A DNA stretch of 64,000 bases. It comes from Fibrobacter sp. GTDB lineage: Bacteria > Fibrobacterota > Fibrobacteria > Fibrobacterales > Fibrobacteraceae. The notes below the pieces were generated by a model, which did no database searches, was not told the DNA's origin, and saw only the letters and a list, made by a program, of their open reading frames with translations. The DNA is taken from contig JAKSIF010000002.1 of NCBI GenBank assembly GCA_024398965.1, forward strand, positions 1-64,000. Direction: 5' to 3'. Each line of letters begins with the position of its first letter. Positions within the stretch are counted from its first letter, which is position 1. Position numbers and translations under genes: made by a program. Below, in pieces: positions 1-64,000 of this stretch.

Positions 1-73
1 AATGGGAATTACGGTCCATCAAACTCTGGGCCTTGGCCAAAACCTTTTCTGCATCATTATTAAAATCAGACAT
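1..73 (-). CDS. N-terminus of an unidentified protein, cut by the window edge
   Basis: Reading the minus strand from an ATG at 73 gives 24 residues beginning MSDFNNDAEKVLAKAQSLMD before the sequence ends. An AGAGG Shine-Dalgarno lies just upstream of the ATG. The helical AEKVLAKAQSL pattern is reminiscent of the start of a Clp N-terminal repeat (ClpA/ClpB/ClpC), but 24 residues are too few to assign a family. A sigma-54-like element at 151-166 points at this gene. The start is well supported by the ribosome site; the product is unknown. Confidence 0.6.
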   Translation of the reverse strand, partial: MSDFNNDAEKVLAKAQSLMDRNSH

Positions 74-150
74 ATTTGCCTCTTTTGGCGATTTGCGGCA
101 TTGCCATCCCGCTTTTTCGCACTTTTCCTTATTTTTATCGCACCTTCTTA

Positions 151-166
151 TGCAATTGTCATGCCA
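151..166 (-). promoter_or_regulatory. Candidate sigma-54 (-24/-12) promoter
   Basis: On the minus strand the sequence reads TGGCAT-GACAA-TTGCA, which matches the RpoN consensus TGGCAC-N5-TTGCA except for C to T at the sixth base, with the required N5 spacing. Transcription would start near position 140 and give a leader of about 67 bases before the ATG at 73. This is a single site and I do not see rpoN or an enhancer-binding activator in the window. Confidence 0.4.
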
Positions 167-324
167 AACGCCCAAAATTTCGAAAAAACGTTCTTTTCCT
201 AAGAAAAAAAACTCAATCCCCAAAATTTTCGTAAAAAACGCACTTTTCAGTTCCTTTTTGAACCATTTTCCATTTCAATACAAACCGTTTTCAGCCTCAT
301 TTTGCAACAAAACACCCAAGCGCC

Positions 325-346
325 GTGTTGTAAAACCTTACAACAC
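325..346. repeat. Perfect inverted repeat GTGTTGTAA-AACC-TTACAACAC
   Basis: Two 9-base arms are exact reverse complements around an AACC spacer. It is not followed by a T-run on either strand, so it is unlikely to be a terminator. A dyad operator is the simplest reading. The arm TTACAACAC recurs at about 26672-26680, upstream of the CotH gene, without a full dyad. Confidence 0.5.
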
Positions 347-422
347 AATGTTACTCTGGACTATTCCCTATTGGAGTATATAAACCTATCTTAAGGATAC
401 AAAACCAAACATCCCATACACC

Positions 423-458
423 AAAAAACGGTTCCCTTTGGGGGGAGCCGTTTTTTTA
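423..458. terminator. Bidirectional intrinsic terminator
   Basis: Arms at 428-436 (ACGGTTCCC) and 443-451 (GGGAGCCGT) pair with one G-U wobble around a 6-base loop. They are flanked by a T-run on the plus strand (451-457) and an A-run (423-428) that is a T-run on the minus strand. No annotated plus-strand gene ends here, so it either backs up the tldD terminator or ends an unannotated small transcript. Confidence 0.65.
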
Positions 459-470
459 TGGGTTAAAAGC

Positions 471-496
471 AAAAGGCGCTCCTTTTCGGGGCGCCT
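471..496 (-). terminator. Terminator of tldD
   Basis: On the minus strand AGGCGCCCC-GAAAA-GGAGCGCCT forms a stem with one mismatch, followed by TTTTGCTTTT. It lies 25 bases past the tldD stop. Confidence 0.7.
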
Positions 497-521
497 CTTT
501 TATTTTCTAACAGAAGACAGA

Positions 522-1922
522 TTATCTTCCGCCAACCAGGATTTGATCAACCTTGATAGAGGGCTGACCGACGGTTACAGGAACATGGCCCGAGCTAGCA
601 CCGCAAACACCTGCAGCCAATTCCAGGTCCGAACCCACCATGCTGATTTTCGGCATGATCTCGTGGCCCTTGCCAATGAGTGCAGCGCCACGAACGGGTT
701 CGCAAATCTTGCCATTGCGAATCACGTAGCCTTCATCCACTGCAAAGTTGAATTCGCCAGTAGCCGGATTTACGGAGCCACCCGCCATACGGGCGGCGTA
801 CAGGCCGTAATCTACGCTAGAAATCATGTCGTCCAAGGTGTTATTGCCCGGGGCAATAAAAGTGTTACGCATGCGGCTTACAGGGGCGTACTTGTAGCTT
901 TCGCGGCGAGCGCTTCCAGTACGGGCAATGCCCACTTCCTGGGCACCAACACGGTCCGACATGTAGGTTTTCAGCACACCGTTTTCAATAAGAACCGTAC
1001 GTTCCGTAGGCGTACCTTCGTCATCCACCTTCAGGCTTCCCCAGACACCATCCAAGGTTCCATCGTCGATGGCGGTAAGGCAAGGCTGGCCAATGACCTC
1101 GTTCAACTTGCCACAGAAGGGGCTTGCATTACGGCGGATGGATTCTGTTTCCAGCGGATGACCGCAGGCTTCATGGAAGATGACTCCGCCAAAGCCATTG
1201 CCCATGATTACAGGCATCTGCCCGCCATTGATATAGCCGGCGGTCAGCATGCGAAGAACACGTTCACCAGCGGAGTTCGCCATTTCCTCCGGAGAGTAAT
1301 TAGCCAGCAGTTCATAGCCGCCAATGGCTCCCGGTCGTTCAGCAGACGTCAAACGTTCCGTGCCATCTGTAGCTGTAACGCTAACGCTTAAACGCAAATG
1401 ACTGCGGTCCATTTCAATGTTCAAGCCTTCGCTGTTCAACAAATTGATATGGGAACAATCGTCGGAAACGCTTACGGCAACCTGTGCAACCTTGTCGGAC
1501 ATGGCTCGAGCAGCCTTGTCTGCCCTGAACAAGAAATCCTGCTTCACAGCCTGGCCCAGAATTCGAGGATCCTGGAATGCACTTGCATTGTAATCACACA
1601 CGCGCTTTGCCGGCGCAAACTCAAAAGGCTTTGCTGCAGAGCCAACCCCACCATTCATGGCGGCAATACGGCCAAAAGCCAAAGTCTTTACCAAGTTCAC
1701 CAGGGCCTCTTCGGATTCATCGCTGGTAAAACCGTAAAGCACCTCAGTACCGTAAAGCAAACGAATTCCAATACCGAAATCCGTACCCGCCGTAGCAGAC
1801 TCTATCTGACTGGATTTTAAGCCCAGCGTGGAGCTGCGGGTTTCTTCTTCAAAGATTTCTACAAAGTCAGCACCGGCGCTCTTGCCGGCTTCAAAAATCT
1901 TAATCGCAGTAGACGGATTCAT
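522..1922 (-). CDS. tldD: TldD-family metalloprotease
   Basis: The 466-residue product belongs to the TldD/PmbA (U62) family. In E. coli TldD works with TldE (PmbA) in the cytoplasm to degrade unfolded peptides and mature microcin B17 and CcdA antitoxin. The zinc-binding HEACGH motif is at about residues 250-255, inside GGVIFHEACGHPLETE, and the length matches TldD rather than the shorter TldE, which lacks the motif. I chose the ATG at 1922 because GAGG precedes it by 7 bases; an in-frame TTG two codons upstream is less likely. hisF ends 48 bases upstream, so the two may be cotranscribed. The partner tldE is not in the window. Confidence 0.93.
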   Translation of the reverse strand: MNPSTAIKIFEAGKSAGADFVEIFEEETRSSTLGLKSSQIESATAGTDFGIGIRLLYGTEVLYGFTSDESEEALVNLVKTLAFGRIAAMNGGVGSAAKPFEFAPAKRVCDYNASAFQDPRILGQAVKQDFLFRADKAARAMSDKVAQVAVSVSDDCSHINLLNSEGLNIEMDRSHLRLSVSVTATDGTERLTSAERPGAIGGYELLANYSPEEMANSAGERVLRMLTAGYINGGQMPVIMGNGFGGVIFHEACGHPLETESIRRNASPFCGKLNEVIGQPCLTAIDDGTLDGVWGSLKVDDEGTPTERTVLIENGVLKTYMSDRVGAQEVGIARTGSARRESYKYAPVSRMRNTFIAPGNNTLDDMISSVDYGLYAARMAGGSVNPATGEFNFAVDEGYVIRNGKICEPVRGAALIGKGHEIMPKISMVGSDLELAAGVCGASSGHVPVTVGQPSIKVDQILVGGR

Positions 1923-1970
1923 ATACAAACCTCGCGGAGGACCGACAGCAGGAGCGCAGTCCCGTCCAAA

Positions 1971-2747
1971 TTACTTATTGCGAACAGCAACGCCACCCTT
2001 GCGCATGGCATCCTTAATCTCAGGAATGGTATAGTCGCCAAAGTGAACCATGGAAGCCACCAGGGCTGCGTCAGCAGAAGTCTTGTTGAACAAGTCTACA
2101 ATGTGGTCCGGAGTTCCTGCGCCACCGCTTGCAATCACGGGAATCTTCACGGCGCGGGCCACCTGGTCGGTAATGTTCAGCTCGTAGCCGTTCTTGACAC
2201 CGTCGGTATCAATGGCATTCAGGCAAATCTCGCCCACACCCAGCTCTTCGGCCTTCTTGGCCCATTCCACGGCATCAAGGCCCATAGCCTGACGACCACC
2301 GCGAATATACACTTCGTAACCGCTGGGGAACTTTTCAGAAACGCCCACGAACTTGGCATCCATACCCAGCACAATGCACTGACGGCCAAAAGCCTTGGCA
2401 CCTTCAGCAATAATCTCAGGATGAAGAACAGCCAGACTGTTCACGCTCACCTTTTCAGCACCGGCAAGCAAGGCCTGGTGCATGTCATCAAGATTGCGGA
2501 TACCGCCGCCAACAGCAAAGGGAATAAAAACACGCTTTGCAATCTGACGGATCATCTCCATGTCACAGGGGCGGTTTTCGGCACTGGCGGTAATATCGTA
2601 AAACACCAGTTCATCGACACCATCGTCGCTATAGCGGGCACCCATCTCCACCGGATCACCGATATCGATATTACCCTTGAACTTAACACCCTTCGTCACC
2701 TTGCGGTCACGGACATCCAAGCACACAATCAAACGTTTAGTAAGCAT
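1971..2747 (-). CDS. hisF: Imidazole glycerol phosphate synthase cyclase subunit HisF
   Basis: HisF takes ammonia from the glutaminase HisH and closes the imidazole ring of IGP, releasing AICAR, in the histidine pathway. The product (258 residues) is a full-length TIM barrel. The N-terminus [14 protein letters not shown] carries the catalytic Asp at residue 11, and LGMDAK supplies the second catalytic Asp near residue 130. The phosphate-binding loops VGGGI and ASGGAG are present. No other his gene lies nearby, so hisF is detached from a his operon here. The start at 2747 fits the family N-terminus; the open frame runs 23 codons further upstream but that part is not HisF-like. A TACATTTT box four bases upstream and no Shine-Dalgarno suggest a leaderless message. 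Confidence 0.95.
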
Positions 2748-2759
2748 AGCCAAAATGTA
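2748..2759 (-). promoter_or_regulatory. TAnnTTT promoter box directly before hisF
   Basis: TACATTTT (2752-2759 on the minus strand) is separated from the hisF ATG by only GGCT. There is no Shine-Dalgarno sequence. If this is a -7 box of the Bacteroidetes type, transcription begins at or next to the start codon. Confidence 0.55.
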
Positions 2760-2815
2760 GAAAAAGAAAATCTTTATATGGTTCCCACGCGGGGGTAGCT
2801 CTCGCAGTTCAGGCA

Positions 2816-2847
2816 AAAATCAAAAGGAGGATTCCGAAGAATCCTCC
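2816..2847 (-). terminator. Terminator of trxA
   Basis: On the minus strand GGAGGATTC-TTCG-GAATCCTCC is a perfect 9-bp stem with a UUCG tetraloop followed by TTTTGATTTTT. It begins 26 bases after the thioredoxin stop and insulates hisF from trxA. Confidence 0.9.
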
Positions 2848-2873
2848 AAAAATCTTTTTCCGTAGGCTGGTAA

Positions 2874-3197
2874 TTACAGATTTCTGTCGATAACAGTCTT
2901 CACCGTGTTCTTGGGAACTGCACCAACCACATTACCCACTTCCACACCGTTTCTGAACAGCTTCATGTTGGGGATATTGGTGATACCGAAGCGAGCGCAA
3001 ATATCGCTAACACCCGGGTCATCCACGTTGATCTTGGCGATGATAGCCATGCCATCGTATTCGGCGGCCAGTTCATCAACAATGGGTCCCATCATCATGC
3101 AAGGACGGCACCAGGTTGCCCAAAAATCAACAAAGACCAACTGACCAGAACTAATCACTTCGTCAAAATTTTCTGCGGTAAGAGCTAAAGCAGCCAT
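2874..3197 (-). CDS. trxA: Thioredoxin with CRPC active site
   Basis: The product is a 107-residue single-domain cytoplasmic thioredoxin, the usual length for TrxA, with no signal peptide. The fold markers are VFVDFWATWC at residues 21-30 and the cis-Pro loop TNIPNMKLF. The redox motif is C30-R-P-C33, where almost all thioredoxins have CGPC; an Arg in the dipeptide is expected to change the redox potential or partner choice. The start at 3197 places GGAG 8 bases upstream; an ATG two codons earlier sits too close to that site. The gene has its own terminator (2816-2847) and a TATTTTGA box upstream (about 3219), so it appears monocistronic. Confidence 0.93.
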   Translation of the reverse strand: MAALALTAENFDEVISSGQLVFVDFWATWCRPCMMMGPIVDELAAEYDGMAIIAKINVDDPGVSDICARFGITNIPNMKLFRNGVEVGNVVGAVPKNTVKTVIDRNL

Positions 3198-3238
3198 AAA
3201 CATCTCCAATTTATGCCATCAAAATAGCAAAATTAATT

Positions 3239-3910
3239 TTAAATAGCAAAGCCAATTGTGTAGTTAAGATCAATTCCAAAACCAACGGATGTGACTTCTT
3301 CCACATCATCCTTGCTATCACCCTTAATGAAGGCCTTAGAGTAGGTCACGCCGATATCCCAAGAAGAGGTGCAACGGCTCCACATAGTCTTGCTACCAAG
3401 GTAGACGCCAATACCCAGAGAATTACCGGAGACGCTAAAATCGTCATCATGATCACCAGAGTATTCGTAATCAATTCCCACATATTCATACATCACGTGG
3501 AAGGATGCGAAATAACCCGCATGTCCACGGTTGAAGTAGTAACGGAAGCCTTCGGAAATACCAAAGAGATTCAGGTCAATTTCTTCCTTTTCTCGGGTTT
3601 CACGATCCTTATGCTCCCAGCTTTTTCCCAAATAATAGGGACGAGTGATAATGGAGGCATTGGAATTGATGTTTCCTTCTACGGTCAAGAAGATTGAAGG
3701 AACTCCAAGTACGCCAGTATAGATAATCATGGACCATGGATGAAGGGATATGGCAAACGTAGGTTCGCTACTGGCCACCTCGTTGATATTCATCATCGGG
3801 GTTTCCGGAGCAGGAGCACCAGATGTATACTGAGACACGTCATCCTGAGCGGCAGCCGTTCCTGCAAGAAAAGCCACCACAGCCACAGAAGCAAATAATT
3901 TCTTAAGCAT
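3239..3910 (-). CDS. Exported protein, probable outer-membrane barrel
   Basis: This 223-residue protein has a clear signal peptide (MLKKLFASVAVVAFLAGTAAA, cleavage before QDD). The mature part alternates hydrophobic and polar residues with many aromatics, and closes with the short strand-like run LNYTIGFAI, typical of small outer-membrane beta-barrels. I do not recognise a named family. The start at 3910 rather than 3916 gives AAGGA a spacing of 7. It is the last gene of the 8713-3239 operon, 26 bases after the large lipoprotein gene, so it may work with those lipoproteins at the surface. Confidence 0.75.
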   Translation of the reverse strand: MLKKLFASVAVVAFLAGTAAAQDDVSQYTSGAPAPETPMMNINEVASSEPTFAISLHPWSMIIYTGVLGVPSIFLTVEGNINSNASIITRPYYLGKSWEHKDRETREKEEIDLNLFGISEGFRYYFNRGHAGYFASFHVMYEYVGIDYEYSGDHDDDFSVSGNSLGIGVYLGSKTMWSRCTSSWDIGVTYSKAFIKGDSKDDVEEVTSVGFGIDLNYTIGFAI

Positions 3911-3936
3911 AAGCATTCCTTATTTCAAAGCCAAAT

Positions 3937-6120
3937 TTAGTAAATCAAACGAACGCCATCCACCTGCAATGTGGCACCGCTCTTTCCTTTGTAGTGATTT
4001 CCATCGGCACTGGAGGCAAAGACCAGTCGAATATGGGTTACAGGTTCCTCCCCTGTTCCCTGAATCAAGCTATTATCAATAGCCTTTGTATCCTTGGATT
4101 CCAGTTTCGTGTTGAAAATCGAGGAGTTTTCAATAGGAGATCCAGCAAGAGGAGTACCATAGTGAAGTTTCATACGCATGGTGCGCATCTTGGTTGTAGC
4201 ATCGACTGCAGACACGCTAACCACATCCGGATTCTTTCGGCCGGTATTATCCGCAGTAGTAGAGCGATACCATGCTGAGGCAACCAGTTTATTTACATCG
4301 GAACTACTGCGGTTTCGGTTCATGTCTCCAGTTCTGTTTTCTAGAACAAGGTAAATATCACAGCTATCACCGGAGCCGTTATAGTTAAAGGTTACGTCGA
4401 TGTAAGCAGGGCGGGCATTGAACTTTTTACCAAAGTCAAGTAGTTCGTTACCGTCGGGCCAGGTAGAGGAGTTGGCCATGGCAAGTGTGCCTACACCCTT
4501 GGGGTTAAATTCTGCCGTATAAAGACTGCCGCTAGCGATCTTACCTAGAATGCTACTGGTCTTGATTTGCGCTCCAATGACAGATCCAGATGTATACTTA
4601 GACGTGGTTTCACCCACCATGTTGGCATTACCCCAAATGGAATCCGGAGACATAACTCCGCTACTCTTCCAAGTGTTAAAATCGGAACCCGGCAACTGGT
4701 AACCCGCACGAATCGTATACTCAACAGACTCTCCATCATCATTTGTTACAGTAGCGGTTGCGCCCATTCCCAAATCATAAGAGGAACCGTCTTCAATGCC
4801 CTTGATTGTTGCTCCCTTGGAAAGTTCAATATCACTTACAGCAACCTTCGAAAGGTCCGCACGGAAGGGCATTTCATCAAAGTGAACCCGGAAAATCATC
4901 TTGCCGTTTTCGTTTACAGAATCTACTACGGCGGCCTTACCCGCAATCTTCATACCGAGAATACGCGGAGATTCTACAACGGGATAATCTGCAGAAACAG
5001 TCCATTCCTCAGAAGAGCCGTCTTCTGCAATAATTGTCAACTTGTAATCCGAGAGAAGATTAATCTTTTCGTCTCCCACATTGGACGAGGCCTTATCCGA
5101 CACCGACAGCTTGAGGGAAACCTCTGCCGCCGCATTCTTGGATGGGAAGTGCAAGACGATGGTCTTCTTTTCCTTATCTACGGTAGCCTCGTCTGTTTGA
5201 CCAACAGCTTCAATAGCCAGCAATTCCTTTTCAGTAGACACCTCATAGCCTTCTTCAAGAATGGAAATGGCTACAACCCACTTGCGGGAACTGCCATCCT
5301 CGGCGGTTACCGTAAATGTCTGGAAATCCTTCCAAGTTGTCACAGAAGCAGGATCTGTATCAATAGAAGCACCTTCCGGAATAGCGGTTTTCTTAATTTT
5401 CACATCCGCCAAATCAATTCCATTTTCAAGACCGATATAAAGGGTATCGCCCTTTTGACTAAAGCTCTTCTGGCCTTCAAAGGAAATGTCCAAGCTCTTT
5501 TCAGAACTTAAGGTAATGGAGCTGGAAGATTCTTCTTTCTGAGAGGAACTAGAAGAAATTTCCTCAACAGAACTGGAAGATTTTTCTTCATCTCCTGTAT
5601 CATCATCGGAATCACCACTACCCTCATCGTCAGCCTGTTCGCTGGAGCTGGATTCCACCCCAGGAATGGTAAAGGAAATCTGCCAAATAGAAGGCAACCC
5701 GCTTTCAGAAACCACCATCAAGTAGATGGAAAGGCTTGATGGAACCCGAATCTTACTTTTCTTGCCGAGACTCTTTTCCACATAAGAAACATCGTTTGCA
5801 AGAGAATCCAGGGCTGCAGAATCGCTGGGGAATTCCTTGAACTTTCCATCCACCAGATGAAGTGTAGCCATAGAACTGATATCAATACTTTCTACCGTTA
5901 CAGAATCCCAGGTAGTCTTTCCCTTCTTGGGTTCGACCAAGGTAATCTCTACCCTATGCTCATCTTCATAGACCGCAGCATCGCCATCCTGTTCAACGAA
6001 ACGAATGCTATTGAATGTTCTATAGTCAGACGTACCAAAGGAATCGTAGTCTGCGGTGCAGCCTGCGAGGATTGCAAAAAGGGCAAGTACAAAAAGAAGC
6101 GAACTTAATTTTTTCATCAT
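3937..6120 (-). CDS. Surface lipoprotein with Ser-rich linker, Ig-like repeats and PCMD-like C-terminus
   Basis: The product is about 727 residues. A lipobox LAGC near residue 20 follows a hydrophobic signal, so Cys would be lipidated. After a globular N-terminal part there is an acidic linker with repeated SSSS blocks, a linker style characteristic of Fibrobacter. Then come three similar repeats that each end in a motif like EDGSS..W.V (one is NDDGESVEYTI). The C-terminal 230 residues begin GYQLPGSDFNTW and end LQVDGVRLIY; they resemble the putative carbohydrate metabolism domain (PCMD, PF13201) of Bacteroidetes lipoproteins. The downstream side of the 6131-7762 protein is paralogous. GAGG precedes the GTG/ATG cluster at 6117-6123; I chose the ATG at 6120. 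Carbohydrate binding is inference from the domain name only. Confidence 0.8.
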   Translation of the reverse strand: MMKKLSSLLFVLALFAILAGCTADYDSFGTSDYRTFNSIRFVEQDGDAAVYEDEHRVEITLVEPKKGKTTWDSVTVESIDISSMATLHLVDGKFKEFPSDSAALDSLANDVSYVEKSLGKKSKIRVPSSLSIYLMVVSESGLPSIWQISFTIPGVESSSSEQADDEGSGDSDDDTGDEEKSSSSVEEISSSSSQKEESSSSITLSSEKSLDISFEGQKSFSQKGDTLYIGLENGIDLADVKIKKTAIPEGASIDTDPASVTTWKDFQTFTVTAEDGSSRKWVVAISILEEGYEVSTEKELLAIEAVGQTDEATVDKEKKTIVLHFPSKNAAAEVSLKLSVSDKASSNVGDEKINLLSDYKLTIIAEDGSSEEWTVSADYPVVESPRILGMKIAGKAAVVDSVNENGKMIFRVHFDEMPFRADLSKVAVSDIELSKGATIKGIEDGSSYDLGMGATATVTNDDGESVEYTIRAGYQLPGSDFNTWKSSGVMSPDSIWGNANMVGETTSKYTSGSVIGAQIKTSSILGKIASGSLYTAEFNPKGVGTLAMANSSTWPDGNELLDFGKKFNARPAYIDVTFNYNGSGDSCDIYLVLENRTGDMNRNRSSSDVNKLVASAWYRSTTADNTGRKNPDVVSVSAVDATTKMRTMRMKLHYGTPLAGSPIENSSIFNTKLESKDTKAIDNSLIQGTGEEPVTHIRLVFASSADGNHYKGKSGATLQVDGVRLIY

Positions 6121-6130
6121 CACTTCCTCA

Positions 6131-7762
6131 CTAGTAATTCAGTTTAAAGTTATCAACAATCAGTTTAGAGCCTTCGCCACCGCGGAAGTTCTTGTTCATT
6201 TGAGAACTGGAGCCTCCATCAGCAATAAAAGCCAAAGACGACGAAGCAAACATTACGCGTATCGACGCAACATCTTCTGTGCCTGTACCCAAGGTAAGTC
6301 CCTCGAGGCCGACAACGGATCCGCCGAGCAAGCCAGCGTCGTCACCATACTTCAATTCAACAAGCCTTGACACGCCCTCAACAGATTCTTGATCGGAAAC
6401 GGAGCCCGCCGCTACAACTTTATTGTCGGCGCTGACAAGAACCACATACATGAGCATGGACTGAGGGTACGTTGTGTTTGTATTCTTCCTATGCTCGTAG
6501 GAATAATCCACCTGGAAGCTCACCGGTCTTGCCATAAAGGGGCGTCCATGTTCCATATACTGAGAAAAATCTGCAGCACAATTATCCGCACCTGCTTCAT
6601 CATTATCAGCCTGGTATAAGGATGCACCATCGGCTCCGCTATACGAGCCTGCAAAGTAGAACCCGCCAGCCATTTTCCAGCCACCGTCAAAACCGGTAGA
6701 ATGTCCAACAACCACCTGTGTTATCAAGGTCATTCTGCCATCATCGAAGTATGCATTGGCAGAGTCGGATCTCATGGAAACATCGACTGTTATACCAAGG
6801 AGCGGAACCTTATACTTACCCCAGCCAGCGATTGTCATGGCATCACTGGTAGTCCCCCAGAAGCTATCTACACGCCCTCCGAAGTCGGATCCCGGAAGCT
6901 GTACACCAGCCTTGGCCCTATAGGAGACCATTTCATCATTTTCGTCGACAAGCTTAATCTCGATGGAACGGGTCAAGTCAAAAGTTGAATCAATCTGATC
7001 AAACTTCAACTTTGTTAGGTCGGTACCATAAGGCATATCAACAAAAATGTTTTCCCCCTCGATGGAAACCTTGCCGTCAGGTATAGTCAACTCACTAGCC
7101 TTAATTACAACAGGAGCTCTTTCGCTGGAGCTGGATTCCACTTCTTCATCACTTGAACTGCACTCAGGTTCTACGCTACTGCTGGAAATTTCCTCGGGAT
7201 CAGCACTGCTTGAACTCTCAACAACTGCTTCACTGCTGGAACTTTTATCCTTGGAACTACTGGATAATTTTTCATCCATGGAACTAGAGGATTCTTGCTC
7301 ATCAGAAGAGCTGGACTCTTCCTTGACGCTGCTAGAGCTCTCCTTCTTTCCACTTGAGGATGATGATTCAGGATACTTGATTTGCCAAACCGCAATGACT
7401 CTGTCTTTTTCGTCCATTACAACAATGTTTCTGTAACCCGTTTCGTCTTTCGTTATTACAGAGCCAGTTTCGAGAGGGTTATCCCAATCAATGGTGGGAT
7501 CGACCAAGTCTTCATCTAAAGCCAGGTAATAGTTGACTCCGCCAAGTTCACTCAAAGACTCTACAACAAGGGAATCCTTTGCCTTGGTGATTTCCAAGAC
7601 ACGATTTTCCGAGTCAATGCTCACGTCACTATTGGCAAACAGTTCGGCACTTTCTGGAATCACCGCGGTAGACTTAGAATCGGAATCGCCGCATGCGGCA
7701 AGCCCAATGCACACCATCAATGCCAACCCTGACAGAATCACCCTGATTAAGTTTCTTTTCAT
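6131..7762 (-). CDS. Paralogous Ser-linker surface lipoprotein
   Basis: The product is 543 residues with lipobox LAAC and an unusually long linker of about ten SSSS blocks separated by Glu/Lys/Asp. Its C-terminal domain shares marks with the neighbour at 3937-6120: AGVQLPGSDF at the start, FMARPVSFQVDY in the middle, LGTGTEDVASIRVMFASS, and a final LIVDNFKLNY. It has only one Ig-like repeat, where the neighbour has three. The two genes therefore arose by duplication and diverged. An AAGGGG site precedes the ATG; the gap to the upstream barrel gene is 15 bases and to the downstream lipoprotein gene 10. Function is unknown; the architecture suggests a surface display module. Confidence 0.8.
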   Translation of the reverse strand: MKRNLIRVILSGLALMVCIGLAACGDSDSKSTAVIPESAELFANSDVSIDSENRVLEITKAKDSLVVESLSELGGVNYYLALDEDLVDPTIDWDNPLETGSVITKDETGYRNIVVMDEKDRVIAVWQIKYPESSSSSGKKESSSSVKEESSSSDEQESSSSMDEKLSSSSKDKSSSSEAVVESSSSADPEEISSSSVEPECSSSDEEVESSSSERAPVVIKASELTIPDGKVSIEGENIFVDMPYGTDLTKLKFDQIDSTFDLTRSIEIKLVDENDEMVSYRAKAGVQLPGSDFGGRVDSFWGTTSDAMTIAGWGKYKVPLLGITVDVSMRSDSANAYFDDGRMTLITQVVVGHSTGFDGGWKMAGGFYFAGSYSGADGASLYQADNDEAGADNCAADFSQYMEHGRPFMARPVSFQVDYSYEHRKNTNTTYPQSMLMYVVLVSADNKVVAAGSVSDQESVEGVSRLVELKYGDDAGLLGGSVVGLEGLTLGTGTEDVASIRVMFASSSLAFIADGGSSSQMNKNFRGGEGSKLIVDNFKLNY

Positions 7763-7777
7763 AGCAACGCCCCTTCC

Positions 7778-8713
7778 CTAGAAGAAGTAGACCAAGGAAA
7801 AGTCCAAAGCCAACAGGTTAATGGTGAAATTCACGATATTGTACATGAACTGGCTGCGAGTCTCATTATTCTCTTCAACCTCGATAACACTAGAGCTAAG
7901 ACCAAGCAAGCCCACAGAGGTTTCAAAGGCGAAACGATTCAACACCATAATGCAAATTCCAGGATTGATACCAACGTCAATGGACCAGGACCGGTTCCTA
8001 CTCTTGCTCATGTCTTCCCCATCATCGGTTTGAGAAATTCCGTAGGAATACTCGAAGGAAATCGAAGTTTCGTTAAAGAAATAGAAGTTTCTTGAATCCA
8101 GCACCTTCAGGTAGTTTTTCAGCAAAGGCTGAACAAAGAATCCATTACTAACATACTTACGATGTTCGGCAAGATCAAGCAAGTCTTCCATCAGGGCAAA
8201 ATCAACATCAAACCAAGTGCGGGAATAGCCTGCACGTAAACCCAAGGCCATGGCATCCTTAATAAAGTATCCACCAAAAGCTTCTACAGTAAAGGTATAG
8301 CCGTAGGCATCGTACACATCGCCAATCAAAATATTCAAGGCATCTTCATCGGTGTTTCCTTGAATCAGGGAAAGACTTACGCCTCCGTAGATACGGCCCT
8401 TGGCAATGGCCTCATCCTTGGAAACCGGATATAGGGCATCCAAAAGTCCACCAGCAACGGAACTTGAAGAGGCTTCATCCTTCCACACGTTTTCTACTGC
8501 TACGGAACTTGAGGACTGTTCTTCAGCAACTGCCGCAGGCTGAGTATGATTTTCAACCGACGAAGAAGAAACATTTTCTAAAGCCGTATTTTCCTGGTAG
8601 ATTTCAGCTGAGGAATTGTACCCCTCGCTGTTGGGTTCGGAAGGAATTTCTTCCTGAGCGAAGACTAAACCACTAAACAAAAGAAAAAATGCAGTAAATA
8701 ATTTATTCTTCAT
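7778..8713 (-). CDS. Predicted outer-membrane barrel with Ser-rich N-terminal linker
   Basis: The product is 311 residues. A signal peptide (MKNKLFTAFFLLFSGLVFA, then QEE) leads into a region of SSSS blocks (about residues 35-85). About 220 residues follow with amphipathic strand patterns, ending LALDFSLVYFF; a terminal Phe is the usual signature of an outer-membrane barrel recognised by the BAM machinery. It is the promoter-proximal gene of the four-gene module. A TATTTTTC box five bases before the ATG and no Shine-Dalgarno suggest a leaderless transcript. No named family recognised. Confidence 0.78.
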   Translation of the reverse strand: MKNKLFTAFFLLFSGLVFAQEEIPSEPNSEGYNSSAEIYQENTALENVSSSSVENHTQPAAVAEEQSSSSVAVENVWKDEASSSSVAGGLLDALYPVSKDEAIAKGRIYGGVSLSLIQGNTDEDALNILIGDVYDAYGYTFTVEAFGGYFIKDAMALGLRAGYSRTWFDVDFALMEDLLDLAEHRKYVSNGFFVQPLLKNYLKVLDSRNFYFFNETSISFEYSYGISQTDDGEDMSKSRNRSWSIDVGINPGICIMVLNRFAFETSVGLLGLSSSVIEVEENNETRSQFMYNIVNFTINLLALDFSLVYFF

Positions 8714-8726
8714 AAAATGAAAAATA
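8714..8726 (-). promoter_or_regulatory. TAnnTTT promoter box before the surface-lipoprotein operon
   Basis: TATTTTTC (8719-8726, minus strand) then ATTTT then ATG. No Shine-Dalgarno is present. The same box and spacing occur before ruvC. Confidence 0.6.
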
Positions 8727-8808
8727 AAAATTTACATACAATTTTTCAGCCCTTTGGAGAAAAACAGAGGCAAAATCAGCAGGCAAAAACATTTAATTCG
8801 TTATAAAG

Positions 8809-10281
8809 CTAGAATGCAAGGACAATGCCAGCGGCAAGCAGTCCGACGCCAAGGGCGCCAAGGCCAATAGCAACACCGCACTTGGTGTCTCCTGAATCAT
8901 TCAACCTGTGGTTATCCTTGACCATCTGACGCGTATCTTCGCTGTCAAAGGCCGAAAGCTTTTCGTAGGCAGACTTCTTGGCCGCAGCATCGCTCCAATC
9001 GCGTTCGGCCAGGTACCACATGACACCACCGGCAATCAAGGGAGCAATGGATCCCCACAGCAAACCACGACCCAGACGGTGACGACTACGAGCCTTGTCA
9101 AATTCCCGCTGTTCCTGGATAAAGTCAAGATCGTCAAGGACCGGAGTCATTTCCACATTTACCAAGTTGGGCATGTAGGCCCGGATTTCCGTGGTGATGG
9201 TGGTATCGCGATATCCAACCTTGCGGAAGTAAAGACGCGCATTCACCTGCGGCTTGATATCCCGAACCAATACGTCTGTCACATAGTTCGGCATCTCATA
9301 TTCAGAAGGTTCCCGATTAATGTAGACCTCAACCGCTTCCGGATCCGTATTTAACGTCAAACGGGTTTCCGGCCTAAGAACAGGAATGGAAACTTTGTTC
9401 AAACTGTCCGCATTGATACGAACCACAGCCGAGCCCCACCATTCTACATCCTTCAGCACTTGCATTACAGAAATGGTATACTTACCCGGCTTGATATTCC
9501 TAATGGTATCAGGCGCCACCTGCTTGAGAGGGATTCCATTGACGAACAGGGAGCATGCCGCAGGTTCGGAAACCACCAGCAGGTTCGCATTTCCCGGAGG
9601 GTAAAGTTCAATGGATTCGTTCTCTTCGACGATTTCGGGAACAACATAGTTAGACAAGGACAGGTCAATCATGACCTCGTCTTCCAAATTGTAAAGACGT
9701 TTCAGTTCAAAACGGAAAATCTTGACGAACGGATTCAAGGAATCTGCGGCAATGCTGTCTTGAATCTCACGTTGGCGGATTTCTTCTTCAATCTTTGCGA
9801 TTTCTTCCTTCTTAAGGCGAGATTCTTCCTTGACCATCGCAGTTTCAAGGTCATCTTCCGCCCCGTCATCTTCGGGAACGATTTCTTCGACAGGAGCCTC
9901 GGCAGACTGCGCAGCAACAGAATCCTTTACCGCATCTGTCATAATGACCTCGGCAGAATCCTTCTTGATTTCAACGTCCTCTTCATCGTCTGTTTCAACA
10001 ACTTCCTGGCCGTTGCTTTCCTGGAGGGCGACATTCTCGGCGTCAGCAATCTTTGCAAGGAGCTTTTGCTCCTGTTCATTTGGTTTCTTGAGATAAACCG
10101 TATCTTTTTCGATTTTTACGAAAATGGCTTCCAGTTCAGATTCGCCCCCGTTAAGCAGGTAACGAACCGGAACCTCGCGGCTTTTCTTAACTGCGTCTTC
10201 TGCCATGGCACCCGTAACAAACAAGGCACAGGCAGACACCCAGAAGATGCACAAACTCTGACAAAAACTCCAAACCTTCAT
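8809..10281 (-). CDS. PEGA-domain envelope protein
   Basis: The 490-residue product has a signal peptide ending TGAMA|ED and an acidic, coiled-coil-prone central part rich in Glu/Lys (about residues 60-180). Two PEGA-type surface repeats follow: the first around LVVSEPAACSLFVNGIPL with the NIKPGKYTI turn, the second around LTLNTDPEAVEVYINREP with the DIKPQVNARL turn. The C-terminus has two hydrophobic segments (LLWGSIAPLIAGGVMWYL and a final AIGLGALGVGLLAAGIVLAF). The true start is the ATG at 10281, five bases after a TATCTTTC box; the longer reading frame upstream is the translated tRNA gene. PEGA domains are usually surface- or S-layer-associated; the role here is unknown. Confidence 0.85.
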   Translation of the reverse strand: MKVWSFCQSLCIFWVSACALFVTGAMAEDAVKKSREVPVRYLLNGGESELEAIFVKIEKDTVYLKKPNEQEQKLLAKIADAENVALQESNGQEVVETDDEEDVEIKKDSAEVIMTDAVKDSVAAQSAEAPVEEIVPEDDGAEDDLETAMVKEESRLKKEEIAKIEEEIRQREIQDSIAADSLNPFVKIFRFELKRLYNLEDEVMIDLSLSNYVVPEIVEENESIELYPPGNANLLVVSEPAACSLFVNGIPLKQVAPDTIRNIKPGKYTISVMQVLKDVEWWGSAVVRINADSLNKVSIPVLRPETRLTLNTDPEAVEVYINREPSEYEMPNYVTDVLVRDIKPQVNARLYFRKVGYRDTTITTEIRAYMPNLVNVEMTPVLDDLDFIQEQREFDKARSRHRLGRGLLWGSIAPLIAGGVMWYLAERDWSDAAAKKSAYEKLSAFDSEDTRQMVKDNHRLNDSGDTKCGVAIGLGALGVGLLAAGIVLAF

Positions 10282-10294
10282 GTTAAGAAAGATA
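10282..10294 (-). promoter_or_regulatory. TAnnTTT promoter box before the PEGA gene
   Basis: TATCTTTC (10287-10294, minus) then TTAAC then ATG. There is no Shine-Dalgarno. The box abuts the T-run of the tRNA terminator. Confidence 0.6.
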
Positions 10295-10301
10295 TATAAA
10301 A

Positions 10302-10332
10302 AAAAGAAAAACCTCGGAAAAAATCCGAGGTT
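10302..10332 (-). terminator. Terminator of tRNA-Gln
   Basis: On the minus strand AACCTCGGA-TTTTT-TCCGAGGTT is a perfect 9-bp stem followed by TTTCTTTTTTTTT. It starts six bases after the tRNA 3' end. Confidence 0.9.
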
Positions 10333-10337
10333 TTTTC

Positions 10338-10408
10338 TTGAGTTACCAGGATTCGAACCTAGACAAACAGAGTCAGAATCTGTTGTGCTACCGTTACACC
10401 ATAACTCA
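10338..10408 (-). tRNA. tRNA-Gln (anticodon CUG)
   Basis: The minus strand folds as a 71-base tRNA. The acceptor arms TGAGTTA (10408-10402) and TAACTCA (10345-10339) pair perfectly. The anticodon arm ACAGA-TTCTGAC-TCTGT presents CTG at the anticodon, reading CAG. The T-arm carries GGTTCGAATCC, and the D-arm GTGTAACGGTAGCAC pairs GTGT with GCAC. No CCA is encoded. The cognate enzyme glnS lies 18 kb away at 28666-30333. Confidence 0.95.
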
Positions 10409-10419
10409 TCGAGTTGAGC

Positions 10420-10450
10420 CAAAGTTAGATAAACATTCGCGCTTTGGCAA
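10420..10450 (-). promoter_or_regulatory. Complete two-part promoter of tRNA-Gln
   Basis: On the minus strand TTG (10450-10448), a 20-base spacer, then TAACTTTG (10427-10420). This matches the -33 TTG / -7 TAnnTTTG arrangement described for Bacteroidetes. The tRNA 5' end lies 11 bases downstream of the box, leaving room for a short 5' leader. It is the best-matching promoter in the window. Confidence 0.65.
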
Positions 10451-10464
10451 GGGGCTTTTTGAAA

Positions 10465-11898
10465 TTATTTCTTCGGAGCCGTTCCACGGGGAGGGCTCGG
10501 CGGAGTGTAAGTCATCCACTGCTGCTGCTGGACACCCCCTTCCGGCAGGGAAATTTCGTTTTCGACCACGTAATTTTCCAGGGGAACCATTTCCTTCTGC
10601 AACGTAGAAACCACCTTCGTGTCTCCAGAATAGAGCAAAAGTTCCTGTTTTCCCGCAGGCAAGTCGTTGACAGACAGCATGTTACAGGTCACTTCCCTTA
10701 CAAAGTGGGTTGTACCCTTGATGCCCACAACAACACTGTTTACCATGCAATTGTTGGACTGGGTCGTGTCGTTTTGGTTCACCACCAGAAGCACGCCGCT
10801 GACCAGGCCAGAGGTTTTCAACAAGGTAGTCTTGCCCAAGTCCAGGGTATCCTTCAGATTTTCAACTTCCTTCTTCTTGGCATAGCGGGAAACTCCAGCA
10901 AGAGCAACCTTGCCCTTTTCAAGCAGGCGATACTCCACACGGAAACTGTCGTCGGGAACTTCTTCGGGAACTGGAAGCCACCAGCGACCAAGGCTATCGG
11001 TCGTCGTTGCTGCGGTAAATTCCAGGGAATCGCCTTCGGTAAAGCCAAAGCCATAAAGGTCCGTAACCAGGGCGACTTCCACTCCTTCACAGGGCTTGTC
11101 GCCCTTGCACAGGACCTTACCGGAAATGCGAGAAACGATTTCAGCTTCCTTTTCTTCTTCCTTGATCAAGGAATCCACTTCGGTCGTGGTACTCCACATG
11201 AAGGGGCCTGCAGAAACAGAATCGCCGGCCTTAACGTCGTCCAGCTTCCAGCTGCGGAAAATCAGGCTGTCAGAGACTCCGGAATCCTGAAGCTTAGCAA
11301 CAATCAGGGGATCGCCAGGGAAGAACTCCATCCACCAGTCGCCAGCAGGAATCAACACGGAGAAGGAATCTCCTGCAAACACGCTCTGGTAGAAGGGGGT
11401 ACCTTCGAGGGATACCGTAAAGTGGGCCCCAACCGGAACCGCAGGATCAGTCACGTCTTCGTAATACAGAACGCTGTTGAACACAGCGGCCTTTTCAAGG
11501 CGGATGCTATCGATATCACCGGATTCGCGTGTAGTACGCGGGAGATAGAAGATTTCAGACGCGCTCGTATCGATAACAGCCAACTGGAAAGTGTCTGCCA
11601 AGGCGGAATCAAAGGCGAACACACCGGCAGTGTCGGTAGTCACTTCAATATGTTCAGGAACCCTCAGCGCCCCGTTCTCAATGACAGCGCGGCGAGCCAT
11701 GCGAACCACGGCTTCGGAGGCAACGCTTCCATCTACGCGGGTAACAACACCTGTCACTCGGATATCTTCTACACCGGCAATGGTATTGCCTGTATCGGTC
11801 ACCGTACCTGCAGTCTTGTCGTCGCTACAAGCCCAAAGCCCCATGACAACGCTTACAGTCAGGGCAAACAAAGAAGATTTCAAAAAGCGATTGCTCAT
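10465..11898 (-). CDS. Lipoprotein with two carboxypeptidase-regulatory-like domains, partner of a TIGR02147 regulator
   Basis: The 477-residue product has a signal ending in lipobox LWAC. Two domains resemble the carboxypeptidase regulatory-like fold: VTGVVTRVDG...TTDTAGVFAFDS near residues 47-105 and ISGKVLCKGDKPCEGVEVAL...TTTDSLGRWWLP near residues 255-320. Both have the pattern of a variable surface loop between conserved strands. Its ATG overlaps the stop of the upstream TIGR02147 gene by four bases (ATGA), with GAGGAGG inside that gene, so the pair is translationally coupled. The close pairing implies the regulator controls or senses this lipoprotein. The function of the lipoprotein is unknown. 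Confidence 0.8.
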   Translation of the reverse strand: MSNRFLKSSLFALTVSVVMGLWACSDDKTAGTVTDTGNTIAGVEDIRVTGVVTRVDGSVASEAVVRMARRAVIENGALRVPEHIEVTTDTAGVFAFDSALADTFQLAVIDTSASEIFYLPRTTRESGDIDSIRLEKAAVFNSVLYYEDVTDPAVPVGAHFTVSLEGTPFYQSVFAGDSFSVLIPAGDWWMEFFPGDPLIVAKLQDSGVSDSLIFRSWKLDDVKAGDSVSAGPFMWSTTTEVDSLIKEEEKEAEIVSRISGKVLCKGDKPCEGVEVALVTDLYGFGFTEGDSLEFTAATTTDSLGRWWLPVPEEVPDDSFRVEYRLLEKGKVALAGVSRYAKKKEVENLKDTLDLGKTTLLKTSGLVSGVLLVVNQNDTTQSNNCMVNSVVVGIKGTTHFVREVTCNMLSVNDLPAGKQELLLYSGDTKVVSTLQKEMVPLENYVVENEISLPEGGVQQQQWMTYTPPSPPRGTAPKK

Positions 11899-12749
11899 TT
11901 TTCCTCCTCGTCAACTTCGGGTGGAAGTTCCATCTTTTCCTTGCTCAGGGGGAAGAACTGGATATTCATCTGGCAAACCATGGTTTCGCCTTCATCAGAG
12001 CGGATGATATCCACCACTTCCTTACGGAACAAGTCAATCTTGCTGATAATGCGTTCCAAGCCTTCGGCAGAAACGCTCATGGTCATGCAAGATACATTTC
12101 TGCGTTCGGTGCTGTAATGATCCAGGGCATTTTTACCCAGGTCAATCATCTGTTTTTGGAACTGGTGAACAAAAAGCGGGGCGATTTCAGAACCGCTGAA
12201 GATAGCCTTGTTCACGGAATGGTAGCAGCCATCGTCACCAATCTCAATCAAGCCCAAGGTCTTAAGCAGTTGGATAGCCTGCTTGGCCTGGGGCAAGGTA
12301 ATCTTCGGATTCAGGAACAAAGCCAGTTCCTGGATATTCTTGTCGTTGACACGAAGTACCGACAAGGCTTCGCGAGCAGCCACATAATACCACTTGCTGT
12401 AGTATTCTTGCTGGCTCTTGGTCAAAGACTTGATCGCATTGGGCAACAGAGCAGACATCTGCTCGAAGATAGCCTGCTTGGAGGCAGGAGTCGTCGCGTG
12501 GGTAAAGTCCACCATCAAGGAGAAGTAGCGACCTTCCTTTTCGTTAAGGCCCAGTGCCGCAATAAATTTCGGGAGCATCTGGGGCGTCAAGGACTTGCGC
12601 CCGCGGATCAGGTCCAGATAAAAACCCGAAGAAGAATAGCCGGCCTTCTTCGCAAAGGACCTATAGGAGAAATACCTCTGGACGGACTTACGATAGTCGT
12701 AGTAGTCCTGCAGGTACTTCCTGTAATTGTAGTAAGCGTATACGTTCAT
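11895..12749 (-). CDS. TIGR02147-family (DUF4423) putative transcriptional regulator
   Basis: The 284-residue product begins MNVYAYYNYRKYLQDYYDYR, the hallmark start of the TIGR02147 paralogous family that is expanded in Fibrobacter. The helical segment RSFAKKAGYSSSGFYLDLIRGRKSLTPQML (residues about 29-58) looks like a helix-turn-helix. The rest resembles DUF4423, with WYYVAAREALSVLR near residue 115 and a winged-helix-like part TLPQAKQAIQLLKTLGLIEI. The start at 12749 matches the family; the open frame extends 13 codons further but without family similarity. A TATCTTTA box lies six bases upstream, overlapped by a 14-bp palindrome, which suggests autoregulation. The downstream lipoprotein gene overlaps by four bases. 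Confidence 0.85.
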   Translation of the reverse strand: MNVYAYYNYRKYLQDYYDYRKSVQRYFSYRSFAKKAGYSSSGFYLDLIRGRKSLTPQMLPKFIAALGLNEKEGRYFSLMVDFTHATTPASKQAIFEQMSALLPNAIKSLTKSQQEYYSKWYYVAAREALSVLRVNDKNIQELALFLNPKITLPQAKQAIQLLKTLGLIEIGDDGCYHSVNKAIFSGSEIAPLFVHQFQKQMIDLGKNALDHYSTERRNVSCMTMSVSAEGLERIISKIDLFRKEVVDIIRSDEGETMVCQMNIQFFPLSKEKMELPPEVDEEEK

Positions 12750-12773
12750 CGGAAATAAAGATAAAATTTTATC
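12750..12773 (-). promoter_or_regulatory. Promoter box overlapped by a palindrome, before the TIGR02147 gene
   Basis: TATCTTTA (12756-12763, minus) is followed by TTTCCG and the ATG. The 14-base perfect palindrome GATAAAATTTTATC (12760-12773) overlaps the box. That is a plausible position for an operator bound by the regulator itself. Confidence 0.5.
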
Positions 12774-12780
12774 GTTTTTT

Positions 12781-12940
12781 GGGAACACCTAATTTTTAGA
12801 AAACACCCCCGAAAATAGGCTTCCATCGCGTTATCCCGCGTAGAGAACGGGAAAAAGAACACTTAGAGAACACTTTCGCTAAAAAATCTTCTTTCACCCT
12901 ATACCACCTTAAAAATTTTTTGTTTAAATTTGGGGAACAC
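12781..12940. repeat. Repeated GAACAC hexamers upstream of the regulator
   Basis: GAACAC occurs at 12783-12788, 12857-12862, 12868-12873 and 12935-12940, all in the same orientation, with a related GAAAACAC near 12798. Two copies are exactly 11 bases apart, one helical turn. They lie between two divergent promoters (12749 minus, 13036 plus) in a 286-bp gene-free gap. Confidence 0.4.
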
Positions 12941-12992
12941 CCAATCCCATCCCTCGGACTCTCGCTTCACTCCAAGCGAGAGTCCTTTTTTT
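12925..12992 (+). ncRNA. Possible small transcript ending in a strong terminator
   Basis: TAAATTTG at 12925-12932 matches the -7 box. About 25 bases on, GGACTCTCGCTT (12956-12967) pairs perfectly with AAGCGAGAGTCC (12974-12985) and is followed by seven Ts. No plus-strand gene ends in front of it. The terminator is well supported; that it ends a 50-60-base RNA starting near 12937 is inference. Confidence 0.4.
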
Positions 12993-13022
12993 ACGTTCAT
13001 TTTTACCCATCCGCGGTTTTTC

Positions 13023-13035
13023 TATCTTTCCTAGC
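13023..13035 (+). promoter_or_regulatory. TAnnTTT promoter box before the 13036 gene
   Basis: TATCTTTC (13023-13030), then CTAGC, then ATG. There is no Shine-Dalgarno. Same box and spacing as the PEGA gene. Confidence 0.6.
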
Positions 13036-13818
13036 ATGATAAAAGCTTTTGTACTCAGAGTTCTCCGTTTTGTAGGCGTTCTCGCCCTCATTTATGTCAG
13101 CATGGTGTTCTACTTTGCTCTTACTGAACGTCAAAACGCATTTCCAAGGGCAATCACCCACAAGGAAGCCAACGAGGCTATTGCAGGCAGGGCCAAAGGA
13201 ATTTCCTGTACTCTAGAAGACGGCCTTGTACTCCAGGGCTGGAAATACGGGAACGAAGACGCTCCCGTTATGCTCTACTATCCCGATGCCGATGAAGACG
13301 CAGCGCAGTTCCTGGCAGAAATCGATAGCTTTCCGGAAATCCAAATCGTGACTTTCAATTACCGCGGCAGCGGCGAAAACAAGGGAAAACCCAGCCAGGA
13401 AACTTTTGAGACCGACGCCGATCAAATCGCCCAGTGTGCAGCTCAAGTCAACGGAGGTCTTTCCTTCGTCGCGGGACGAGGTACGGGAGCCATACTTGCA
13501 ACCCGACAGGCCACATGTAAACCAACGGTACCAAAAAGATTTTTGCTCATAGACCCCGTAAAAAGCATCGCCGAAGCCGTATCACAAAAATACCGCGCAT
13601 TCTATCCCGAATTTCTTGTGAGAGCGAACGTCCAGATGGACTCTTCAAAAATCGGATGTTCTCACCAGAACACAGTCGTTGTCATTGATAGAAAACAATT
13701 CGAAGCTCGCTCTAAGGCAACTGCGGAAATGATTCCGGGTGTAACAATCCTAAGGCGCGAGGGCGGTTCCCTGCAAAAAACAATCAAAACCGCACTACAT
13801 TTTTCGCCCAATTTGTAA
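13036..13818 (+). CDS. Membrane-anchored alpha/beta-hydrolase-like protein without a Ser nucleophile
   Basis: The product is 260 residues with an N-terminal membrane anchor (about residues 7-29). The fold signs are the strand-turn NYRGSGENKGKPS (about residue 112), typical of the BEM46/YheT-like hydrolases, and the nucleophile elbow FVAGRGTGA. In active hydrolases the elbow is G-x-S-x-G; here residue 149 is Gly, giving G-R-G-T-G. The Asp-containing LLIDPVK and a downstream VVVIDRK remain. It is probably a non-hydrolytic family member or uses other chemistry. No neighbour suggests its role, and it appears to be transcribed alone from a leaderless promoter. Confidence 0.75.
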   Translation: MIKAFVLRVLRFVGVLALIYVSMVFYFALTERQNAFPRAITHKEANEAIAGRAKGISCTLEDGLVLQGWKYGNEDAPVMLYYPDADEDAAQFLAEIDSFPEIQIVTFNYRGSGENKGKPSQETFETDADQIAQCAAQVNGGLSFVAGRGTGAILATRQATCKPTVPKRFLLIDPVKSIAEAVSQKYRAFYPEFLVRANVQMDSSKIGCSHQNTVVVIDRKQFEARSKATAEMIPGVTILRREGGSLQKTIKTALHFSPNL

Positions 13819-13952
13819 TAAAAAAAAGTCAATATTGCTTACATTTTTCCTATTTCGTTAGACATTCACGAAAAAACTTTTACTTTCTTCGAATTCGTCC
13901 GTTTTTTTTGTTAATTTACAAGAAGAAATTAAGATAAAAGAGGTAATTATCT

Positions 13953-14696
13953 ATGGAAAGTGTTATTGTAAAAATGGACGTCCGCGGCTTCATCCGCTTC
14001 CCTGCTGAAGCAATCAAGACTTTGAAGCTCGATAAGATGGCAGTTCAGGAAACCAACAAAAAAGGTGAAATTACAGAAATCGGCCCTTACGCTGATATAG
14101 AAGTAGACCCTGTTGGCAAACGCATTGCAGTCACCCCCATTAAAGAAGCCAAGGCAACCTCTTTCCGTTTCATTCCTGGCGTAAACGGATCCAAGTCCAA
14201 ATTCCTCTACTTCAAGGGAGCTCTGAACGCCATTGGCGAAAAGATCGCTACCGGCGCATACACCTTGGAAAAAGACGGCAGCAAGTACGTATTCACCGCC
14301 AAGAGCGCAGGCAAGAAGAAGGGCGCCTGGCAGACAATCGCCTGCCGCAACGCAGTGGCAAACAAGACGATGCTTTCCATCGATAGCCGCGGCACCATTA
14401 TTTTTGACCGCAATACCAAGAACGCAGTCAATACAGTCGTCAACAACACCCTGACAGCAGAATTCGACGCCGCCAAGAAAACTTTCAAGTTGACCTTCAG
14501 CAAGAAGGGCTTCATCAACGTAAGAACCATCGCAAGCCATGCCAACGCCTCCTTTATGGGCACTTTGTCCTCCTTTGGCATCGCTTTGCCCAAACAAAGT
14601 TTCCGTACCGAGTGCTCTGTGGACGGAAAAGTTGTATCTTTTAGTGTAGCCCCCATCATTGCAGACAAGAAAAACGCAAAGGGCTCCAAAAAGTAA
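13953..14696 (+). CDS. Unrecognised protein, possibly two tandem AbrB-like hairpin domains
   Basis: The product is 247 residues, Lys-rich, with no signal peptide or membrane segment. Two regions look alike: VKMDVRGFIRFPAEAIKTL (residues 6-24) followed by a D-x-x-x-K-R strand near residue 50, and LSIDSRGTIIFDRNTKNAV (about 141-159) followed by FDAAKKTFKLTF. The pattern D-x-RG-x-I-x-F/IP recalls the start of SpoVT/AbrB swapped-hairpin DNA-binding domains. This is pattern matching by eye and could be wrong. AGAGG precedes the ATG. The next gene follows after 14 bases, so the two form an operon. Confidence 0.7.
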   Translation: MESVIVKMDVRGFIRFPAEAIKTLKLDKMAVQETNKKGEITEIGPYADIEVDPVGKRIAVTPIKEAKATSFRFIPGVNGSKSKFLYFKGALNAIGEKIATGAYTLEKDGSKYVFTAKSAGKKKGAWQTIACRNAVANKTMLSIDSRGTIIFDRNTKNAVNTVVNNTLTAEFDAAKKTFKLTFSKKGFINVRTIASHANASFMGTLSSFGIALPKQSFRTECSVDGKVVSFSVAPIIADKKNAKGSKK

Positions 14697-14710
14697 CAAC
14701 GAGGTAACCT

Positions 14711-15148
14711 ATGGTTGACGTCCTTAAAGCTTTCTACAGCATCCACTACAACTTCGCTGCACTGAGCGTCCTCATTCTGTTCCTCACCATATTTTTCTTC
14801 TCTAAGAAGAACATGGTCGGCGGAGTAATCGCTTTAGCAGTGCTCCTGGTATTCAATGTGTTCCTGTTCAAGCGTACAGACGGCAAGGCATGGACTCTCA
14901 CCATCGACCCGCCCGAGAACCAGGTTGACGCATTCGGCTACAAACCCCAGCCCCAGACCATGACCTTCTCAGTCCACAAGAACTGGACCATCACCGATGA
15001 AAAGGGCGAAACCCATCATTGGTGCTGGGTCGACGACTACTGGGACAAGTTCGCAAACACCGACATCGTTGCCGGAATCTGGGGCGAAAACGCAGGCAAG
15101 AAGCTTGCAAAGAGCTCCGAAGTTAGAGAATCCGGTACAGCCGAATAA
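14711..15148 (+). CDS. Small membrane protein of unknown function
   Basis: The product is 145 residues. Two adjacent hydrophobic segments (about 18-32 and 35-53) separated by KKN form a short hairpin in the membrane. A soluble C-terminal part of about 90 residues follows, with TMTFSVHKNWTITDEKG and a Trp/Asp-rich HHWCWVDDYWDKF. I do not recognise a family. GAGGTAACCT gives a good ribosome site. It is cotranscribed with the 13953 gene. Its stop is four bases from the convergent stop of lpxH, with no terminator between. Confidence 0.7.
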   Translation: MVDVLKAFYSIHYNFAALSVLILFLTIFFFSKKNMVGGVIALAVLLVFNVFLFKRTDGKAWTLTIDPPENQVDAFGYKPQPQTMTFSVHKNWTITDEKGETHHWCWVDDYWDKFANTDIVAGIWGENAGKKLAKSSEVRESGTAE

Positions 15149-15152
15149 TCCG

Positions 15153-15875
15153 TTACTCTAAAGTTTCAATGGAAATTTCACCTGCTTCCATACGGAGGTA
15201 GGTGAGTTTTTTTATCCAGTCACCGGGAGAGGCTACCACACCCTGATCCACATTCCAAGTTCCGGTAACGTGGTGGTGACCGATGACGCACAGGGAGCAA
15301 TCGTTTTTCTTCATGGTACGGTTGGCCCAGCCAAGATACTCGTCCATCTTGATAATACGGTTTTCTCCGTACTTGCGGCTATTGCGTCCAACAAAGCGTG
15401 CAAGGCCCATGCCCCAATCCGGATGAATCTGCTTGAACAGGAAACGGTTCAGGGGAAAATCCAGAATGCGACGGAATAGGCGATAGCCGAAGTCCGACTT
15501 GGCCACACCATCTCCATGGCGGAACAGAACCCTCTTCCCCTGGATTTCCAGCACGGTTTGCTTATGGACCTGCACACCAAGGCTTGTGGGGAAAAAATCC
15601 CCATAGGCAAAGTCATGGTTTCCCTGCAACAGATGAACCTGAACTCCCGACTCGACTAAATCAGCAAGAGCCCTGAAGAGATTGAAATGATTCCGGGTCA
15701 CATAGTAGCCGTACTCGTACCAGAATTCAAACAGGTCTCCTACAATAACCACGTGGGATGCAGCCCCCTTCCAGGACTTGAGAAGGGAAACAAGCTTTTC
15801 TTCGCGGTTCTTGATACATCCAGGAGGATCGATTCCCAGATGCGCATCACTGATGAAATAGGCAGGCAGTTCCAT
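15153..15875 (-). CDS. lpxH: UDP-2,3-diacylglucosamine diphosphatase LpxH
   Basis: LpxH hydrolyses UDP-2,3-diacylglucosamine to lipid X and UMP, the fourth step of lipid A synthesis, at the inner face of the inner membrane. The 240-residue product has the calcineurin-like metallophosphatase motifs in order: FISDAHLG (residue 7 on), GDLFEFWYE, QGNHD, RHGDG and GHHH. Length fits LpxH (240 in E. coli). The start at 15875 gives the family N-terminus; a TTG three codons upstream is less likely. The gene is divergent from a lipoprotein gene across only 34 bases. Its presence supports an LPS-bearing outer membrane. Confidence 0.9.
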   Translation of the reverse strand: MELPAYFISDAHLGIDPPGCIKNREEKLVSLLKSWKGAASHVVIVGDLFEFWYEYGYYVTRNHFNLFRALADLVESGVQVHLLQGNHDFAYGDFFPTSLGVQVHKQTVLEIQGKRVLFRHGDGVAKSDFGYRLFRRILDFPLNRFLFKQIHPDWGMGLARFVGRNSRKYGENRIIKMDEYLGWANRTMKKNDCSLCVIGHHHVTGTWNVDQGVVASPGDWIKKLTYLRMEAGEISIETLE

Positions 15876-15909
15876 GGCTGGCAATATAAATAATATTATC
15901 TTTTAGTAT
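15876..15909. promoter_or_regulatory. 34-base divergent promoter region, two leaderless starts
   Basis: The whole space between the lpxH ATG (minus) and the lipoprotein ATG (plus) is 34 bases. On the plus strand TATCTTTT (15897-15904) then AGTAT then ATG. On the minus strand TATATTGC (15888-15881) then CAGCC then ATG, a near match. Both spacers are five bases and neither gene has a Shine-Dalgarno. Any upstream recognition element must lie inside the opposite gene. Confidence 0.55.
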
Positions 15910-16488
15910 ATGAGTTTCCACAAGATATCTGCCCGCTTTTTGAAGGGTTTACTAGCAGCAGGAACGGCCATGGGTATTTCCGGCTGTTCAATGAACTTGA
16001 CCCGCGGAAATTTGGATAACGTTCCCAAGACAACGGAAAAGTACAGCTTTTTCGGGAGCATACCTCTTGTTATTGGAGACCAGTCCATCGAGCTTAGCCA
16101 GGATTTGCTGAGGGCTTATACCGCAGCAGCTAGCGCCGAGGCGTTCCCCAGGGAACGCTGCCGCGGGAACGCGGCCGTACAGGCCTCTGTCCAGCGGAAC
16201 GATTCCGGATCGGCCTGGTACCTCGGCGCCATGATACCTTTCTGGCCCGTCATGCCCGTAGACGAAACCTGGACCTACAAGCTTACTGCACGAATCTTCT
16301 GTGACGGCACCTTAGTAAAGCATGTTGAATTTACGGAACAGGAGCAGGTGAATGCAACCCTCTATGGCCGCCTTCGCAGCGACCTGGTGAACAGTGCCTC
16401 AGACGAAATGCACCGCAAGCTGGTGCAGCGACTGGCCTACGAACTGAGCGACCGTCCCGCCGACCAGAACAGCGTAAGCGACTACTAG
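15910..16488 (+). CDS. Small lipoprotein of unknown function
   Basis: The product is 192 residues with an N-terminal Arg/Lys, a hydrophobic run and lipobox ISGC at about residues 23-26. The mature part is compact, with RERCRGNAAV in the middle and a second hydrophobic stretch AWYLGAMIPFWPVMPV near residue 100. I do not recognise a family. It leads an operon with the rRNA methyltransferase genes: the next ATG follows after 10 bases. The pairing with translation genes is not an obvious functional link. Start choice rests on the TATCTTTT box five bases upstream. Confidence 0.75.
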   Translation: MSFHKISARFLKGLLAAGTAMGISGCSMNLTRGNLDNVPKTTEKYSFFGSIPLVIGDQSIELSQDLLRAYTAAASAEAFPRERCRGNAAVQASVQRNDSGSAWYLGAMIPFWPVMPVDETWTYKLTARIFCDGTLVKHVEFTEQEQVNATLYGRLRSDLVNSASDEMHRKLVQRLAYELSDRPADQNSVSDY

Positions 16489-16498
16489 CAGGGCAACC

Positions 16499-17260
16499 AT
16501 GGAATTCTTCGACTACTACTCGGAACTGTTCGGCGATCGTTGGCCAAACCTGCTGGAAGCCCTCAAGGGCGAAGGCAAGGCCATGGAACTGCAATTTGGC
16601 GAAGGTCTCGCTCCCTACTATCTGGACGAGGCTTCCGTATTCGCAGCCAACGCCCTGGGAGTAAATCCTGGAGACCAGGTCCTGGATATGTGCGCAGCAC
16701 CTGGCGGCAAGACCCTAGTTATCGCCTCCAAGCTTAAGGGCGAAGGCTCCCTTCAGAGTAACGACCGTTCCCCAGACCGTAGGAACCGTCTTCAGAAAGT
16801 AATCGACACGACCCTTCCCGAGGATTGGGCCAAAATCATTACTGTCTCGGGATACGATGGAATCAAGTTTGGCCTCCACAAAAAGGAATCCTACGACAAG
16901 ATTCTTCTGGACGCCCCCTGCTCTTCCGACAGGCATGTACTGAATTCTCCCGAGCATCTTAAAGTCTGGTCAGCCAAACGTGTCAAGCGCCTATCCGTAG
17001 AACAAGGCGCCCTGCTGGCCTCCGCCGTAGACGCACTTCGCCCTGGCGGAACCATCATATATGGTACCTGCGCCCTCTCCCCCATGGAAAATGACGACGT
17101 GGTCAAGAAGATTCTCAAGAAACGCCCTGCCATGAAATTCGTGGAAATCGAAGACCTTCTTCCGGGAGCAGACCGCACTGAATTCGGCGTCCATATCCTG
17201 CCGGACAACTCCGAGGGACGCGGCCCTATCTACTGCGCCAAACTGGTAAAACAAGCTTAA
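16499..17260 (+). CDS. NOP2/RsmB-family RNA m5C methyltransferase
   Basis: The product is 253 residues, the catalytic domain without the N-terminal NusB-like or C-terminal PUA parts of RsmB or RsmF. The SAM motif DMCAAPGGKT is at about residues 62-71. The family has two Cys: here they are in DAPCSS (release of product) and GTCALSPMEND (nucleophile on cytosine C6). The SSDRHVLN loop after DAPC resembles mitochondrial NSUN4, which modifies small-subunit rRNA, so a 16S rRNA target is plausible but not shown. It sits in one operon with rsmI, also a 16S rRNA methylase. Confidence 0.88.
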   Translation: MEFFDYYSELFGDRWPNLLEALKGEGKAMELQFGEGLAPYYLDEASVFAANALGVNPGDQVLDMCAAPGGKTLVIASKLKGEGSLQSNDRSPDRRNRLQKVIDTTLPEDWAKIITVSGYDGIKFGLHKKESYDKILLDAPCSSDRHVLNSPEHLKVWSAKRVKRLSVEQGALLASAVDALRPGGTIIYGTCALSPMENDDVVKKILKKRPAMKFVEIEDLLPGADRTEFGVHILPDNSEGRGPIYCAKLVKQA

Positions 17261-17274
17261 TGCATTAATTGAAT

Positions 17275-17961
17275 ATGGCAAACACACTCTACATTGTTGC
17301 AACCCCTATCGGGAACATGGAAGACATCACCTACCGTGCGGTTCGCATCCTCAAGGAAGTTCCGCTGGTTTTGGCCGAAGACACAAGGCACTCCCGCCTT
17401 CTGTTTGACGCCTACAACATTTCCACCCCCATGGAAGCCTACCATGACTTCAACAAGGAAAAGGTGACCCCCAAGTATGTAGAGTTCCTCAAGAACCAAG
17501 GCGATATCGCCCTCATTAGCGACGCAGGCACTCCGGGCGTTGCAGACCCGGCTTTCAACTTGGTCAGGGAATGCGTTAGAGAAGGAATTGACGTTCGCGC
17601 CGTTCCCGGCCCCTGCGCCATGATTACCGCCCTTGTAAGCAGCGGCATGCCAACAGACCACTTCACCTTCCAGTACTTTTCCCCCAAGAAAAGCGCCCAG
17701 CGAATCCACTTGCTTGAAAAGCTGAAAGATGAGGAAGCTACCCAGATCTTCTACGCAAGTCCTCACAACATTGACAAGTTCGTTGAGGAAATCAAGCTTG
17801 TCTTTGGAGATATAAAAATCGCCTTGATGCGAGAGTTGACAAAGAAATTCGAGGAACACCTGATTGGGACCCCAACCGAAATCTCCGCCCACTTCAAGAG
17901 CCATCCTCCCAAAGGAGAATTCGTCTTGATTTTCAATCCCCAGGACAAGAGCGGCCTATAA
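17275..17961 (+). CDS. rsmI: 16S rRNA (cytidine1402-2'-O)-methyltransferase RsmI
   Basis: RsmI uses SAM to methylate the 2'-OH of C1402 in the decoding centre of 16S rRNA. The 228-residue product has the tetrapyrrole-methylase fold marks: VATPIGNMEDIT at the N-terminus, AEDTRHSRLL, ALISDAGTPGVADP, VPGPCAMITAL and FYASPHN. E. coli RsmI is 286 residues, so this one is shorter and ends at EFVLIFNP without the small C-terminal domain. I start at the ATG 17275; an upstream TTG is in frame. It follows the m5C methylase gene by 14 bases. Confidence 0.93.
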   Translation: MANTLYIVATPIGNMEDITYRAVRILKEVPLVLAEDTRHSRLLFDAYNISTPMEAYHDFNKEKVTPKYVEFLKNQGDIALISDAGTPGVADPAFNLVRECVREGIDVRAVPGPCAMITALVSSGMPTDHFTFQYFSPKKSAQRIHLLEKLKDEEATQIFYASPHNIDKFVEEIKLVFGDIKIALMRELTKKFEEHLIGTPTEISAHFKSHPPKGEFVLIFNPQDKSGL

Positions 17962-18004
17962 TCAGCCTGTCAAGGATTTCGACTTCTGTGCTACGAGAGT
18001 TTTA

Positions 18005-19945
18005 ATGTTTGTTGAACGAATAAAAACGCTTCCTAAGATTTATTGGATCTATACGGCAGTCATTCTGCTGGCAGAGATTATCGTATTTACCCAACGTCCC
18101 AATGAGCCCGGGCTTTATGAGTTCACACCTCAATTCATTCCCTTCGCACTAGCCCTACCCTTCCTGGCAATCAAGGCTATCCGCCAGAATTTTTCCCGCT
18201 GGATCAATACTTACAGCATTCTTGCATTTCTGCATCTTGCCATCGACTACAATACAGCAGACTTCAACGGAGCGGGACACGCCGGGCTTTACCAAATAGC
18301 AATTACCTTCCTCCCGGTAGGGCTATTCTGGATTGGGCTCTTTATCCGTTGGAATATTAGGCGAATCAAGGAAAAGGATTCTCGCGTAGCCTTGGCACTT
18401 TGCGCCATTTCCTGGGGACTTTACGCCTTTGCATTCCCGCCAATGCCCTTGGGACCGGCTGCCTTATTACTATTAGTACCCTGGTTCATGGTCATGAACC
18501 GATACGGAAGGCAGCAGGCTCTTTTTGCCACCTTCTGGTCTGGCATGCTGTACAACAGTATCAACTATTACTGGATCTACAACGTAATGCATGTGGAAAC
18601 GGCCCCCTCGGGACTAATCCTCTTTGGCCTATTCCTGCTTATCGCCTACTTCAGCGCCTATAACGTTTTTGCTGCGTTCATCTATTCCGTCGCAAAGGAT
18701 ATCAAGTTCAAGGGGATCCGTCCCCTGTTCATTCTGTTCCCGCTGTTCTATGCAGGCCTTGAAATGACCCGTACCCGCGGGGACTTCAGCTTTCCTTGGA
18801 GCCATGTAGGATACGTCTTCGGAAACCATCTCGAACTACTGCAAATGCTGCCCTGGATTGGCATCTTTGGTTACAGCATTTTAATCATAGCTTCGAACCA
18901 GGCTGTAGCGAACACCCTATGCAAGGCTGCCTCTTACAAAAAAGCAATTCCCGTCCTCGCTATCCCTGCGATTATCTTCGTCGTTTTACTGGTGCAGGGA
19001 TCCATCGTTCTTTCCGCTCCCGAGGCAGCACCGTTCTACAATGACGAAGCCAAGGAAAATCCATCCGTAGCACTTGTTCAGCCCAGCATTGCCCAGGGCG
19101 CCAAGTGGAGCAAGGACCGTTTTGATTCCATCGTCACAAAAACCTTTGGAATGACCAAACTTGCCGACAAAAATACAGACTTGCTTGTCCTGGCAGAAAC
19201 CGCCATCCCCGACCACATTCGTAGACAACCCGAAGTCATTCGGAAACTTCAATACATGGCGGATTCCCGCAAGACCCGTATCCTGACGGGTGCGCTAGAC
19301 TTCAAGAGAAACAAGCCCGGTTCCATCCGCAAGTATGATATCTACAACGCGTCTTTCCTGTTCGTCCCCGGTGGGCAGGCTCATTACCAACGTTACATCA
19401 AGAAGCACCTGGTTCCCTTTAGTGAACGCATTCCTTTTGATGACATCTTCCCCATCTTGAACTATGTGGACCTAGGTGAAGGAGATTTCGTTCCCGGCAA
19501 GGAAACTCCGGTCTATCCGCCCTACAACTGGACTCCGTACATCTGTTACGACGCCATCTTTGGAGATCTTATCCGCGAGGCTATCCGCGCAGGTTCCCGT
19601 ATGATGGTAAACATTACCAACGACGGTTGGTTCGGCAGAAGCACCGCTCCCTACCAGCATCTCAATCTCGTTCGTTACCGCGCCATCGAAAACGGCATGC
19701 CCACGGCCCGACTCGCCAACTCCGGCGTATCCGCCTTCATAGACCAGTACGGACATTTCGACAAGAATACGGAAATCTTCACTGACGCCGTAATACAAAG
19801 AAAGATGCCCCTCAAGACCAGGGACACCCTCTATTCACACATCGGCGATTCAGTTGAAACAGCCTTGCTTTGGTTTTTCCTCTTCTACCTAATTGCCTGT
19901 GCAGGATTCACGATAGTCTTGCGCAAGGTTAAAGCAGAAGCATAG
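18005..19945 (+). CDS. lnt: Apolipoprotein N-acyltransferase Lnt, extended N-terminus
   Basis: Lnt adds the third acyl chain to the N-terminal Cys of lipoproteins on the periplasmic side of the inner membrane. The 646-residue product has a membrane domain and a nitrilase domain. The catalytic triad is visible as E398 (LAETAIP), K466 (YIKKHLVPFSE) and C514 (ICYD). E. coli Lnt has 512 residues; the extra 130 or so are at the N-terminus and carry four or so additional hydrophobic segments before the usual WGLYAFAFPPMPLGPAALL. The gene fits a genome rich in lipoproteins. Its last 17 bases overlap the convergent hydrolase-like gene. Confidence 0.93.
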   Translation: MFVERIKTLPKIYWIYTAVILLAEIIVFTQRPNEPGLYEFTPQFIPFALALPFLAIKAIRQNFSRWINTYSILAFLHLAIDYNTADFNGAGHAGLYQIAITFLPVGLFWIGLFIRWNIRRIKEKDSRVALALCAISWGLYAFAFPPMPLGPAALLLLVPWFMVMNRYGRQQALFATFWSGMLYNSINYYWIYNVMHVETAPSGLILFGLFLLIAYFSAYNVFAAFIYSVAKDIKFKGIRPLFILFPLFYAGLEMTRTRGDFSFPWSHVGYVFGNHLELLQMLPWIGIFGYSILIIASNQAVANTLCKAASYKKAIPVLAIPAIIFVVLLVQGSIVLSAPEAAPFYNDEAKENPSVALVQPSIAQGAKWSKDRFDSIVTKTFGMTKLADKNTDLLVLAETAIPDHIRRQPEVIRKLQYMADSRKTRILTGALDFKRNKPGSIRKYDIYNASFLFVPGGQAHYQRYIKKHLVPFSERIPFDDIFPILNYVDLGEGDFVPGKETPVYPPYNWTPYICYDAIFGDLIREAIRAGSRMMVNITNDGWFGRSTAPYQHLNLVRYRAIENGMPTARLANSGVSAFIDQYGHFDKNTEIFTDAVIQRKMPLKTRDTLYSHIGDSVETALLWFFLFYLIACAGFTIVLRKVKAEA

Positions 19946-20564
19946 GCGGCCAGTGGCCAGCCTTGGGGCGTTCCTTAAATTCCGCGCCCGTCAGGAAGTC
20001 TTTCAAGACCAAGGTCATGGCAGGCTTGATTGCCTGATCCATTCGGCCGAATATCACCTTGACATCATTGCATTCTATTTCCGTTTCAATGCGATTCTTT
20101 GCAAGATAATACAAGCCGTCACTCAGCGACTTCGGCGACATCTTTTTCGCGCATTTAAACCATTCTTCCTGCCATTCTCCGAATTCCTCTTCGTATTGTT
20201 CCATAAAGGCATTCAAGGATGGATCAACCGTGGTCAAAGTCTGGTGTGCTATAAACTGAAGATTCTGTTCAGTCCAGCTACCGTCCTCATCGCAAAAATC
20301 GGCAAAGGGCGAAAGCAAAATCCACTTCTGGCCTTTCGGTCGTTTATCTGCATTGTTTAAAAGGACAAACGCACCCATGCCCCAGCCCACAATCGTAGAA
20401 GCCTCAGCAAGGCCAGGCAAGTCAAAAATCTTATCCAGGTAGGACGCCATTTTTTCGTAGGGAACAAAGGTATGATCCGCCTCTGGACAGGCGTTAATCA
20501 AATCGTCTTCCCAAAGAGCCATGTCAGAAGCCCAATCAGGCAACCAATACCATTTTTCATCCAT
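19929..20564 (-). CDS. BioH/BioG-like alpha/beta-hydrolase fold protein with Gly at the nucleophile position
   Basis: The product is 211 residues, small for the fold. The opening WYWLPDWASDMALWED and the elbow IVGWGMGAF correspond to BioH/BioG-type hydrolases, where the elbow reads GWSMGG or GWSLGG. Here the Ser codon is GGC (Gly62). The acid (FGRMDQAIKP) and the His (KAGHWPP) of the triad are kept. A relation to pimeloyl-ACP esterase is possible from the fold, but hydrolysis by the usual route would be lost. GAGG lies before the ATG. It is divergent from the 20726 operon. Confidence 0.75.
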   Translation of the reverse strand: MDEKWYWLPDWASDMALWEDDLINACPEADHTFVPYEKMASYLDKIFDLPGLAEASTIVGWGMGAFVLLNNADKRPKGQKWILLSPFADFCDEDGSWTEQNLQFIAHQTLTTVDPSLNAFMEQYEEEFGEWQEEWFKCAKKMSPKSLSDGLYYLAKNRIETEIECNDVKVIFGRMDQAIKPAMTLVLKDFLTGAEFKERPKAGHWPPMLLL

Positions 20565-20708
20565 ACAAGCCTCTTATAAGATCAAATTATCAAACTCTTT
20601 CAATTTTTAAATATATAGAGTTTTTTTTAAATGGAACCGTTGCGACTAAAAAAACATTTTGTCACGTGTTTTTATCACATTTCTGTTGACCATCAATCCT
20701 TGATTAGA

Positions 20709-20725
20709 TAACTTTATCCATAGAT
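20709..20725 (+). promoter_or_regulatory. TAnnTTT promoter box of the LemA-type operon
   Basis: TAACTTTA at 20709-20716 lies nine bases before the ATG at 20726. There is no Shine-Dalgarno. This would give a leader of at most four bases. Confidence 0.5.
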
Positions 20726-21697
20726 ATGATGTACCCGAAGTTTTTGTTTTGCAGCCTTGTAGCAATGGTCCTTGGTGCCTGCTCCAGCACCCAACCGGCA
20801 TCCAATGCCGACGCCACCAGAAGTAAGGCATACGATAAATACGACCAATTGAACCCTGATAGGGCTAGCGCCACTCAGTTCAAGTCGGAATATTCCAATC
20901 AAAAACAAGTCCAGGATGCATCCAGCACAAACTTTCCTCGCCCCGTCATTATGGTGCAGCCAAACGACGGCACCTCGGGTTTGACATCCATCCAACTCAC
21001 CCAAAGCAATCCCTATACCAGGGCAACTCTCGATGGAATCAACGAATACTTGACCAAAAAATCCTATGATGTCAAGTATCTAGAAGGCTCTTCCGATGTT
21101 GACAACATCATCAAGATGCAAAACGACATTGCAGGAACAGACGAAGACCTTGCCTATTTGGCAAGTCTTGCCCTTAACGCAGACATTTACATCAAGTTTT
21201 CCGGTTATGCAGATAAGAACGGGTTCATCATCGTGGACCTGAATGCATACGAATCTTCTACAGCAAGGCTGCTTGGAACCAAGTCAGGAACTGTAGATTC
21301 CCAAGGGCGGCTGTCTCCAAACGACATCAAGGCGAATTTCCAAACTGCGGCAAAGAAGGCCATGAGCGGTCTTGAAGAAATCATCTCTAAATACTGGATA
21401 GAAGATCAAAAGCTCGGCGTTCAATACAAAGCAGTCATTAATCTTAAAGGCGATTACTCCGACAGCCAGCTAGAAGACTTACAGGAAGCCATTTCCCAGA
21501 ATTTGAAAGCGGTTTTCAACAAGGTAAAGGTCAATACCATGACCGACAAGACTGTTGATTTGCAAATCTATGCCGATCCGCAAAAATTTGAGGATGTCCA
21601 GGACGTGTACAGTGCTATTCGCAACACACTCAAGCCTCTGGCCGAAACCAAGAAAATTAACATCACGAAAAAATTGATTATCATGAACGTTCAATAG
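20726..21697 (+). CDS. DUF6175-like lipoprotein
   Basis: The product is 323 residues with lipobox LGAC near residue 19. RPVIMVQPND followed by a variable stretch, NPYTRATLDGINEYLTKKSYDVKYLEG and LNADIYIKFSG resembles the DUF6175 proteins of Bacteroidetes, and is broadly like periplasmic FlgT/LPP20-type folds. The C-terminal half (VQYKAVINLKG...DLQIYADPQ) looks like a second domain of the same alpha/beta type. It heads a six-gene operon and is followed by another envelope protein after three bases. Function unknown. Confidence 0.75.
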   Translation: MMYPKFLFCSLVAMVLGACSSTQPASNADATRSKAYDKYDQLNPDRASATQFKSEYSNQKQVQDASSTNFPRPVIMVQPNDGTSGLTSIQLTQSNPYTRATLDGINEYLTKKSYDVKYLEGSSDVDNIIKMQNDIAGTDEDLAYLASLALNADIYIKFSGYADKNGFIIVDLNAYESSTARLLGTKSGTVDSQGRLSPNDIKANFQTAAKKAMSGLEEIISKYWIEDQKLGVQYKAVINLKGDYSDSQLEDLQEAISQNLKAVFNKVKVNTMTDKTVDLQIYADPQKFEDVQDVYSAIRNTLKPLAETKKINITKKLIIMNVQ

Positions 21698-21700
21698 AAA

Positions 21701-22927
21701 ATGATGAAGATTATTACACTCCCCACCATCATCCTTGCGACAATCTTATCAGCCCAGGCTCAAGCGGGTCGTGTAATAACATATACTGCAACCTCCAGCA
21801 TTTCTCAAGAAGAGGCAAATAATTCAGCTGTAGCAGGAGTTGCCAAGCAGATTTCTACTCAGGTTTCCACAACCCAGGTTCTCAAGAAAGAGAGCATTAC
21901 TGTTGACGGCAAGGAAACTCTTGTTGAAACATACAAGGCTCAGAATAATTTAACAAGCGACTTAAAGCTAAACGGGGTGAAGATTACTCCCGGCAAAAAA
22001 GACGGCAATGTTTTTTCCGCAACAGCAACATTGGATCTTGACGATTTCACTGCTGACATCCAGTTCAAAATGAACACCGAAAAACAGGAACTAAGCAAGG
22101 CTGAAAAAAACATACAAGAATCGATCGCAACCCGCCATTATGCAGACGCAGCAAGAACATTGGACTTGGCAAAGCCTCGTGTAGCAACCTACGAAAAGCT
22201 CCTACAGCAGCTTGCACAAGTATACCCCATTAACGAGACGCATCGTCTTAAGTCTAGACTTCCTGAATTGGAAAAATCCTTGATCCAGGAACTTTCCAGG
22301 ATATCCTTTGCTGAACAAAAAAACACAAGCACCGAAACGCCTTCATGGCAGATCCTTGTTAGCGACAGCCAAGGACCATTGCCAGAATTTCCTGTTGTCG
22401 TTCACAAGGGCCGAGAGACATTAACCACCTCAAAAACCGACATGGAAGGCTATGTACAAGTTCAGCTAAAAAAAGCAAACCTTGAGGAGGAGCCTTTCGT
22501 CTTCTACATTGAACCGGACCTGCCTTTAGCCATACTAAGACAAGCCAGACTGCAAAGAAAATTAGAAGTTCAATATTCCGTCACTCGAAAGGAATGCCTC
22601 ATTCAGATGAAATGCTCTGAGAACGAGGACATCTGCAATTCAATCAAGGAATCTCTTTCCAAGAAATCGATCATGGCCATTGGCGAACGCAGTGATGCGG
22701 CCCCCCTCATCAATTTTGGAATATCCGCTGAACAAAAGAACTCCCTGAACTCAGGGAACACCGCCTTAGTTTCTTACGACGTAACCATTTCCATGAGAGG
22801 AAACAACATTGCCACAAGCACAAACGTTCGTTCCGTAGGAAAATCCAGGGACGAGGCTATTGTCAAGGCTATTCAAAAAGCCGATTTCACCAAACTGAAG
22901 AAAATGCTGGAGTCACACTGCAAATAA
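21701..22927 (+). CDS. LPP20-like exported protein
   Basis: The product is 408 residues with a signal peptide ending AQAQAG. The N-terminal domain begins ITYTATSSISQEEANNSAVAGVAKQISTQV, a pattern shared with LPP20 domains: a strand, then a helix carrying a VAxQIS-type motif. A helical middle (about 135-205) and an Ig-like segment (SWQILVSDSQGPLPEFPV...TDMEGYVQV) follow, then a C-terminal alpha/beta region with four Cys. Two adjacent ATGs (21701, 21704) are possible starts. Its stop overlaps the start of the next gene (TAATG). Function unknown; probably cooperates with the preceding lipoprotein. Confidence 0.75.
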   Translation: MMKIITLPTIILATILSAQAQAGRVITYTATSSISQEEANNSAVAGVAKQISTQVSTTQVLKKESITVDGKETLVETYKAQNNLTSDLKLNGVKITPGKKDGNVFSATATLDLDDFTADIQFKMNTEKQELSKAEKNIQESIATRHYADAARTLDLAKPRVATYEKLLQQLAQVYPINETHRLKSRLPELEKSLIQELSRISFAEQKNTSTETPSWQILVSDSQGPLPEFPVVVHKGRETLTTSKTDMEGYVQVQLKKANLEEEPFVFYIEPDLPLAILRQARLQRKLEVQYSVTRKECLIQMKCSENEDICNSIKESLSKKSIMAIGERSDAAPLINFGISAEQKNSLNSGNTALVSYDVTISMRGNNIATSTNVRSVGKSRDEAIVKAIQKADFTKLKKMLESHCK

Positions 22928-23709
22928 TGTTTGGCAAAAAAAGAAATATCGTACTTTTGCTCCTAGGGCTTACACTAGCACTGGTAACTTCCGCCTGGGC
23001 GATAGCCACCCCAGCGCGCCCTGTCAACAGCTATGTCTTTGACGAAGACCATTTGATGACAGCCCAGGAAATCAAGCTATTCAACACCATATCCGAGGAA
23101 CTGTACCGAAAGACGGGCGTTGCTATTGCGTGTGCGCTAATGCACGACATCGGGCACAACGACTATAGAAGCTATGCACTGCAGGTAGCAGAAAGTTGGG
23201 GCGTTGGCGGCAAGTCTAACGAAGGCATACTCATCTTCGCAAGCATCAAGCAACGCCGTCGAAGCGTCGAAGTAGGCTACGGAGCTGAAGGCTACCTTCC
23301 CGACGCCTTGGTAGAGCGATTGCAACAGCAGACCATTGTTCCCGCCTTCCGACTGCAAAAGTATGGCGATGGTGTTGTACGCCTGGCATGGGCCATTGCT
23401 CAAGTCACTGCTAAAGAAAAAAACGTCACCCTTGAAATCAACGACGAGCAGTTCCAGGAAGAACAGGGCGCACCTCCCCAGATGTTCCTCTTCGTGATGT
23501 TCGTCTTCTTCCTCGTCATGATGGCTAAGTTCAGCGGAGGCCGCGGTAATGGCTGTCTTTGGTTCATGCTGGGTAACGCCATCGGCAGATCCAGCAGGCA
23601 CAATGACCGCGGTGGATTCGGCGGTGGTTTTGGAGGAGGCCGCGGCGGTTTCGGTGGAGGTTTCGGTGGAGGAAGCTTTGGCGGAGGCGGCTCCGGCGGC
23701 AGTTGGTAA
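22927..23709 (+). CDS. TPM-domain protein (YgcG-like) with Gly-rich tail
   Basis: The product is 260 residues. A signal peptide or anchor (residues about 8-26) precedes a TPM domain: SYVFDEDHLMTAQEI, TGVAIACALMHDI, EGILIFASIKQRRRSVEVGYGAEGYLPD are its standard marks. A transmembrane segment MFLFVMFVFFLVMM (about 190) is followed by a tail of GGFGGG repeats ending SGGSW. TPM proteins are often encoded next to LemA, as here. The biochemical role of bacterial YgcG-type TPM proteins is not settled. Confidence 0.88.
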   Translation: MFGKKRNIVLLLLGLTLALVTSAWAIATPARPVNSYVFDEDHLMTAQEIKLFNTISEELYRKTGVAIACALMHDIGHNDYRSYALQVAESWGVGGKSNEGILIFASIKQRRRSVEVGYGAEGYLPDALVERLQQQTIVPAFRLQKYGDGVVRLAWAIAQVTAKEKNVTLEINDEQFQEEQGAPPQMFLFVMFVFFLVMMAKFSGGRGNGCLWFMLGNAIGRSSRHNDRGGFGGGFGGGRGGFGGGFGGGSFGGGGSGGSW

Positions 23710-23721
23710 AAGGATTTGTAT

Positions 23722-24411
23722 ATGAAAAAGAATCTCAGCATTATAGAACTTCAGAATTCTTCCTGGCCCGAGCAAATTCAGAAAGCTCTGGGCGACAATC
23801 TTATATCCGCATTCGTCCATGGGGATTGCCTTATGGAAGGTTTCAACGCAATGGAACAGCCATGGACAATCAGTTTCATTCTACGAGACAATTCCACCAA
23901 GGCAATAGAGCCGTTGCAAGCGCTACTGCCTAAGGCAAAAAAAGAAAACATCGAATTCCGATTCTATTTCACCCTAAAAGAAATCCAGACCTCGGAAGAT
24001 GTTTTCCCTATGGAGTTCCTGCACATTGCAAACCGCAATGCCGTTATCGCGGGCTCACAGCCCCTCCCCAACTACCAGCCAAATTTGGAATGTCTTCGTC
24101 TTGAATGCGAAAGAGAACTGCGCGGGCTCCTGATTCATCTTCGTCGTGCATTCATCTATCTCCACGAAGACCGCAATCCCCTGGGTTTCTTTGTTCGAGC
24201 CAGCTCAACCATGCTCCCCATCATGTATGGAGTGCATTATCTAAAACATGGTGTATACCCACAAAGTCACCAGGAGATATTTGCCGAATATCCTATGCTG
24301 CAAACTCCCATTAGCAGCAAGAACCAAAAGCTGTTCCTGGAAAGCGTGAATAACTATATTGCTACTGTCACAGAAATTGTCAACCTGGTTGACTCTATGG
24401 AGGTTGTATGA
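23722..24411 (+). CDS. Protein with possible degenerate nucleotidyltransferase fold
   Basis: The product is 229 residues, cytoplasmic by sequence. ISAFVHGDCLMEGF near residue 29 recalls the GS-x(n)-G motif of polymerase-beta-type nucleotidyltransferases, and MEFLHIANRNAVIAGSQPL near residue 95 recalls the later strand-helix of the same fold. The two carboxylates that bind metal are not obvious, so it may be inactive. A helical C-terminal half follows. This assignment is tentative. AAAGGA lies 7 bases before the ATG at 23722; the TTG at 23716 is less likely. It overlaps lemA by four bases (ATGA). Confidence 0.7.
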   Translation: MKKNLSIIELQNSSWPEQIQKALGDNLISAFVHGDCLMEGFNAMEQPWTISFILRDNSTKAIEPLQALLPKAKKENIEFRFYFTLKEIQTSEDVFPMEFLHIANRNAVIAGSQPLPNYQPNLECLRLECERELRGLLIHLRRAFIYLHEDRNPLGFFVRASSTMLPIMYGVHYLKHGVYPQSHQEIFAEYPMLQTPISSKNQKLFLESVNNYIATVTEIVNLVDSMEVV

Positions 24412-25016
24412 AAAAGGTCATTATCGGGACCCTGATTTCGGTTGTTTTACTCGCATTAATCATCGTCGGAAAGAGCGTCAGCGTTTACAACAATATTATC
24501 GCTCTTGACGAAGGCGTCAAGGCCCAGTGGGCTCAAGTAGAAAACACCTACCAGCGCCGCTACGACCTGATTCCCAACTTGGTTGCCACCGTGCAGGGTG
24601 AAGCCGACTTCGAGAAAAGCACTCTGAGCGCAGTTGTCGAAGCCCGCAGCCAGATGGGCGGCGTCGTAAAGGTCGACGAAAACATGCTGAGCGACGAAGT
24701 TGCCATGAAGCGATTCCAGGAAACCCAGGCGACCCTAGGCGGCGCACTCCAGCGCTTGATGGCTGTCAGCGAAAATTATCCGGACCTTAAGAGCAACACC
24801 AGTTTCCAGGAACTGCGAGTCCAGCTAGAAGGTGCAGAAAACCGTATCGCCGTAGAACGTAAGCGCTATAACGAAACAGTACAGGCATACAACACAACCA
24901 TTCGCATGTTCCCCAACAGCCTGATCGCAGGCTTTGCCGGAGCAAGTCCCAAGATGCAATTCTCTGCCGATGCAGGTGCAAGTGCCGCCCCCAAGGTAGA
25001 ATTCAACACCAAGTAG
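24408..25016 (+). CDS. lemA: LemA family protein
   Basis: The product is 202 residues with one N-terminal transmembrane helix (about 4-24). It has the LemA signature YNNIIALDEGVKAQWAQVENTYQRRYDLIPNLV, then AENRIAVERKRYNETVQAYNTTIRMFPN near the C-terminus. Length and motif order match the family. LemA is a membrane protein with a large helical domain; its function is not well defined. The neighbouring TPM gene is its usual companion. The gene lies 10 bases before a small gene that ends the operon. Confidence 0.95.
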   Translation: MKKVIIGTLISVVLLALIIVGKSVSVYNNIIALDEGVKAQWAQVENTYQRRYDLIPNLVATVQGEADFEKSTLSAVVEARSQMGGVVKVDENMLSDEVAMKRFQETQATLGGALQRLMAVSENYPDLKSNTSFQELRVQLEGAENRIAVERKRYNETVQAYNTTIRMFPNSLIAGFAGASPKMQFSADAGASAAPKVEFNTK

Positions 25017-25026
25017 GCGACCCCGG

Positions 25027-25296
25027 ATGAAATGTACAGGCATTCTAGGCACAACCCATCACGGGACCTACAAAAAGGTTGTTGACGTTCTTTTTGAAAA
25101 GCACGAACTGACCGAGCATTCCATTAGGAGAATCGCCAGAGACGGCGTAGAAATTGAAATCGATATCAACGAGGATATGCAGGAAGGCGACATTCTTGTG
25201 GAAACCGACCATTATGTCTACGCGGTAAAGATTTACGTACCAAAGCCTCCCATTCAAGAAATACAAGAAGAGCCTACAGTAAAACATTACCTGTAG
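25027..25296 (+). CDS. Small protein resembling a stand-alone UreE N-terminal domain
   Basis: The product is 89 residues. RRIARDGVEIEIDINEDMQEGDILVETDHYVYAVKIYVP has the pattern of the UreE N-terminal beta domain: R-x-x-x-dG-E-x-x-I then an L/M-x-x-GDiL turn. No UreE metal-binding C-terminal domain follows and no urease genes are nearby. It may instead be an unrelated small beta protein. No strong ribosome site is visible, only CCCCGG before the ATG, but it follows lemA by 10 bases. Confidence 0.6.
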   Translation: MKCTGILGTTHHGTYKKVVDVLFEKHELTEHSIRRIARDGVEIEIDINEDMQEGDILVETDHYVYAVKIYVPKPPIQEIQEEPTVKHYL

Positions 25297-25320
25297 ACTC
25301 TATAGTAAAATTAGGGGATT

Positions 25321-25353
25321 AAAGGCGCAGCGGATTAACGACGTTGCGCCTTT
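25321..25353. terminator. Hairpin between convergent operons, overlapping the DUF3300 stop
   Basis: GGCGCAGCG (25324-25332) pairs with CGTTGCGCC (25342-25350) with one wobble, flanked by AAA and TTT so it can serve both strands. The stop codon of the minus-strand DUF3300 gene lies inside the loop. T-runs are short, so efficiency is uncertain. Confidence 0.55.
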
Positions 25354-26558
25354 CCAAATCCGCCATTGCCACGGCCGTTATTGCGAGATTCGTTGGTTCG
25401 GCCGGAGTTTCGGGAATCGTTTCTAGAATTGGTATTACGGTTATCCCAATTGCGGCTTCCGGATTGCGTTTTATTACTTGTACCAACAGCCGTGGCCTTT
25501 CCAAAGCCCTTATTGGAATCATAGCGGCGTTGTTCTTCCTCTTCCCAGTAATCATCACGGCGGGGAGTGTCGCGAACTACAGGCTTGCTAGCGGCATCGC
25601 TACGAACACCAACCAGGTTATTGGTTTTAGCACCGGCAGCTTCGGCCCTAATAGACTTTACGGTATTAGGATCATCCTTGACCAAAGGCCTTCCCGCAGA
25701 CTGGGGAGCAGGTCTCTGCGATGCAGGCCGTTCCATATGAGCTCCCGGGCGAACAGGATCATGATGGACCTTGGGACCCAGGGGACCATGTCTAGGACGG
25801 GGTGGAGGACTATAGCGACGAGGATGGTGAGGAATAGGACGATGGTAATACCAGCGATAATCACGGACATAAATAAAGTGAGAATCCCATTCAAACCAGC
25901 AGGATCCCCACCCCCACTCACCGTACCAACCACCAAGCCAAACACCGTAGCCATAACGTACAGCGGGATAGCCATGGGCATGAACATAGTAGACTACATG
26001 GGGATTGTACACAGGAACATAAACGTATTCGGTGCGAGTCGGTTCTATAACAATCGTTTCATTCTTCTGCACAACAACTTGATCATTGCTTTGTAGCTGG
26101 CCATGGTCATAGGCGGCAGAACGCATACGCTGAATGGCATCCATCACCTCTTCCTTCTGCACGGAGACTGCATCGCCTAACTGGTCGGACCAATCACGAT
26201 ACTTTGCCATGGTCGCAAGAACCGTAGGAAACGGAATCAAGGCCTGGACACTAGGATCATACTTAAGATCTGCATTTTCCATGGCACGGGCAAGTTCCTC
26301 GCCCTTCAACTGCTTGTGGGATTCTGCCCAGGCACTTGCACCTGGAATCTGTTCACCATAAGTAGAGGCCGCAAGAACATGCACCAAAAGAGGGTCCGGA
26401 TAAAGAGCGATGATAGAAACCAACGTATCCAACTCCGAAGCGCTAAAACGACCTGCCAGGGAATTTTGTTCTTGCGCCCAAGTGGTTACGGACAAACAGA
26501 GAAGCAGAACACAGATTGCCCCCGCAAATCTCTTCCAAACCGACTTATTATCAAACAT
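25335..26558 (-). CDS. DUF3300 exported protein
   Basis: The product is 407 residues with a signal peptide ending TTWA|QEQ. The DUF3300 marks are present: ELDTLVSIIALYPDPLLVHVLAASTYGEQI, WAESHKQLKGEELARAM, YDPSVQALIPFPTVLATM, and the Tyr/Pro-rich TEYVYVPVYNPHVVYY. The tail is Pro/Arg/His-rich then Asn/Arg/Gly-rich and looks disordered. DUF3300 proteins are envelope-associated with no agreed function. AGGAG is seven bases before the ATG; a TATTTTGT box about 20 bases upstream may be its promoter. Confidence 0.88.
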   Translation of the reverse strand: MFDNKSVWKRFAGAICVLLLCLSVTTWAQEQNSLAGRFSASELDTLVSIIALYPDPLLVHVLAASTYGEQIPGASAWAESHKQLKGEELARAMENADLKYDPSVQALIPFPTVLATMAKYRDWSDQLGDAVSVQKEEVMDAIQRMRSAAYDHGQLQSNDQVVVQKNETIVIEPTRTEYVYVPVYNPHVVYYVHAHGYPAVRYGYGVWLGGWYGEWGWGSCWFEWDSHFIYVRDYRWYYHRPIPHHPRRYSPPPRPRHGPLGPKVHHDPVRPGAHMERPASQRPAPQSAGRPLVKDDPNTVKSIRAEAAGAKTNNLVGVRSDAASKPVVRDTPRRDDYWEEEEQRRYDSNKGFGKATAVGTSNKTQSGSRNWDNRNTNSRNDSRNSGRTNESRNNGRGNGGFGKAQRR

Positions 26559-26719
26559 AACTTACTCCTACGCCAACAAAATACAACATATTTGATGTTT
26601 GAACCACCCTCTTTGTTGCATCCGTTTCCCTTTTGAACTAAAGAACTGCGTTTTTGGGGCGTTGTTTTCCTTTACAACACGTAAATAAGAATTAACGGGG
26701 ATAAATACCGGACCCAATA

Positions 26720-26750
26720 TAGATTTTTCCTAGGATGTGTTAAATAGGAG
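26720..26750 (+). promoter_or_regulatory. Promoter box and ribosome site of the CotH gene
   Basis: TAGATTTT (26720-26727) would start a leader of about 25 bases that contains TAGGAG (26745-26750). This is the leadered counterpart of the leaderless genes: same box, but a Shine-Dalgarno is present. Confidence 0.5.
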
Positions 26751-26755
26751 AAATC

Positions 26756-28591
26756 ATGGGTTGGAGTGCCAAGATTCTATTTATGGGTGGAATTGTTGCA
26801 TTTTCCGCAGCAAGTTCCTTGGCTCAAACTTACGACTTGCCAATCATCTTCGTTGATACGAAGCAAAAATGTCTGGACAAGAACGTTACTGAAAAAATTC
26901 CGGCAACCATGAGGGTTCTTGATGAATCCTCGAATTCTGTAGCGGATAGCGCCAAGGGAAAGCTATACGATATCGGCATCAAGGTGAGAGGCCAATCATC
27001 CGCCTTGTTTCCGAAACCTGGCTACAGTGTGGAATTCTGGGATGAGGCAGGAGAAGGCATAGACGTCAGTCTGCTGGGCCTTCCCGCTTCTGATGACTGG
27101 GTGTTCCACGGGCCTTACGTAGACAAGAGCATGCTAAGAAACTCCCTTGCCCACTGGCTCTTTAGACAAGCGGGCCGCTACAGCCCTCGCACCATGCACT
27201 TTGACTTATACATCAACGGTGTGTACCGCGGCGTTTACGTGCTCATCGAAAAAATCAAACGCGGCAAGTACCGCGTCGACGTTTCCAAGCTTAAGGAAGA
27301 AGATGTTGAAGGCGACGATGTTACCGGTGGTTACATCTGGGCGTTCGATAAGACCGGTACAAACACTGGTGGCGCAGGCAACGGCAGCGTCAACAACGAA
27401 GGCTTTGGAACCTCCGATGGACTAAATGTTATCCTGCACTATCCAAAGAAAGAAAACATCCAGCCCCAGCAAGAAGAATACCTAAAGAAGTACCTGAATG
27501 ACCTTGAAGGCTTATTCAAGAACGGAAAAAACGGCGACGGCTACGAGAATTACGTTGATGTTGGTTCAGCAGTGGATTATGTTCTTCACGAGGAAGTGAC
27601 CAACAATGCCGACTCCTACTGGTGCAGTTTCTTCTTGCATAAGCCCAAGGATAGCAAAGGCGGTAAGGTAACCCTAGGACCTCCCTGGGACTTTAATCTT
27701 GCCATGAGTAACGGCACCCAACCTGAAGGTCAAAACAACAATGGGGGCTGGGGCGGAGGCTTTGGTGGATTTGGAGGCATGGGCGGAGGATTCGGAAGTT
27801 CCGGAACCACCGGCTGGCAAATTGAAAACAGCAGCAAGCAGGTTGCCGACGGAAACGGCGGTGGCGGTTGGGGCGGTGGATTCGGCTTTGGTGGAAGTTC
27901 ACTTAAGGCTCCTCGTTGGCTTACCAGCATGTGGAAAGATCCGTCATACCAAAGTGAGTTGAAAAAACGCTGGGCAGAATTACGCAGCGGCGTGTGGCAC
28001 TCTAAGACCATGGATACCTACTTGGATTCCATGAAGGTATACTTGAAGAACGCTGCCGATAGAAACTTCAAGCGCTGGCCTAATCTAGGCAAGGCTAGTG
28101 GCCAGAATGACGCAGACCCGCAGCCGATGAAATACTGCAACCAGTCCGGTGGCGGAGGCATGGGCATGGCCATGGGCGGCTACAACGCAGACTCCTGGGA
28201 TGGAGAAGTTGAGCATCTTCGCAAGAAGATGAAAGAACGCATGGCATGGATGGACCAGCAGCTGGGCTTTACAGAACCGGCCAATCCAATCGTAACAGAG
28301 CCAGTAATCCACATTCCAACCATCGAGGAAAAGAAGGATTCCGCGGTTATCCGGCCACCCATGAGACAGGTTGATTACACCAGGCTTTCTCCAGGAAACT
28401 ACTTTGTGGTAAACGGTAACAACCTGGAAATCCAAACAGACATAGGTGGAACTTTCGCTATTGTCGACTTGAAGGGAGTCGTGCTGTTTAGAGCCAAGGT
28501 CAAAGCGGGAACAACCTCCATGCAGATTCCTGCCAATGCGATGAATCTGCATTGGATTGCAACTCTCAACGGGAAGATGCTTAGTCGATAA
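26756..28591 (+). CDS. CotH-family protein with Gly-rich insert and possible T9SS-like C-terminal domain
   Basis: The product is 611 residues with a signal peptide ending SSLA|QTY. The CotH kinase-like domain spans about 45-450: IKVRGQSSALFPKPGYSVEF, DWVFHGPYVDKSMLRNSL, YINGVYRGVYVLIEKIKR, and the metal-site-like LGPPWDFNLAMSNG. A Gly/Phe/Trp-rich insert of about 60 residues then interrupts the domain before RWLTSMWKDPSYQ. The last 70 residues (from SPGNYFVVNGNN to LNGKMLSR) have strand and GxV/L patterns like type IX secretion sorting domains. CotH proteins of spore coats phosphorylate CotB/CotG; the substrate here is unknown. Confidence 0.88.
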   Translation: MGWSAKILFMGGIVAFSAASSLAQTYDLPIIFVDTKQKCLDKNVTEKIPATMRVLDESSNSVADSAKGKLYDIGIKVRGQSSALFPKPGYSVEFWDEAGEGIDVSLLGLPASDDWVFHGPYVDKSMLRNSLAHWLFRQAGRYSPRTMHFDLYINGVYRGVYVLIEKIKRGKYRVDVSKLKEEDVEGDDVTGGYIWAFDKTGTNTGGAGNGSVNNEGFGTSDGLNVILHYPKKENIQPQQEEYLKKYLNDLEGLFKNGKNGDGYENYVDVGSAVDYVLHEEVTNNADSYWCSFFLHKPKDSKGGKVTLGPPWDFNLAMSNGTQPEGQNNNGGWGGGFGGFGGMGGGFGSSGTTGWQIENSSKQVADGNGGGGWGGGFGFGGSSLKAPRWLTSMWKDPSYQSELKKRWAELRSGVWHSKTMDTYLDSMKVYLKNAADRNFKRWPNLGKASGQNDADPQPMKYCNQSGGGGMGMAMGGYNADSWDGEVEHLRKKMKERMAWMDQQLGFTEPANPIVTEPVIHIPTIEEKKDSAVIRPPMRQVDYTRLSPGNYFVVNGNNLEIQTDIGGTFAIVDLKGVVLFRAKVKAGTTSMQIPANAMNLHWIATLNGKMLSR

Positions 28592-28611
28592 AATTTCACT
28601 CCATAGAAACC

Positions 28612-28642
28612 AAAAAAGACCTCGTCTATGACGAGGCCTTTC
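28612..28642. terminator. Bidirectional terminator between the CotH gene and glnS
   Basis: CCTCGTC-TAT-GACGAGG is a perfect 7-bp stem with an A-run on its left (six Ts on the minus strand) and CCTTTCTT on the right. It serves glnS (minus) best and the CotH gene (plus) less well. Confidence 0.8.
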
Positions 28643-28665
28643 TTATATCTAGCAATCTCCGGGGA

Positions 28666-30333
28666 TTACTTCGCGGGATTGAAGGAATCCTTCAGACCGA
28701 CGGTGCGGTTGAACACCAGGTGGCCCGGCTTGGAATCGTCAGAATCCAGGCAGAAGTAGCCGAGACGCAGGAACTGGAAGCGGTCTTCCATCTTGGCGTC
28801 AGCCAGGCTGGGTTCCAGCTTGGCCTGCTTAATCACCATGGATTCAGGATTCAGGTAGCTGTGCCAATCTTCGCCTTCGGGAACATCGGACGGATCTTCC
28901 AGTGTGAACAAATTATCGATGAGGCGGACTTCGGCGTCCACAGCGTGAGCGGCGCTCACCCAGTGGATGGTGCCCTTCACCTTGCGGCCATCGGGAGATT
29001 CGCCACCCTTGGACAGCGGATCGTATTCGCAGTGGATAACGGTCACCTTGCCATCGGCATCCTTTTCGACGCTCTTGCAGGTAACGAAGTAGGCGCCCTT
29101 CAAACGGACTTCGCCTTCCGGCTTCAGGCGGAAGTACTTCTTGGGAGGTTCTTCCATGAAGTCTTCGGCTTCGATGTACAGTTCCTTGGAGAACGGAACC
29201 ATGCGGGTGCCTGCGTTAGGATCGTTGGGGTTGTTTTCCACTTCCACCATTTCCACCTTGCCGTCTTCCCAGTTGTCGATAACAACCTTCACCGGGTCGA
29301 TGACTGCCATGGCACGCTTGGCGCTCTGGTTCAGTTCTTCGCGAATGCAGAAGTAAAGCAAGTTCACGTCCACCATGGATTCTGCCTTGGATACGCCAAT
29401 GCGGCTGCAGAATTCGCGGATGGAGCTGGGGGTAAAGCCACGACGACGGAAACCGCAGACCGTGGGCATACGGGGGTCGTTCCAGCCAAGAACAGCCTTG
29501 GTTTCCACCAGTTCAAGAAGCTTACGCTTACTCATCATGGTGTAGGTCAGGTTCAGGCGGGAGAATTCAATCTGCTGGGGGCGGTTTTCCAGGCCCAGTT
29601 CAATGAGGAACCAATCGTACAGCGGGCGATGGGCTTCAAATTCAAGAGTACAGATGGAGTGGGTAATGCCTTCGATCCAGTCGCTGATGGGGTGAGCGAA
29701 GTCGTACATGGGGTAGATGCACCACTTGTCGCCAGTGCGGTGGTGAGTGCAGTGCTTGGTACGGTAGATCACCGGGTCGCGCATGTTCATGTTGGGGCTA
29801 GAAAGGTCCACCTTTGCGCGGAGGCACTTTTCGCCATCGGCGTACTTGCCGTCACGCATTTCGCGGAACAGCTTCATATTTTCTTCAACGCTACGGTCAC
29901 GGTACGGAGACGGCTTGGAAGGCTTACCGGCATCGTTTCCGCGGTATTCCTGCATTTCGTCGCGGGTCAGGTCTTCAACGTAGGCCTTGCCCATTTCAAT
30001 CATCTTTTCTGCGAAGGCGTAAATCTGATCGTAGTAGTCGGAAGCAAAGAATTCTTCCTTCCACTGGAAGCCCAGCCACTTCACGTCTTCGCGGATGGAA
30101 TCCACGTATTCCACGTCTTCCTTGGTGGGGTTGGTGTCGTCGAAGCGGAGGTTGGTGAAACCGCCAAACTTCTGGGCGGTACCGAAGTTCAGGCAAATGG
30201 ACTTGGCATGGCCGATGTGGATGTAGCCGTTAGGTTCCGGAGGGAAACGGGTCAGCACCTTGTTGCGCTTGCCGGTCTGCAAGTCGTTGACGATAATGTC
30301 TTGAATAAAATTCGAAGATTCAGGAATGTCCAT
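28666..30333 (-). CDS. glnS: Glutaminyl-tRNA synthetase
   Basis: GlnRS charges tRNA-Gln with glutamine directly, so this organism need not make Gln-tRNA by transamidation. The 555-residue product has the class I signature [16 protein letters not shown] with HIGH at residues 39-42 and the KMSKS-equivalent MMSKRKL. The length equals E. coli GlnRS (554). The catalytic and anticodon-binding beta-barrel domains are complete to the end. The leader of about 40 bases has AAAAGG before the ATG; TACATTTT lies upstream. Bacterial glnS is known to derive from eukaryotes by transfer and is patchy in distribution. Confidence 0.97.
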
Positions 30334-30390
30334 AGTTTAACCTTTTAGGTTTTTTGCCATAATATTTACATAAAAAATGTAGCAATAAGA

Positions 30391-30421
30391 AAAAATGTCG
30401 TCGGTCTCAGCCCACGACATT
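30391..30421 (-). terminator. Terminator of cysK
   Basis: On the minus strand ATGTCGT and ACGACAT pair around a 12-base loop and are followed by TTTTTTC. It lies about 25 bases after the cysK stop. Confidence 0.75.
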
Positions 30422-30448
30422 TCATTATTCATCCTTCATTTTTCATTG

Positions 30449-31369
30449 TTACTCGTTCCACAACCAGGTGCTGAGGTAACGTTCGCCAGTGTCGGGAAGG
30501 AGGGCTACAATGCGCTTGCCCTTGAATTCTGGGCGCTTAGCCACGGTAAGTGCGCATTCCAATGCCGCACCAGAGGAAATTCCTACGAAAATACCTTCTT
30601 CGGCCGCAGCGGCACGAGCCGCGGAGCCAGCCTTTTCGGTGCTAGTCAGGTACACTTCGTCAACCACCTTGGGATCGTAAATCTTGGGGATAAAGTTTGC
30701 ACCGATGCCCTGAATCTTATGGGGACCAGAAACGCCCTTGGTAATCATGGGAGAATCGTCCGGTTCGATGGCAATTACATACAAATTAGGATTCTTTTCC
30801 TTCAGGTATTTTGCGGTGCCACTGACGGTTCCGCCGGTGCCTGCGGTCGCAATAAACACGTCCACCCTGCCCTCGGTATCACGCCAGATTTCGGGGCCCG
30901 TGGTCTTATAGTGGGCTGCCGGATTTGCGGGATTTTCGAACTGCTGAGGGATGAAACTTCCCGGATTTGCTGCGGCGATTTCATTTGCCTTCTCGATGCA
31001 GCCGGCCATGCCCTTGGCGCCTTCTGTCAATACAACTTCTGCACCCAGAGACTTCAAAAGCATACGGCGTTCCATGCTCATGGAATCGGGCATGGTAAGC
31101 ACCACCTTGTAGCCTTTTACGGCGCCCACGTAGGCAAGGCCCACGCCGGTGTTTCCGCTGGTGGGTTCAATAATCAACGCTCCAGGTTTCAGCTTGCCTT
31201 CCTTCTCGGCAGCTTCAATCATCTCGAGGGCTACGCGGTCCTTGGCACTGCCCAGAGGGTTGAACATTTCAAGTTTAACGTAAACTTCAGCTTCACCCTT
31301 GTTCAGCTTATTGATGCGTACAAGAGGTGTATTACCAATGGTTTCGAGAATGCTGTTGTAGAGAGCCAT
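30449..31369 (-). CDS. cysK: Cysteine synthase A (O-acetylserine sulfhydrylase)
   Basis: CysK makes cysteine from O-acetylserine and sulfide with PLP. The 306-residue product has the PLP lysine K43 in FNPLGSAKDR, the substrate loop PTSGNTGVGLAYV, the phosphate-binding TAGTGGTVSGTAKYLK, and SSGAALECAL. The motif reads SAKDR rather than the commoner SVKDR, a conservative change. Length fits CysK/CysM; the loop sequences favour CysK. The start at 31369 has AAGGACGG upstream; the open frame extends further without similarity. No cysE is nearby. Confidence 0.95.
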   Translation of the reverse strand: MALYNSILETIGNTPLVRINKLNKGEAEVYVKLEMFNPLGSAKDRVALEMIEAAEKEGKLKPGALIIEPTSGNTGVGLAYVGAVKGYKVVLTMPDSMSMERRMLLKSLGAEVVLTEGAKGMAGCIEKANEIAAANPGSFIPQQFENPANPAAHYKTTGPEIWRDTEGRVDVFIATAGTGGTVSGTAKYLKEKNPNLYVIAIEPDDSPMITKGVSGPHKIQGIGANFIPKIYDPKVVDEVYLTSTEKAGSAARAAAAEEGIFVGISSGAALECALTVAKRPEFKGKRIVALLPDTGERYLSTWLWNE

Positions 31370-31487
31370 AAAAAATCCGTCCTTGTGTATTAAATAATAA
31401 CAATAACCCACTTATTCAGGGACACCAATTTCCTCTACCAGTAAAAAAAATCTACATTGGTCAAGAATAAATACTAGGGATTTACCT

Positions 31488-33236
31488 ATGGAAAGCGCAA
31501 GAAAAATTATCAACCTGTTTCTGAAGAATTCCTACAGCGGAAATGAGCTGAAGGCAGAACTGTACAAAGCAGGCGTTGCTGCCCAGGAAGAAGGCTGGAC
31601 CTTTATGGACGCCAGCTTCCAGCTGGGTGGAAAAGCCCGTGATGAAGGTATGGACGGCGACGAAGTCGAACAGACCCTTCGTCGAGCATTCTCTGCAGAA
31701 AAAAGATCTTCTGAACGTGTCGAGCCCACTCCCGCTCAACAACAAGCACCTGGCACAGCGACTCCTGCCCCAGAAAACGCAGCTGCAGCTCAAACGGTAG
31801 CCATGCCGATTATTTCCCCGCTTTCCGCGGGAATGATTTCCATGGAACAAATGCTTGCTCTGGGTCTAGACACCCAGTCCATGGAACTGTTGCAGAACTT
31901 CAAGATTGATCCGGAAGCGCTTTCTATTCCATGGCCCGCAGCTGACTGGCGTAAGGACCTCGCAAAGCTTCTGGAAGTCACCTTTGAAGCAGACGAAACC
32001 ATTGAATTCAAGATTTCAAACACCCCAAACAGCACCGAGGAAGTAGTATCCAACATTGTCGGTCAGGATGACTCTATCAAGAAAATCATGAAGAGTCTCG
32101 ACAGTCCCGAGGGCGCGCTTCTCTGCATTAACGCAACCAAGGGTGGGGCAGACGCCACAGATGAAAGCTGGCATTACCGCTATGTAGTTGTGGACAATCC
32201 CAAAATGTCCCTGGCCAAGCAGTTGGCTTACTACAAGGCACTAAACCTCCCCTGCGCCGCCTTGGTCAACACAGGCGCAAACTCCGTGCAAGCCTGGGTA
32301 AAGATTCTTGCCAACGACGAAGAAGAATACAACGAACGCGTGGACTTCCTCTTCAAGACTCTGGATTCCCAAGGATTTAAGGTAGATGCATCAAACCGCA
32401 ATCCCCACATGATGGTTCGCATGCCGGGCGTTCTCCGTGGTGGCAAGCAGCAGTATCTCATCGGCCTTGACCAGGGCGCTAAAAACTTCAAGGAATGGCA
32501 GGAATGGGTGGAATATTCCCTAGATGGAAAGCCCCTTATTGAACTCGCCAGCGATACAGAAGAAGCTCCCAAGAAGGACCAGACCATCGTGGAAAACATG
32601 CTCCGTACCGGAGAATTTTTCCTGTTCACGGCTCCTCCTAAGAGCGGCAAATCTCTGGCTCTTATGGACCTCGGCCTTTCTATCTGCTATGGCGAAGACT
32701 GGTTTGGAAACACAACCACATCAAACGACGTCCTTTTCATCAACTTTGAATTGACCAAGTCCGTATTCCTAAACCGTCTTTACATGTTGGGCGCTAAACG
32801 TGACCTAAACGCCAGCACCCCTAAATTTGGTTTCTTGAATTTACGTGGTACAGCACTTTCTCCCATTGAAACCGCCCAGCTCATCGCAAAGCGTATCCAG
32901 GGAGCGAAGAAGCTTGAAAATCACGACTACAAGGTCGTGGTCATCGACCCCATTTCGGCAGTACTTCACAACCCGAAGTCCACCCGTCTGAATGGTGCCC
33001 CCCACCAGATTCTGATGCAGATGATCGACACCATCATCGCCCTTACTGGCTGCGCCGTGGTCTCCAGTTGCAACCTGGACGAATATCCCTACCTGGAAGC
33101 CCGCGCCGACTCCGTCATGCGCTTGACACCTGTGGAAGGCAGTCTGAACATGTACCAGATTAACGGCAACTTCCGTGAATTCCCCAAGATGCTAGCAAGG
33201 GAATGTTCCTGGATTTACCCCAGGTTCTTTGTATAA
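31488..33236 (+). CDS. AEP-primase-like / RecA-like ATPase fusion
   Basis: The product is 582 residues. Residues 1-70 are helical and resemble a PriCT-type domain. A Pro/Ala linker follows. Residues about 200-330 resemble the archaeo-eukaryotic primase domain of plasmid and phage primase-helicases: HYRYVVVDNPKMSLAKQL, LVNTGANSVQAWVKI, VDASNRNPHMMVRMPGVLRG. The position that is His in the usual S-x-H motif is Gln268. Residues 355-582 are a RecA/RepA-like ATPase with Walker A APPKSGKS (382-389) and Walker B YKVVVIDPIS. It would be a DNA replication or repair ATPase whose primase part may be inactive. AGGGA precedes the ATG; the next gene follows by 19 bases. There are no mobile-element genes around it. 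Confidence 0.75.
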   Translation: MESARKIINLFLKNSYSGNELKAELYKAGVAAQEEGWTFMDASFQLGGKARDEGMDGDEVEQTLRRAFSAEKRSSERVEPTPAQQQAPGTATPAPENAAAAQTVAMPIISPLSAGMISMEQMLALGLDTQSMELLQNFKIDPEALSIPWPAADWRKDLAKLLEVTFEADETIEFKISNTPNSTEEVVSNIVGQDDSIKKIMKSLDSPEGALLCINATKGGADATDESWHYRYVVVDNPKMSLAKQLAYYKALNLPCAALVNTGANSVQAWVKILANDEEEYNERVDFLFKTLDSQGFKVDASNRNPHMMVRMPGVLRGGKQQYLIGLDQGAKNFKEWQEWVEYSLDGKPLIELASDTEEAPKKDQTIVENMLRTGEFFLFTAPPKSGKSLALMDLGLSICYGEDWFGNTTTSNDVLFINFELTKSVFLNRLYMLGAKRDLNASTPKFGFLNLRGTALSPIETAQLIAKRIQGAKKLENHDYKVVVIDPISAVLHNPKSTRLNGAPHQILMQMIDTIIALTGCAVVSSCNLDEYPYLEARADSVMRLTPVEGSLNMYQINGNFREFPKMLARECSWIYPRFFV

Positions 33237-33255
33237 TTTATAACAGAAAGAACTT

Positions 33256-34620
33256 ATGTACAAGCAGCCCAAAAGAAATTTCTCCCGCCGCCCAATGGAT
33301 AACGGCAGCAGCCACTTTGACCGTTCTAGATCTACCCGTCAAAGTGCATCCCCTAAGCGTTTCGCCAAGGATCCTGCAGATACTGCAGAACAAACTAAGC
33401 CTGTCGTCAAGGCGGAAATGACTTTCGACGACATCAAGCAGCAATTGTCCGCATGGATCGAAACAAATAAAATTCCAGGAAAATTCCAGGCCTGGTTTAC
33501 AGCAGATGCCTCGGCAGATCATTGCGATTGGCGTCTTGTAAAGAAGACCTTTGGTGAACACGAAAAATTGACTATTGAAGCACCCGCAAAAAACATGGAT
33601 GCTCCGGAGCTAGTCAATAGGGTTTGCGAACAGCTGAAAAAAGATCATCTACGAATCTTCTGCAAGGCTCTTAGACAGATCTGGTTCCGCGCCACTGGCG
33701 ATGGCAGATACGCCCTTTTAGTACAAGTTAACCTTCGCGGTCGTAACTCCGCCCATGGTTATAAGACCTTTGTTGACTTTATTGAAAGAACCTGCCCCGA
33801 AGTCATCAGTTGCCACAACATTCAGTGCCTACCGGATGCACTTTTCGATCCAGCAGGAACAATCCCCATGAAGGTTGAAGCAAAGGCCGCTTTCGGTAAC
33901 GACTTTATGCCGATCGGAGATACGGGCTGCTACATGCATGTCCTGGACTGGGCCCCCCGCGTAAGAGACGCCTGGATGGGTCTACCGGCCCGCATCGAGA
34001 GCGCCATCCACCCCAATCCAGAAGACTGCTTCTTTGAATTCTACTCGGGCAGCAGCTTCGTTTCCACAATGTTAGCCAGCAGATTCAAGCGCGTTGATTC
34101 GTTGGATTGTCGCGAATACGCAATGCTTTCTTCCAAGATGAATGCTCGTAACGTGATGGACAACAACATGAGATTCCATCGTGGTCACGTGGAAGTAGAG
34201 TTTTTCAATAAGTTCTTCAGCAAGAAGGATAACGAAGGTCGTTGGACACTCTACCTGAACCTTCCAGGCGACGAAAGTTTGGCTCCCGGTGTTGACCAAG
34301 CTCTATCTCAGTCTAGAGCGGAAAGAATCCTCCTCCAGACATCCAACCTGGAGGTCGCCGCAAAAGAAATCAAGCATCTCCGCCGCGAGGGTTACATGCT
34401 CCGAAAGAGCATTCCCCTGTACCTGGAACCGGACAGTGGCAAGTTTGAAATTCTTTCCTTATTTACCCCTGACCGAGCAGGAGTCCTGGGACAAAATCCT
34501 GCACTCAAGGCAAAATCTCGCAATGTTCAGCGCCCCCAGGAGCGTGTTTTCCGCGAAAATCGTCAAGAACAACCCCGTTATATAACGGACATTCCGACTT
34601 TTAAGCAGAGAAAAGGTTAA
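33256..34620 (+). CDS. TrmA/RlmD-like methyltransferase fold, catalytic motifs missing
   Basis: The product is 454 residues. The first 50 are basic and disordered-looking. The SAM-binding core is seen as FFEFYSGSSFVSTMLASRF...SLDCREYAMLSSKMNARN, matching the LDLYCGxGxFxxxLA region of RlmD/TrmA m5U methyltransferases. Where active enzymes have DPPRxG and then the nucleophile motif VSCNPxT, this protein reads LNLPGDESL and LLQTSNLE, so both the proton-abstraction motif and the nucleophilic Cys are gone. The ending LRREGYML...FEILSLFTP keeps the family's last strand pattern. Probably an RNA-binding or SAM-binding protein without m5U activity. It shares an operon with the primase-like ATPase. Confidence 0.7.
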   Translation: MYKQPKRNFSRRPMDNGSSHFDRSRSTRQSASPKRFAKDPADTAEQTKPVVKAEMTFDDIKQQLSAWIETNKIPGKFQAWFTADASADHCDWRLVKKTFGEHEKLTIEAPAKNMDAPELVNRVCEQLKKDHLRIFCKALRQIWFRATGDGRYALLVQVNLRGRNSAHGYKTFVDFIERTCPEVISCHNIQCLPDALFDPAGTIPMKVEAKAAFGNDFMPIGDTGCYMHVLDWAPRVRDAWMGLPARIESAIHPNPEDCFFEFYSGSSFVSTMLASRFKRVDSLDCREYAMLSSKMNARNVMDNNMRFHRGHVEVEFFNKFFSKKDNEGRWTLYLNLPGDESLAPGVDQALSQSRAERILLQTSNLEVAAKEIKHLRREGYMLRKSIPLYLEPDSGKFEILSLFTPDRAGVLGQNPALKAKSRNVQRPQERVFRENRQEQPRYITDIPTFKQRKG

Positions 34621-34651
34621 ATTTTTTAGGAATATTCCCTAAAGGATCATT

Positions 34652-35824
34652 ATGCGACTTTTTAAATGTGCATCCATCTGTCTCGGCTTTTCAGCCCTTT
34701 TGGCATCTGCCTACATCGTCAAAGAAGGCGACACTCTTTGGGACTTGAGCGATGAATTCCTCCAGGACCCGTTCGCCTGGCCGGACCTTTGGGAAAATAA
34801 CCGCCACATCCAGGACCCCCACTGGATTTACCCGGGCGACTCCATTTACCTGGGCGACAGCACCCGAGAAGAACAGGCTCTGTCTGAAGCTCCTAAAAAG
34901 AGCAAGCATCCCTGCGAAGCCGCTGTGGCAGACACAAACCTGCCCAAGGGCGTAACTTCCGTTGGATGCGACGAAGACGATTCCCGTAATTCTGAATTCG
35001 AAAACATGCTGGGCGACCTGCGTAGCAAGGACAAGAAGGACAAGAAAAAGAAGAAGGAAGAGGACGCCTATTATTATAAGAAGCGTTCCGCACCTAAGCT
35101 TTTCAATGGCTACTATCAGGTTTTGGCCCCCGAAATCTATACGTTGGACTCTCTGAAGAAGGACAGTTCCTTCTTCTCGATCATCTCCGGCGAAAAGAAG
35201 GTTCCCCTGATTCACCTTCCCGAAACAGAAGTCGTGGTCGGAATCGGCAAAAAGACCAACCCCAACTTGAAGAAGGGTGACCTGGTTGAAATCATTGACG
35301 CTCGCGCCATCGACGTTCCAGCCTCCAAGGGCAAGAGTTTCGACAAGTACGCACTGCTCAGACTTTCCGGTTTGGCAAAGATTACCGCCATTGGCGACAC
35401 TTTGTCTAGAGCACAGATCATGCAGAGTTTCCGAGAAATTCGCATCAACCAGTCCAAGGCCCGTCTGAAGAAGCCTCTTAATCCGATCAACGTATCTGGC
35501 TATACCGAAGAAAAGGCTGCCAAGATGGATTCCCTAGCCATGATTCGTTACGCAATGGACCCCATGCTTATCATTGGTGCCTATGCTTACGTTCTGATCG
35601 ATAAGGGAGCAAGCCAAGGCTACAATACCGGCGACGCAGTTGCCGTGTGGGATGAAGACAAGTCCGATGCCACCTTGCCGCCTCGTTTGATTGGCCGAGG
35701 AATCATTACTAGAGCAGCCGAGAAGGAAGCTGCTGTACTTATCCGCGAAGTGTACTCCAACAGCCGCCGCATCGAAATGGGTCACAAGGTTTCCATCACC
35801 CATCGAGCCAACGTGGTTAAGTGA
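34652..35824 (+). CDS. LysM-domain exported protein
   Basis: The product is 390 residues. A signal peptide of about 20 residues leads straight into a LysM domain (YIVKEGDTLWDLSDEFLQDPFAWPDLW...IYPGDSIYL, residues 21-67), which binds peptidoglycan. The DPFAWPDLWENNRHIQDPHWIYPGD form is the type seen in DUF3450/YgaU-like envelope proteins. A Lys-rich segment (about 128-145) and a C-terminal beta-rich domain of about 230 residues follow. It stands before a two-component system and a beta-propeller gene, so it may belong to an envelope-sensing set. A near-palindrome TTTAGGAATATTCCCTAAA lies just before the start. Confidence 0.85.
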   Translation: MRLFKCASICLGFSALLASAYIVKEGDTLWDLSDEFLQDPFAWPDLWENNRHIQDPHWIYPGDSIYLGDSTREEQALSEAPKKSKHPCEAAVADTNLPKGVTSVGCDEDDSRNSEFENMLGDLRSKDKKDKKKKKEEDAYYYKKRSAPKLFNGYYQVLAPEIYTLDSLKKDSSFFSIISGEKKVPLIHLPETEVVVGIGKKTNPNLKKGDLVEIIDARAIDVPASKGKSFDKYALLRLSGLAKITAIGDTLSRAQIMQSFREIRINQSKARLKKPLNPINVSGYTEEKAAKMDSLAMIRYAMDPMLIIGAYAYVLIDKGASQGYNTGDAVAVWDEDKSDATLPPRLIGRGIITRAAEKEAAVLIREVYSNSRRIEMGHKVSITHRANVVK

Positions 35825-35853
35825 TTCCCTCAAGGATTCACTAAAAAGGGTCC

Positions 35854-37914
35854 ATGCAGGTTTCGCGCAACAATCTGCTTTTCATCCTTTTATTTGCGGG
35901 GGGTATTATCCTGCCCACCGCAATTCTTGCTTTTTTAAGTTTTAGAAATATTCAAAACGAAGCCTTCCTTGCCCAAAAGAACTTCGACGAAAGTCGAGGC
36001 TCTTTCCAGGCTGAAATTGAAGACGCAGTCATCAAGGAACAGAACAAGATTTACCAGGAGACCAAGACGGCCTCCCTGTTCCTGTACGAGCAACCTCAAG
36101 GACTTCTTGACTTCGGCCACGCCACAGAATTCAAATCCGTAGAAGGCATTGAAGCCATTTTCCTGTTCAACAAAGGTTCCCTGATCTACCCGGATATTTC
36201 CTCTAGGCATTTCCGAAAATCCCTGGAATTTTCGACGTTAACCCCATCAGGCATCGAGAAGAGCCTTTTCCAAGCAGAACAGAACATCAAAGGGGAATCT
36301 GCCCAGTCTGCCTACCAAAACCGGGTAGCACGGTCGATGCGTCCCATCACCATGATCTTCGAGACAAAGGAAGACCAAGTTCAAAATATCCTCGGTCTGA
36401 TTCGATACAATTATCGAAACAAAAAATACGACGAGGCCTTGAAGCTGCTCGAAATTCTCGAAAAGCAGCATCACCTTCAAGGTTATCTTCATGCGGACTT
36501 AACCCACTCTATCAACCTGTTGCATTTTGAAATTCTCGTTCAACAGAAGAAGCACCAGGAAGCTCAAGAATACTGCCTTTCCGTACTAAAGCAGTTCCTA
36601 GAATCAAACAGCATTGAAGACATTTCCTCTTCAAAGTTTTTCTTTGAAACCGCCTTTACCCAAATTTTGTCCTTTGAAAACCTTCAAAGCGACAAGCGCG
36701 AAGCTTTCTGGAATCTTCGAGAAAACTTCAATAGACAGCTCGGCTACATGGATATCCTGTTCAAGCACAAAGACCTGTTCCAGGAAATTCTTGAAAGTGA
36801 GGCGGTTGCCAAGGAAGGAATTCTCTACAGCCACGACAATGACATATCCTTGTTCAAGATGTCCTACCCCATTCTTTCTGGGGACCAGGTTGTCATAGCC
36901 AAGATTGACAAGGAAGCCTACCAAGAACGTCTTCTTAGCAAGTTGAAAACCGTGGCACAAAGCTGGAAAAACATTCCCTTTGCCATTACTGATAAGAACG
37001 AAAAAGTTCTCCTAGGAACAATCCTAGACAGCACCGCGGTTCTTAACCAGACTTCCTTGACCGACGCCTTTGGTTGGGAATTTACTTTGTACGAAAAAGA
37101 CATGCAGGACATCAAGGCAGAAACGCGCCACCGCATGTTCCTCCTGTACGGTCTAATGCTATTCGCATTGATTACGGTCATATTCGGTTCCGTCTTTATG
37201 TTCCGTTTCATCGCGCAAGAAAGAAAGTTGCTCTCCATGAAAGCAAACTTTTTGTCCAGCGTTTCCCATGAGTTGAAAACGCCTCTCACCTCTATCAAGA
37301 TGTTCGCCGAGATGATGGCTAGAGGCCGCGTGCAAAAAGTCGAAAAAGTGCAGGAATATTCCGGCCTTATTGGCAAGGAAGCTTCCCGCCTAGAAAATTT
37401 GATTGGAGCCATTCTAAATTACACCCGCATGGAACACGGTACAGGCGCATTCAAGTGGGAAAAGTTGGACTTTTCCATTTGTGCAAGAAAGGTCTTTGAC
37501 GCAGTCGAGGATATCGGCGTAGAAAAAGGCATGGAATTCCATACACATTTTGAGCCCAACGTCTTTGTCATGGGAGACTATACCGCATTATACAGCCTTT
37601 GTCAAAACCTGATCGAAAATGCAATCAAGTATACCAACGCACCCGGCGAAATATCGGTAGACGTTCATAGCGAAGACAACATGGTTGTATTTTCCGTAAC
37701 TGACACCGGTGTCGGCATTGCCTCGGCAGAACAAAAGAATATATTTAATGATTTCTATAGAGTCGGGGATGAAATGACCCGAAGCACAAAGGGGTCGGGA
37801 CTTGGGTTAGCCATCGTAAAACGAGTGGCAGAAACCCACCGGGCAACAATATCACTCATAAGCAAGCCCGGTAAGGGATCCACGTTCACCGTCAAATTTA
37901 AGAGGGCAGAATAA
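35854..37914 (+). CDS. Sensor histidine kinase with large extracytoplasmic domain
   Basis: The product is 686 residues. It has transmembrane helices near 7-29 and 428-450, enclosing an extracytoplasmic domain of about 400 residues. The middle of that domain (about 185-255) is helical with TPR-like repeats (KYDEALKLLEILEKQ, KKHQEAQEYCLSVLKQFL). The kinase core has H472 in SVSHELKTPL, then N-box QNLIENAIKY, G1 DTGVGI, F-box FYRVGD and G2 GSGLGLAIV. There is no HAMP that I can see. The regulator gene begins at the next base after the stop, so they are a pair. The signal sensed is unknown. Confidence 0.93.
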   Translation: MQVSRNNLLFILLFAGGIILPTAILAFLSFRNIQNEAFLAQKNFDESRGSFQAEIEDAVIKEQNKIYQETKTASLFLYEQPQGLLDFGHATEFKSVEGIEAIFLFNKGSLIYPDISSRHFRKSLEFSTLTPSGIEKSLFQAEQNIKGESAQSAYQNRVARSMRPITMIFETKEDQVQNILGLIRYNYRNKKYDEALKLLEILEKQHHLQGYLHADLTHSINLLHFEILVQQKKHQEAQEYCLSVLKQFLESNSIEDISSSKFFFETAFTQILSFENLQSDKREAFWNLRENFNRQLGYMDILFKHKDLFQEILESEAVAKEGILYSHDNDISLFKMSYPILSGDQVVIAKIDKEAYQERLLSKLKTVAQSWKNIPFAITDKNEKVLLGTILDSTAVLNQTSLTDAFGWEFTLYEKDMQDIKAETRHRMFLLYGLMLFALITVIFGSVFMFRFIAQERKLLSMKANFLSSVSHELKTPLTSIKMFAEMMARGRVQKVEKVQEYSGLIGKEASRLENLIGAILNYTRMEHGTGAFKWEKLDFSICARKVFDAVEDIGVEKGMEFHTHFEPNVFVMGDYTALYSLCQNLIENAIKYTNAPGEISVDVHSEDNMVVFSVTDTGVGIASAEQKNIFNDFYRVGDEMTRSTKGSGLGLAIVKRVAETHRATISLISKPGKGSTFTVKFKRAE

Positions 37915-38628
37915 ATGGAAGACAACTACAAAATCCTAATCGTTGAAGACGAAGAGATTATCCGTTTCGGATTGCAAGACAACTTCGAAATGGAAAACTA
38001 CATCGTCGAAACTGCCAATGACGGTGAAGAAGCCATCGAAAAGGCGGATTCCTTCCAGCCACACTTAATCCTTCTGGACTTGATGATTCCCAAGAAGAGC
38101 GGTTTTGAGGTTTGCCGATACATTCGCAAGAAGCATCCCGAATGCTATATCATCATGTTGACCGCGAAAACCGAGGAAACAAGCAAGGTGGCAGGTCTTG
38201 AAATGGGCGCCGACGACTATGTAACAAAGCCGTTCTCCATCCTGGAACTTTTGGCACGAGTCAAGGCATTCTTGCGCCGTCTCGAAACTCAAAAGGCTGT
38301 GGCCGCACCAGCCCAGACACCCGACGTCCTGGATTTCCTCAACATCCATGTGGACTTCAAGAAGTTCGAGGCAACCAAGGCCGGAGTCCCTCTAGATTTG
38401 ACAACTCGCGAATTCCAGGTAATCAAGTATTTCTGGCAACACCGTGGTGAAGTCGTTCTTCGAGAAGATATCCTCAAGGAAATTTGGGGATACAACGACG
38501 ACAACATGCCCACCACTAGAACAATCGATAATCATATCGTCAACCTCCGAAAGAAAATCGAAGACGACCAAACCAACCCGAAGATCATCATCTCGGTTCG
38601 CGGAGCAGGCTACAAGTTCGATGTCTAG
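37915..38628 (+). CDS. OmpR/PhoB-family response regulator
   Basis: The product is 237 residues. The receiver domain has the acidic pair E11/D12, phospho-acceptor D55 (LILLDLMIP), the T in MLTAK and the KPF lysine near 105. A winged-helix DNA-binding domain follows (LDFLNIHVDFKKFEATKAG...LTTREFQVIKYFWQHRGEVVLREDIL...TRTIDNHIVNLRKKI). The partner is the histidine kinase immediately upstream. The next gene starts inside its last codons (8-base overlap), so the regulator and the propeller protein are coupled. Confidence 0.95.
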   Translation: MEDNYKILIVEDEEIIRFGLQDNFEMENYIVETANDGEEAIEKADSFQPHLILLDLMIPKKSGFEVCRYIRKKHPECYIIMLTAKTEETSKVAGLEMGADDYVTKPFSILELLARVKAFLRRLETQKAVAAPAQTPDVLDFLNIHVDFKKFEATKAGVPLDLTTREFQVIKYFWQHRGEVVLREDILKEIWGYNDDNMPTTRTIDNHIVNLRKKIEDDQTNPKIIISVRGAGYKFDV

Positions 38629-41146
38629 TATTTGGGAAACATTATGTAAGGCCAGGCTTTGCGCTCTGCTGGTGGCAGGAATTTCCTGCCTCCAGGGTTT
38701 TGCCGTTGCAAGCAAGATGGAAACTTCCATTCAGGAAGCCATCTACATGTTTGAAATGAAGGGCGAAACCAACGAGGCAATCCGCATCCTTACCAAGGTT
38801 TCCAACGAAGGCGACCAGGAAGATAAGGAAGAAGCCTTCTTCTACCTAGGAAAAATCCAGGAACTTGCGGGCAACAACAGTTCCTCCAATTTCTACTACA
38901 AGCAGAGTCTTGACCGTACAACGGCAACACCCAAAGCCTACTGGCTTGCAGAGCGCAGTGCAGCAACTAGCAACCAGCCAGAAAATCTTCTAAAGTCCCC
39001 CCTTGTTCTAAAGAGCCTTATCAAGGAACGCTTTGGGACCAAGCCGACCTACATACAGCTGCAAGACGAGTCTATTAAAAAAATTGAAGACGACAAGCTT
39101 GTCAACATCAATGTTTCTCTTCCCGAAAGTGCAAAAATCTTGAACATCAGTTCCCAAGGAATCTGGTACAAGGTTGCAAGCGAAGACAGCCTCGTCTTCA
39201 AACCGTTCCATGCGAACAAGGCAGAACGTTCCTACCCCATTTCCGGAATAAAGGGATTCTTCGCCAATGGGGATGAAGTCATTGTACAAGACCAGTCCAC
39301 GCTGACACTTCTTAACAAGAAAGGCATCAAGACCCAGATAAGTCAAAAGTATGACGGCTGTGTCATTGAAGGTGTGTTCAAGGCTACAAACGAATACATC
39401 CTTAACTGCCCAGACAACGCAATTCACTTTATCACCGTGGAAGATGGCACAGAAACAAGAACCATCGCCCAGTTCGATGTCATCAAGAAAGTTCTAGCCG
39501 ATCGAAACAACCTGTACCTAGTTTCAAGTAACTACCTCTATTGCTACATCCCCAAAAGAAGCAACGCACCCTTATGGAAGATCGCCGTCGGCAGCGTGGA
39601 ATACCTATTCATGTTCGAGAAGAACATCGTCCTTCTTGAAGCCTCCGGACGAATCGCCTTGATAGATCCCTCAACAGGTTTCACCCGAGTAACCGTTAGG
39701 AGCGACGCTTCCGCAATCCATACCCTCGCCGAAGGAACTTTAGGCCTGTTCACAAGCGAAGGCGCCATCACCGCAGTAGACACCTTGTTGCGTCCGCTAT
39801 GGCATTTTAACTTTGCTAAGCCCATCGAACATTCCCCCATTTATACAAACGGTAACATCTATCTTTACTTCGGAGATCGAAAGCTTCAGTCCATAGCTCC
39901 GAGATACTACGGAAAGCGACCGCTACAATCTGAAATCATGGCCAAGAAAGCCGCCCAGCTGAGCGAAGAAGAAGAATGGGACGAACTACCCTCTGCACTC
40001 GACAGTCTTTTCAAGTTGGAACCCGGAAATGCCGAGGGCTGGTTCTTCAAGGCTTTGTTCCTTGAAAAGAAGAACGGTTCCGACAAGGAAAAGCAAAAAG
40101 CCTGGTCCGAAGCCGTTCGACTTTCCGTCAGCAACCCCCTTGTTACCAACCTTATCCTAAATCGATACGGAAAGGCCATTGGGGCAAAGTTTGTAAGTCT
40201 GCTGCCGACTTCCCCCAAGACTCGTTACCCCCAGTTCTTTAGCAACAAGAAGAACCTGTTCACCATCGACCCCTCTGCAGACAGGCTGCTCTGCATCAAC
40301 GTAGATAATGGAGAACTTCGATGGTCAAGAAACGTAGGCAAACTCGACAACAGTCCGGTTATCGCAAATGACGAAAACACCTTAGCCATTGCCTCCGGGT
40401 ACAACCTGGCCATCTACGACCTAAATAAGGATTTTGACCCCACAATAATCCAACTCCCCGGAAAAGCTTTCGAAGCCAAGGTCTACAATAACGCAACCTA
40501 TATTTCCACCTGGAACGGATACCTCCTTAAGATACTGCGTTCCGAAAACAAGTTGGCCTGGTCCAGAAAAATATTCTCTGTACCCTTCCTCATCTCCAAG
40601 AACGACGAAATCATCCACGTAAGCAACTTGGATGGTGAAATAGTGGATGTAGACGACAATGCCGGCCAAACAAGGGAAGGTTCTTCTAGAAAAATCATGA
40701 ATTCCATAACCCATTTGGCCAGCACTGATTCCATTCTTGTAGCAGCCTCAGGCAACAACCGCCTGTATATATTCAACAAAAACCAGGGAGACAAGCCCCC
40801 CGTCCAGATACTCCAGGAAGCCTCCATCGTATCATTACAAATTACCCAGGACCAAGGCGAAAACAGGATTCTTATTGGCCTTGCAGACCAATCCATTTTG
40901 CTCTATACAGAAACGGGAGCCCCTCTCTGGAAGTTCCAGGGAAAGAACTCCATTTTCACAAAACCCTACGTAAAAGACGGCGAAGCATGGATTGATCAAG
41001 GTAACGAAGTTGTTGGAATTTCCCTAAAAGACGGTAAAACCACAAGGAAATTCAGCACTCCCGGAGGAGCAGGGACCCCCTTCATTATGAACAAGACCAT
41101 GTTCAGTGCTTCCCCAAAGCGGTTGCTTTACGGCTTCAATTTGTAA
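38621..41146 (+). CDS. Exported TPR and PQQ-type beta-propeller protein
   Basis: The product is 841 residues from the ATG at 38621. A signal peptide ends near GFAVAS. TPR-like helices follow (residues about 35-100, EAIYMFEMKGETNEAIRILTKV). Then come beta-propeller blades with PQQ-like repeats: LLCINVDNGELRWSRNVG, LAIYDLNKD, LLKILRSENKLAWSRKI, LYIFNKNQGDK, LLYTETGAPLWKFQGK. A second TPR segment interrupts near residue 440. The start overlaps the response-regulator gene by eight bases. It is likely a periplasmic or outer-membrane scaffold, perhaps tied to the kinase upstream, whose sensor also has TPR-like helices. Confidence 0.8.
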   Translation: MSSIWETLCKARLCALLVAGISCLQGFAVASKMETSIQEAIYMFEMKGETNEAIRILTKVSNEGDQEDKEEAFFYLGKIQELAGNNSSSNFYYKQSLDRTTATPKAYWLAERSAATSNQPENLLKSPLVLKSLIKERFGTKPTYIQLQDESIKKIEDDKLVNINVSLPESAKILNISSQGIWYKVASEDSLVFKPFHANKAERSYPISGIKGFFANGDEVIVQDQSTLTLLNKKGIKTQISQKYDGCVIEGVFKATNEYILNCPDNAIHFITVEDGTETRTIAQFDVIKKVLADRNNLYLVSSNYLYCYIPKRSNAPLWKIAVGSVEYLFMFEKNIVLLEASGRIALIDPSTGFTRVTVRSDASAIHTLAEGTLGLFTSEGAITAVDTLLRPLWHFNFAKPIEHSPIYTNGNIYLYFGDRKLQSIAPRYYGKRPLQSEIMAKKAAQLSEEEEWDELPSALDSLFKLEPGNAEGWFFKALFLEKKNGSDKEKQKAWSEAVRLSVSNPLVTNLILNRYGKAIGAKFVSLLPTSPKTRYPQFFSNKKNLFTIDPSADRLLCINVDNGELRWSRNVGKLDNSPVIANDENTLAIASGYNLAIYDLNKDFDPTIIQLPGKAFEAKVYNNATYISTWNGYLLKILRSENKLAWSRKIFSVPFLISKNDEIIHVSNLDGEIVDVDDNAGQTREGSSRKIMNSITHLASTDSILVAASGNNRLYIFNKNQGDKPPVQILQEASIVSLQITQDQGENRILIGLADQSILLYTETGAPLWKFQGKNSIFTKPYVKDGEAWIDQGNEVVGISLKDGKTTRKFSTPGGAGTPFIMNKTMFSASPKRLLYGFNL

Positions 41147-41261
41147 TATTTACGTAACATATTCCAAATTAGACTGAATTACAGCTCTTGTAAAAAAAAA
41201 TTGGTGGTTTTTTGTAACAAATGTCACTAAATTTTCAATGATATTTCCAACCGGAAACAAG

Positions 41262-43031
41262 ATGAGCTTATCAATGACGTTTTCTCGATTCTTTTTCAAG
41301 GGATTGCTGGCCCTAACGAGCCTAACCTTATTCGCATGCAATGAGGAATCCAAGGAAGTCGCCGAAAAAGACAATTCCGACTATCCTCGCATGGAAACCC
41401 TTTATATTGGAGGCTTCGACTGGGCTCCCCCCTCCAACTTCAACCCCCTGAATTACGACCCCAATTTCCCGATTGACGGCAACTGCCGTTTGTCTTACGA
41501 AGCCCTGTTGGCATTTAACCAGTTGAGTGGTGAACTGGAACCCATGCTCGCCGACAGCTACACGGTCAGCGACAGCTCCATTTCCGTCCATCTGGACACT
41601 CGCGCCAAATGGAACAACGGCCAACCGGTCACTGTGGACGACGTCATCTACACATTCCAGATTGACTCCATTCTCCCCACCCCCCGCCATGGCAACTGGG
41701 AATACCTGAGCAAGGTTACTGCAGACAACAACAACAATGTGACTTTCCACTACGGCAAAATCAAGAATCCGCTCATCATCTTGAACGCCCTTGCCGAAAC
41801 ATCCATCTTGCCCAAGTCCATTTTTGAACCGCTAATCCAATCGGCCAAGTCAGGAAAGACCTACGACATGGCAAAGATTACCGAATTCAAGAATGACTCC
41901 GCCCTTGTGATTTCCGGCCCCTATGAACTCAAGTCCTACTCTCCGGAACAAATTGTTTTGGAAAGAAACGACAACTACTGGGGCAACGTAAAGTACAACG
42001 GCAAGAAGCCCGCACCCAAGTTCATCATCCATTCCCTCTACAATGGCAACAACCACTTCAACAGCGCCATGACCAAGGGTAACCTGGACATTTCCTCCGT
42101 GTTCCTGCCCCGCATTTGGGACAAGGCTCGCGATAGCATCCGCGCCTGGAGCCGTAACGAACCTTACCACCAGCCGGGTTCCATCACCACCCTCATTATT
42201 GCCCATCACGCAGAACCATTCAACGACGTAGCCATCCGCCGCGCCATGATGCATGCAATCAACTTTGAAAAAATCAAGTCCAGGGCAGTATCCAACTACA
42301 CTCCCGCAGTGCAGCCTGGCTTCATTCTCCCCTTCGGAATTGAATCCAAGTATTTCAACAAGGAAGATGCCGAAAAGTACGGTTACAGCTACGATATTGA
42401 AAAAGCAAAGTCTATTCTTTCCGATGCAGGCTACAGCTGGGACAGCGAAGGCAAGCTCTTGAACAAGAAGGGCGAACCTGTCCGTAGTTTCACTATCGAA
42501 TGCCCCCAAGGCTGGACCGACTGGGAAGACGCAATCAAGGTTGTGGTTGAATCCTTCAACGAAATCGGTCTTTCTGCCGAAGAAAAGTTTGTGGACTACG
42601 GTGCCTGGGACAAGGACCTTCGTCTTGGATCCTTCGACCTGGCCATGAAGACCCAAACCGCAGAATTGTCCGCAGCATCACCTTGGAATCGCTTTGAACA
42701 GTTTATGGGCAAGTTCTCCTACAAGCCCGTAGGTGAAGAAGCCTTTGCAAACCAGGGCCGCTACAAGAACGACGATGCCTACAAGCTGATTTCCGACATT
42801 CCGGCCATGACCGAAGAAAAGGACCTGGTTGCAGCCTACAGAGAACTGAACAAGATCTTCATGGAAACCATTCCTGTGCTTCCGGTGATGTACCGTCCCA
42901 CACAATACTACCAATTCTCTACCAAGTATTGGACCAACTTCCCCACCGAAGAAAACCCCTACGCGCCGCCTCAAATTCTAATCGTAGCAGCGGGTATTAA
43001 GGCTCTTTGGGGAATCAAGCCGGTTAAGTAA
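41262..43031 (+). CDS. Oligopeptide-type ABC transporter substrate-binding lipoprotein
   Basis: The product is about 589 residues with a lipobox LFAC. It belongs to solute-binding family 5: NGQPVTVDDVIYTFQ, GPYELKSYSPEQIVLERNDNYWG, RRAMMHAINFEKI, AKSILSDAGYSWDSEGKLLNKKGEPV, IPVLPVMYRPTQYYQF. Such proteins deliver peptides, nickel or opines to a permease. No permease or ATPase genes are next to it, so its transporter must be elsewhere. Three in-frame ATGs (41238, 41262, 41274) are possible; I chose 41262 for a weak CGGAAA site, but 41274 gives the most typical signal peptide. Confidence 0.88.
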   Translation: MSLSMTFSRFFFKGLLALTSLTLFACNEESKEVAEKDNSDYPRMETLYIGGFDWAPPSNFNPLNYDPNFPIDGNCRLSYEALLAFNQLSGELEPMLADSYTVSDSSISVHLDTRAKWNNGQPVTVDDVIYTFQIDSILPTPRHGNWEYLSKVTADNNNNVTFHYGKIKNPLIILNALAETSILPKSIFEPLIQSAKSGKTYDMAKITEFKNDSALVISGPYELKSYSPEQIVLERNDNYWGNVKYNGKKPAPKFIIHSLYNGNNHFNSAMTKGNLDISSVFLPRIWDKARDSIRAWSRNEPYHQPGSITTLIIAHHAEPFNDVAIRRAMMHAINFEKIKSRAVSNYTPAVQPGFILPFGIESKYFNKEDAEKYGYSYDIEKAKSILSDAGYSWDSEGKLLNKKGEPVRSFTIECPQGWTDWEDAIKVVVESFNEIGLSAEEKFVDYGAWDKDLRLGSFDLAMKTQTAELSAASPWNRFEQFMGKFSYKPVGEEAFANQGRYKNDDAYKLISDIPAMTEEKDLVAAYRELNKIFMETIPVLPVMYRPTQYYQFSTKYWTNFPTEENPYAPPQILIVAAGIKALWGIKPVK

Positions 43032-43052
43032 CAAAAATGCTTTTTTATCAGA

Positions 43053-43079
43053 AAAACGCTCCTAAAAGGGCGTTTTTTT
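43053..43079 (+). terminator. Terminator of the binding-protein gene
   Basis: AACGCTC and GGGCGTT pair with one wobble around CTAAAA and are followed by TTTTTTT. It lies about 23 bases after the stop. Confidence 0.8.
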
Positions 43080-43101
43080 GTTTTTTCCCCCATAAATAAT
43101 C

Positions 43102-43130
43102 TATTTTTCGCAAGACACTTTATGTGGAGG
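43102..43130 (+). promoter_or_regulatory. Promoter box and ribosome site of pssA
   Basis: TATTTTTC (43102-43109) would start a leader of about 20 bases containing GGAGG (43126-43130). That site fits the ATG at 43136 with a 5-base spacing. Confidence 0.55.
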
Positions 43131-43135
43131 ATATG

Positions 43136-43933
43136 ATGGGTAAATCTCGTTTCATTTTGCCGAACGCATTCACTAGCATGAATTTCCTGCTGGGCGTTTT
43201 CGCTATCTGCTGGGCAACTGGAGCATTCAGTTCCTTTACTACTTCCGACCCCATCCGTATGGCTTCGTATTTCATCGTCCTTTGCGTTCTCCTGGACAAA
43301 CTGGATGGTTTTGCCGCACGCCTGGTAAACGCCAGTTCCGAATTCGGCGCCCAGTTCGACAGTCTGGCCGATTTGATCGCATTTGGCGTAGCCCCGGCAT
43401 TCACCCTGTTCTTTACCTACAAGACCATGGCACCGGAATGGTTCCAGTCCAATGCAGTTCTGCTGATTGTTGCATTCTCCATCTACGTACTCTGTGCGGC
43501 AATGCGCTTGGCTAAGTACAACGCCTGCGACTCCGACACATATCACCACCATTTCTCCGGATTGCCTTCCACCTTTGCAGGCGCAATTAACGCCATTCTG
43601 GTGGTCTATCTGAAATCTAAGGGTCTGTTCGCCAACACCGAAAGCGCAATGATCTACATTCCCGTTTTCGTAATGCTGATTACAGGTCTCCTGATGGTAA
43701 GTCCGCTGTTCTTGCCCAAGCTCCAGCCCCGCAAGAATGTGGCATTCAACGCCTTCCAGGGATTCCTCATTGTAGTCACCTACATCTGCGGTTTCACTTT
43801 CGTGTCCGAAAAGATCCCCTTCGTCACCGAATACCTGCTGCTCCTCATGGCCTGCTACATCGTCATCGGTTTCAGCCTGGGCCTTATTCAGCGCAAGAAG
43901 ATCATTGCCGAAGCAATGGCAGAAAAGAAATAG
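43136..43933 (+). CDS. pssA: CDP-diacylglycerol-serine O-phosphatidyltransferase
   Basis: PssA joins serine to CDP-diacylglycerol to make phosphatidylserine, the precursor of phosphatidylethanolamine, in the inner membrane. The 265-residue product has the CDP-alcohol phosphatidyltransferase motif D57-G-xx-A-R-x8-G71-xxx-D75-xxx-D79 (LDGFAARLVNASSEFGAQFDSLAD). It has about seven hydrophobic segments, and HHFSGLPSTFAGA near residue 143 is typical of PssA. The enzyme is of the small, membrane-integral (B. subtilis) type rather than the E. coli type. It ends next to the convergent gene with no spacer. Confidence 0.9.
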   Translation: MGKSRFILPNAFTSMNFLLGVFAICWATGAFSSFTTSDPIRMASYFIVLCVLLDKLDGFAARLVNASSEFGAQFDSLADLIAFGVAPAFTLFFTYKTMAPEWFQSNAVLLIVAFSIYVLCAAMRLAKYNACDSDTYHHHFSGLPSTFAGAINAILVVYLKSKGLFANTESAMIYIPVFVMLITGLLMVSPLFLPKLQPRKNVAFNAFQGFLIVVTYICGFTFVSEKIPFVTEYLLLLMACYIVIGFSLGLIQRKKIIAEAMAEKK

Positions 43934-44659
43934 CTAGAGTTTTTCTAGAAGTTCAATGAAGGATTGACCATAACGGTCGAATAGGGCTTCTAGAGACATC
44001 CTGGGCAATTCCAAGGTAACGCACTCCATGAGTGCGTTTTTTTGTTCTTGAGACGGATTGCCGCAAGACTGTTCTTTACACCATGTACCAAGGCTGCCCG
44101 GCGTAGGATAGCCGATATCCGGCAGCCACGGGAGGTTGAAAGCCTTACAGAAAAGATCCACTAGAGGAGTCCTGCTGGGGGCATCCACACAGGCGATGGG
44201 CGCATGCATCGAGACGATGGAAGCGGGCTTCAGCTGGGCGATTAGGTCCAGCAGGGCACGAACCTCGGGCTCGCTGCCGCCGGCAGTTCCGGCCGTAAGG
44301 ACCGTATCACGAGGAGCCTCCAGGACAGAGCGTGACATGACGTCCCCTGCAGTCCAGTTTGACGTGGGAAAATTGCGGTTAAGGTCCACCCCACGCAGGT
44401 TACCGCGAGTCCCAAGGGTCATGCCATCGGGATTGGCACACAGCACGAAGGCCACGTTCTTGAAGGGGCGGTCAAAAGCCCGAAGGCAGCGGCTCAACAG
44501 AAAGGTCGTCTCCGGCTCTTCGCCGTGGATTCCTGCAATCACCAGAATGCGGCAAGGTCCCTCACAGGGAACGTACTGCAGAACCGATCCCTGAAGGGAC
44601 CGTCCATATTCCTTAAGAGGCAGACGAAATATTCCACGGGACGAAGATTCAAGAGCCAT
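43934..44659 (-). CDS. M14-family peptidase, MpaA-like murein peptide amidase
   Basis: The product is 241 residues without a signal peptide. Zinc ligands are in GIHGEEPE (H-x-x-E) and in the later SMHAP. NPDGMTLGTRGNLRGVDLNRNFPT is the signature of MpaA, which cleaves the gamma-D-Glu-diaminopimelate bond in recycled murein tripeptide. Length fits MpaA (about 240). It is the third gene of an operon with ruvC and a VanY-like peptidase, 14 bases after the latter. The substrate is inferred from the family. Confidence 0.85.
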   Translation of the reverse strand: MALESSSRGIFRLPLKEYGRSLQGSVLQYVPCEGPCRILVIAGIHGEEPETTFLLSRCLRAFDRPFKNVAFVLCANPDGMTLGTRGNLRGVDLNRNFPTSNWTAGDVMSRSVLEAPRDTVLTAGTAGGSEPEVRALLDLIAQLKPASIVSMHAPIACVDAPSRTPLVDLFCKAFNLPWLPDIGYPTPGSLGTWCKEQSCGNPSQEQKNALMECVTLELPRMSLEALFDRYGQSFIELLEKL

Positions 44660-44673
44660 AGCGAGTCCCTAAA

Positions 44674-45348
44674 TCAAATAAAGTACGGATAGATGTATTC
44701 TTCCGCCAACTTGTCCAAATTGTCCAGAAGGGCGGACTTGCAGGCAATATCGGTCTTCTCATAGATGGAACGAAGTTCCTTGAGGTCAAACTCTTCCAGT
44801 AGTATTCTTGAAGAAGGAAGATGTGCGATATGCCACTTCTCCGGCTGAATTTTGCCACGTCCGGGAACAAACACGCGGCTAAAGCCGAAGGCCTCGTCAG
44901 CGTCCATCAATTCAGTCAACTTCTTGTGGAAAGGAGCAAACATGCCATCGCATTCCGCAGGAGTCAGTTCCACCTCATACCCTTCGGGACAGGCATTACC
45001 ATCCACCACATCAAGGTCCGTACCCAAGTGGTGGCGGCTGGCGCCAGGAAGTGCAGACCAAGTGAGAATCGCATACATCAACTGTTCTTCGTCTGCAGGC
45101 CTCTCCATGGGAACGCCGCTAGCATCAAGGAGTTTCAATTCACCTTTGGCCTTACGGTTCCAGATACTGAGTTGGCGTTCGAAAGGGCGGTAAGCGGATT
45201 CCAAGCGAAGAGAAAAGCCATATTCACTTAAACGGGCTTTTAGTTTGTTGTAATTAGGCAAAATTACTTTATCAACAACATAGCCATCTACGTTTACAAA
45301 ATCAGAGGAATCGGGCTGTCTAAATCCATAGCAATTCAGAGAACTCAT
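44674..45348 (-). CDS. D-alanyl-D-alanine carboxypeptidase, M15B (VanY-like)
   Basis: The product is 224 residues. The zinc-site motif S-R-H-H-L-G-T-D-L-D (near residue 118) and EKWHIAH near the C-terminus are the hallmark pair of M15 peptidases; SAYRPFERQLSIW is the usual N-terminal mark. These enzymes trim D-Ala from peptidoglycan stem peptides. I see no signal peptide, so it may act in the cytoplasm on recycled peptides, fitting the MpaA-like neighbour. It overlaps ruvC by four bases (ATGA) and has GGAGG inside ruvC. Confidence 0.88.
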   Translation of the reverse strand: MSSLNCYGFRQPDSSDFVNVDGYVVDKVILPNYNKLKARLSEYGFSLRLESAYRPFERQLSIWNRKAKGELKLLDASGVPMERPADEEQLMYAILTWSALPGASRHHLGTDLDVVDGNACPEGYEVELTPAECDGMFAPFHKKLTELMDADEAFGFSRVFVPGRGKIQPEKWHIAHLPSSRILLEEFDLKELRSIYEKTDIACKSALLDNLDKLAEEYIYPYFI

Positions 45349-45962
45349 TTTATAGTTCCTCCCATTTTTTCAATCAAGTCCATCCACTGCTTGGTGGTAG
45401 CTTTTTTCTTTCTGGATGTTAGAGACTTGGCATTTAAAGTTTTTCCAGTTCCTTTCGAAACAGTCTTGGAAGCGCTACAAAGAGCCACCGCTAAAGGCGA
45501 GGGATTCGCATGTGTCCAGGCAATGGCCAAGGCGTCGGATGCATCGAGAGGAAGGTCGCCGCCTTGAATTCCAAAACGGGCAAAGATCATGTTGGCCACC
45601 TGTTCCTTGCTGGCGGCACCATCACCGGTAACAGCCTGCTTAACAACCTTTGGTGGATATTCGTTGAAACTCATTCCACGACGTTTGCATGCCACAAGGA
45701 CTGCTCCACGGATGTGTCCCAGCACCAAGGCACTTTTGGGATTTTTTGCAAAAAACACCCCTTCCATACCTAGCGATTCCGGTCGGTACTTATCCAGCAA
45801 TTCTTCCAATTTGCTTACAATATGAAGAAGCCTATCTTCCAAAGCCTTGCCTGCGGGGGCATGGATTGTTCCATACTCCAGAACTTTCGGCATCTGAAAG
45901 CCTGTATCTATAAATGCATACCCTGTTGTTATAGAACCGGGGTCAATCCCAAGGATAATCAT
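45345..45962 (-). CDS. ruvC: Holliday junction resolvase RuvC
   Basis: RuvC cuts Holliday junctions bound by RuvAB. The 205-residue product is somewhat longer than E. coli RuvC (173); the surplus is a basic C-terminal tail (GTGKTLNAKSLTSRKKKATTK). The acidic active-site residues are in ILGIDPGS (D7), LGMEGVFFAKNP (E near 68) and PLDASDALAIAWTH (two Asp). VKQAVTGDGAASKEQV is the substrate-binding part. It heads an operon with two peptidoglycan peptidases and is divergent from the 46018 gene. A TATTTTTC box five bases before the ATG suggests leaderless translation. Confidence 0.95.
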   Translation of the reverse strand: MIILGIDPGSITTGYAFIDTGFQMPKVLEYGTIHAPAGKALEDRLLHIVSKLEELLDKYRPESLGMEGVFFAKNPKSALVLGHIRGAVLVACKRRGMSFNEYPPKVVKQAVTGDGAASKEQVANMIFARFGIQGGDLPLDASDALAIAWTHANPSPLAVALCSASKTVSKGTGKTLNAKSLTSRKKKATTKQWMDLIEKMGGTIK

Positions 45963-45992
45963 GCAATGAAAAATAAAAAATATCTAGATTTC
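45963..45992. promoter_or_regulatory. Divergent promoter boxes of ruvC and the primase-helicase gene
   Basis: Minus strand: TATTTTTC (45975-45968), ATTGC, then the ruvC ATG with no Shine-Dalgarno. Plus strand: TAGATTTC (45985-45992) followed by a leader of about 20 bases with AAGGAG before the ATG at 46018. The two boxes are nine bases apart. Confidence 0.55.
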
Positions 45993-46017
45993 ATTGAGTA
46001 AAAGCAAGGAGTCCACT

Positions 46018-47901
46018 ATGCTTATCGATCAAGAACGTGCAGGCATTATTATGCGCACCAATACCCATCCGCGCCAGCTGGGAATTCCTCTCAGCCGTTG
46101 GGGTCGAAACCTTATCGCCTGCTGCCCGTTTCATTCTCCCGAAGAAACGTCCTTGTTCTTTTATGACGCCTTAGGATATTGGCGCTATCGCTGCCTTCAA
46201 TGCGGCAGCGAAGGCGATCTTATCGAGTTTGTTATGCGGAGCCGTTTCAACGGCCTCGAAGAGCCCGCAGCCCGAGCAGAAGCCCTGGACTTTCTTGGCA
46301 CACTAGAACCTGATCACGAGACACAGGATGAACACCCTTGGCTTAAAGAAGTCGGTGGTGAAAAATCCAAGGTTCTGGAAAATTTCGTTCGCTACTGCCA
46401 CTGGGCTGCCTGCAAGAGCCCTTCTTCTGCTGAATTTTTACAGTCCCGCGGCTGGAGCATCGGACAGGCCCAGCTTTACGGCATCGGCTACTACAGCGGC
46501 GACCCTGAGCCTTTCGTCAGCTACTGCATGATGGCCGGCATTGAGCGCCACCAGATCAGTTTCTACCTGGACAACCTGGAAGCTTATCACGAACCGCGCA
46601 TTACCATTCCGGCACGAAACTCCAAGGGGTTAATCCATTCCGTATATGGTCGCCTCATTGACGATTCCATTGGTGCGCACACCTACGTTTCCTATGCATC
46701 CGGCCCTAGCGATATTCCTTTCAATATCCAGCCCGAAAACAGCAAGCCTATCATTGTAGAAGGATTCTTTGATGCTCTGACTGCCGACCTGGCAGGCATT
46801 CCTGGCGTAGTTTCCACCATGTACCAGGAACTGAGCCAAAGCCATCTCTATAAGCTCAAAGCCTGCGGTGCTGATTCCGTCACTGTAATCCTCAGGCGCG
46901 AACAGGACCGTAGAGTCCAGGAATTCCGTATCCAGAAGTACCTGAAGATGGCAGAACAGCTGAACATGAAGTTCAAGTCCATTGTTCTGCCCAAGGGCGA
47001 AACCGTTGATGAAGTCATTAGAAGAAACGGCGCCGACCAGCTGGTTACCCTCATTGATCAGACCGAAGAGGATACCGTTCACACCCATCGTCGTTCCATG
47101 CTGTTGCAGGACATCAAGGAAAACTTTGATACCGCAATGGGCTGTCCGCCAGATGTAAGCGTGGGCTATGCATTGAATACTTTCCCCAAACTGACTCAAA
47201 TCATCGACGGTATCCAGTCCGGATGTTTCTACGTCTCTTCAAAGCCCTTCGGTCTCAAGACCACATTGCTTTCCAGCTTTGCACTGGACCTTCTTGAAAG
47301 CAACCCGAAGCTGAAGCTTATCTACGTGGCACTGGAAACTCCTCGCCGCCAGATTTTCGACCGTCTCGTCGCCATGCTTATCGGAGAATCCGTTCTTACC
47401 GTACGCAAGCAGAGCGAAGACGAAGCTGTCAACCAGAAGATTCTGGAAGCCACACGTCAACTCATGGGCTATGTCAGAAACAACCGTCTTGAAATTTGGG
47501 ACGACCAACCTGTATTCGACAACAAGGACTTGCTGGAAACCCTGAAGGAAGAAGTCAAGGAACATCCGAACCTGGTGGTAATTATCGATGGTATCGACCA
47601 CCTGAAGGTCGCAGACCACATGGACCTTTCTGATATCCATGAACGTCGCGCCTCCGTGATTCTTGACCTCTACAAGGCTCTTGATATTCCGCTGTTCCTT
47701 GGCGGTGAACTGATTGACTCGGAACAGGGTCTGGTTGGCCCCCGCGCCTACCTGAGAGATTCCGACGCCATCTACTGGCTGGAATCCAAGGGCGGCAACC
47801 TGTTCATGAACGTAGATTCCAAGCGTCTTGGCAGCAGCCAGCTATACCAGGGTAACCTGAGCATCGATCCGCTGTCTAACCGCATGCAGGAAGAAGCCTA
47901 A
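46018..47901 (+). CDS. T7 gp4/Twinkle-like primase-helicase with altered Walker A
   Basis: The product is 627 residues. The N-terminal zinc ribbon has ligands C36, H39, C59 and C62 (CCPFH...CLQC), as in DnaG and T7 gp4. A TOPRIM-like segment follows with E248 in KPIIVEGFFDAL. The C-terminal half is a DnaB-like RecA domain: YVSSKPFGLKTTLL, VALETPRRQIFDRLVAML, Walker B LVVIIDGIDHL, and an Arg-finger-like PRAYLRDSD region. In DnaB-type Walker A (xRPxMGKT) Gly precedes Lys; here it is Leu413 (KPFGLKTT). The start is the ATG with AAGGAG; an in-frame TTG at 45994 is rejected. No phage genes are nearby, so it looks chromosomal. Confidence 0.82.
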   Translation: MLIDQERAGIIMRTNTHPRQLGIPLSRWGRNLIACCPFHSPEETSLFFYDALGYWRYRCLQCGSEGDLIEFVMRSRFNGLEEPAARAEALDFLGTLEPDHETQDEHPWLKEVGGEKSKVLENFVRYCHWAACKSPSSAEFLQSRGWSIGQAQLYGIGYYSGDPEPFVSYCMMAGIERHQISFYLDNLEAYHEPRITIPARNSKGLIHSVYGRLIDDSIGAHTYVSYASGPSDIPFNIQPENSKPIIVEGFFDALTADLAGIPGVVSTMYQELSQSHLYKLKACGADSVTVILRREQDRRVQEFRIQKYLKMAEQLNMKFKSIVLPKGETVDEVIRRNGADQLVTLIDQTEEDTVHTHRRSMLLQDIKENFDTAMGCPPDVSVGYALNTFPKLTQIIDGIQSGCFYVSSKPFGLKTTLLSSFALDLLESNPKLKLIYVALETPRRQIFDRLVAMLIGESVLTVRKQSEDEAVNQKILEATRQLMGYVRNNRLEIWDDQPVFDNKDLLETLKEEVKEHPNLVVIIDGIDHLKVADHMDLSDIHERRASVILDLYKALDIPLFLGGELIDSEQGLVGPRAYLRDSDAIYWLESKGGNLFMNVDSKRLGSSQLYQGNLSIDPLSNRMQEEA

Positions 47902-47920
47902 GCGAATCAGGGCTTTACGA

Positions 47921-49114
47921 ATGTTCACCATCGTAGACTTCAACAACTTTTGGAGCCCCTCAGGAGGCGGTGTCCGCCGATACCACCTGCAAAAGATGGC
48001 GTACTACCAACAGCAAAGCGAAGTACTTTCTGTATTTGTCATGCCCGACTCCAAGACATTTACAGAAAAGAAAAGCGACGGACTGATCATTGAACACGTC
48101 GAAGCATACCGCTTCCCTGGCAACTGGGAATACCGATTCATCTGGAAGCAAAAGCAGATTCAGCCGATTCTACGCAAGTACATGCCCCAGGTCATTGAAG
48201 TCGGCTCCCCCTACATCTTGCCGTCTGTTGTCCGCAAAGCGGTTCGCAAGGTTTGTCCCAAGGCAGCACTGCTCAGTTTCTGGCATGCGGACTTCCCCGT
48301 CACCTACGTGGAACGCCCTGTCGCCAACAAGTTCGGGAAAACTCTCGGTAGGATCTGTCGAAAAATTGCATTCTGGTATGCCCGCCGAGAATTCAACAAG
48401 TATGACGGCATCCAGGTTTCCTGCAAGGAAGTCATGGAGCGCCTCGACCAGAATCATCTTCCCAAGTCCCATTGGATTCCGCTGGGTTGCGACATCCAGA
48501 TGTTCTCTCCCGAGAAGCGAGACGAGGAACTGGTCAAAAACTTAAAGGACGGCAATCCTGAGCGATTAACAATTTTCTTCCCCCACCGTTTCTGTGCGGA
48601 GAAGGGTATCGAGTTAATGTTAGGCGCCTACCCCATCATTGCAGACAAACTCAAATGTGATCCTGCCTTGATATTTGCAGGCACAGGCCCATACCTGCCC
48701 CAGGTTCAAGAAGCCGTAAGCAAGTATCCGCGCATCCAGTACGCAGGCTTCATCAAGTCCATTGACGATATGGCAAGGCACTACGCCAGTGTGGACTTAG
48801 GCATCGCCCTCTCTGGCTGGGAAACCTTTGGATTGTCCATTCTTGAAAGCATGGCCAGCGGAAACGCCCAGGTTGGCGCCGCCACAGGAGCCGCTGCGGA
48901 ACACGTCAGGGAATCAGGCGCGGGCACCATCCTGGAAACAAGAACGCCTGAAGCCCTGGCAGACGCCATCGTAAACCTGTACCATCAGGATCTTACACAA
49001 AAGAAACTTAACGCCCGCAAGTATGCGGAAAATTTCAGTTGGGATCATTGCTTCAAGCGCCAGCTGGACCTGTATAAAGAAATCTCAAAACAAAAAGGAA
49101 CCTACAATGATTAG
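47921..49114 (+). CDS. Glycosyltransferase family 4 (GT-B)
   Basis: The product is 397 residues, cytoplasmic. The N-terminal acceptor domain starts IVDFNNFWSPSGGGVRRYH, with the glycine-rich loop of GT4. The donor domain has FFPHRFCAEKGIELMLGAYP, ALIFAGTGPYLPQVQEAV, YAGFIKSIDDMARHYASVDLGIALSGWETFGLSILESMASG (the E-x7-E motif), and ends with YAENFSWDHCF. Sugar donor and acceptor cannot be told. It follows the primase-helicase by 19 bases and overlaps the next gene by eight. Confidence 0.9.
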   Translation: MFTIVDFNNFWSPSGGGVRRYHLQKMAYYQQQSEVLSVFVMPDSKTFTEKKSDGLIIEHVEAYRFPGNWEYRFIWKQKQIQPILRKYMPQVIEVGSPYILPSVVRKAVRKVCPKAALLSFWHADFPVTYVERPVANKFGKTLGRICRKIAFWYARREFNKYDGIQVSCKEVMERLDQNHLPKSHWIPLGCDIQMFSPEKRDEELVKNLKDGNPERLTIFFPHRFCAEKGIELMLGAYPIIADKLKCDPALIFAGTGPYLPQVQEAVSKYPRIQYAGFIKSIDDMARHYASVDLGIALSGWETFGLSILESMASGNAQVGAATGAAAEHVRESGAGTILETRTPEALADAIVNLYHQDLTQKKLNARKYAENFSWDHCFKRQLDLYKEISKQKGTYND

Positions 49115-49424
49115 ACATATCGTTTGGTGGAAATTGAAAGCCGAAGCCGAAGGCGCAACTGCTAAGGAAAACGGCGAAAAGCTGGTAGCCGCATTCCACG
49201 CCCTGGAAGGCAAGATTCCGGGTCTGGTCAGCATCGAGTCCGGTCTCAACTTCAACAAGAGCGAACTGGGCAATGGCGACATCGAATACGATATCGCACT
49301 TGACACGACCTTCCGCACCAAGGAAGCTTTGGACTTCTATCAGGGCCACCCGGATCATCAAGCCATCGTTGGCTTTGTGAAGAAGGTTGTTACCGAACGC
49401 CGCGCCGTCGACTTCGAATACTAA
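49107..49424 (+). CDS. Dabb (stress-responsive alpha/beta barrel) domain protein
   Basis: The product is 105 residues, a single Dabb domain: MIRHIVWWKLK, IPGLVSIESGLNFN, DIALDTTFRTKEALDFYQGHPDHQAIVGFVKKVV. Dabb proteins form dimeric ferredoxin-like barrels; most have no known reaction, though some bind heme or polyketides. AAGGA lies before the ATG at 49107, and the start lies inside the end of the glycosyltransferase gene. A terminator follows, so it ends the operon. Confidence 0.92.
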   Translation: MIRHIVWWKLKAEAEGATAKENGEKLVAAFHALEGKIPGLVSIESGLNFNKSELGNGDIEYDIALDTTFRTKEALDFYQGHPDHQAIVGFVKKVVTERRAVDFEY

Positions 49425-49448
49425 TCTTACCGAGGCTTACATCGTCTT

Positions 49449-49480
49449 TGGGACTCCCATTAGCGGGAGCCCCATTTTTT
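49449..49480 (+). terminator. Terminator of the 46018-49424 operon
   Basis: GGGACTCCC and GGGAGCCCC pair with one mismatch around ATTAGC, followed by ATTTTTT. Its T-run is directly continuous with the promoter box of the next gene. Confidence 0.75.
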
Positions 49481-49492
49481 ATATTTACATTC
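49480..49492 (+). promoter_or_regulatory. TAnnTTT promoter box before the LtaS-like gene
   Basis: TATATTTA (49480-49487), then CATTC, then ATG at 49493. There is no Shine-Dalgarno. Confidence 0.6.
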
Positions 49493-51562
49493 ATGAAGAA
49501 AAAGATTGCAGATGTCATCAGTAAGGTAGCGCCCTACCTGGTTCCCTTCAAGAACTTGATTCCCATTTCCCTGGCGGTCTGGTGCACCCACATCATCTTT
49601 CGCTTCTTGCTATTGTTCCGTAACAACCCTTACGGATTCCCCTTTGTAAGCAAGCCCGACTGGTACATTTTCCACGCCATCTGCATTGACTTCATCTGGA
49701 TTGTCAAGGCGCTGCTGGTGTTCCTTGTTGCAGGAGCCATCGCCAAGTTTGTTGGAAGCAAGTTGAATATCAAGAGCAAGGTTTCCCTTGTTAAGGTAAT
49801 CTCGATTATTTTCGTAATCTTCCACGTTGTCATCATGTTCTTGAGCGCCTTTGACAATGAGATGCAGCGTTTCCTGGGTTGCCATCTTTCCTTTGGCATT
49901 GCAAACACCTACAAGGACGCCTCCTCCCTGATCATGCTCTGGGATTATGTTGGCAACGACTTGTCCATTCCCTATCTGCAGGTTTTCATCGCCCTCTTCA
50001 TGTACCCTCTGACCTACGGTTTCTACCGCCTTTGGGCTAAGAAGGGACTTACCGGAAAGAAGACCCTTGTGGGCATGTTGATTTTCCTTATCGCCTCTAG
50101 CCTTTTCATCAATGTCATCTGGACAGGTAACGCTCGCATGAAGAAGCTGCGTCCCATGGTGACCTTGATCTATAACGAAATCTTCGAAAATTCTGGCAGC
50201 GGAAACCTGACTCCGGAAAAGCTTCCCAGTTACGCCGATTCCTACCAGAAAATCTGGCAGCAGATTGAAGGCGACGACCTCTGGGAATTCCCCAAGGATC
50301 AAGGCAAGACTCCTCTTTACCGCACTCCCAAGGCTGCCCTGCTGCAGGACGAAAAGTTGCTGGAAAGAAGAAACCAGAAACCCAATTTCCTGGTCATCTT
50401 CATGGAATCCCACAGAGGCATGAACACCGGCTTTTTGAACCTGGACAAGCCCTCCCCCACACCCTACTATGACTCCATAGCAGCTAACGGCAGAATCTGG
50501 GAACGCATGCATACCAGCGGTCTTCCCACCACAGGCGGTGTTCTCACATCCCACACAGGCCTTCCCCACCATTCCTATAAGGCCGAAGCCACGGAACTGG
50601 CTCACGTAAGCCTTCCTAGTTACGCATCCATTTTGCGGGACTCCGGCTACGTGACCCACTACTTCTCCGCAGCAGACCCTGCCTGGGACAATCTGGGCGT
50701 CTGGATGTCCAAATGGTACACAGCACAGCACTACGACCGTAACCGCGAAGATGATTCCACCTTCTTTGACCATACCACAGCATACGTCATCGACACCTTG
50801 GCTAAGGAAGGCAAGCCGTTCCTGGTCACCATCACTACACGCTCCAACCATTACCCCTTCAACTTTGCCGCGGGCATGACTGACGAAGAAAAGGCAAGAC
50901 CCCTGACCGAGCGCATCAACGTCACCATGAACTATGCCGACCGCCAGCTGGCACGCTTTATGCGTGCTGTTGAAAAGGAAGAATGGTACAAGAACACCTA
51001 CGTGATTATCCTTGCAGACCACGCCTTCCCCTTGGGCGAAAACGGCGTTTCCACCATGAACGGCGGCGGTTTTTCCAACGCCACCTGGATTCCCTTCATG
51101 ATCTACGGTAACGGCATCGAACCGGGCCGCGATACAGTTGAAACCTCCCAGATTGATATCGCCCCCACCATCATGGAACTGGCCGGTATGGCTGTGCCCA
51201 ACATGTTCATGGGGCATAACTTACTACGTTCTGCGAAGGCCGCAGTTGAAGATTCCGCTATAGCAAAGGATCCTGCAGAAACCACGTCAAATGATTCCGT
51301 GGAAACCTCTGTAGCAGTTGTTGATAAGCGCGAAGGCCTCTCCCTGGGAGCCTACTTCGGATACGCCGCTATCGGTATGAACGGCAAGCGTCTGATTTCC
51401 AAATATCCTATCGACGAATCCACCGAATGGCTATTCAACGACAGCGATACCCACCAGAAAAATAACCTGGCCGAAAGCGAAAAGGAAACCGTCAAGGTCC
51501 TCAAGGAAAAGCTTGACACCCTCATCAAGATTTCCGATTACGCCTTGGAAATCGGATTCTGA
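49493..51562 (+). CDS. LtaS/OpgB-like membrane phosphatase-superfamily enzyme
   Basis: The product is 689 residues. Five or so hydrophobic segments (about 20-210) anchor a large C-terminal domain of the sulfatase/alkaline phosphatase superfamily. Metal-site motifs are NFLVIFMESHRG, the nucleophile Thr in SGLPTTGGV, TRSNHYPF and IILADHAFPLGENG. LtaS polymerises glycerol phosphate from phosphatidylglycerol; OpgB transfers it to periplasmic glucans. The sequence does not show which activity applies. The start at 49493 follows a TATATTTA box by five bases; an upstream ATG at 49448 would include the terminator. It converges on a surface-polymer operon with a related enzyme. Confidence 0.87.
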   Translation: MKKKIADVISKVAPYLVPFKNLIPISLAVWCTHIIFRFLLLFRNNPYGFPFVSKPDWYIFHAICIDFIWIVKALLVFLVAGAIAKFVGSKLNIKSKVSLVKVISIIFVIFHVVIMFLSAFDNEMQRFLGCHLSFGIANTYKDASSLIMLWDYVGNDLSIPYLQVFIALFMYPLTYGFYRLWAKKGLTGKKTLVGMLIFLIASSLFINVIWTGNARMKKLRPMVTLIYNEIFENSGSGNLTPEKLPSYADSYQKIWQQIEGDDLWEFPKDQGKTPLYRTPKAALLQDEKLLERRNQKPNFLVIFMESHRGMNTGFLNLDKPSPTPYYDSIAANGRIWERMHTSGLPTTGGVLTSHTGLPHHSYKAEATELAHVSLPSYASILRDSGYVTHYFSAADPAWDNLGVWMSKWYTAQHYDRNREDDSTFFDHTTAYVIDTLAKEGKPFLVTITTRSNHYPFNFAAGMTDEEKARPLTERINVTMNYADRQLARFMRAVEKEEWYKNTYVIILADHAFPLGENGVSTMNGGGFSNATWIPFMIYGNGIEPGRDTVETSQIDIAPTIMELAGMAVPNMFMGHNLLRSAKAAVEDSAIAKDPAETTSNDSVETSVAVVDKREGLSLGAYFGYAAIGMNGKRLISKYPIDESTEWLFNDSDTHQKNNLAESEKETVKVLKEKLDTLIKISDYALEIGF

Positions 51563-51602
51563 TCCGCCGACAAGTCGTCTCGAAACCAGGGAAAATTACC
51601 TG

Positions 51603-51786
51603 TAGGACTAAAAAAGCATCCCCTTGTTTTTCGTCCTATTTTTTCTCAACAAAGCAACGATTTTTTAGGACTAAACTTTGCACGATTAAGTTTTGGTCCT
51701 ACAAATCACGAGAAAAACAGTCCAACAACCACCAAATCATTAAAAAAAATAGGACTAATCCACTCCTTGCGGGGATTTAGTCCTAT
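51603..51786. repeat. Three tandem imperfect hairpins with shared TAGGACTAA / TTAGTCCTA arms
   Basis: Hairpin 1 spans 51603-51639, hairpin 2 51666-51701, hairpin 3 51749-51786. Each starts TAGGACTAA and ends with GTCCTA; the third pairs almost perfectly over 13 bases (one bulge). All are 36-38 bases long, with different loops and spacers of 26 and 47 bases. They sit between two convergent genes. None is followed by a T-run, so they are not ordinary terminators. A REP-like intergenic repeat is the closest known type. Confidence 0.75.
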
Positions 51787-51794
51787 GTTAAGCA

Positions 51795-51823
51795 GAAAAC
51801 CGTTTCATTAATTCACGAAACGG
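51795..51823 (-). terminator. Terminator of the surface-polymer operon
   Basis: On the minus strand CCGTTTC-GTGAATTAAT-GAAACGG is a perfect 7-bp stem followed by TTTTCTG. It lies 20 bases after the stop of the MMPL gene. Confidence 0.7.
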
Positions 51824-51842
51824 GCAAGATTCCTAACGTTTG

Positions 51843-54473
51843 TTATTTCTTCTTCAGCCAGGAACCGCACAGGTACATAGAGAAGATGATGCTAGTCACC
51901 AGGAACATGGCAATGCCGAGGCAAGCCAAATCGCCGATTCCCTTAAGGCCGCGGTGAGTGGTAAAGAGGAAGCCCACAAAGCCTGCGATAGTGGTGCAGG
52001 AACTGGCGATGACGTTACGGCCAGTGGTGTCTATCAACTGACGGAGGCTCATGTTCTTTTCGGACGTCCAGGATGTGATCATGTGGATGGTGGCGTCAAT
52101 GCCAATGCCCAAAGTCATGGGAATCACAATCACATTGTAGATGCTGATCTTGCCGAATTCAAACATATCCGTAAGCAAACCCATCAAGCCGAGAGTGAGC
52201 ACCACACCCATGCCAAAGGAGACGCAGCCAGCCGCAAAGAGACGGGGTTTTCTGAAGGATACCACCAAGGTACCAAAGATTACCAGGATGATGACAAAGG
52301 CAAGTCTAAAGCTATCCTGCTTCACAGATTCGATTACGTCGGAAAGAATGAACTGGGAAGAGAAGGTGCGAAGATTTTCGCCATCGAAGTTCCAGTGGCC
52401 ATAACGTTCCTGGAAACGGTGCAGGGCATGGGCGTCCCAGCTGGGGAAATCGCCGTAGATAAAGCCAATCTTACCGTAGGAGCCATCCTTTTCTCTCAGG
52501 ATATCCAGAGTCCAGGCAGGCACATCTTCGGCAGTAAAGGTTTCTTCCACTGCAGAAAGCTTACGCAGGGTTGCGATGTTCGTGGAGTCTTCCCCTTCGG
52601 CGCGGTCAAAGACGCGGGCTTCAGCAAGGTCGCGGATTTCCTCGATGATTTCAAGGCGGGCCTTCTGGGAATCCACGGGCGGAACAAAACTCTTCAGCGT
52701 AAGGAAGCTGCCCAGAGTAGAATCCTTTTCCACGTGGAGGCGGACCATCAGCGTATCATAAAGCTTGTCCAACTGCTCAGAGGTGGAGCCCATGACAGCG
52801 GCAGGCGTAGAAGTCACTGCGCGGTTTGTTGCGCGGGTCACCTTGGTAGAAATCTTCTTGTTGTTTGTTTTCACCACCGTAGATACGCGGCGCAGGTTCT
52901 TCATGTTGTGTTCGAAATCCACATCCTTCACAAAGACGAGAGAAACTGCACCCAGCACGAAGCCGATGATAGCTGCATACTTGAAGAACTTGAAGATTTG
53001 CGCGTCATTCCAGCTTCTAGGGAAGAAACTATTCTGAGGAGCAGCAGGAATACCGCCCATGCACTTCACAAATACAGGAAGCACCAGAAGCGATGTCAGC
53101 ATACTGAACAGCACACCGCTGGAAGCCACCACGCCGAATTCATAGAAGCCCTTGAAATGGGCTGCAAGCAAAGTCAAGAAGGCTGCAATCGTCGTAAAGC
53201 TTGCCAAGATGAAGGGTTTCATCATCTTCTTCTGAGCTTCTTCAAGAACCTCTTCCAAGGTGGCGCACTTATGAAGCAGCTTCTGAGCCGTTCCAAGCAT
53301 GTGGATGGAATAGTCAATGCCAATGCCCAAGATGATGGATGCCACAAACACCGTAAAGGGATTCAACTTGCCGTAGAATATTGCAGTAAAGGCGAAGGTA
53401 GGAATGCAAGCGTAAAGCACGGAGGCCGTCACCAGAATCGGGCCCTTGACGCTGCGGAAGAAGAACATGGTCAGCACAATGATCAGCACAAGGCTAATGG
53501 CAAAAGAGAAGATACTGTCGTTAGCAACTTCGTCCACTTCCTTGAGGCCTTCGTAGGTTCCTTCCACAGTAAAGCGGGTCGGTACAGGATAAGTCTTGGC
53601 GCTGAAGTGAGCCAGCAGAGAATCGGTACGTTCCAGAATGTGGGTAACGAATTCATAGTCCGTAGAAGGCTTGATCAGCTTAGCGTTCACCACACCGTTA
53701 AAGAGAATCTTACCGGTGCTGTCAGGGCGAGGAGAGCCAAGCAAGCGGGTCTTCAAATGTTCAGGCAAATAAGCCTTGGGATTCCATTCCTCAGAGGACG
53801 CAGTCTTTGTCTGGACGGAATCCTTATTGTTCTTCTTGAAGAAAGAGTCGAACGCACCGACAGCTTCTTCGGGGAGGCCCAGTTCCTGAGGCAACTTGGC
53901 ATCAAACCAAACACGTTCCTTTTTTTCTGCAGGGGCGGCAGCCTGAGTTGCAGAATCGCCAGAAGCATTACCGTCAAGATCTTCCAACAGGTCAACTACC
54001 AGAGGGCCGTTCTTGCGGCCGATTTCCAGCTGCAAGTCTTCCAAGTTGTCGCGGATACGTTCCAAGTGGCTCACCGGCAGATACAGGAGAGCGTTATCCT
54101 TGAAGAACTGATTGTCGTTATCAATCTGGGTAGAAACGAAATCACCTTCCCAATTCTTGTGGATGTAGTCGCTGATGGAATCCTGCAGCGCAGCCACCAG
54201 TTCCACGTCCTCACTCTGGATGGCAATCATAAACTTGTCGGTACTTCCAAAGCGGCTGAAGGACTCCTCGAGAGCCTTCACGCTGGGAGTATCTTCTGGC
54301 AGCAAGTGAGACAAGTCCGCATCAAGTTTCAATCCCGGATACTTCAGGATTGGGAAAGCCATGAGCAAAGCTAGAATCAAGTAGAAGGCCAAGGCCTTGT
54401 ACTTATGCTTGCAAACCAGAGGAATGTACCACTGGGAAAATTTTTCCTGGAATGATTTCTTTTCTTTCATCAT
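51843..54473 (-). CDS. RND-superfamily exporter (MMPL-like)
   Basis: The product is 876 residues. It has the two-fold RND/MMPL plan: TM1 (about 28-46), a periplasmic loop of about 240 residues, a block of five TMs (DSIFSFAISLVLIIVLTMFFF on), then TM7, a second loop and five more TMs. The TM4 analogue ILGIGIDYSIHMLG and its partner MTLGIGIDATIHMI carry the conserved GIGIDYxIH motif with an acidic residue for proton coupling. The class transports lipids or hopanoids. It is the last gene of a six-gene operon, which suggests it moves a polymer or lipid product. AGGGG before the ATG supports 54473. Confidence 0.9.
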   Translation of the reverse strand: MMKEKKSFQEKFSQWYIPLVCKHKYKALAFYLILALLMAFPILKYPGLKLDADLSHLLPEDTPSVKALEESFSRFGSTDKFMIAIQSEDVELVAALQDSISDYIHKNWEGDFVSTQIDNDNQFFKDNALLYLPVSHLERIRDNLEDLQLEIGRKNGPLVVDLLEDLDGNASGDSATQAAAPAEKKERVWFDAKLPQELGLPEEAVGAFDSFFKKNNKDSVQTKTASSEEWNPKAYLPEHLKTRLLGSPRPDSTGKILFNGVVNAKLIKPSTDYEFVTHILERTDSLLAHFSAKTYPVPTRFTVEGTYEGLKEVDEVANDSIFSFAISLVLIIVLTMFFFRSVKGPILVTASVLYACIPTFAFTAIFYGKLNPFTVFVASIILGIGIDYSIHMLGTAQKLLHKCATLEEVLEEAQKKMMKPFILASFTTIAAFLTLLAAHFKGFYEFGVVASSGVLFSMLTSLLVLPVFVKCMGGIPAAPQNSFFPRSWNDAQIFKFFKYAAIIGFVLGAVSLVFVKDVDFEHNMKNLRRVSTVVKTNNKKISTKVTRATNRAVTSTPAAVMGSTSEQLDKLYDTLMVRLHVEKDSTLGSFLTLKSFVPPVDSQKARLEIIEEIRDLAEARVFDRAEGEDSTNIATLRKLSAVEETFTAEDVPAWTLDILREKDGSYGKIGFIYGDFPSWDAHALHRFQERYGHWNFDGENLRTFSSQFILSDVIESVKQDSFRLAFVIILVIFGTLVVSFRKPRLFAAGCVSFGMGVVLTLGLMGLLTDMFEFGKISIYNVIVIPMTLGIGIDATIHMITSWTSEKNMSLRQLIDTTGRNVIASSCTTIAGFVGFLFTTHRGLKGIGDLACLGIAMFLVTSIIFSMYLCGSWLKKK

Positions 54474-54487
54474 TGTACCCCTAAAAT

Positions 54488-56452
54488 TTATTCCTTAGGC
54501 TGCATGTTATCGTTACGAAGAATAGAACGTAAAACCTTGCTTGCGCCAACAGCCTTTTTCTTCCAGTCTTGAGAATGAGTATCGTTTACCAATTCGTAAA
54601 TATCGTTTTTGCCCTTGTAGATTTCTTCATTTTCCAGGCCGCCTGTTAGAACGGAATCCCGGAAGCCAAGGTAATATGCATTCTGGGAGAAGAAAACAGT
54701 AGGCTGATTTGCAGGGCGTTCCTGCATCAGCAAGTCATAACCCCAGAAATGGTTAGGTTCACGAATATTGGCCAAGTCAAAAATCGTGGGACCCACATCC
54801 AGCTGGGATGCAGCATCCTCGCGAACGTTAAAGCCGTTGATCAAGTTGGAGTCTGCTGCAAAAATGCCCATGAAGATTCGTGTGGTGGCAACACCCAGAG
54901 GCTGCGGCACCTTGTAGTCAATGGAATCCACGGGAGTATCGTGGTCACCTAGAAGTACAATGACCGTCCTTTCAAAATCCTCGCGCTTTGAAAGCACATC
55001 CAGGAAACGACCCAGCTGGTCGTCGGTATAGCGAAGTGCTGTACGGTAGCGGACCATGGCATCATCGGGCTTAGGAGCATAATCGTCAGGATAGCTGAAA
55101 AACGGAATGTGGGTAGCAATGGTGTTGAAGGTCAGCAGCCACGGACTATCCTTGGGCATTTCCCCCAGAGTCTCAATGGCTAAGTCCACACCCAGGCTAT
55201 CGTCGGAATGAGGAATCGCGATATTTTCGGGAACCTTCCAGTTGTCGCCAAAGAATCGTTCCACGAAGGGAAGCGTATGGTCAAAGATCGGATTAGAAAT
55301 CGTCACATAGGCGCGCTTATAATCCGTCAAGTACTCAGGGAAGCCCTTAAAGTGGTTTGAAGCGTAGAAGCTAGGAACATCTCGATTGGGATGGGACGGG
55401 AAGCCCATATAGGTGGAAGTGGTTCCGCGCACCGTCGGGTAGCCGCCACTATAAGCGTTCTTGAACCACAGGGTGCCTCCATTTTCGGAATACTTGCCGT
55501 GAGCCAGTCCCCAGATGTTTGGAGCCAAAGTCGTATCTCCAGTAAGCATCTGGTTGAAAATGCGACCCTTGAAGGATTCTCCAAAAATGAAAACAATATT
55601 GTAGGGATGCTTCGCCTTGTATTCTGCAGTTGCCCCATTCCTATAGGTGGGATATTCCTTGGCGTCACGACGCAGGCTTGCAAAATCAGACGGGAGGAAG
55701 GAATCCAAATCCGACATCAATTCATCGGTGATGGAATAGTTATCTCGGACGAATTCAAAAGTTTCCACCGCGGCAATATGCAGAATCGGTGCCGTAAGGG
55801 TATGCTTGCCCAAGGTGAAGCGCCAATCTATCTTGAAGGGAAATTCAGTTACACCGCGGACACCGCCAAGGAACAAAATCAACGGAACCAGGGAAAGTCC
55901 AAGGCCCACCGAAAGAAATGTCACCGGCACCCGCTTGCCTGCAGGAATAGCGATTGGCTTCTTGGTTCTTTTTTCGCGGATAACAGAAGCAACAACAAAA
56001 ACAACCGCCCCCACCACAATCAGGAACAGTAAAGAAATCCACAGTACGCTCCCCAGAAAATCGCCACCAAGGGTAGAAAGCGTCGTGCTGTCAAAAATGT
56101 TGGACCAGTGGAAATAGGTCCGCAAAAAAGAATAGGAAAGGCGCTGGTGAGAAAAGCGGAAAACTTCATAATCCGCAATAGCGATAAAGAAGTAGAAGGC
56201 AAAGAAAAGAATGCAGATTCTCGGCTTCTTCAGGAAGGCAAAAATAGATGTCAGCACCAGAATGGCGCCAACCGCCATAAAGACCTGCCATAGGATCTTG
56301 CCAGAGAACATTTCCGTCAAAGAAAGTCCAAGAGGATCCGGAAGGCTGTAGAAAAGAACCAGCATTGCAGACTGCAAGGCAAGAGCCACGGCAGCAATAC
56401 TTAAAAAGGGATTCTTCCTTACGCTTTCAAAAATTTTCTTGAATTTTTCCAT
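54488..56452 (-). CDS. LtaS/OpgB-like membrane phosphatase-superfamily enzyme
   Basis: The product is 654 residues. About five hydrophobic segments (20-225) precede the catalytic domain: NIVFIFGESFKGRIF, nucleophile Thr in GGYPTVRGTT, FNTIATHIPFFSYPDD, and VIVLLGDHDTP. It is a second member of the superfamily in this window, distinct from the 49493 gene (HDTP rather than HAFP). It may be a phosphoglycerol or phosphoethanolamine transferase. The MMPL gene follows after 14 bases and a glycosyltransferase gene ends 10 bases upstream. Confidence 0.85.
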   Translation of the reverse strand: MEKFKKIFESVRKNPFLSIAAVALALQSAMLVLFYSLPDPLGLSLTEMFSGKILWQVFMAVGAILVLTSIFAFLKKPRICILFFAFYFFIAIADYEVFRFSHQRLSYSFLRTYFHWSNIFDSTTLSTLGGDFLGSVLWISLLFLIVVGAVVFVVASVIREKRTKKPIAIPAGKRVPVTFLSVGLGLSLVPLILFLGGVRGVTEFPFKIDWRFTLGKHTLTAPILHIAAVETFEFVRDNYSITDELMSDLDSFLPSDFASLRRDAKEYPTYRNGATAEYKAKHPYNIVFIFGESFKGRIFNQMLTGDTTLAPNIWGLAHGKYSENGGTLWFKNAYSGGYPTVRGTTSTYMGFPSHPNRDVPSFYASNHFKGFPEYLTDYKRAYVTISNPIFDHTLPFVERFFGDNWKVPENIAIPHSDDSLGVDLAIETLGEMPKDSPWLLTFNTIATHIPFFSYPDDYAPKPDDAMVRYRTALRYTDDQLGRFLDVLSKREDFERTVIVLLGDHDTPVDSIDYKVPQPLGVATTRIFMGIFAADSNLINGFNVREDAASQLDVGPTIFDLANIREPNHFWGYDLLMQERPANQPTVFFSQNAYYLGFRDSVLTGGLENEEIYKGKNDIYELVNDTHSQDWKKKAVGASKVLRSILRNDNMQPKE

Positions 56453-56462
56453 CTACAGTTCT

Positions 56463-57629
56463 CTACGACTTTTCATCTAGAATAAAATCAACAGCCAGTT
56501 CCAAATCCTGCTTCTGACGTTTGCTCACTTCCTCATAACGAGCCTTGGCGCGTTCCTCGTACATTCCGTAGATGGATGCATCCAGCAGCTGGATCATGCG
56601 GTTCTTCATTTCGCTAACAGAGTATGGGTCGAAATAAATTGCCGCGTTATCACAGATCTCAGGAATGGAAGTGGAGCCGCTGGCCGCCACAGGTACGCCA
56701 TAGCGCATGGACTGCATGGGAGGATATCCAAAACCTTCGTTCAAACTGGGGAAAATGAAGGCATAGGCATTCTTGTGCAAGAATTCTAGTTCCTTGTTTT
56801 CCACATAGCCCAGAAGCACAAAGCGGTCCTTATGGTGAACATTCTTCAAGTATACCTTGGGATTGGCTGCACCGGTAATGACCATCTTGAAATCAAAAGA
56901 CTTTCCGCAGGACTCATACTGAGACACCAGTTCATCAAAAGCCTTGGCAGCACGCAGGTTGTTCTTTTCCCAGCGAGCGCCACTGGTAAGCAGAAAATAC
57001 TTCTTGGTCAGAACTTCCGGAGGCAGAAATCCTTCAGGTTCGTATTCTATCATAGGACTGTAGAATACCTGAATTTCTTTATCCATCAACTCCGGGAAAA
57101 AGCTCTTGATGCTGGCGCGGCTGTGTTCGCTGACGGTAATAGTCTCGGCCTTGCCCTCGGCAATGCGTTTCGCCAAATCCTGATACTTGGGCTTGTAAAA
57201 ACGACGCTTCCAGATTTCGCGGTAACGGACCAGGGCTTCCATCTTTTGAGCAAACTTCTTGGCAAAGGCAACGCCCTGTGTATCGTACTGCATTTCAAGA
57301 GCGCGTACGCCATGCCAGGTGAACACGAAACGCTTTACGTCGATAGCCCACTTCTTTTCCAAAGAATACAACGGAGTATAGAAGGCATCGATGTTGTTGG
57401 AATCGATAATCTGCTGTGGAGTAGCCTCTGCAATATCGTACAGGGGAAGCTCGTTTTTCTTGCAAGCCTCCAGAATACTCGGATCCAGATACTTTCGGCT
57501 GTCGTAGACGCAGGCAAACTTGGTTCCGCGCTTGACCATGGCCCAGAAGATGACTTCACCATAGGAGCCACCGCCATGGAACTTGGCGCTGTGAATAGGC
57601 TGTACTGCGACGAGATTAAAAAGCATCAT
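56463..57629 (-). CDS. Glycosyltransferase family 4
   Basis: The product is 388 residues, cytoplasmic. The N-terminus has HGGGSYGEVIFW (glycine loop), then VFTWHGVRALEM. The donor domain has YFLLTSGARWEKNNLRAAKAFDELV, FVLLGYVENKELEFLHKNAYAFIFPSLNEGFGYPPMQSMRYGVPVAAS (E-x7-E region), and ends NAAIYFDPYSVSEMKNRM. These are standard GT4 marks. ATGs at 57629 and 57626 are both possible. The operon runs from the TagD-like gene to the MMPL gene. Confidence 0.9.
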   Translation of the reverse strand: MMLFNLVAVQPIHSAKFHGGGSYGEVIFWAMVKRGTKFACVYDSRKYLDPSILEACKKNELPLYDIAEATPQQIIDSNNIDAFYTPLYSLEKKWAIDVKRFVFTWHGVRALEMQYDTQGVAFAKKFAQKMEALVRYREIWKRRFYKPKYQDLAKRIAEGKAETITVSEHSRASIKSFFPELMDKEIQVFYSPMIEYEPEGFLPPEVLTKKYFLLTSGARWEKNNLRAAKAFDELVSQYESCGKSFDFKMVITGAANPKVYLKNVHHKDRFVLLGYVENKELEFLHKNAYAFIFPSLNEGFGYPPMQSMRYGVPVAASGSTSIPEICDNAAIYFDPYSVSEMKNRMIQLLDASIYGMYEERAKARYEEVSKRQKQDLELAVDFILDEKS

Positions 57630-57658
57630 GGTTTACGCAATTGGATAAGGGATAAAGG

Positions 57659-58669
57659 TTAAAGGATTTTTCCGATTAGAGAAAGCAGGGGCAGCACAAA
57701 GGGCATTTTCTTATACACAAAGCCCAAGGACTTGGCAAAGGCGTAAGAGCGGATGATGTCTGCGCCAAACTTGCCGGCATGTTTTGTCTGGTAAAGGAAG
57801 GCTTCCTTGGCATTAGCAATCACATCGTCGTAATACTCGTTAATGGTAATGCTCTTGTCAGCGTTCACCGTCACCGGGATTTCCTTAAGGTCCGTATAGA
57901 AGTTCTTGCGCAAGATCTTGGGCAGGAACACGTTCATGCTTTCGGGAACCTTATGGCCGCAGGTATTGATAATGCGGGAACCGAAGAAATGGAACACCTT
58001 GCCGTTGGGAATGTAATCCCTTGCATAAGCCATCTGGCAGTTCCATTCACCGCCAGCCTTCTGGGTGATGTAACCATGCTTGAAGTTGGCTTCTGCAAGG
58101 CTCGCCATATCGTACGGGAAGTTCTTGGACACGCAATAGAGCCACAGTTCATGCCAGGTCTTGAAGAATTCCCTAGCGGTAGGAGTATCCTTGGCATACA
58201 TTACTCCCCCATTGAAAATTTCATCATTCAAGATGGGAGAAAAGCCAAGCATCTTGGCGTTATTCAGAATCTTCTTACGGTTAATGGCCTTGTGGAGATT
58301 GACGTGGAAGTCCAGTACCGCGTAGATATCGCCAGTCCATTCTGCGGGAATGCTCAAGTCACCGACGATGGCGATGTCGGAATCCATGTAGAGGAAATCG
58401 CCATCGATAACGTTACGCATCACCGTCTTGAGGTAGCGTGAGCGAAGCATAGGAGTATACTTTTCGTCCAGTTCCAACGCCATGAATTCATCGACAGCTT
58501 CTTTCAGAGCGGCACGTTTGCCAGTCAAGGTTGCAGCAGTCTTGTCATCCGTCAACAGGGTAACAAACGCCCCCGGATTATGAACTCGCAAGGAGGCAAT
58601 GGCAATCAGGGTCTGCTCGCAGAAAAAATCCTTCTCGGAGCTGGTCAATACAAATAGATACTTGGTCAT
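57659..58669 (-). CDS. Glycosyltransferase, GT8-like (GT-A fold)
   Basis: The product is 336 residues. A GT-A core is seen as LIAIASLRVHNPGAFVTLLTDD, RYLKTVMRNVIDGDFLYMDSDIAIVGDL (DxD metal motif as DSD) and NGGVMYAKDTPTAREFF, typical of retaining GT8-type enzymes. A basic C-terminal region ends in a hydrophobic helix (MPFVLPLLSLIGKIL) that could bind the membrane. It lies between LicD and GT4 genes in a close-packed operon, two bases after licD's stop. Confidence 0.85.
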   Translation of the reverse strand: MTKYLFVLTSSEKDFFCEQTLIAIASLRVHNPGAFVTLLTDDKTAATLTGKRAALKEAVDEFMALELDEKYTPMLRSRYLKTVMRNVIDGDFLYMDSDIAIVGDLSIPAEWTGDIYAVLDFHVNLHKAINRKKILNNAKMLGFSPILNDEIFNGGVMYAKDTPTAREFFKTWHELWLYCVSKNFPYDMASLAEANFKHGYITQKAGGEWNCQMAYARDYIPNGKVFHFFGSRIINTCGHKVPESMNVFLPKILRKNFYTDLKEIPVTVNADKSITINEYYDDVIANAKEAFLYQTKHAGKFGADIIRSYAFAKSLGFVYKKMPFVLPLLSLIGKIL

Positions 58670-58671
58670 TT

Positions 58672-59475
58672 TTACTTCCAGTATGCCTCGAAGGCGTGAG
58701 TAATCTGTTTGTCCTTCGGAGGCAACTTCATATAGTCACCGTACATGCGTTTTAAGTAATAATCGTAGTCTGCATACCCCTCGTATTCTCTGTTTTCAAA
58801 GGGATAGACAGCAACATGCAGCAGGCGTTCCTTATCCATCATGGAACGAGTACCGTTATTCGTAAACAAATTCGCAATGTACTTTGAGTCTTTTGCTTTG
58901 TAGCGTTTAAAAATCCATTCGTGAATCCGGCACACACGTTTCATACCAACGATATGAGCCAATGTATACAATAAGCGTTTGTACCCCCAATCAAAGCCGA
59001 TTTTCATCTTTGAAAAGTTGGCATCCATTGCAAGTACCACGACCCTCATAAAAGCACAAAGTGTCATATGGAACTTCGACATCACCGGAGAGTCCGTAAC
59101 ACCATCCAGAGGGAAAATATCCACCCAGATACCATGCTTATTTGTATGGCGCTCCATATTGACTTCTGTACGATTATCTACAATCTTGGCAAAGGGATAA
59201 AAGTATCCTTCGGACTTGTTGTCAATAAGGGAAAGATGGCTGTATTTTTCGCCTAGCCCGTTTTTTACAATCTGGAGAAACTTTTCATATTCATCACGGA
59301 CCATGCAGATGTCAATATCATCATCCCAAGGGATATAGCCCTTATGACGAACTGCTCCAAGCAAGGATCCAAAAGCCAAGTAGTACTGCAGATTATGTTC
59401 CTTGCAAATAGCGACAATATCATCAAGAATGTCCATTTGGACATTTCTAATATCATCCTGGCTCAACAACCTCAT
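58672..59475 (-). CDS. LicD-family phosphotransferase
   Basis: The product is 267 residues. LAFGSLLGAVRHKGYIPWDDD followed by ID (residues about 34-57) is the LicD signature, a nucleotidyltransferase-fold motif with the catalytic acidic DDDID. LicD proteins move a phospho-alcohol (phosphocholine, and by kin such as fukutin, ribitol or glycerol phosphate) from its CDP-activated form to a sugar. Its start overlaps the TagD-like gene by four bases, so the CDP-alcohol may be made by that enzyme. The last residues FEAYWK end close to GT8. Confidence 0.9.
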   Translation of the reverse strand: MRLLSQDDIRNVQMDILDDIVAICKEHNLQYYLAFGSLLGAVRHKGYIPWDDDIDICMVRDEYEKFLQIVKNGLGEKYSHLSLIDNKSEGYFYPFAKIVDNRTEVNMERHTNKHGIWVDIFPLDGVTDSPVMSKFHMTLCAFMRVVVLAMDANFSKMKIGFDWGYKRLLYTLAHIVGMKRVCRIHEWIFKRYKAKDSKYIANLFTNNGTRSMMDKERLLHVAVYPFENREYEGYADYDYYLKRMYGDYMKLPPKDKQITHAFEAYWK

Positions 59476-59906
59476 TTTGCAGCCTCTTTCATTTTATCCT
59501 TAAGATCAGAGGTGGAAACGCCCTTGGTGTAAGGAAGATATTCAATGCTTACGCCAAGTTCCGCAAACTGTTTTTCAGTACGATTGTACCTCTCGGAACC
59601 TTTCCAGTCATCCCCGGAGAACAAAACATCAAAATGAAACCTTTTCAGGGCCAGCATCTTGTCGTCAATTTCTTCCAACGTGATAGTAGATACTTCATCA
59701 ACACACTTTAGCGCACCCACAATGCGTATTCTATCTTTTTCAGGAACAACAGGAGTCTTGTGTTTTACCTGAGTCACGTAATCATCGCCACATACGGCAA
59801 CAATCAAATGTTCGCACTGGGCCTTGCAACGTTCCAGCAAATTCAAATGTCCCACATGGAACAAGTCAAAAACACCAGTAGTAAAACCAACTTTGTATTT
59901 TTTCAT
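59472..59906 (-). CDS. TagD-like cytidylyltransferase (glycerol-3-phosphate type)
   Basis: The product is 144 residues. GVFDLFHVGHLNLLERCKA has the HxGH nucleotide-binding motif, and KGVSTSDLKDKM replaces the RTEGISTT motif that binds the alpha phosphate. GDDYVTQVKHKTPVVPEKDRIRIVGAL is TagD/Tar-like. TagD converts CTP and glycerol-3-phosphate to CDP-glycerol. The family also includes other alcohol phosphates, so the exact substrate is open. The start at 59906 fits; an open frame of 26 more codons upstream has no similarity. It heads the operon and overlaps licD by four bases. Confidence 0.87.
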   Translation of the reverse strand: MKKYKVGFTTGVFDLFHVGHLNLLERCKAQCEHLIVAVCGDDYVTQVKHKTPVVPEKDRIRIVGALKCVDEVSTITLEEIDDKMLALKRFHFDVLFSGDDWKGSERYNRTEKQFAELGVSIEYLPYTKGVSTSDLKDKMKEAAK

Positions 59907-59927
59907 AATTTCCTCACTACAAAAATA
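59907..59927 (-). promoter_or_regulatory. Promoter box of the surface-polymer operon
   Basis: TATTTTTG (59927-59920, minus) is followed by TAGTG, AGG and AAATT before the ATG. A short leader with an AGG element is the likely form. Confidence 0.5.
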
Positions 59928-59993
59928 GCCTTTTTTTGTAGTGAGAATGTCCGCAAATTCACCATTCACCGATGAATTGCACAAAAACGTTCC

Positions 59994-61433
59994 TTAGTGG
60001 CGTTTGGATGCGTTCCTGTCGCTTTCCAAACGCTTTTTCTGCATTTTCCACTGCAGTCCAAGAGCCCCTAAAATCACCACATAGGCAATGATCTTTTCCG
60101 GGATGGAAAGGGTAAAGATCTTGAGGTTCAAAAGCACATAAAAACCAATCAAGCCAAACATCCAGACAATCTGGGACCAGAGCTTTGCGGAGTAGGGCCA
60201 AAGCTTTAGATAGGCCAGGTATACGTTGTTCCAAATCATGGCCACCACGTTATAAATCAGCATGGAAAGTGCTGCACCCACAAGGCCCAAGGTTGGCACC
60301 AGAAGATAGCCAGAAAGCAACGCCACACCTAGCGAAACGATGTTCATTTTCAGGGTGTAAAAACTCTTACCGATGCCATTCATAATATTGGTGGTAAGGC
60401 CAAAAAATCCAGCAAGCAAATGGACAAAAAGAAGGATACCAAGAGTCTCCGGTTGCACAATAAAATCGCTACCGGCAATACTCAAAATCTGTTCCGGGAA
60501 CAGCACTATAAAGAAGCCAATGACCAACTGGATCAAGGTAATCATGGTCACGCAATAAGTGAACACCGGCTTAAGATCCGTATGAAGCCTGGACTTGTCC
60601 ATCCCAGCAATGACGGGGGTTAGAATAGGATTGAAGCCAACGCGAATGGTCTGCAAGGCGTTGGAAACCGTTACCATGATGCCGTAGGCGCCAGCCATTT
60701 CGGGACCAAGGAAAAGCATAACCATCCAAAGGCCGGAACGAATCAAGAAGGAAGAAACAAACTCGTTGAAACCCAGCGGTAACGAATAAAGTAACAAGGT
60801 CTTGGAAATGCGTTTTGCTGGCCACAGAGGCATCTTATCGAACTGCTTCCGAACCAATTTCCAGTGCATCAGGAAGCCGCAGAACTGCCCCACCAAAAGG
60901 CCCAAGGGAAGTGCGTGGGGAATCCCCATAAAGTGCATTGCAATGGAAGACGCCGGAGATAGAACTGCCACAAAGAAGGAATTGATAAAGATAGCTACCT
61001 GAGGCTTTCTATTGCTTTCGGAGGTATTGCTCAGCACATAGGAAGTGGCGTAGAATACCAGGGAAATGGCGTACCAAGGCAGTTCCTCGGAAATCAAGGG
61101 CGTGTGGGAGCCAGCAAAAATGACCAGAGTCATGACCAAGGCAACAAAGGCTGAAATCCAGAAGGATTCCATAATTCCTTCGTGGTCAGGGCGGTTGTTC
61201 AACTTGTTCTGTGGCAGGAACCAGTAAAGGCCCTTGTCCAGGCCCAATGTTGAAGAGCGAGACAAGGTCAAGAGCAGCGTTTGGGTGGAAACAAAGACAC
61301 CGAATTCGGCTGGGCCGAAAATTCGAGCCAGAAGGATGGTCAGGAGAGGGCCACAAACCTTAAGGATGGTACCAATAATGTTGACGATAACACCTTTCTT
61401 AAGGAACTTACTATCTGTTTCCAAATTACTCAT
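59994..61433 (-). CDS. Wzx-like polysaccharide flippase (MATE/MOP superfamily)
   Basis: The product is 479 residues with about 12 to 14 hydrophobic segments. Its start LKKGVIVNIIGTILKVCGPLLTILLARIFGPAEFGVF and later GLVGAALSMLIYNVVAMIWNNVYL are typical of Wzx and PST exporters. Such proteins move lipid-linked oligosaccharides across the inner membrane. The gene has its own box TATTTTTT seven bases before the ATG at 61433. It lies upstream of the TagD-like operon, separated by 87 bases, so it probably serves the same polymer. Confidence 0.9.
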   Translation of the reverse strand: MSNLETDSKFLKKGVIVNIIGTILKVCGPLLTILLARIFGPAEFGVFVSTQTLLLTLSRSSTLGLDKGLYWFLPQNKLNNRPDHEGIMESFWISAFVALVMTLVIFAGSHTPLISEELPWYAISLVFYATSYVLSNTSESNRKPQVAIFINSFFVAVLSPASSIAMHFMGIPHALPLGLLVGQFCGFLMHWKLVRKQFDKMPLWPAKRISKTLLLYSLPLGFNEFVSSFLIRSGLWMVMLFLGPEMAGAYGIMVTVSNALQTIRVGFNPILTPVIAGMDKSRLHTDLKPVFTYCVTMITLIQLVIGFFIVLFPEQILSIAGSDFIVQPETLGILLFVHLLAGFFGLTTNIMNGIGKSFYTLKMNIVSLGVALLSGYLLVPTLGLVGAALSMLIYNVVAMIWNNVYLAYLKLWPYSAKLWSQIVWMFGLIGFYVLLNLKIFTLSIPEKIIAYVVILGALGLQWKMQKKRLESDRNASKRH

Positions 61434-61448
61434 GGGGCACAAAAAATA
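61434..61448 (-). promoter_or_regulatory. TAnnTTT promoter box before the flippase gene
   Basis: TATTTTTT (61448-61441, minus), GTGCCCC, then the ATG at 61433. There is no Shine-Dalgarno. Confidence 0.5.
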
Positions 61449-61501
61449 GCTTTTTTAAAGGGTATTTCCACCCCAAACCCTTTTTACCCCTAATTTTTTA
61501 C

Positions 61502-61516
61502 TAACTTTGGAGCAGT
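61502..61516 (+). promoter_or_regulatory. TAnnTTTG promoter box before the SRPBCC-like gene
   Basis: TAACTTTG (61502-61509) is a full match to the Bacteroidetes -7 consensus. GAGCAGT separates it from the ATG at 61517, so the leader is at most a few bases. The GGAG within this stretch would be partly upstream of the transcription start. Confidence 0.55.
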
Positions 61517-62011
61517 ATGGTACAATTCGGTCAAACTTCATGGCAAGAATACTCTCTGGCAAACATGCTGGAGACTATGCGCTATGCACCCATGAACGTG
61601 ACTGTGGGAAATACTCCCGTTGTACACTACACTCTTCCCAAGACCCTTGAAGCCGGCGAAACCGTCTCCTACTGTGTGGTCTCCGGATTCAACAAGATTT
61701 CCTGGAAAGGCACCATTAGCGCCGTCAACGGAACCAAGATTATGGTCCGTCTGGCTAGCGGTCCCTTCCGCGGTTTCACAGCAAGCCACGAATTCGTTTC
61801 TGAAGGCAATATGACCGCCTGCTACGACGAATTTTCCTTCCAGGGCTTTAGCGAATTCCCCGAAGAAACCTTCGCCAAGATCATGGCTTCCGCCAGCGTC
61901 GTCTACGCTGTAGTAAGCCGCAAGGCTGCCCGCGATGTAATCATGGCGGTAGAAGCCAAGAAACAAACCCAGAGCTTTGAAGCCCTCGACCAGGCAGCCA
62001 CTGCCGGTTAA
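61517..62011 (+). CDS. Possible SRPBCC (START-like) family protein
   Basis: The product is 164 residues. HYTLPKTLEAGETVSYCVVSGFNKISWKGTISAVNGTKIMVRLASGPFRGFTASHEFVSEG and the following YDEFSFQGFSEFPEETF have the strand order of SRPBCC ligand-binding proteins, with the long C-terminal helix at IMASASVVYAVVSRKAARDVI. The ligand is unknown. It precedes a ubiD-family gene by 15 bases. An association with prenyl-quinone synthesis is possible because SRPBCC proteins bind such molecules, but nothing in the sequence shows it. Confidence 0.7.
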   Translation: MVQFGQTSWQEYSLANMLETMRYAPMNVTVGNTPVVHYTLPKTLEAGETVSYCVVSGFNKISWKGTISAVNGTKIMVRLASGPFRGFTASHEFVSEGNMTACYDEFSFQGFSEFPEETFAKIMASASVVYAVVSRKAARDVIMAVEAKKQTQSFEALDQAATAG

Positions 62012-62026
62012 CCAGCGGGGTTCATC

Positions 62027-63904
62027 ATGTACAAGAACCTTGAACAGGCTCTGCTGGATCTTGAAAAAGCAGGCTTATTGAAGCGCATCCACCAGGAAGT
62101 GGATCCCAATCTAGAAATGGCGGAAATTGCCAGGCAGGCCTTCGAAATGGGAGGCCCGGCCCTACTGTTTGAACATGTGAAGGGAAGCCCCTTTAGAGCC
62201 GCCTGCAATATCTTCGGAACCGAAGAGCGCATGAACTTTCTGTTTCGCAAGAGCCTCAAGGGAACGCAGACCGCCGTTCTGTTCAAGTCCAATCCGGTTG
62301 AATTTTTCAAAAGTCCAAACCCGGCTAAACTGCTGAGGGCCGCCTGCACAGGCCTCAACGCCCTCCCCTGCCGATCCGGCTCCATCAAGGATTTCCAGGA
62401 ATGTACTTTGGCGGACCTTCCCCAGCTTAAGAGCTGGCCTATGGACGGCGGCGCCTTTATTACACTGCCCCAGGTCGCAACGCGCCCCGCTGAAAACGCA
62501 AGCGTCATGACCACCAACGTAGGCATGTACCGCATCCAGATTTCTGGAAACGAATACGGCAACGGCACGAACGGAACTGACGTAGAATGCGGTCTCCATT
62601 ACCAGATTAAGCGAGATATTGCAAGGCACCACCGTAAGGCCATCGAAGAAGGCCGCCCCCTTAAGGTAAGCGTCTTTATTGGAGGCCCTCCTGCACATAC
62701 CGTAGCAGCGGTGATGCCCATGCCCGAGAACCTGTCCGAACTTGTATTCGCAGGAATGCTCGGTGGCAGACGCTTCCGCTATTTTATTCACGATGGATAC
62801 CTTGTTTCCAGCGACGCAGACTTCTGCATTCTGGGAGAAGTAGAACCAGAGCTGAAGCCGGAAGGCCCCTTCGGGGACCATATCGGGTATTACTCCGACA
62901 AGCATAACTTCCCCTGCCTCAAGGTAACAAAGGTTCTCTGCAAGAAGAACGCCATCTACCCCTTTACGGTTGTAGGGCGGCCGCCTCAAGAAGACACCTT
63001 GTTCGGAAGTTTCATCCATCAGGTGACAAAGCCCATGGTACCGGCCTCCATTCCTGGACTTCACGCGGTTCACGCGGTTGACGCAGCCGGCGTCCACCCT
63101 CTTTGCCTCGCACTTGCAAGCGAACGATTCCTGCCCTACGCCAAGCCCGAAGACAGGGAACCTATGGAACTTCTCAAGACGGCAAACGCCCTATTGGGAT
63201 TTAATCAGGCAAGCCTTAGCAAGTACCTGCTGATTGCAGCCAAGGAAGACGAGGCCATCGATGGCGCAGGAAACCGTAAGCCAATCAACGTCAACGACGT
63301 CCCGGCGTTCTTCGCCCACGTTCTAGAACGTATAGACCTTAGGCGAGATCTGCATTTCCAGACCTCTACCACCATCGATACGCTGGATTATTCGGGCACC
63401 AGCCTGAATCACGGTTCCAAGCTGGTGATGGCTGCCGCCGGCGTCAAGCGCAGGGACCTTCGTAACAATCCCGAAGACTTGGCAAGCCTCAAACTTCCAG
63501 GCGTCACCGCGGTACAAATCCCGATGGCCGGCGTCCTTACGATTCAAGCCCCCGCTTTCGAGGGGAACGAACGTAACGCTTACATGGAGCAACTTGCCGC
63601 AGCCTTCAAGGCATGGCCATACAAAGAAAACTACCCGTGGGTAACAGTCATCGACAGCAATCCTGTGCTGGACGCGTCTCTTGACGGCCAAAAGCTGGCA
63701 GACTTCCTCTGGCTAACCTTCACCCGCTCCGACCCCGCTCAAGACATCTTCGGCGTAGACGTTTCCATCAGCAATAAGCACTGGGGCTGCAGCGCCCCCA
63801 TGATCGTTGACGCCCGCATCAAGCCACACCACCAGAAGGCACTAACGCTTCCCGCAGAAATCACGGAGCGGGCACGCCGTATTCTTGAATCGGAGTTGAA
63901 GTAA
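62027..63904 (+). CDS. UbiD-family decarboxylase
   Basis: The product is 625 residues, longer than E. coli UbiD (497). UbiD enzymes remove CO2 from aromatic or acrylic acids with prenylated FMN made by UbiX. Marks: NVGMYRIQISG (Arg that holds prFMN), EPELKPEGPFGDHIGYYS (the catalytic Glu region), FTVVGRPPQEDTLFG, IPGLHAVHAVDAAGVHPLC and VDVSISNKHWGCSAPM. In bacteria without UbiA/UbiC genes this family acts in menaquinone synthesis by the futalosine route; I cannot tell which substrate is used here. Its stop overlaps the next gene (TAATG). GGGG precedes the ATG. Confidence 0.9.
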   Translation: MYKNLEQALLDLEKAGLLKRIHQEVDPNLEMAEIARQAFEMGGPALLFEHVKGSPFRAACNIFGTEERMNFLFRKSLKGTQTAVLFKSNPVEFFKSPNPAKLLRAACTGLNALPCRSGSIKDFQECTLADLPQLKSWPMDGGAFITLPQVATRPAENASVMTTNVGMYRIQISGNEYGNGTNGTDVECGLHYQIKRDIARHHRKAIEEGRPLKVSVFIGGPPAHTVAAVMPMPENLSELVFAGMLGGRRFRYFIHDGYLVSSDADFCILGEVEPELKPEGPFGDHIGYYSDKHNFPCLKVTKVLCKKNAIYPFTVVGRPPQEDTLFGSFIHQVTKPMVPASIPGLHAVHAVDAAGVHPLCLALASERFLPYAKPEDREPMELLKTANALLGFNQASLSKYLLIAAKEDEAIDGAGNRKPINVNDVPAFFAHVLERIDLRRDLHFQTSTTIDTLDYSGTSLNHGSKLVMAAAGVKRRDLRNNPEDLASLKLPGVTAVQIPMAGVLTIQAPAFEGNERNAYMEQLAAAFKAWPYKENYPWVTVIDSNPVLDASLDGQKLADFLWLTFTRSDPAQDIFGVDVSISNKHWGCSAPMIVDARIKPHHQKALTLPAEITERARRILESELK

Positions 63905-64000
63905 TGTCCAGAGTGGGGCTGTTCATCTTCGCTGTAGCCCTAATGGCCATCTCGGTTTCCGCCAAAGGAATTTGCGGAACTGCCCATATGGTTCAGCACC
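63904..64000 (+). CDS. Exported protein, N-terminus only
   Basis: The first 32 residues read MSRVGLFIFAVALMAISVSA then KGICGTAHMVQH before the window ends. The first 20 form a signal peptide. The start overlaps the ubiD-family stop by one base (TAATG). The visible mature part is too short to classify. Confidence 0.7.
   Translation, partial: MSRVGLFIFAVALMAISVSAKGICGTAHMVQH

Follow-up and report, generated by a model that had tools for sequence, protein, structure and literature searches.

Clustered intergenic palindromes of species-specific sequence at gene 3' ends are familiar from REP/BIME elements with RAYT, in which the whole element including the loop is conserved. Wide half-site operators and phased operator arrays are also known, for example those of BirA and the looping arrays of LacI/GalR, which combine distant inverted half-sites with a dependence on whole helical turns and an array upstream of the own gene. 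Homing and restriction endonucleases and PDC-S68 are encoded by patchy multi-copy genes and have a PD-(D/E)XK-like domain and sequence-specific two-part sites, the insertion of a homing endonuclease gene destroying its target. Finally, the DUS/USS are short motifs with inverted pairs at terminators and species dialects, and the CRISPR-like arrays are direct repeats with a uniform unit length.

The array described here was found in a window of 64,000 nucleotides (the whole stretch of Fibrobacter sp. DNA that was analysed). Its sites have the placement and species specificity of the REP/BIME, the half-site geometry and phasing of the operators, the type of candidate protein and two-part site of the endonucleases and the motif habit of the DUS/USS, but they also differ from each of them. 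A REP-like nature, offered in an earlier note on this DNA, is unsupported: such an origin was rejected on core variability and helical spacing, the 18-bp cores differing and the distances being whole-turn, while the sites were symmetric with no asymmetric tetranucleotide seen, the copies numbered tens, not hundreds, and the candidate cognate protein was of the PD-(D/E)XK type. Compared with BirA and LacI/GalR-type operators, the arrays had 2–6 sites each and occurred at a dozen loci, for the most part at gene ends and not at promoters, together with a putative nuclease domain and a private code for each paralogue. In contrast to homing targets, the sites were intact beside the gene (at five loci on both sides of it) and elsewhere, and the protein differed from restriction/homing enzymes and PDC-S68 in its N-terminal helix-hairpin-helix part, which had no sequence match in Pfam, NCBIfam or PDB. 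The fixed 18-bp gap, helical spacing and only tens of copies distinguished the sites from DUS/USS, and in place of CRISPR-like repeats there were dyads spaced 52 to 242 bp apart in whole turns. Each known kind compared either lacked agreement in one or more of the defining features tested or accounted for the system only in part, REP being set apart by cores and spacing.

The window contained three sites of the form TAGGACTAA-N18-TTAGTCCTA; sites 1 and 2 each carry a single arm change. The features concerned are the following:

49448..51562, + strand: left convergent ORF, reading like a membrane sulfatase-type protein (named by reading; no functional tie to the array is thought to exist)
51603..51638: site 1, arms TAGGACTAA / TTCGTCCTA (one arm change), closest to the + strand gene; hairpin and T-run make it terminator-like as well
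51639..51644, + strand: run of six T that follows site 1 when the left gene is read
51666..51701: site 2, arms TAGGACTAA / TTGGTCCTA, 63 bp or 6.0 turns from site 1
51742..51749, - strand: run of eight A preceding site 3; when the right gene is read, on the minus strand, this is a run of eight T
51750..51785: site 3, perfect arms, 84 bp or 8.0 turns from site 2
51843..54473, - strand: right convergent ORF, reading like an RND/MMPL-type exporter (named by reading)
G000:C5:70369-71250, outside the window: best candidate cognate gene in the source genome (G000)

The earlier note had recognised three similar elements with shared arms and different centres in the 280 bases separating two convergent operons, and both points proved correct: the gap spans 51563-51842, between ORFs ending at 51562 (+) and 51843 (-), and the pattern TAGGAC-N14..36-GTCCTA matched three times in the window against 0.03 expected by chance, a count reached in 0/100 shuffles. 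Its description of the elements as 36–38 bases long, irregularly spaced and lacking T-runs had to be corrected: all three were exactly 36 bp, their spacing followed the helical repeat and both outer sites had T-runs. All exact TAGGACTAA copies in the window lay inside the three sites with no lone half-sites, unlike the single copies of DUS, and a de novo dyad-array search of the window gave no second array besides the 51603-51785 set. The right ORF was conserved in 80/80 genomes of the genus; the window array was not conserved likewise. The three sites are best interpreted as a 'solo' array belonging to a protein-array system, with outer sites that also look like terminators.

Further copies of the arm pair, for which the note had proposed a genome-wide search, were indeed present: the source genome (3.59 Mb in 151 contigs) contained 45 sites at up to 3 mismatches in 13 loci, and weaker partner sites lengthened several of the arrays. 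The arms were conserved and the cores free, as had been claimed, the 18-bp cores differing at nearly every site of this genome. Excluding two 53-bp tandem expansions (C11 and C62) from the spacing statistics, none of the other 25 intervals in G000 or of 16 from other Fibrobacter genomes deviated by more than 1.5 bp from a whole multiple of 10.5 bp, and the best period was 10.52 bp, with an equally good fit in 0/20000 random sets. Such a period indicates that DNA, not RNA, is being read. Of the options in the earlier note, 'protein sites' is supported. At the junction of pmbA/tldD-like and lgt-like genes (flanking-gene names are sequence readings unless backed by Pfam), arrays were present in five species with varying site number and spacing, the phase always being kept. 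The A+T content was highest around the dyad, where it reached 0.77 to 0.96, and again some 10 bp to either side at the inner ends of the arms, with a dip between, a pattern expected for DNA bent around a protein. The arrays at G000:C11:19057-19304, C62:8247-8547 and G168:C1:43709-44062 were enlarged as near-identical 53-bp tandem repeats, which suggests that slippage by exactly five turns makes arrays longer.

The copies were intergenic and mostly convergent, two points that the note had proposed to check: among 38 arrays with both neighbours called, the gap was convergent for 22, tandem for 15 and divergent for one, compared to 3/33 convergent junctions of the window's long genes (P = 2e-5). 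The first site from a gene's 3' end folded better (mean -13.4 kcal/mol) than directions without a gene end (about -9), and a T-run of at least five was found at 18/46 first sites, while interior sites seldom had both a stable hairpin and a T-run. The outermost sites probably often double as intrinsic terminators, and a terminator function fits only these. No Rfam family matched at the arrays of six loci.

Exact AGGACTAA-N18-TTAGTCCT sites occurred in 9/168 genomes of the phylum, all of one genus. In rumen Clostridia the same geometry was found on the GGACTAA core, its outer two bases varying by genome (TA/TG, GT, AC, GG, AT). At the two junctions compared, genomes without the motif had no arrays with any arms.

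The candidate protein was found through its position. The array next to an lspA-like gene adjoins the start of a gene for a protein of about 282 aa in G000, G011, G025 and G034 (four Fibrobacter species), and in the rumen Clostridium G168 a GGACTAA array adjoins a homologue. Closest family members occurred in genomes with GGACTAA sites (P = 2e-6). Three genomes (G030, G031, G032) had GGACTAA arrays without a recognised close family member, for which draft gaps or gene loss may account. The family as a whole had no sequence match in Pfam, NCBIfam or PDB; its C-terminal part matched PADLOC PDC-S68 in 5/5 members and also HEAT_CxxC_PDDEXK. E190, D221 and E236-H237 were invariant across 50 sequences and are candidate catalytic residues in an alpha-beta core. 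In the AlphaFold model (pLDDT 89.5) a helix, a beta-hairpin and a long helix precede the alpha-beta domain. Fold matches in the PDB were weak (best Bax1 endonuclease, E 0.015; DrdV and MunI also), and viral protein matches included restriction-enzyme and DUF2726 proteins. A PD-(D/E)XK nuclease domain is predicted for the family. No methyltransferase was recognised, by reading, among the gene neighbours in G000. The family was present in 50/80 Fibrobacter genomes and in 111/115 genomes of a Clostridial family, with 1–15 copies per genome in the two phyla, while phages and plasmids gave few protein matches, all of them partial.

Association of the family with arrays was not limited to one code. 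A de novo scan found adjacent phased dyad arrays at 41/60 family loci and at 0/58 control loci (P = 2e-17), the controls being flanks of single-copy genes unmatched to the family loci in intergenic length; the remaining 19 family loci had no array at the scan threshold. At 35 of the 41 array loci the array was solely upstream of the gene, with sites at a median of 86 bp from its start. The arms were locus-specific, for example TAGGACTAAA, TGCTACTAAA, GCAGACTAAA and GGGCATATAA, and their similarity tracked protein similarity in pairs below 85% identity, equally strongly in 0/2000 permutations that treated loci as exchangeable and left shared descent of neighbouring DNA uncorrected. The spacing period in these arrays was 10.60; the underlying list includes several arrays that are uniform tandem repeats and a few with GGACTAA whose register is shifted. 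A family member owning a code should have this code in dispersed arrays as well, and the prediction was tested with the second code, TGTCACTAA, of the member on G000:C28: in 14 genomes searched, six related genomes had 7 to 15 sites each, in dispersed phased arrays with a best period of 10.52, and eight control genomes had no sites. An orthologue of the G000:C28 member, 74–100% identical to the G033 copy, was present in four of the six, and G011 and G034 had TGTCACTAA arrays without a recognised one, for which draft gaps or loss of the gene may again account.

The associations found speak strongly for recognition of the arrays by the family protein, and the elements of the window are quite probably a 'solo' array of DNA-binding dyads for this chromosomal PD-(D/E)XK nuclease-like protein. 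A dimer would contact both 9–10-bp arms of one 36-bp site and bend its A/T-rich centre, and further dimers, bound to the same side of the helix at distances of at least five full turns, would meet it, which would allow cooperative binding. Other probable targets of the protein are the array immediately in front of its own gene, through which it would regulate itself, and some dozen solo arrays, most of them located at the 3' ends of genes, where the outermost site would often serve as an intrinsic terminator too. Private arm sequences in many family members would give several orthogonal protein-array networks per genome. On a wider scale, there is a nearly even chance that the findings represent a large, undescribed class of modules shared by gut anaerobes from two phyla. 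Its PD-(D/E)XK proteins would evolve fast and each have a code of its own in helically phased dyad arrays, both next to the gene and at gene ends elsewhere; the genes would spread as cassettes bracketed by direct repeats of the array, and the proteins would form an orthogonal, code-switching repertoire of DNA-binding nucleases. No description of such a system was found in open-access papers and family libraries, and the open-access literature on Fibrobacter intergenic palindromes, helical phasing and the motif gave nothing relevant.

Among the explanations of purpose, whose likelihoods overlap with that of array binding and need not add up to one, a selfish or mobile nuclease cassette is a serious possibility, if somewhat short of even; since it concerns purpose, it is compatible with binding. 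The gene with one array would move in and out of arrays, solo arrays being landing sites or remnants after gene loss by recombination between flanking arrays. At five loci the family gene stood between direct repeats of its own array: at G011:C31 (L306) the repeats 2420-2674 and 3595-3849 were 255 bp long and 98% identical, at G030:C13 (L322) 2796-3072 and 4126-4402 were 277 bp long and 96% identical, and at the other three the identity was near 81%. The first two lie at gene 3' ends, as the solo arrays do. These repeats, the patchy multi-copy distribution in two phyla and the arrays without a recognised gene all favour such a cassette. However, solo arrays keep arms and phase despite turnover of cores and spacing and have the same arm code as the rest of their genome, neither of which neutral scars would do, and the flanking sites are intact, contrary to homing targets. 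The array direct repeats, together with a conserved TGTCACTAA locus, suggest spread by recombination; at this locus (G000:C7:29682-29896 with counterparts in G011, G032 and G033; L332, L324, L327, L328) array, spacers and cores look, by eye, more alike across the four species than their surroundings. The G011:C31 and G030:C13 loci look like cassettes of about 1.2–1.3 kb that were inserted or duplicated not long ago.

A defence or programmed-death module, with the nuclease kept on its arrays by autorepression and attacking DNA once infection or stress disturbs the binding, appears unlikely. Its domain matches to the PADLOC candidate families and its fast divergence with retained catalytic residues would fit; however, the PADLOC match is limited to the nuclease part, the family is not on phages or plasmids and the dispersed arrays are left unexplained. 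We similarly doubt that the arrays with bound protein act as transcription boundaries or chromosome-structure elements, that is, as road-blocks or bridges at gene ends, notably convergent ones: the convergent bias and the folding and T-runs of the outermost sites agree with this, but neither an active nuclease nor private codes would be needed, and arrays at these junctions are absent from most Fibrobacter genomes. RNA hairpins alone, either ordinary tandem terminators or the RNA stability elements of the earlier note, are very improbable: the outer sites do look like good terminators, but interior sites fold more weakly, the arms are non-identical in 56/99 distinct Fibrobacter sites and RNA structure does not explain a spacing with B-DNA periodicity. 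Least credible is an RNA-guided system, in which the units, whose ends are conserved and whose 18-base middles vary, would act as guides for the nuclease-like protein encoded next to them, given their symmetric dyads 5 to 23 whole B-DNA turns apart, the absence of an Rfam match and the solo arrays distant from any family gene.

If binding of the arrays by the nuclease-like protein is confirmed, it would represent a new bacterial genome organisation in which numerous protein-array pairs coexist and their recognition codes differ even among closely related species. It would also offer a directly testable case of DNA-protein co-evolution, and nature would supply orthogonal binding proteins or nucleases specific for 36 bp. 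Whole-turn dyad arrays are a sequence signature for which any genome can be searched, and apparent terminator hairpins between convergent genes may conceal protein arrays.

Several links of the GGACTAA code were considered and rejected. GGACTAA resembles the 3' end of Cas13a repeats, a likeness judged to be coincidence. A phage link was dropped as well, as the 16-base pattern on 23 viral contigs was few enough for chance and on none had a convincing phased neighbour; a single IMG/VR contig (L120) had two nearly identical TAGGACTAAGAAGT... palindromes (896-931 and 4093-4128), 3.2 kb apart and without phased neighbours. A MarR-family gene was rejected as the cognate regulator, being present at just one array locus, common to three genomes. 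There, a GGACTAA-type pair 190 bp apart lies upstream of it (L100, L115 and L118 in G011, G032 and G033) with cores kept between species, and one site has decayed in the G033 copy, a genome without other arrays of this code. A third code, TAGTACTAA, whose family gene was unrecognised in G000, was observed at G000:C4:30328-30563 (L023) and G011:C24 (L099) with spacings of 137 and 63 bp, and its cores were nearly identical in the two species.
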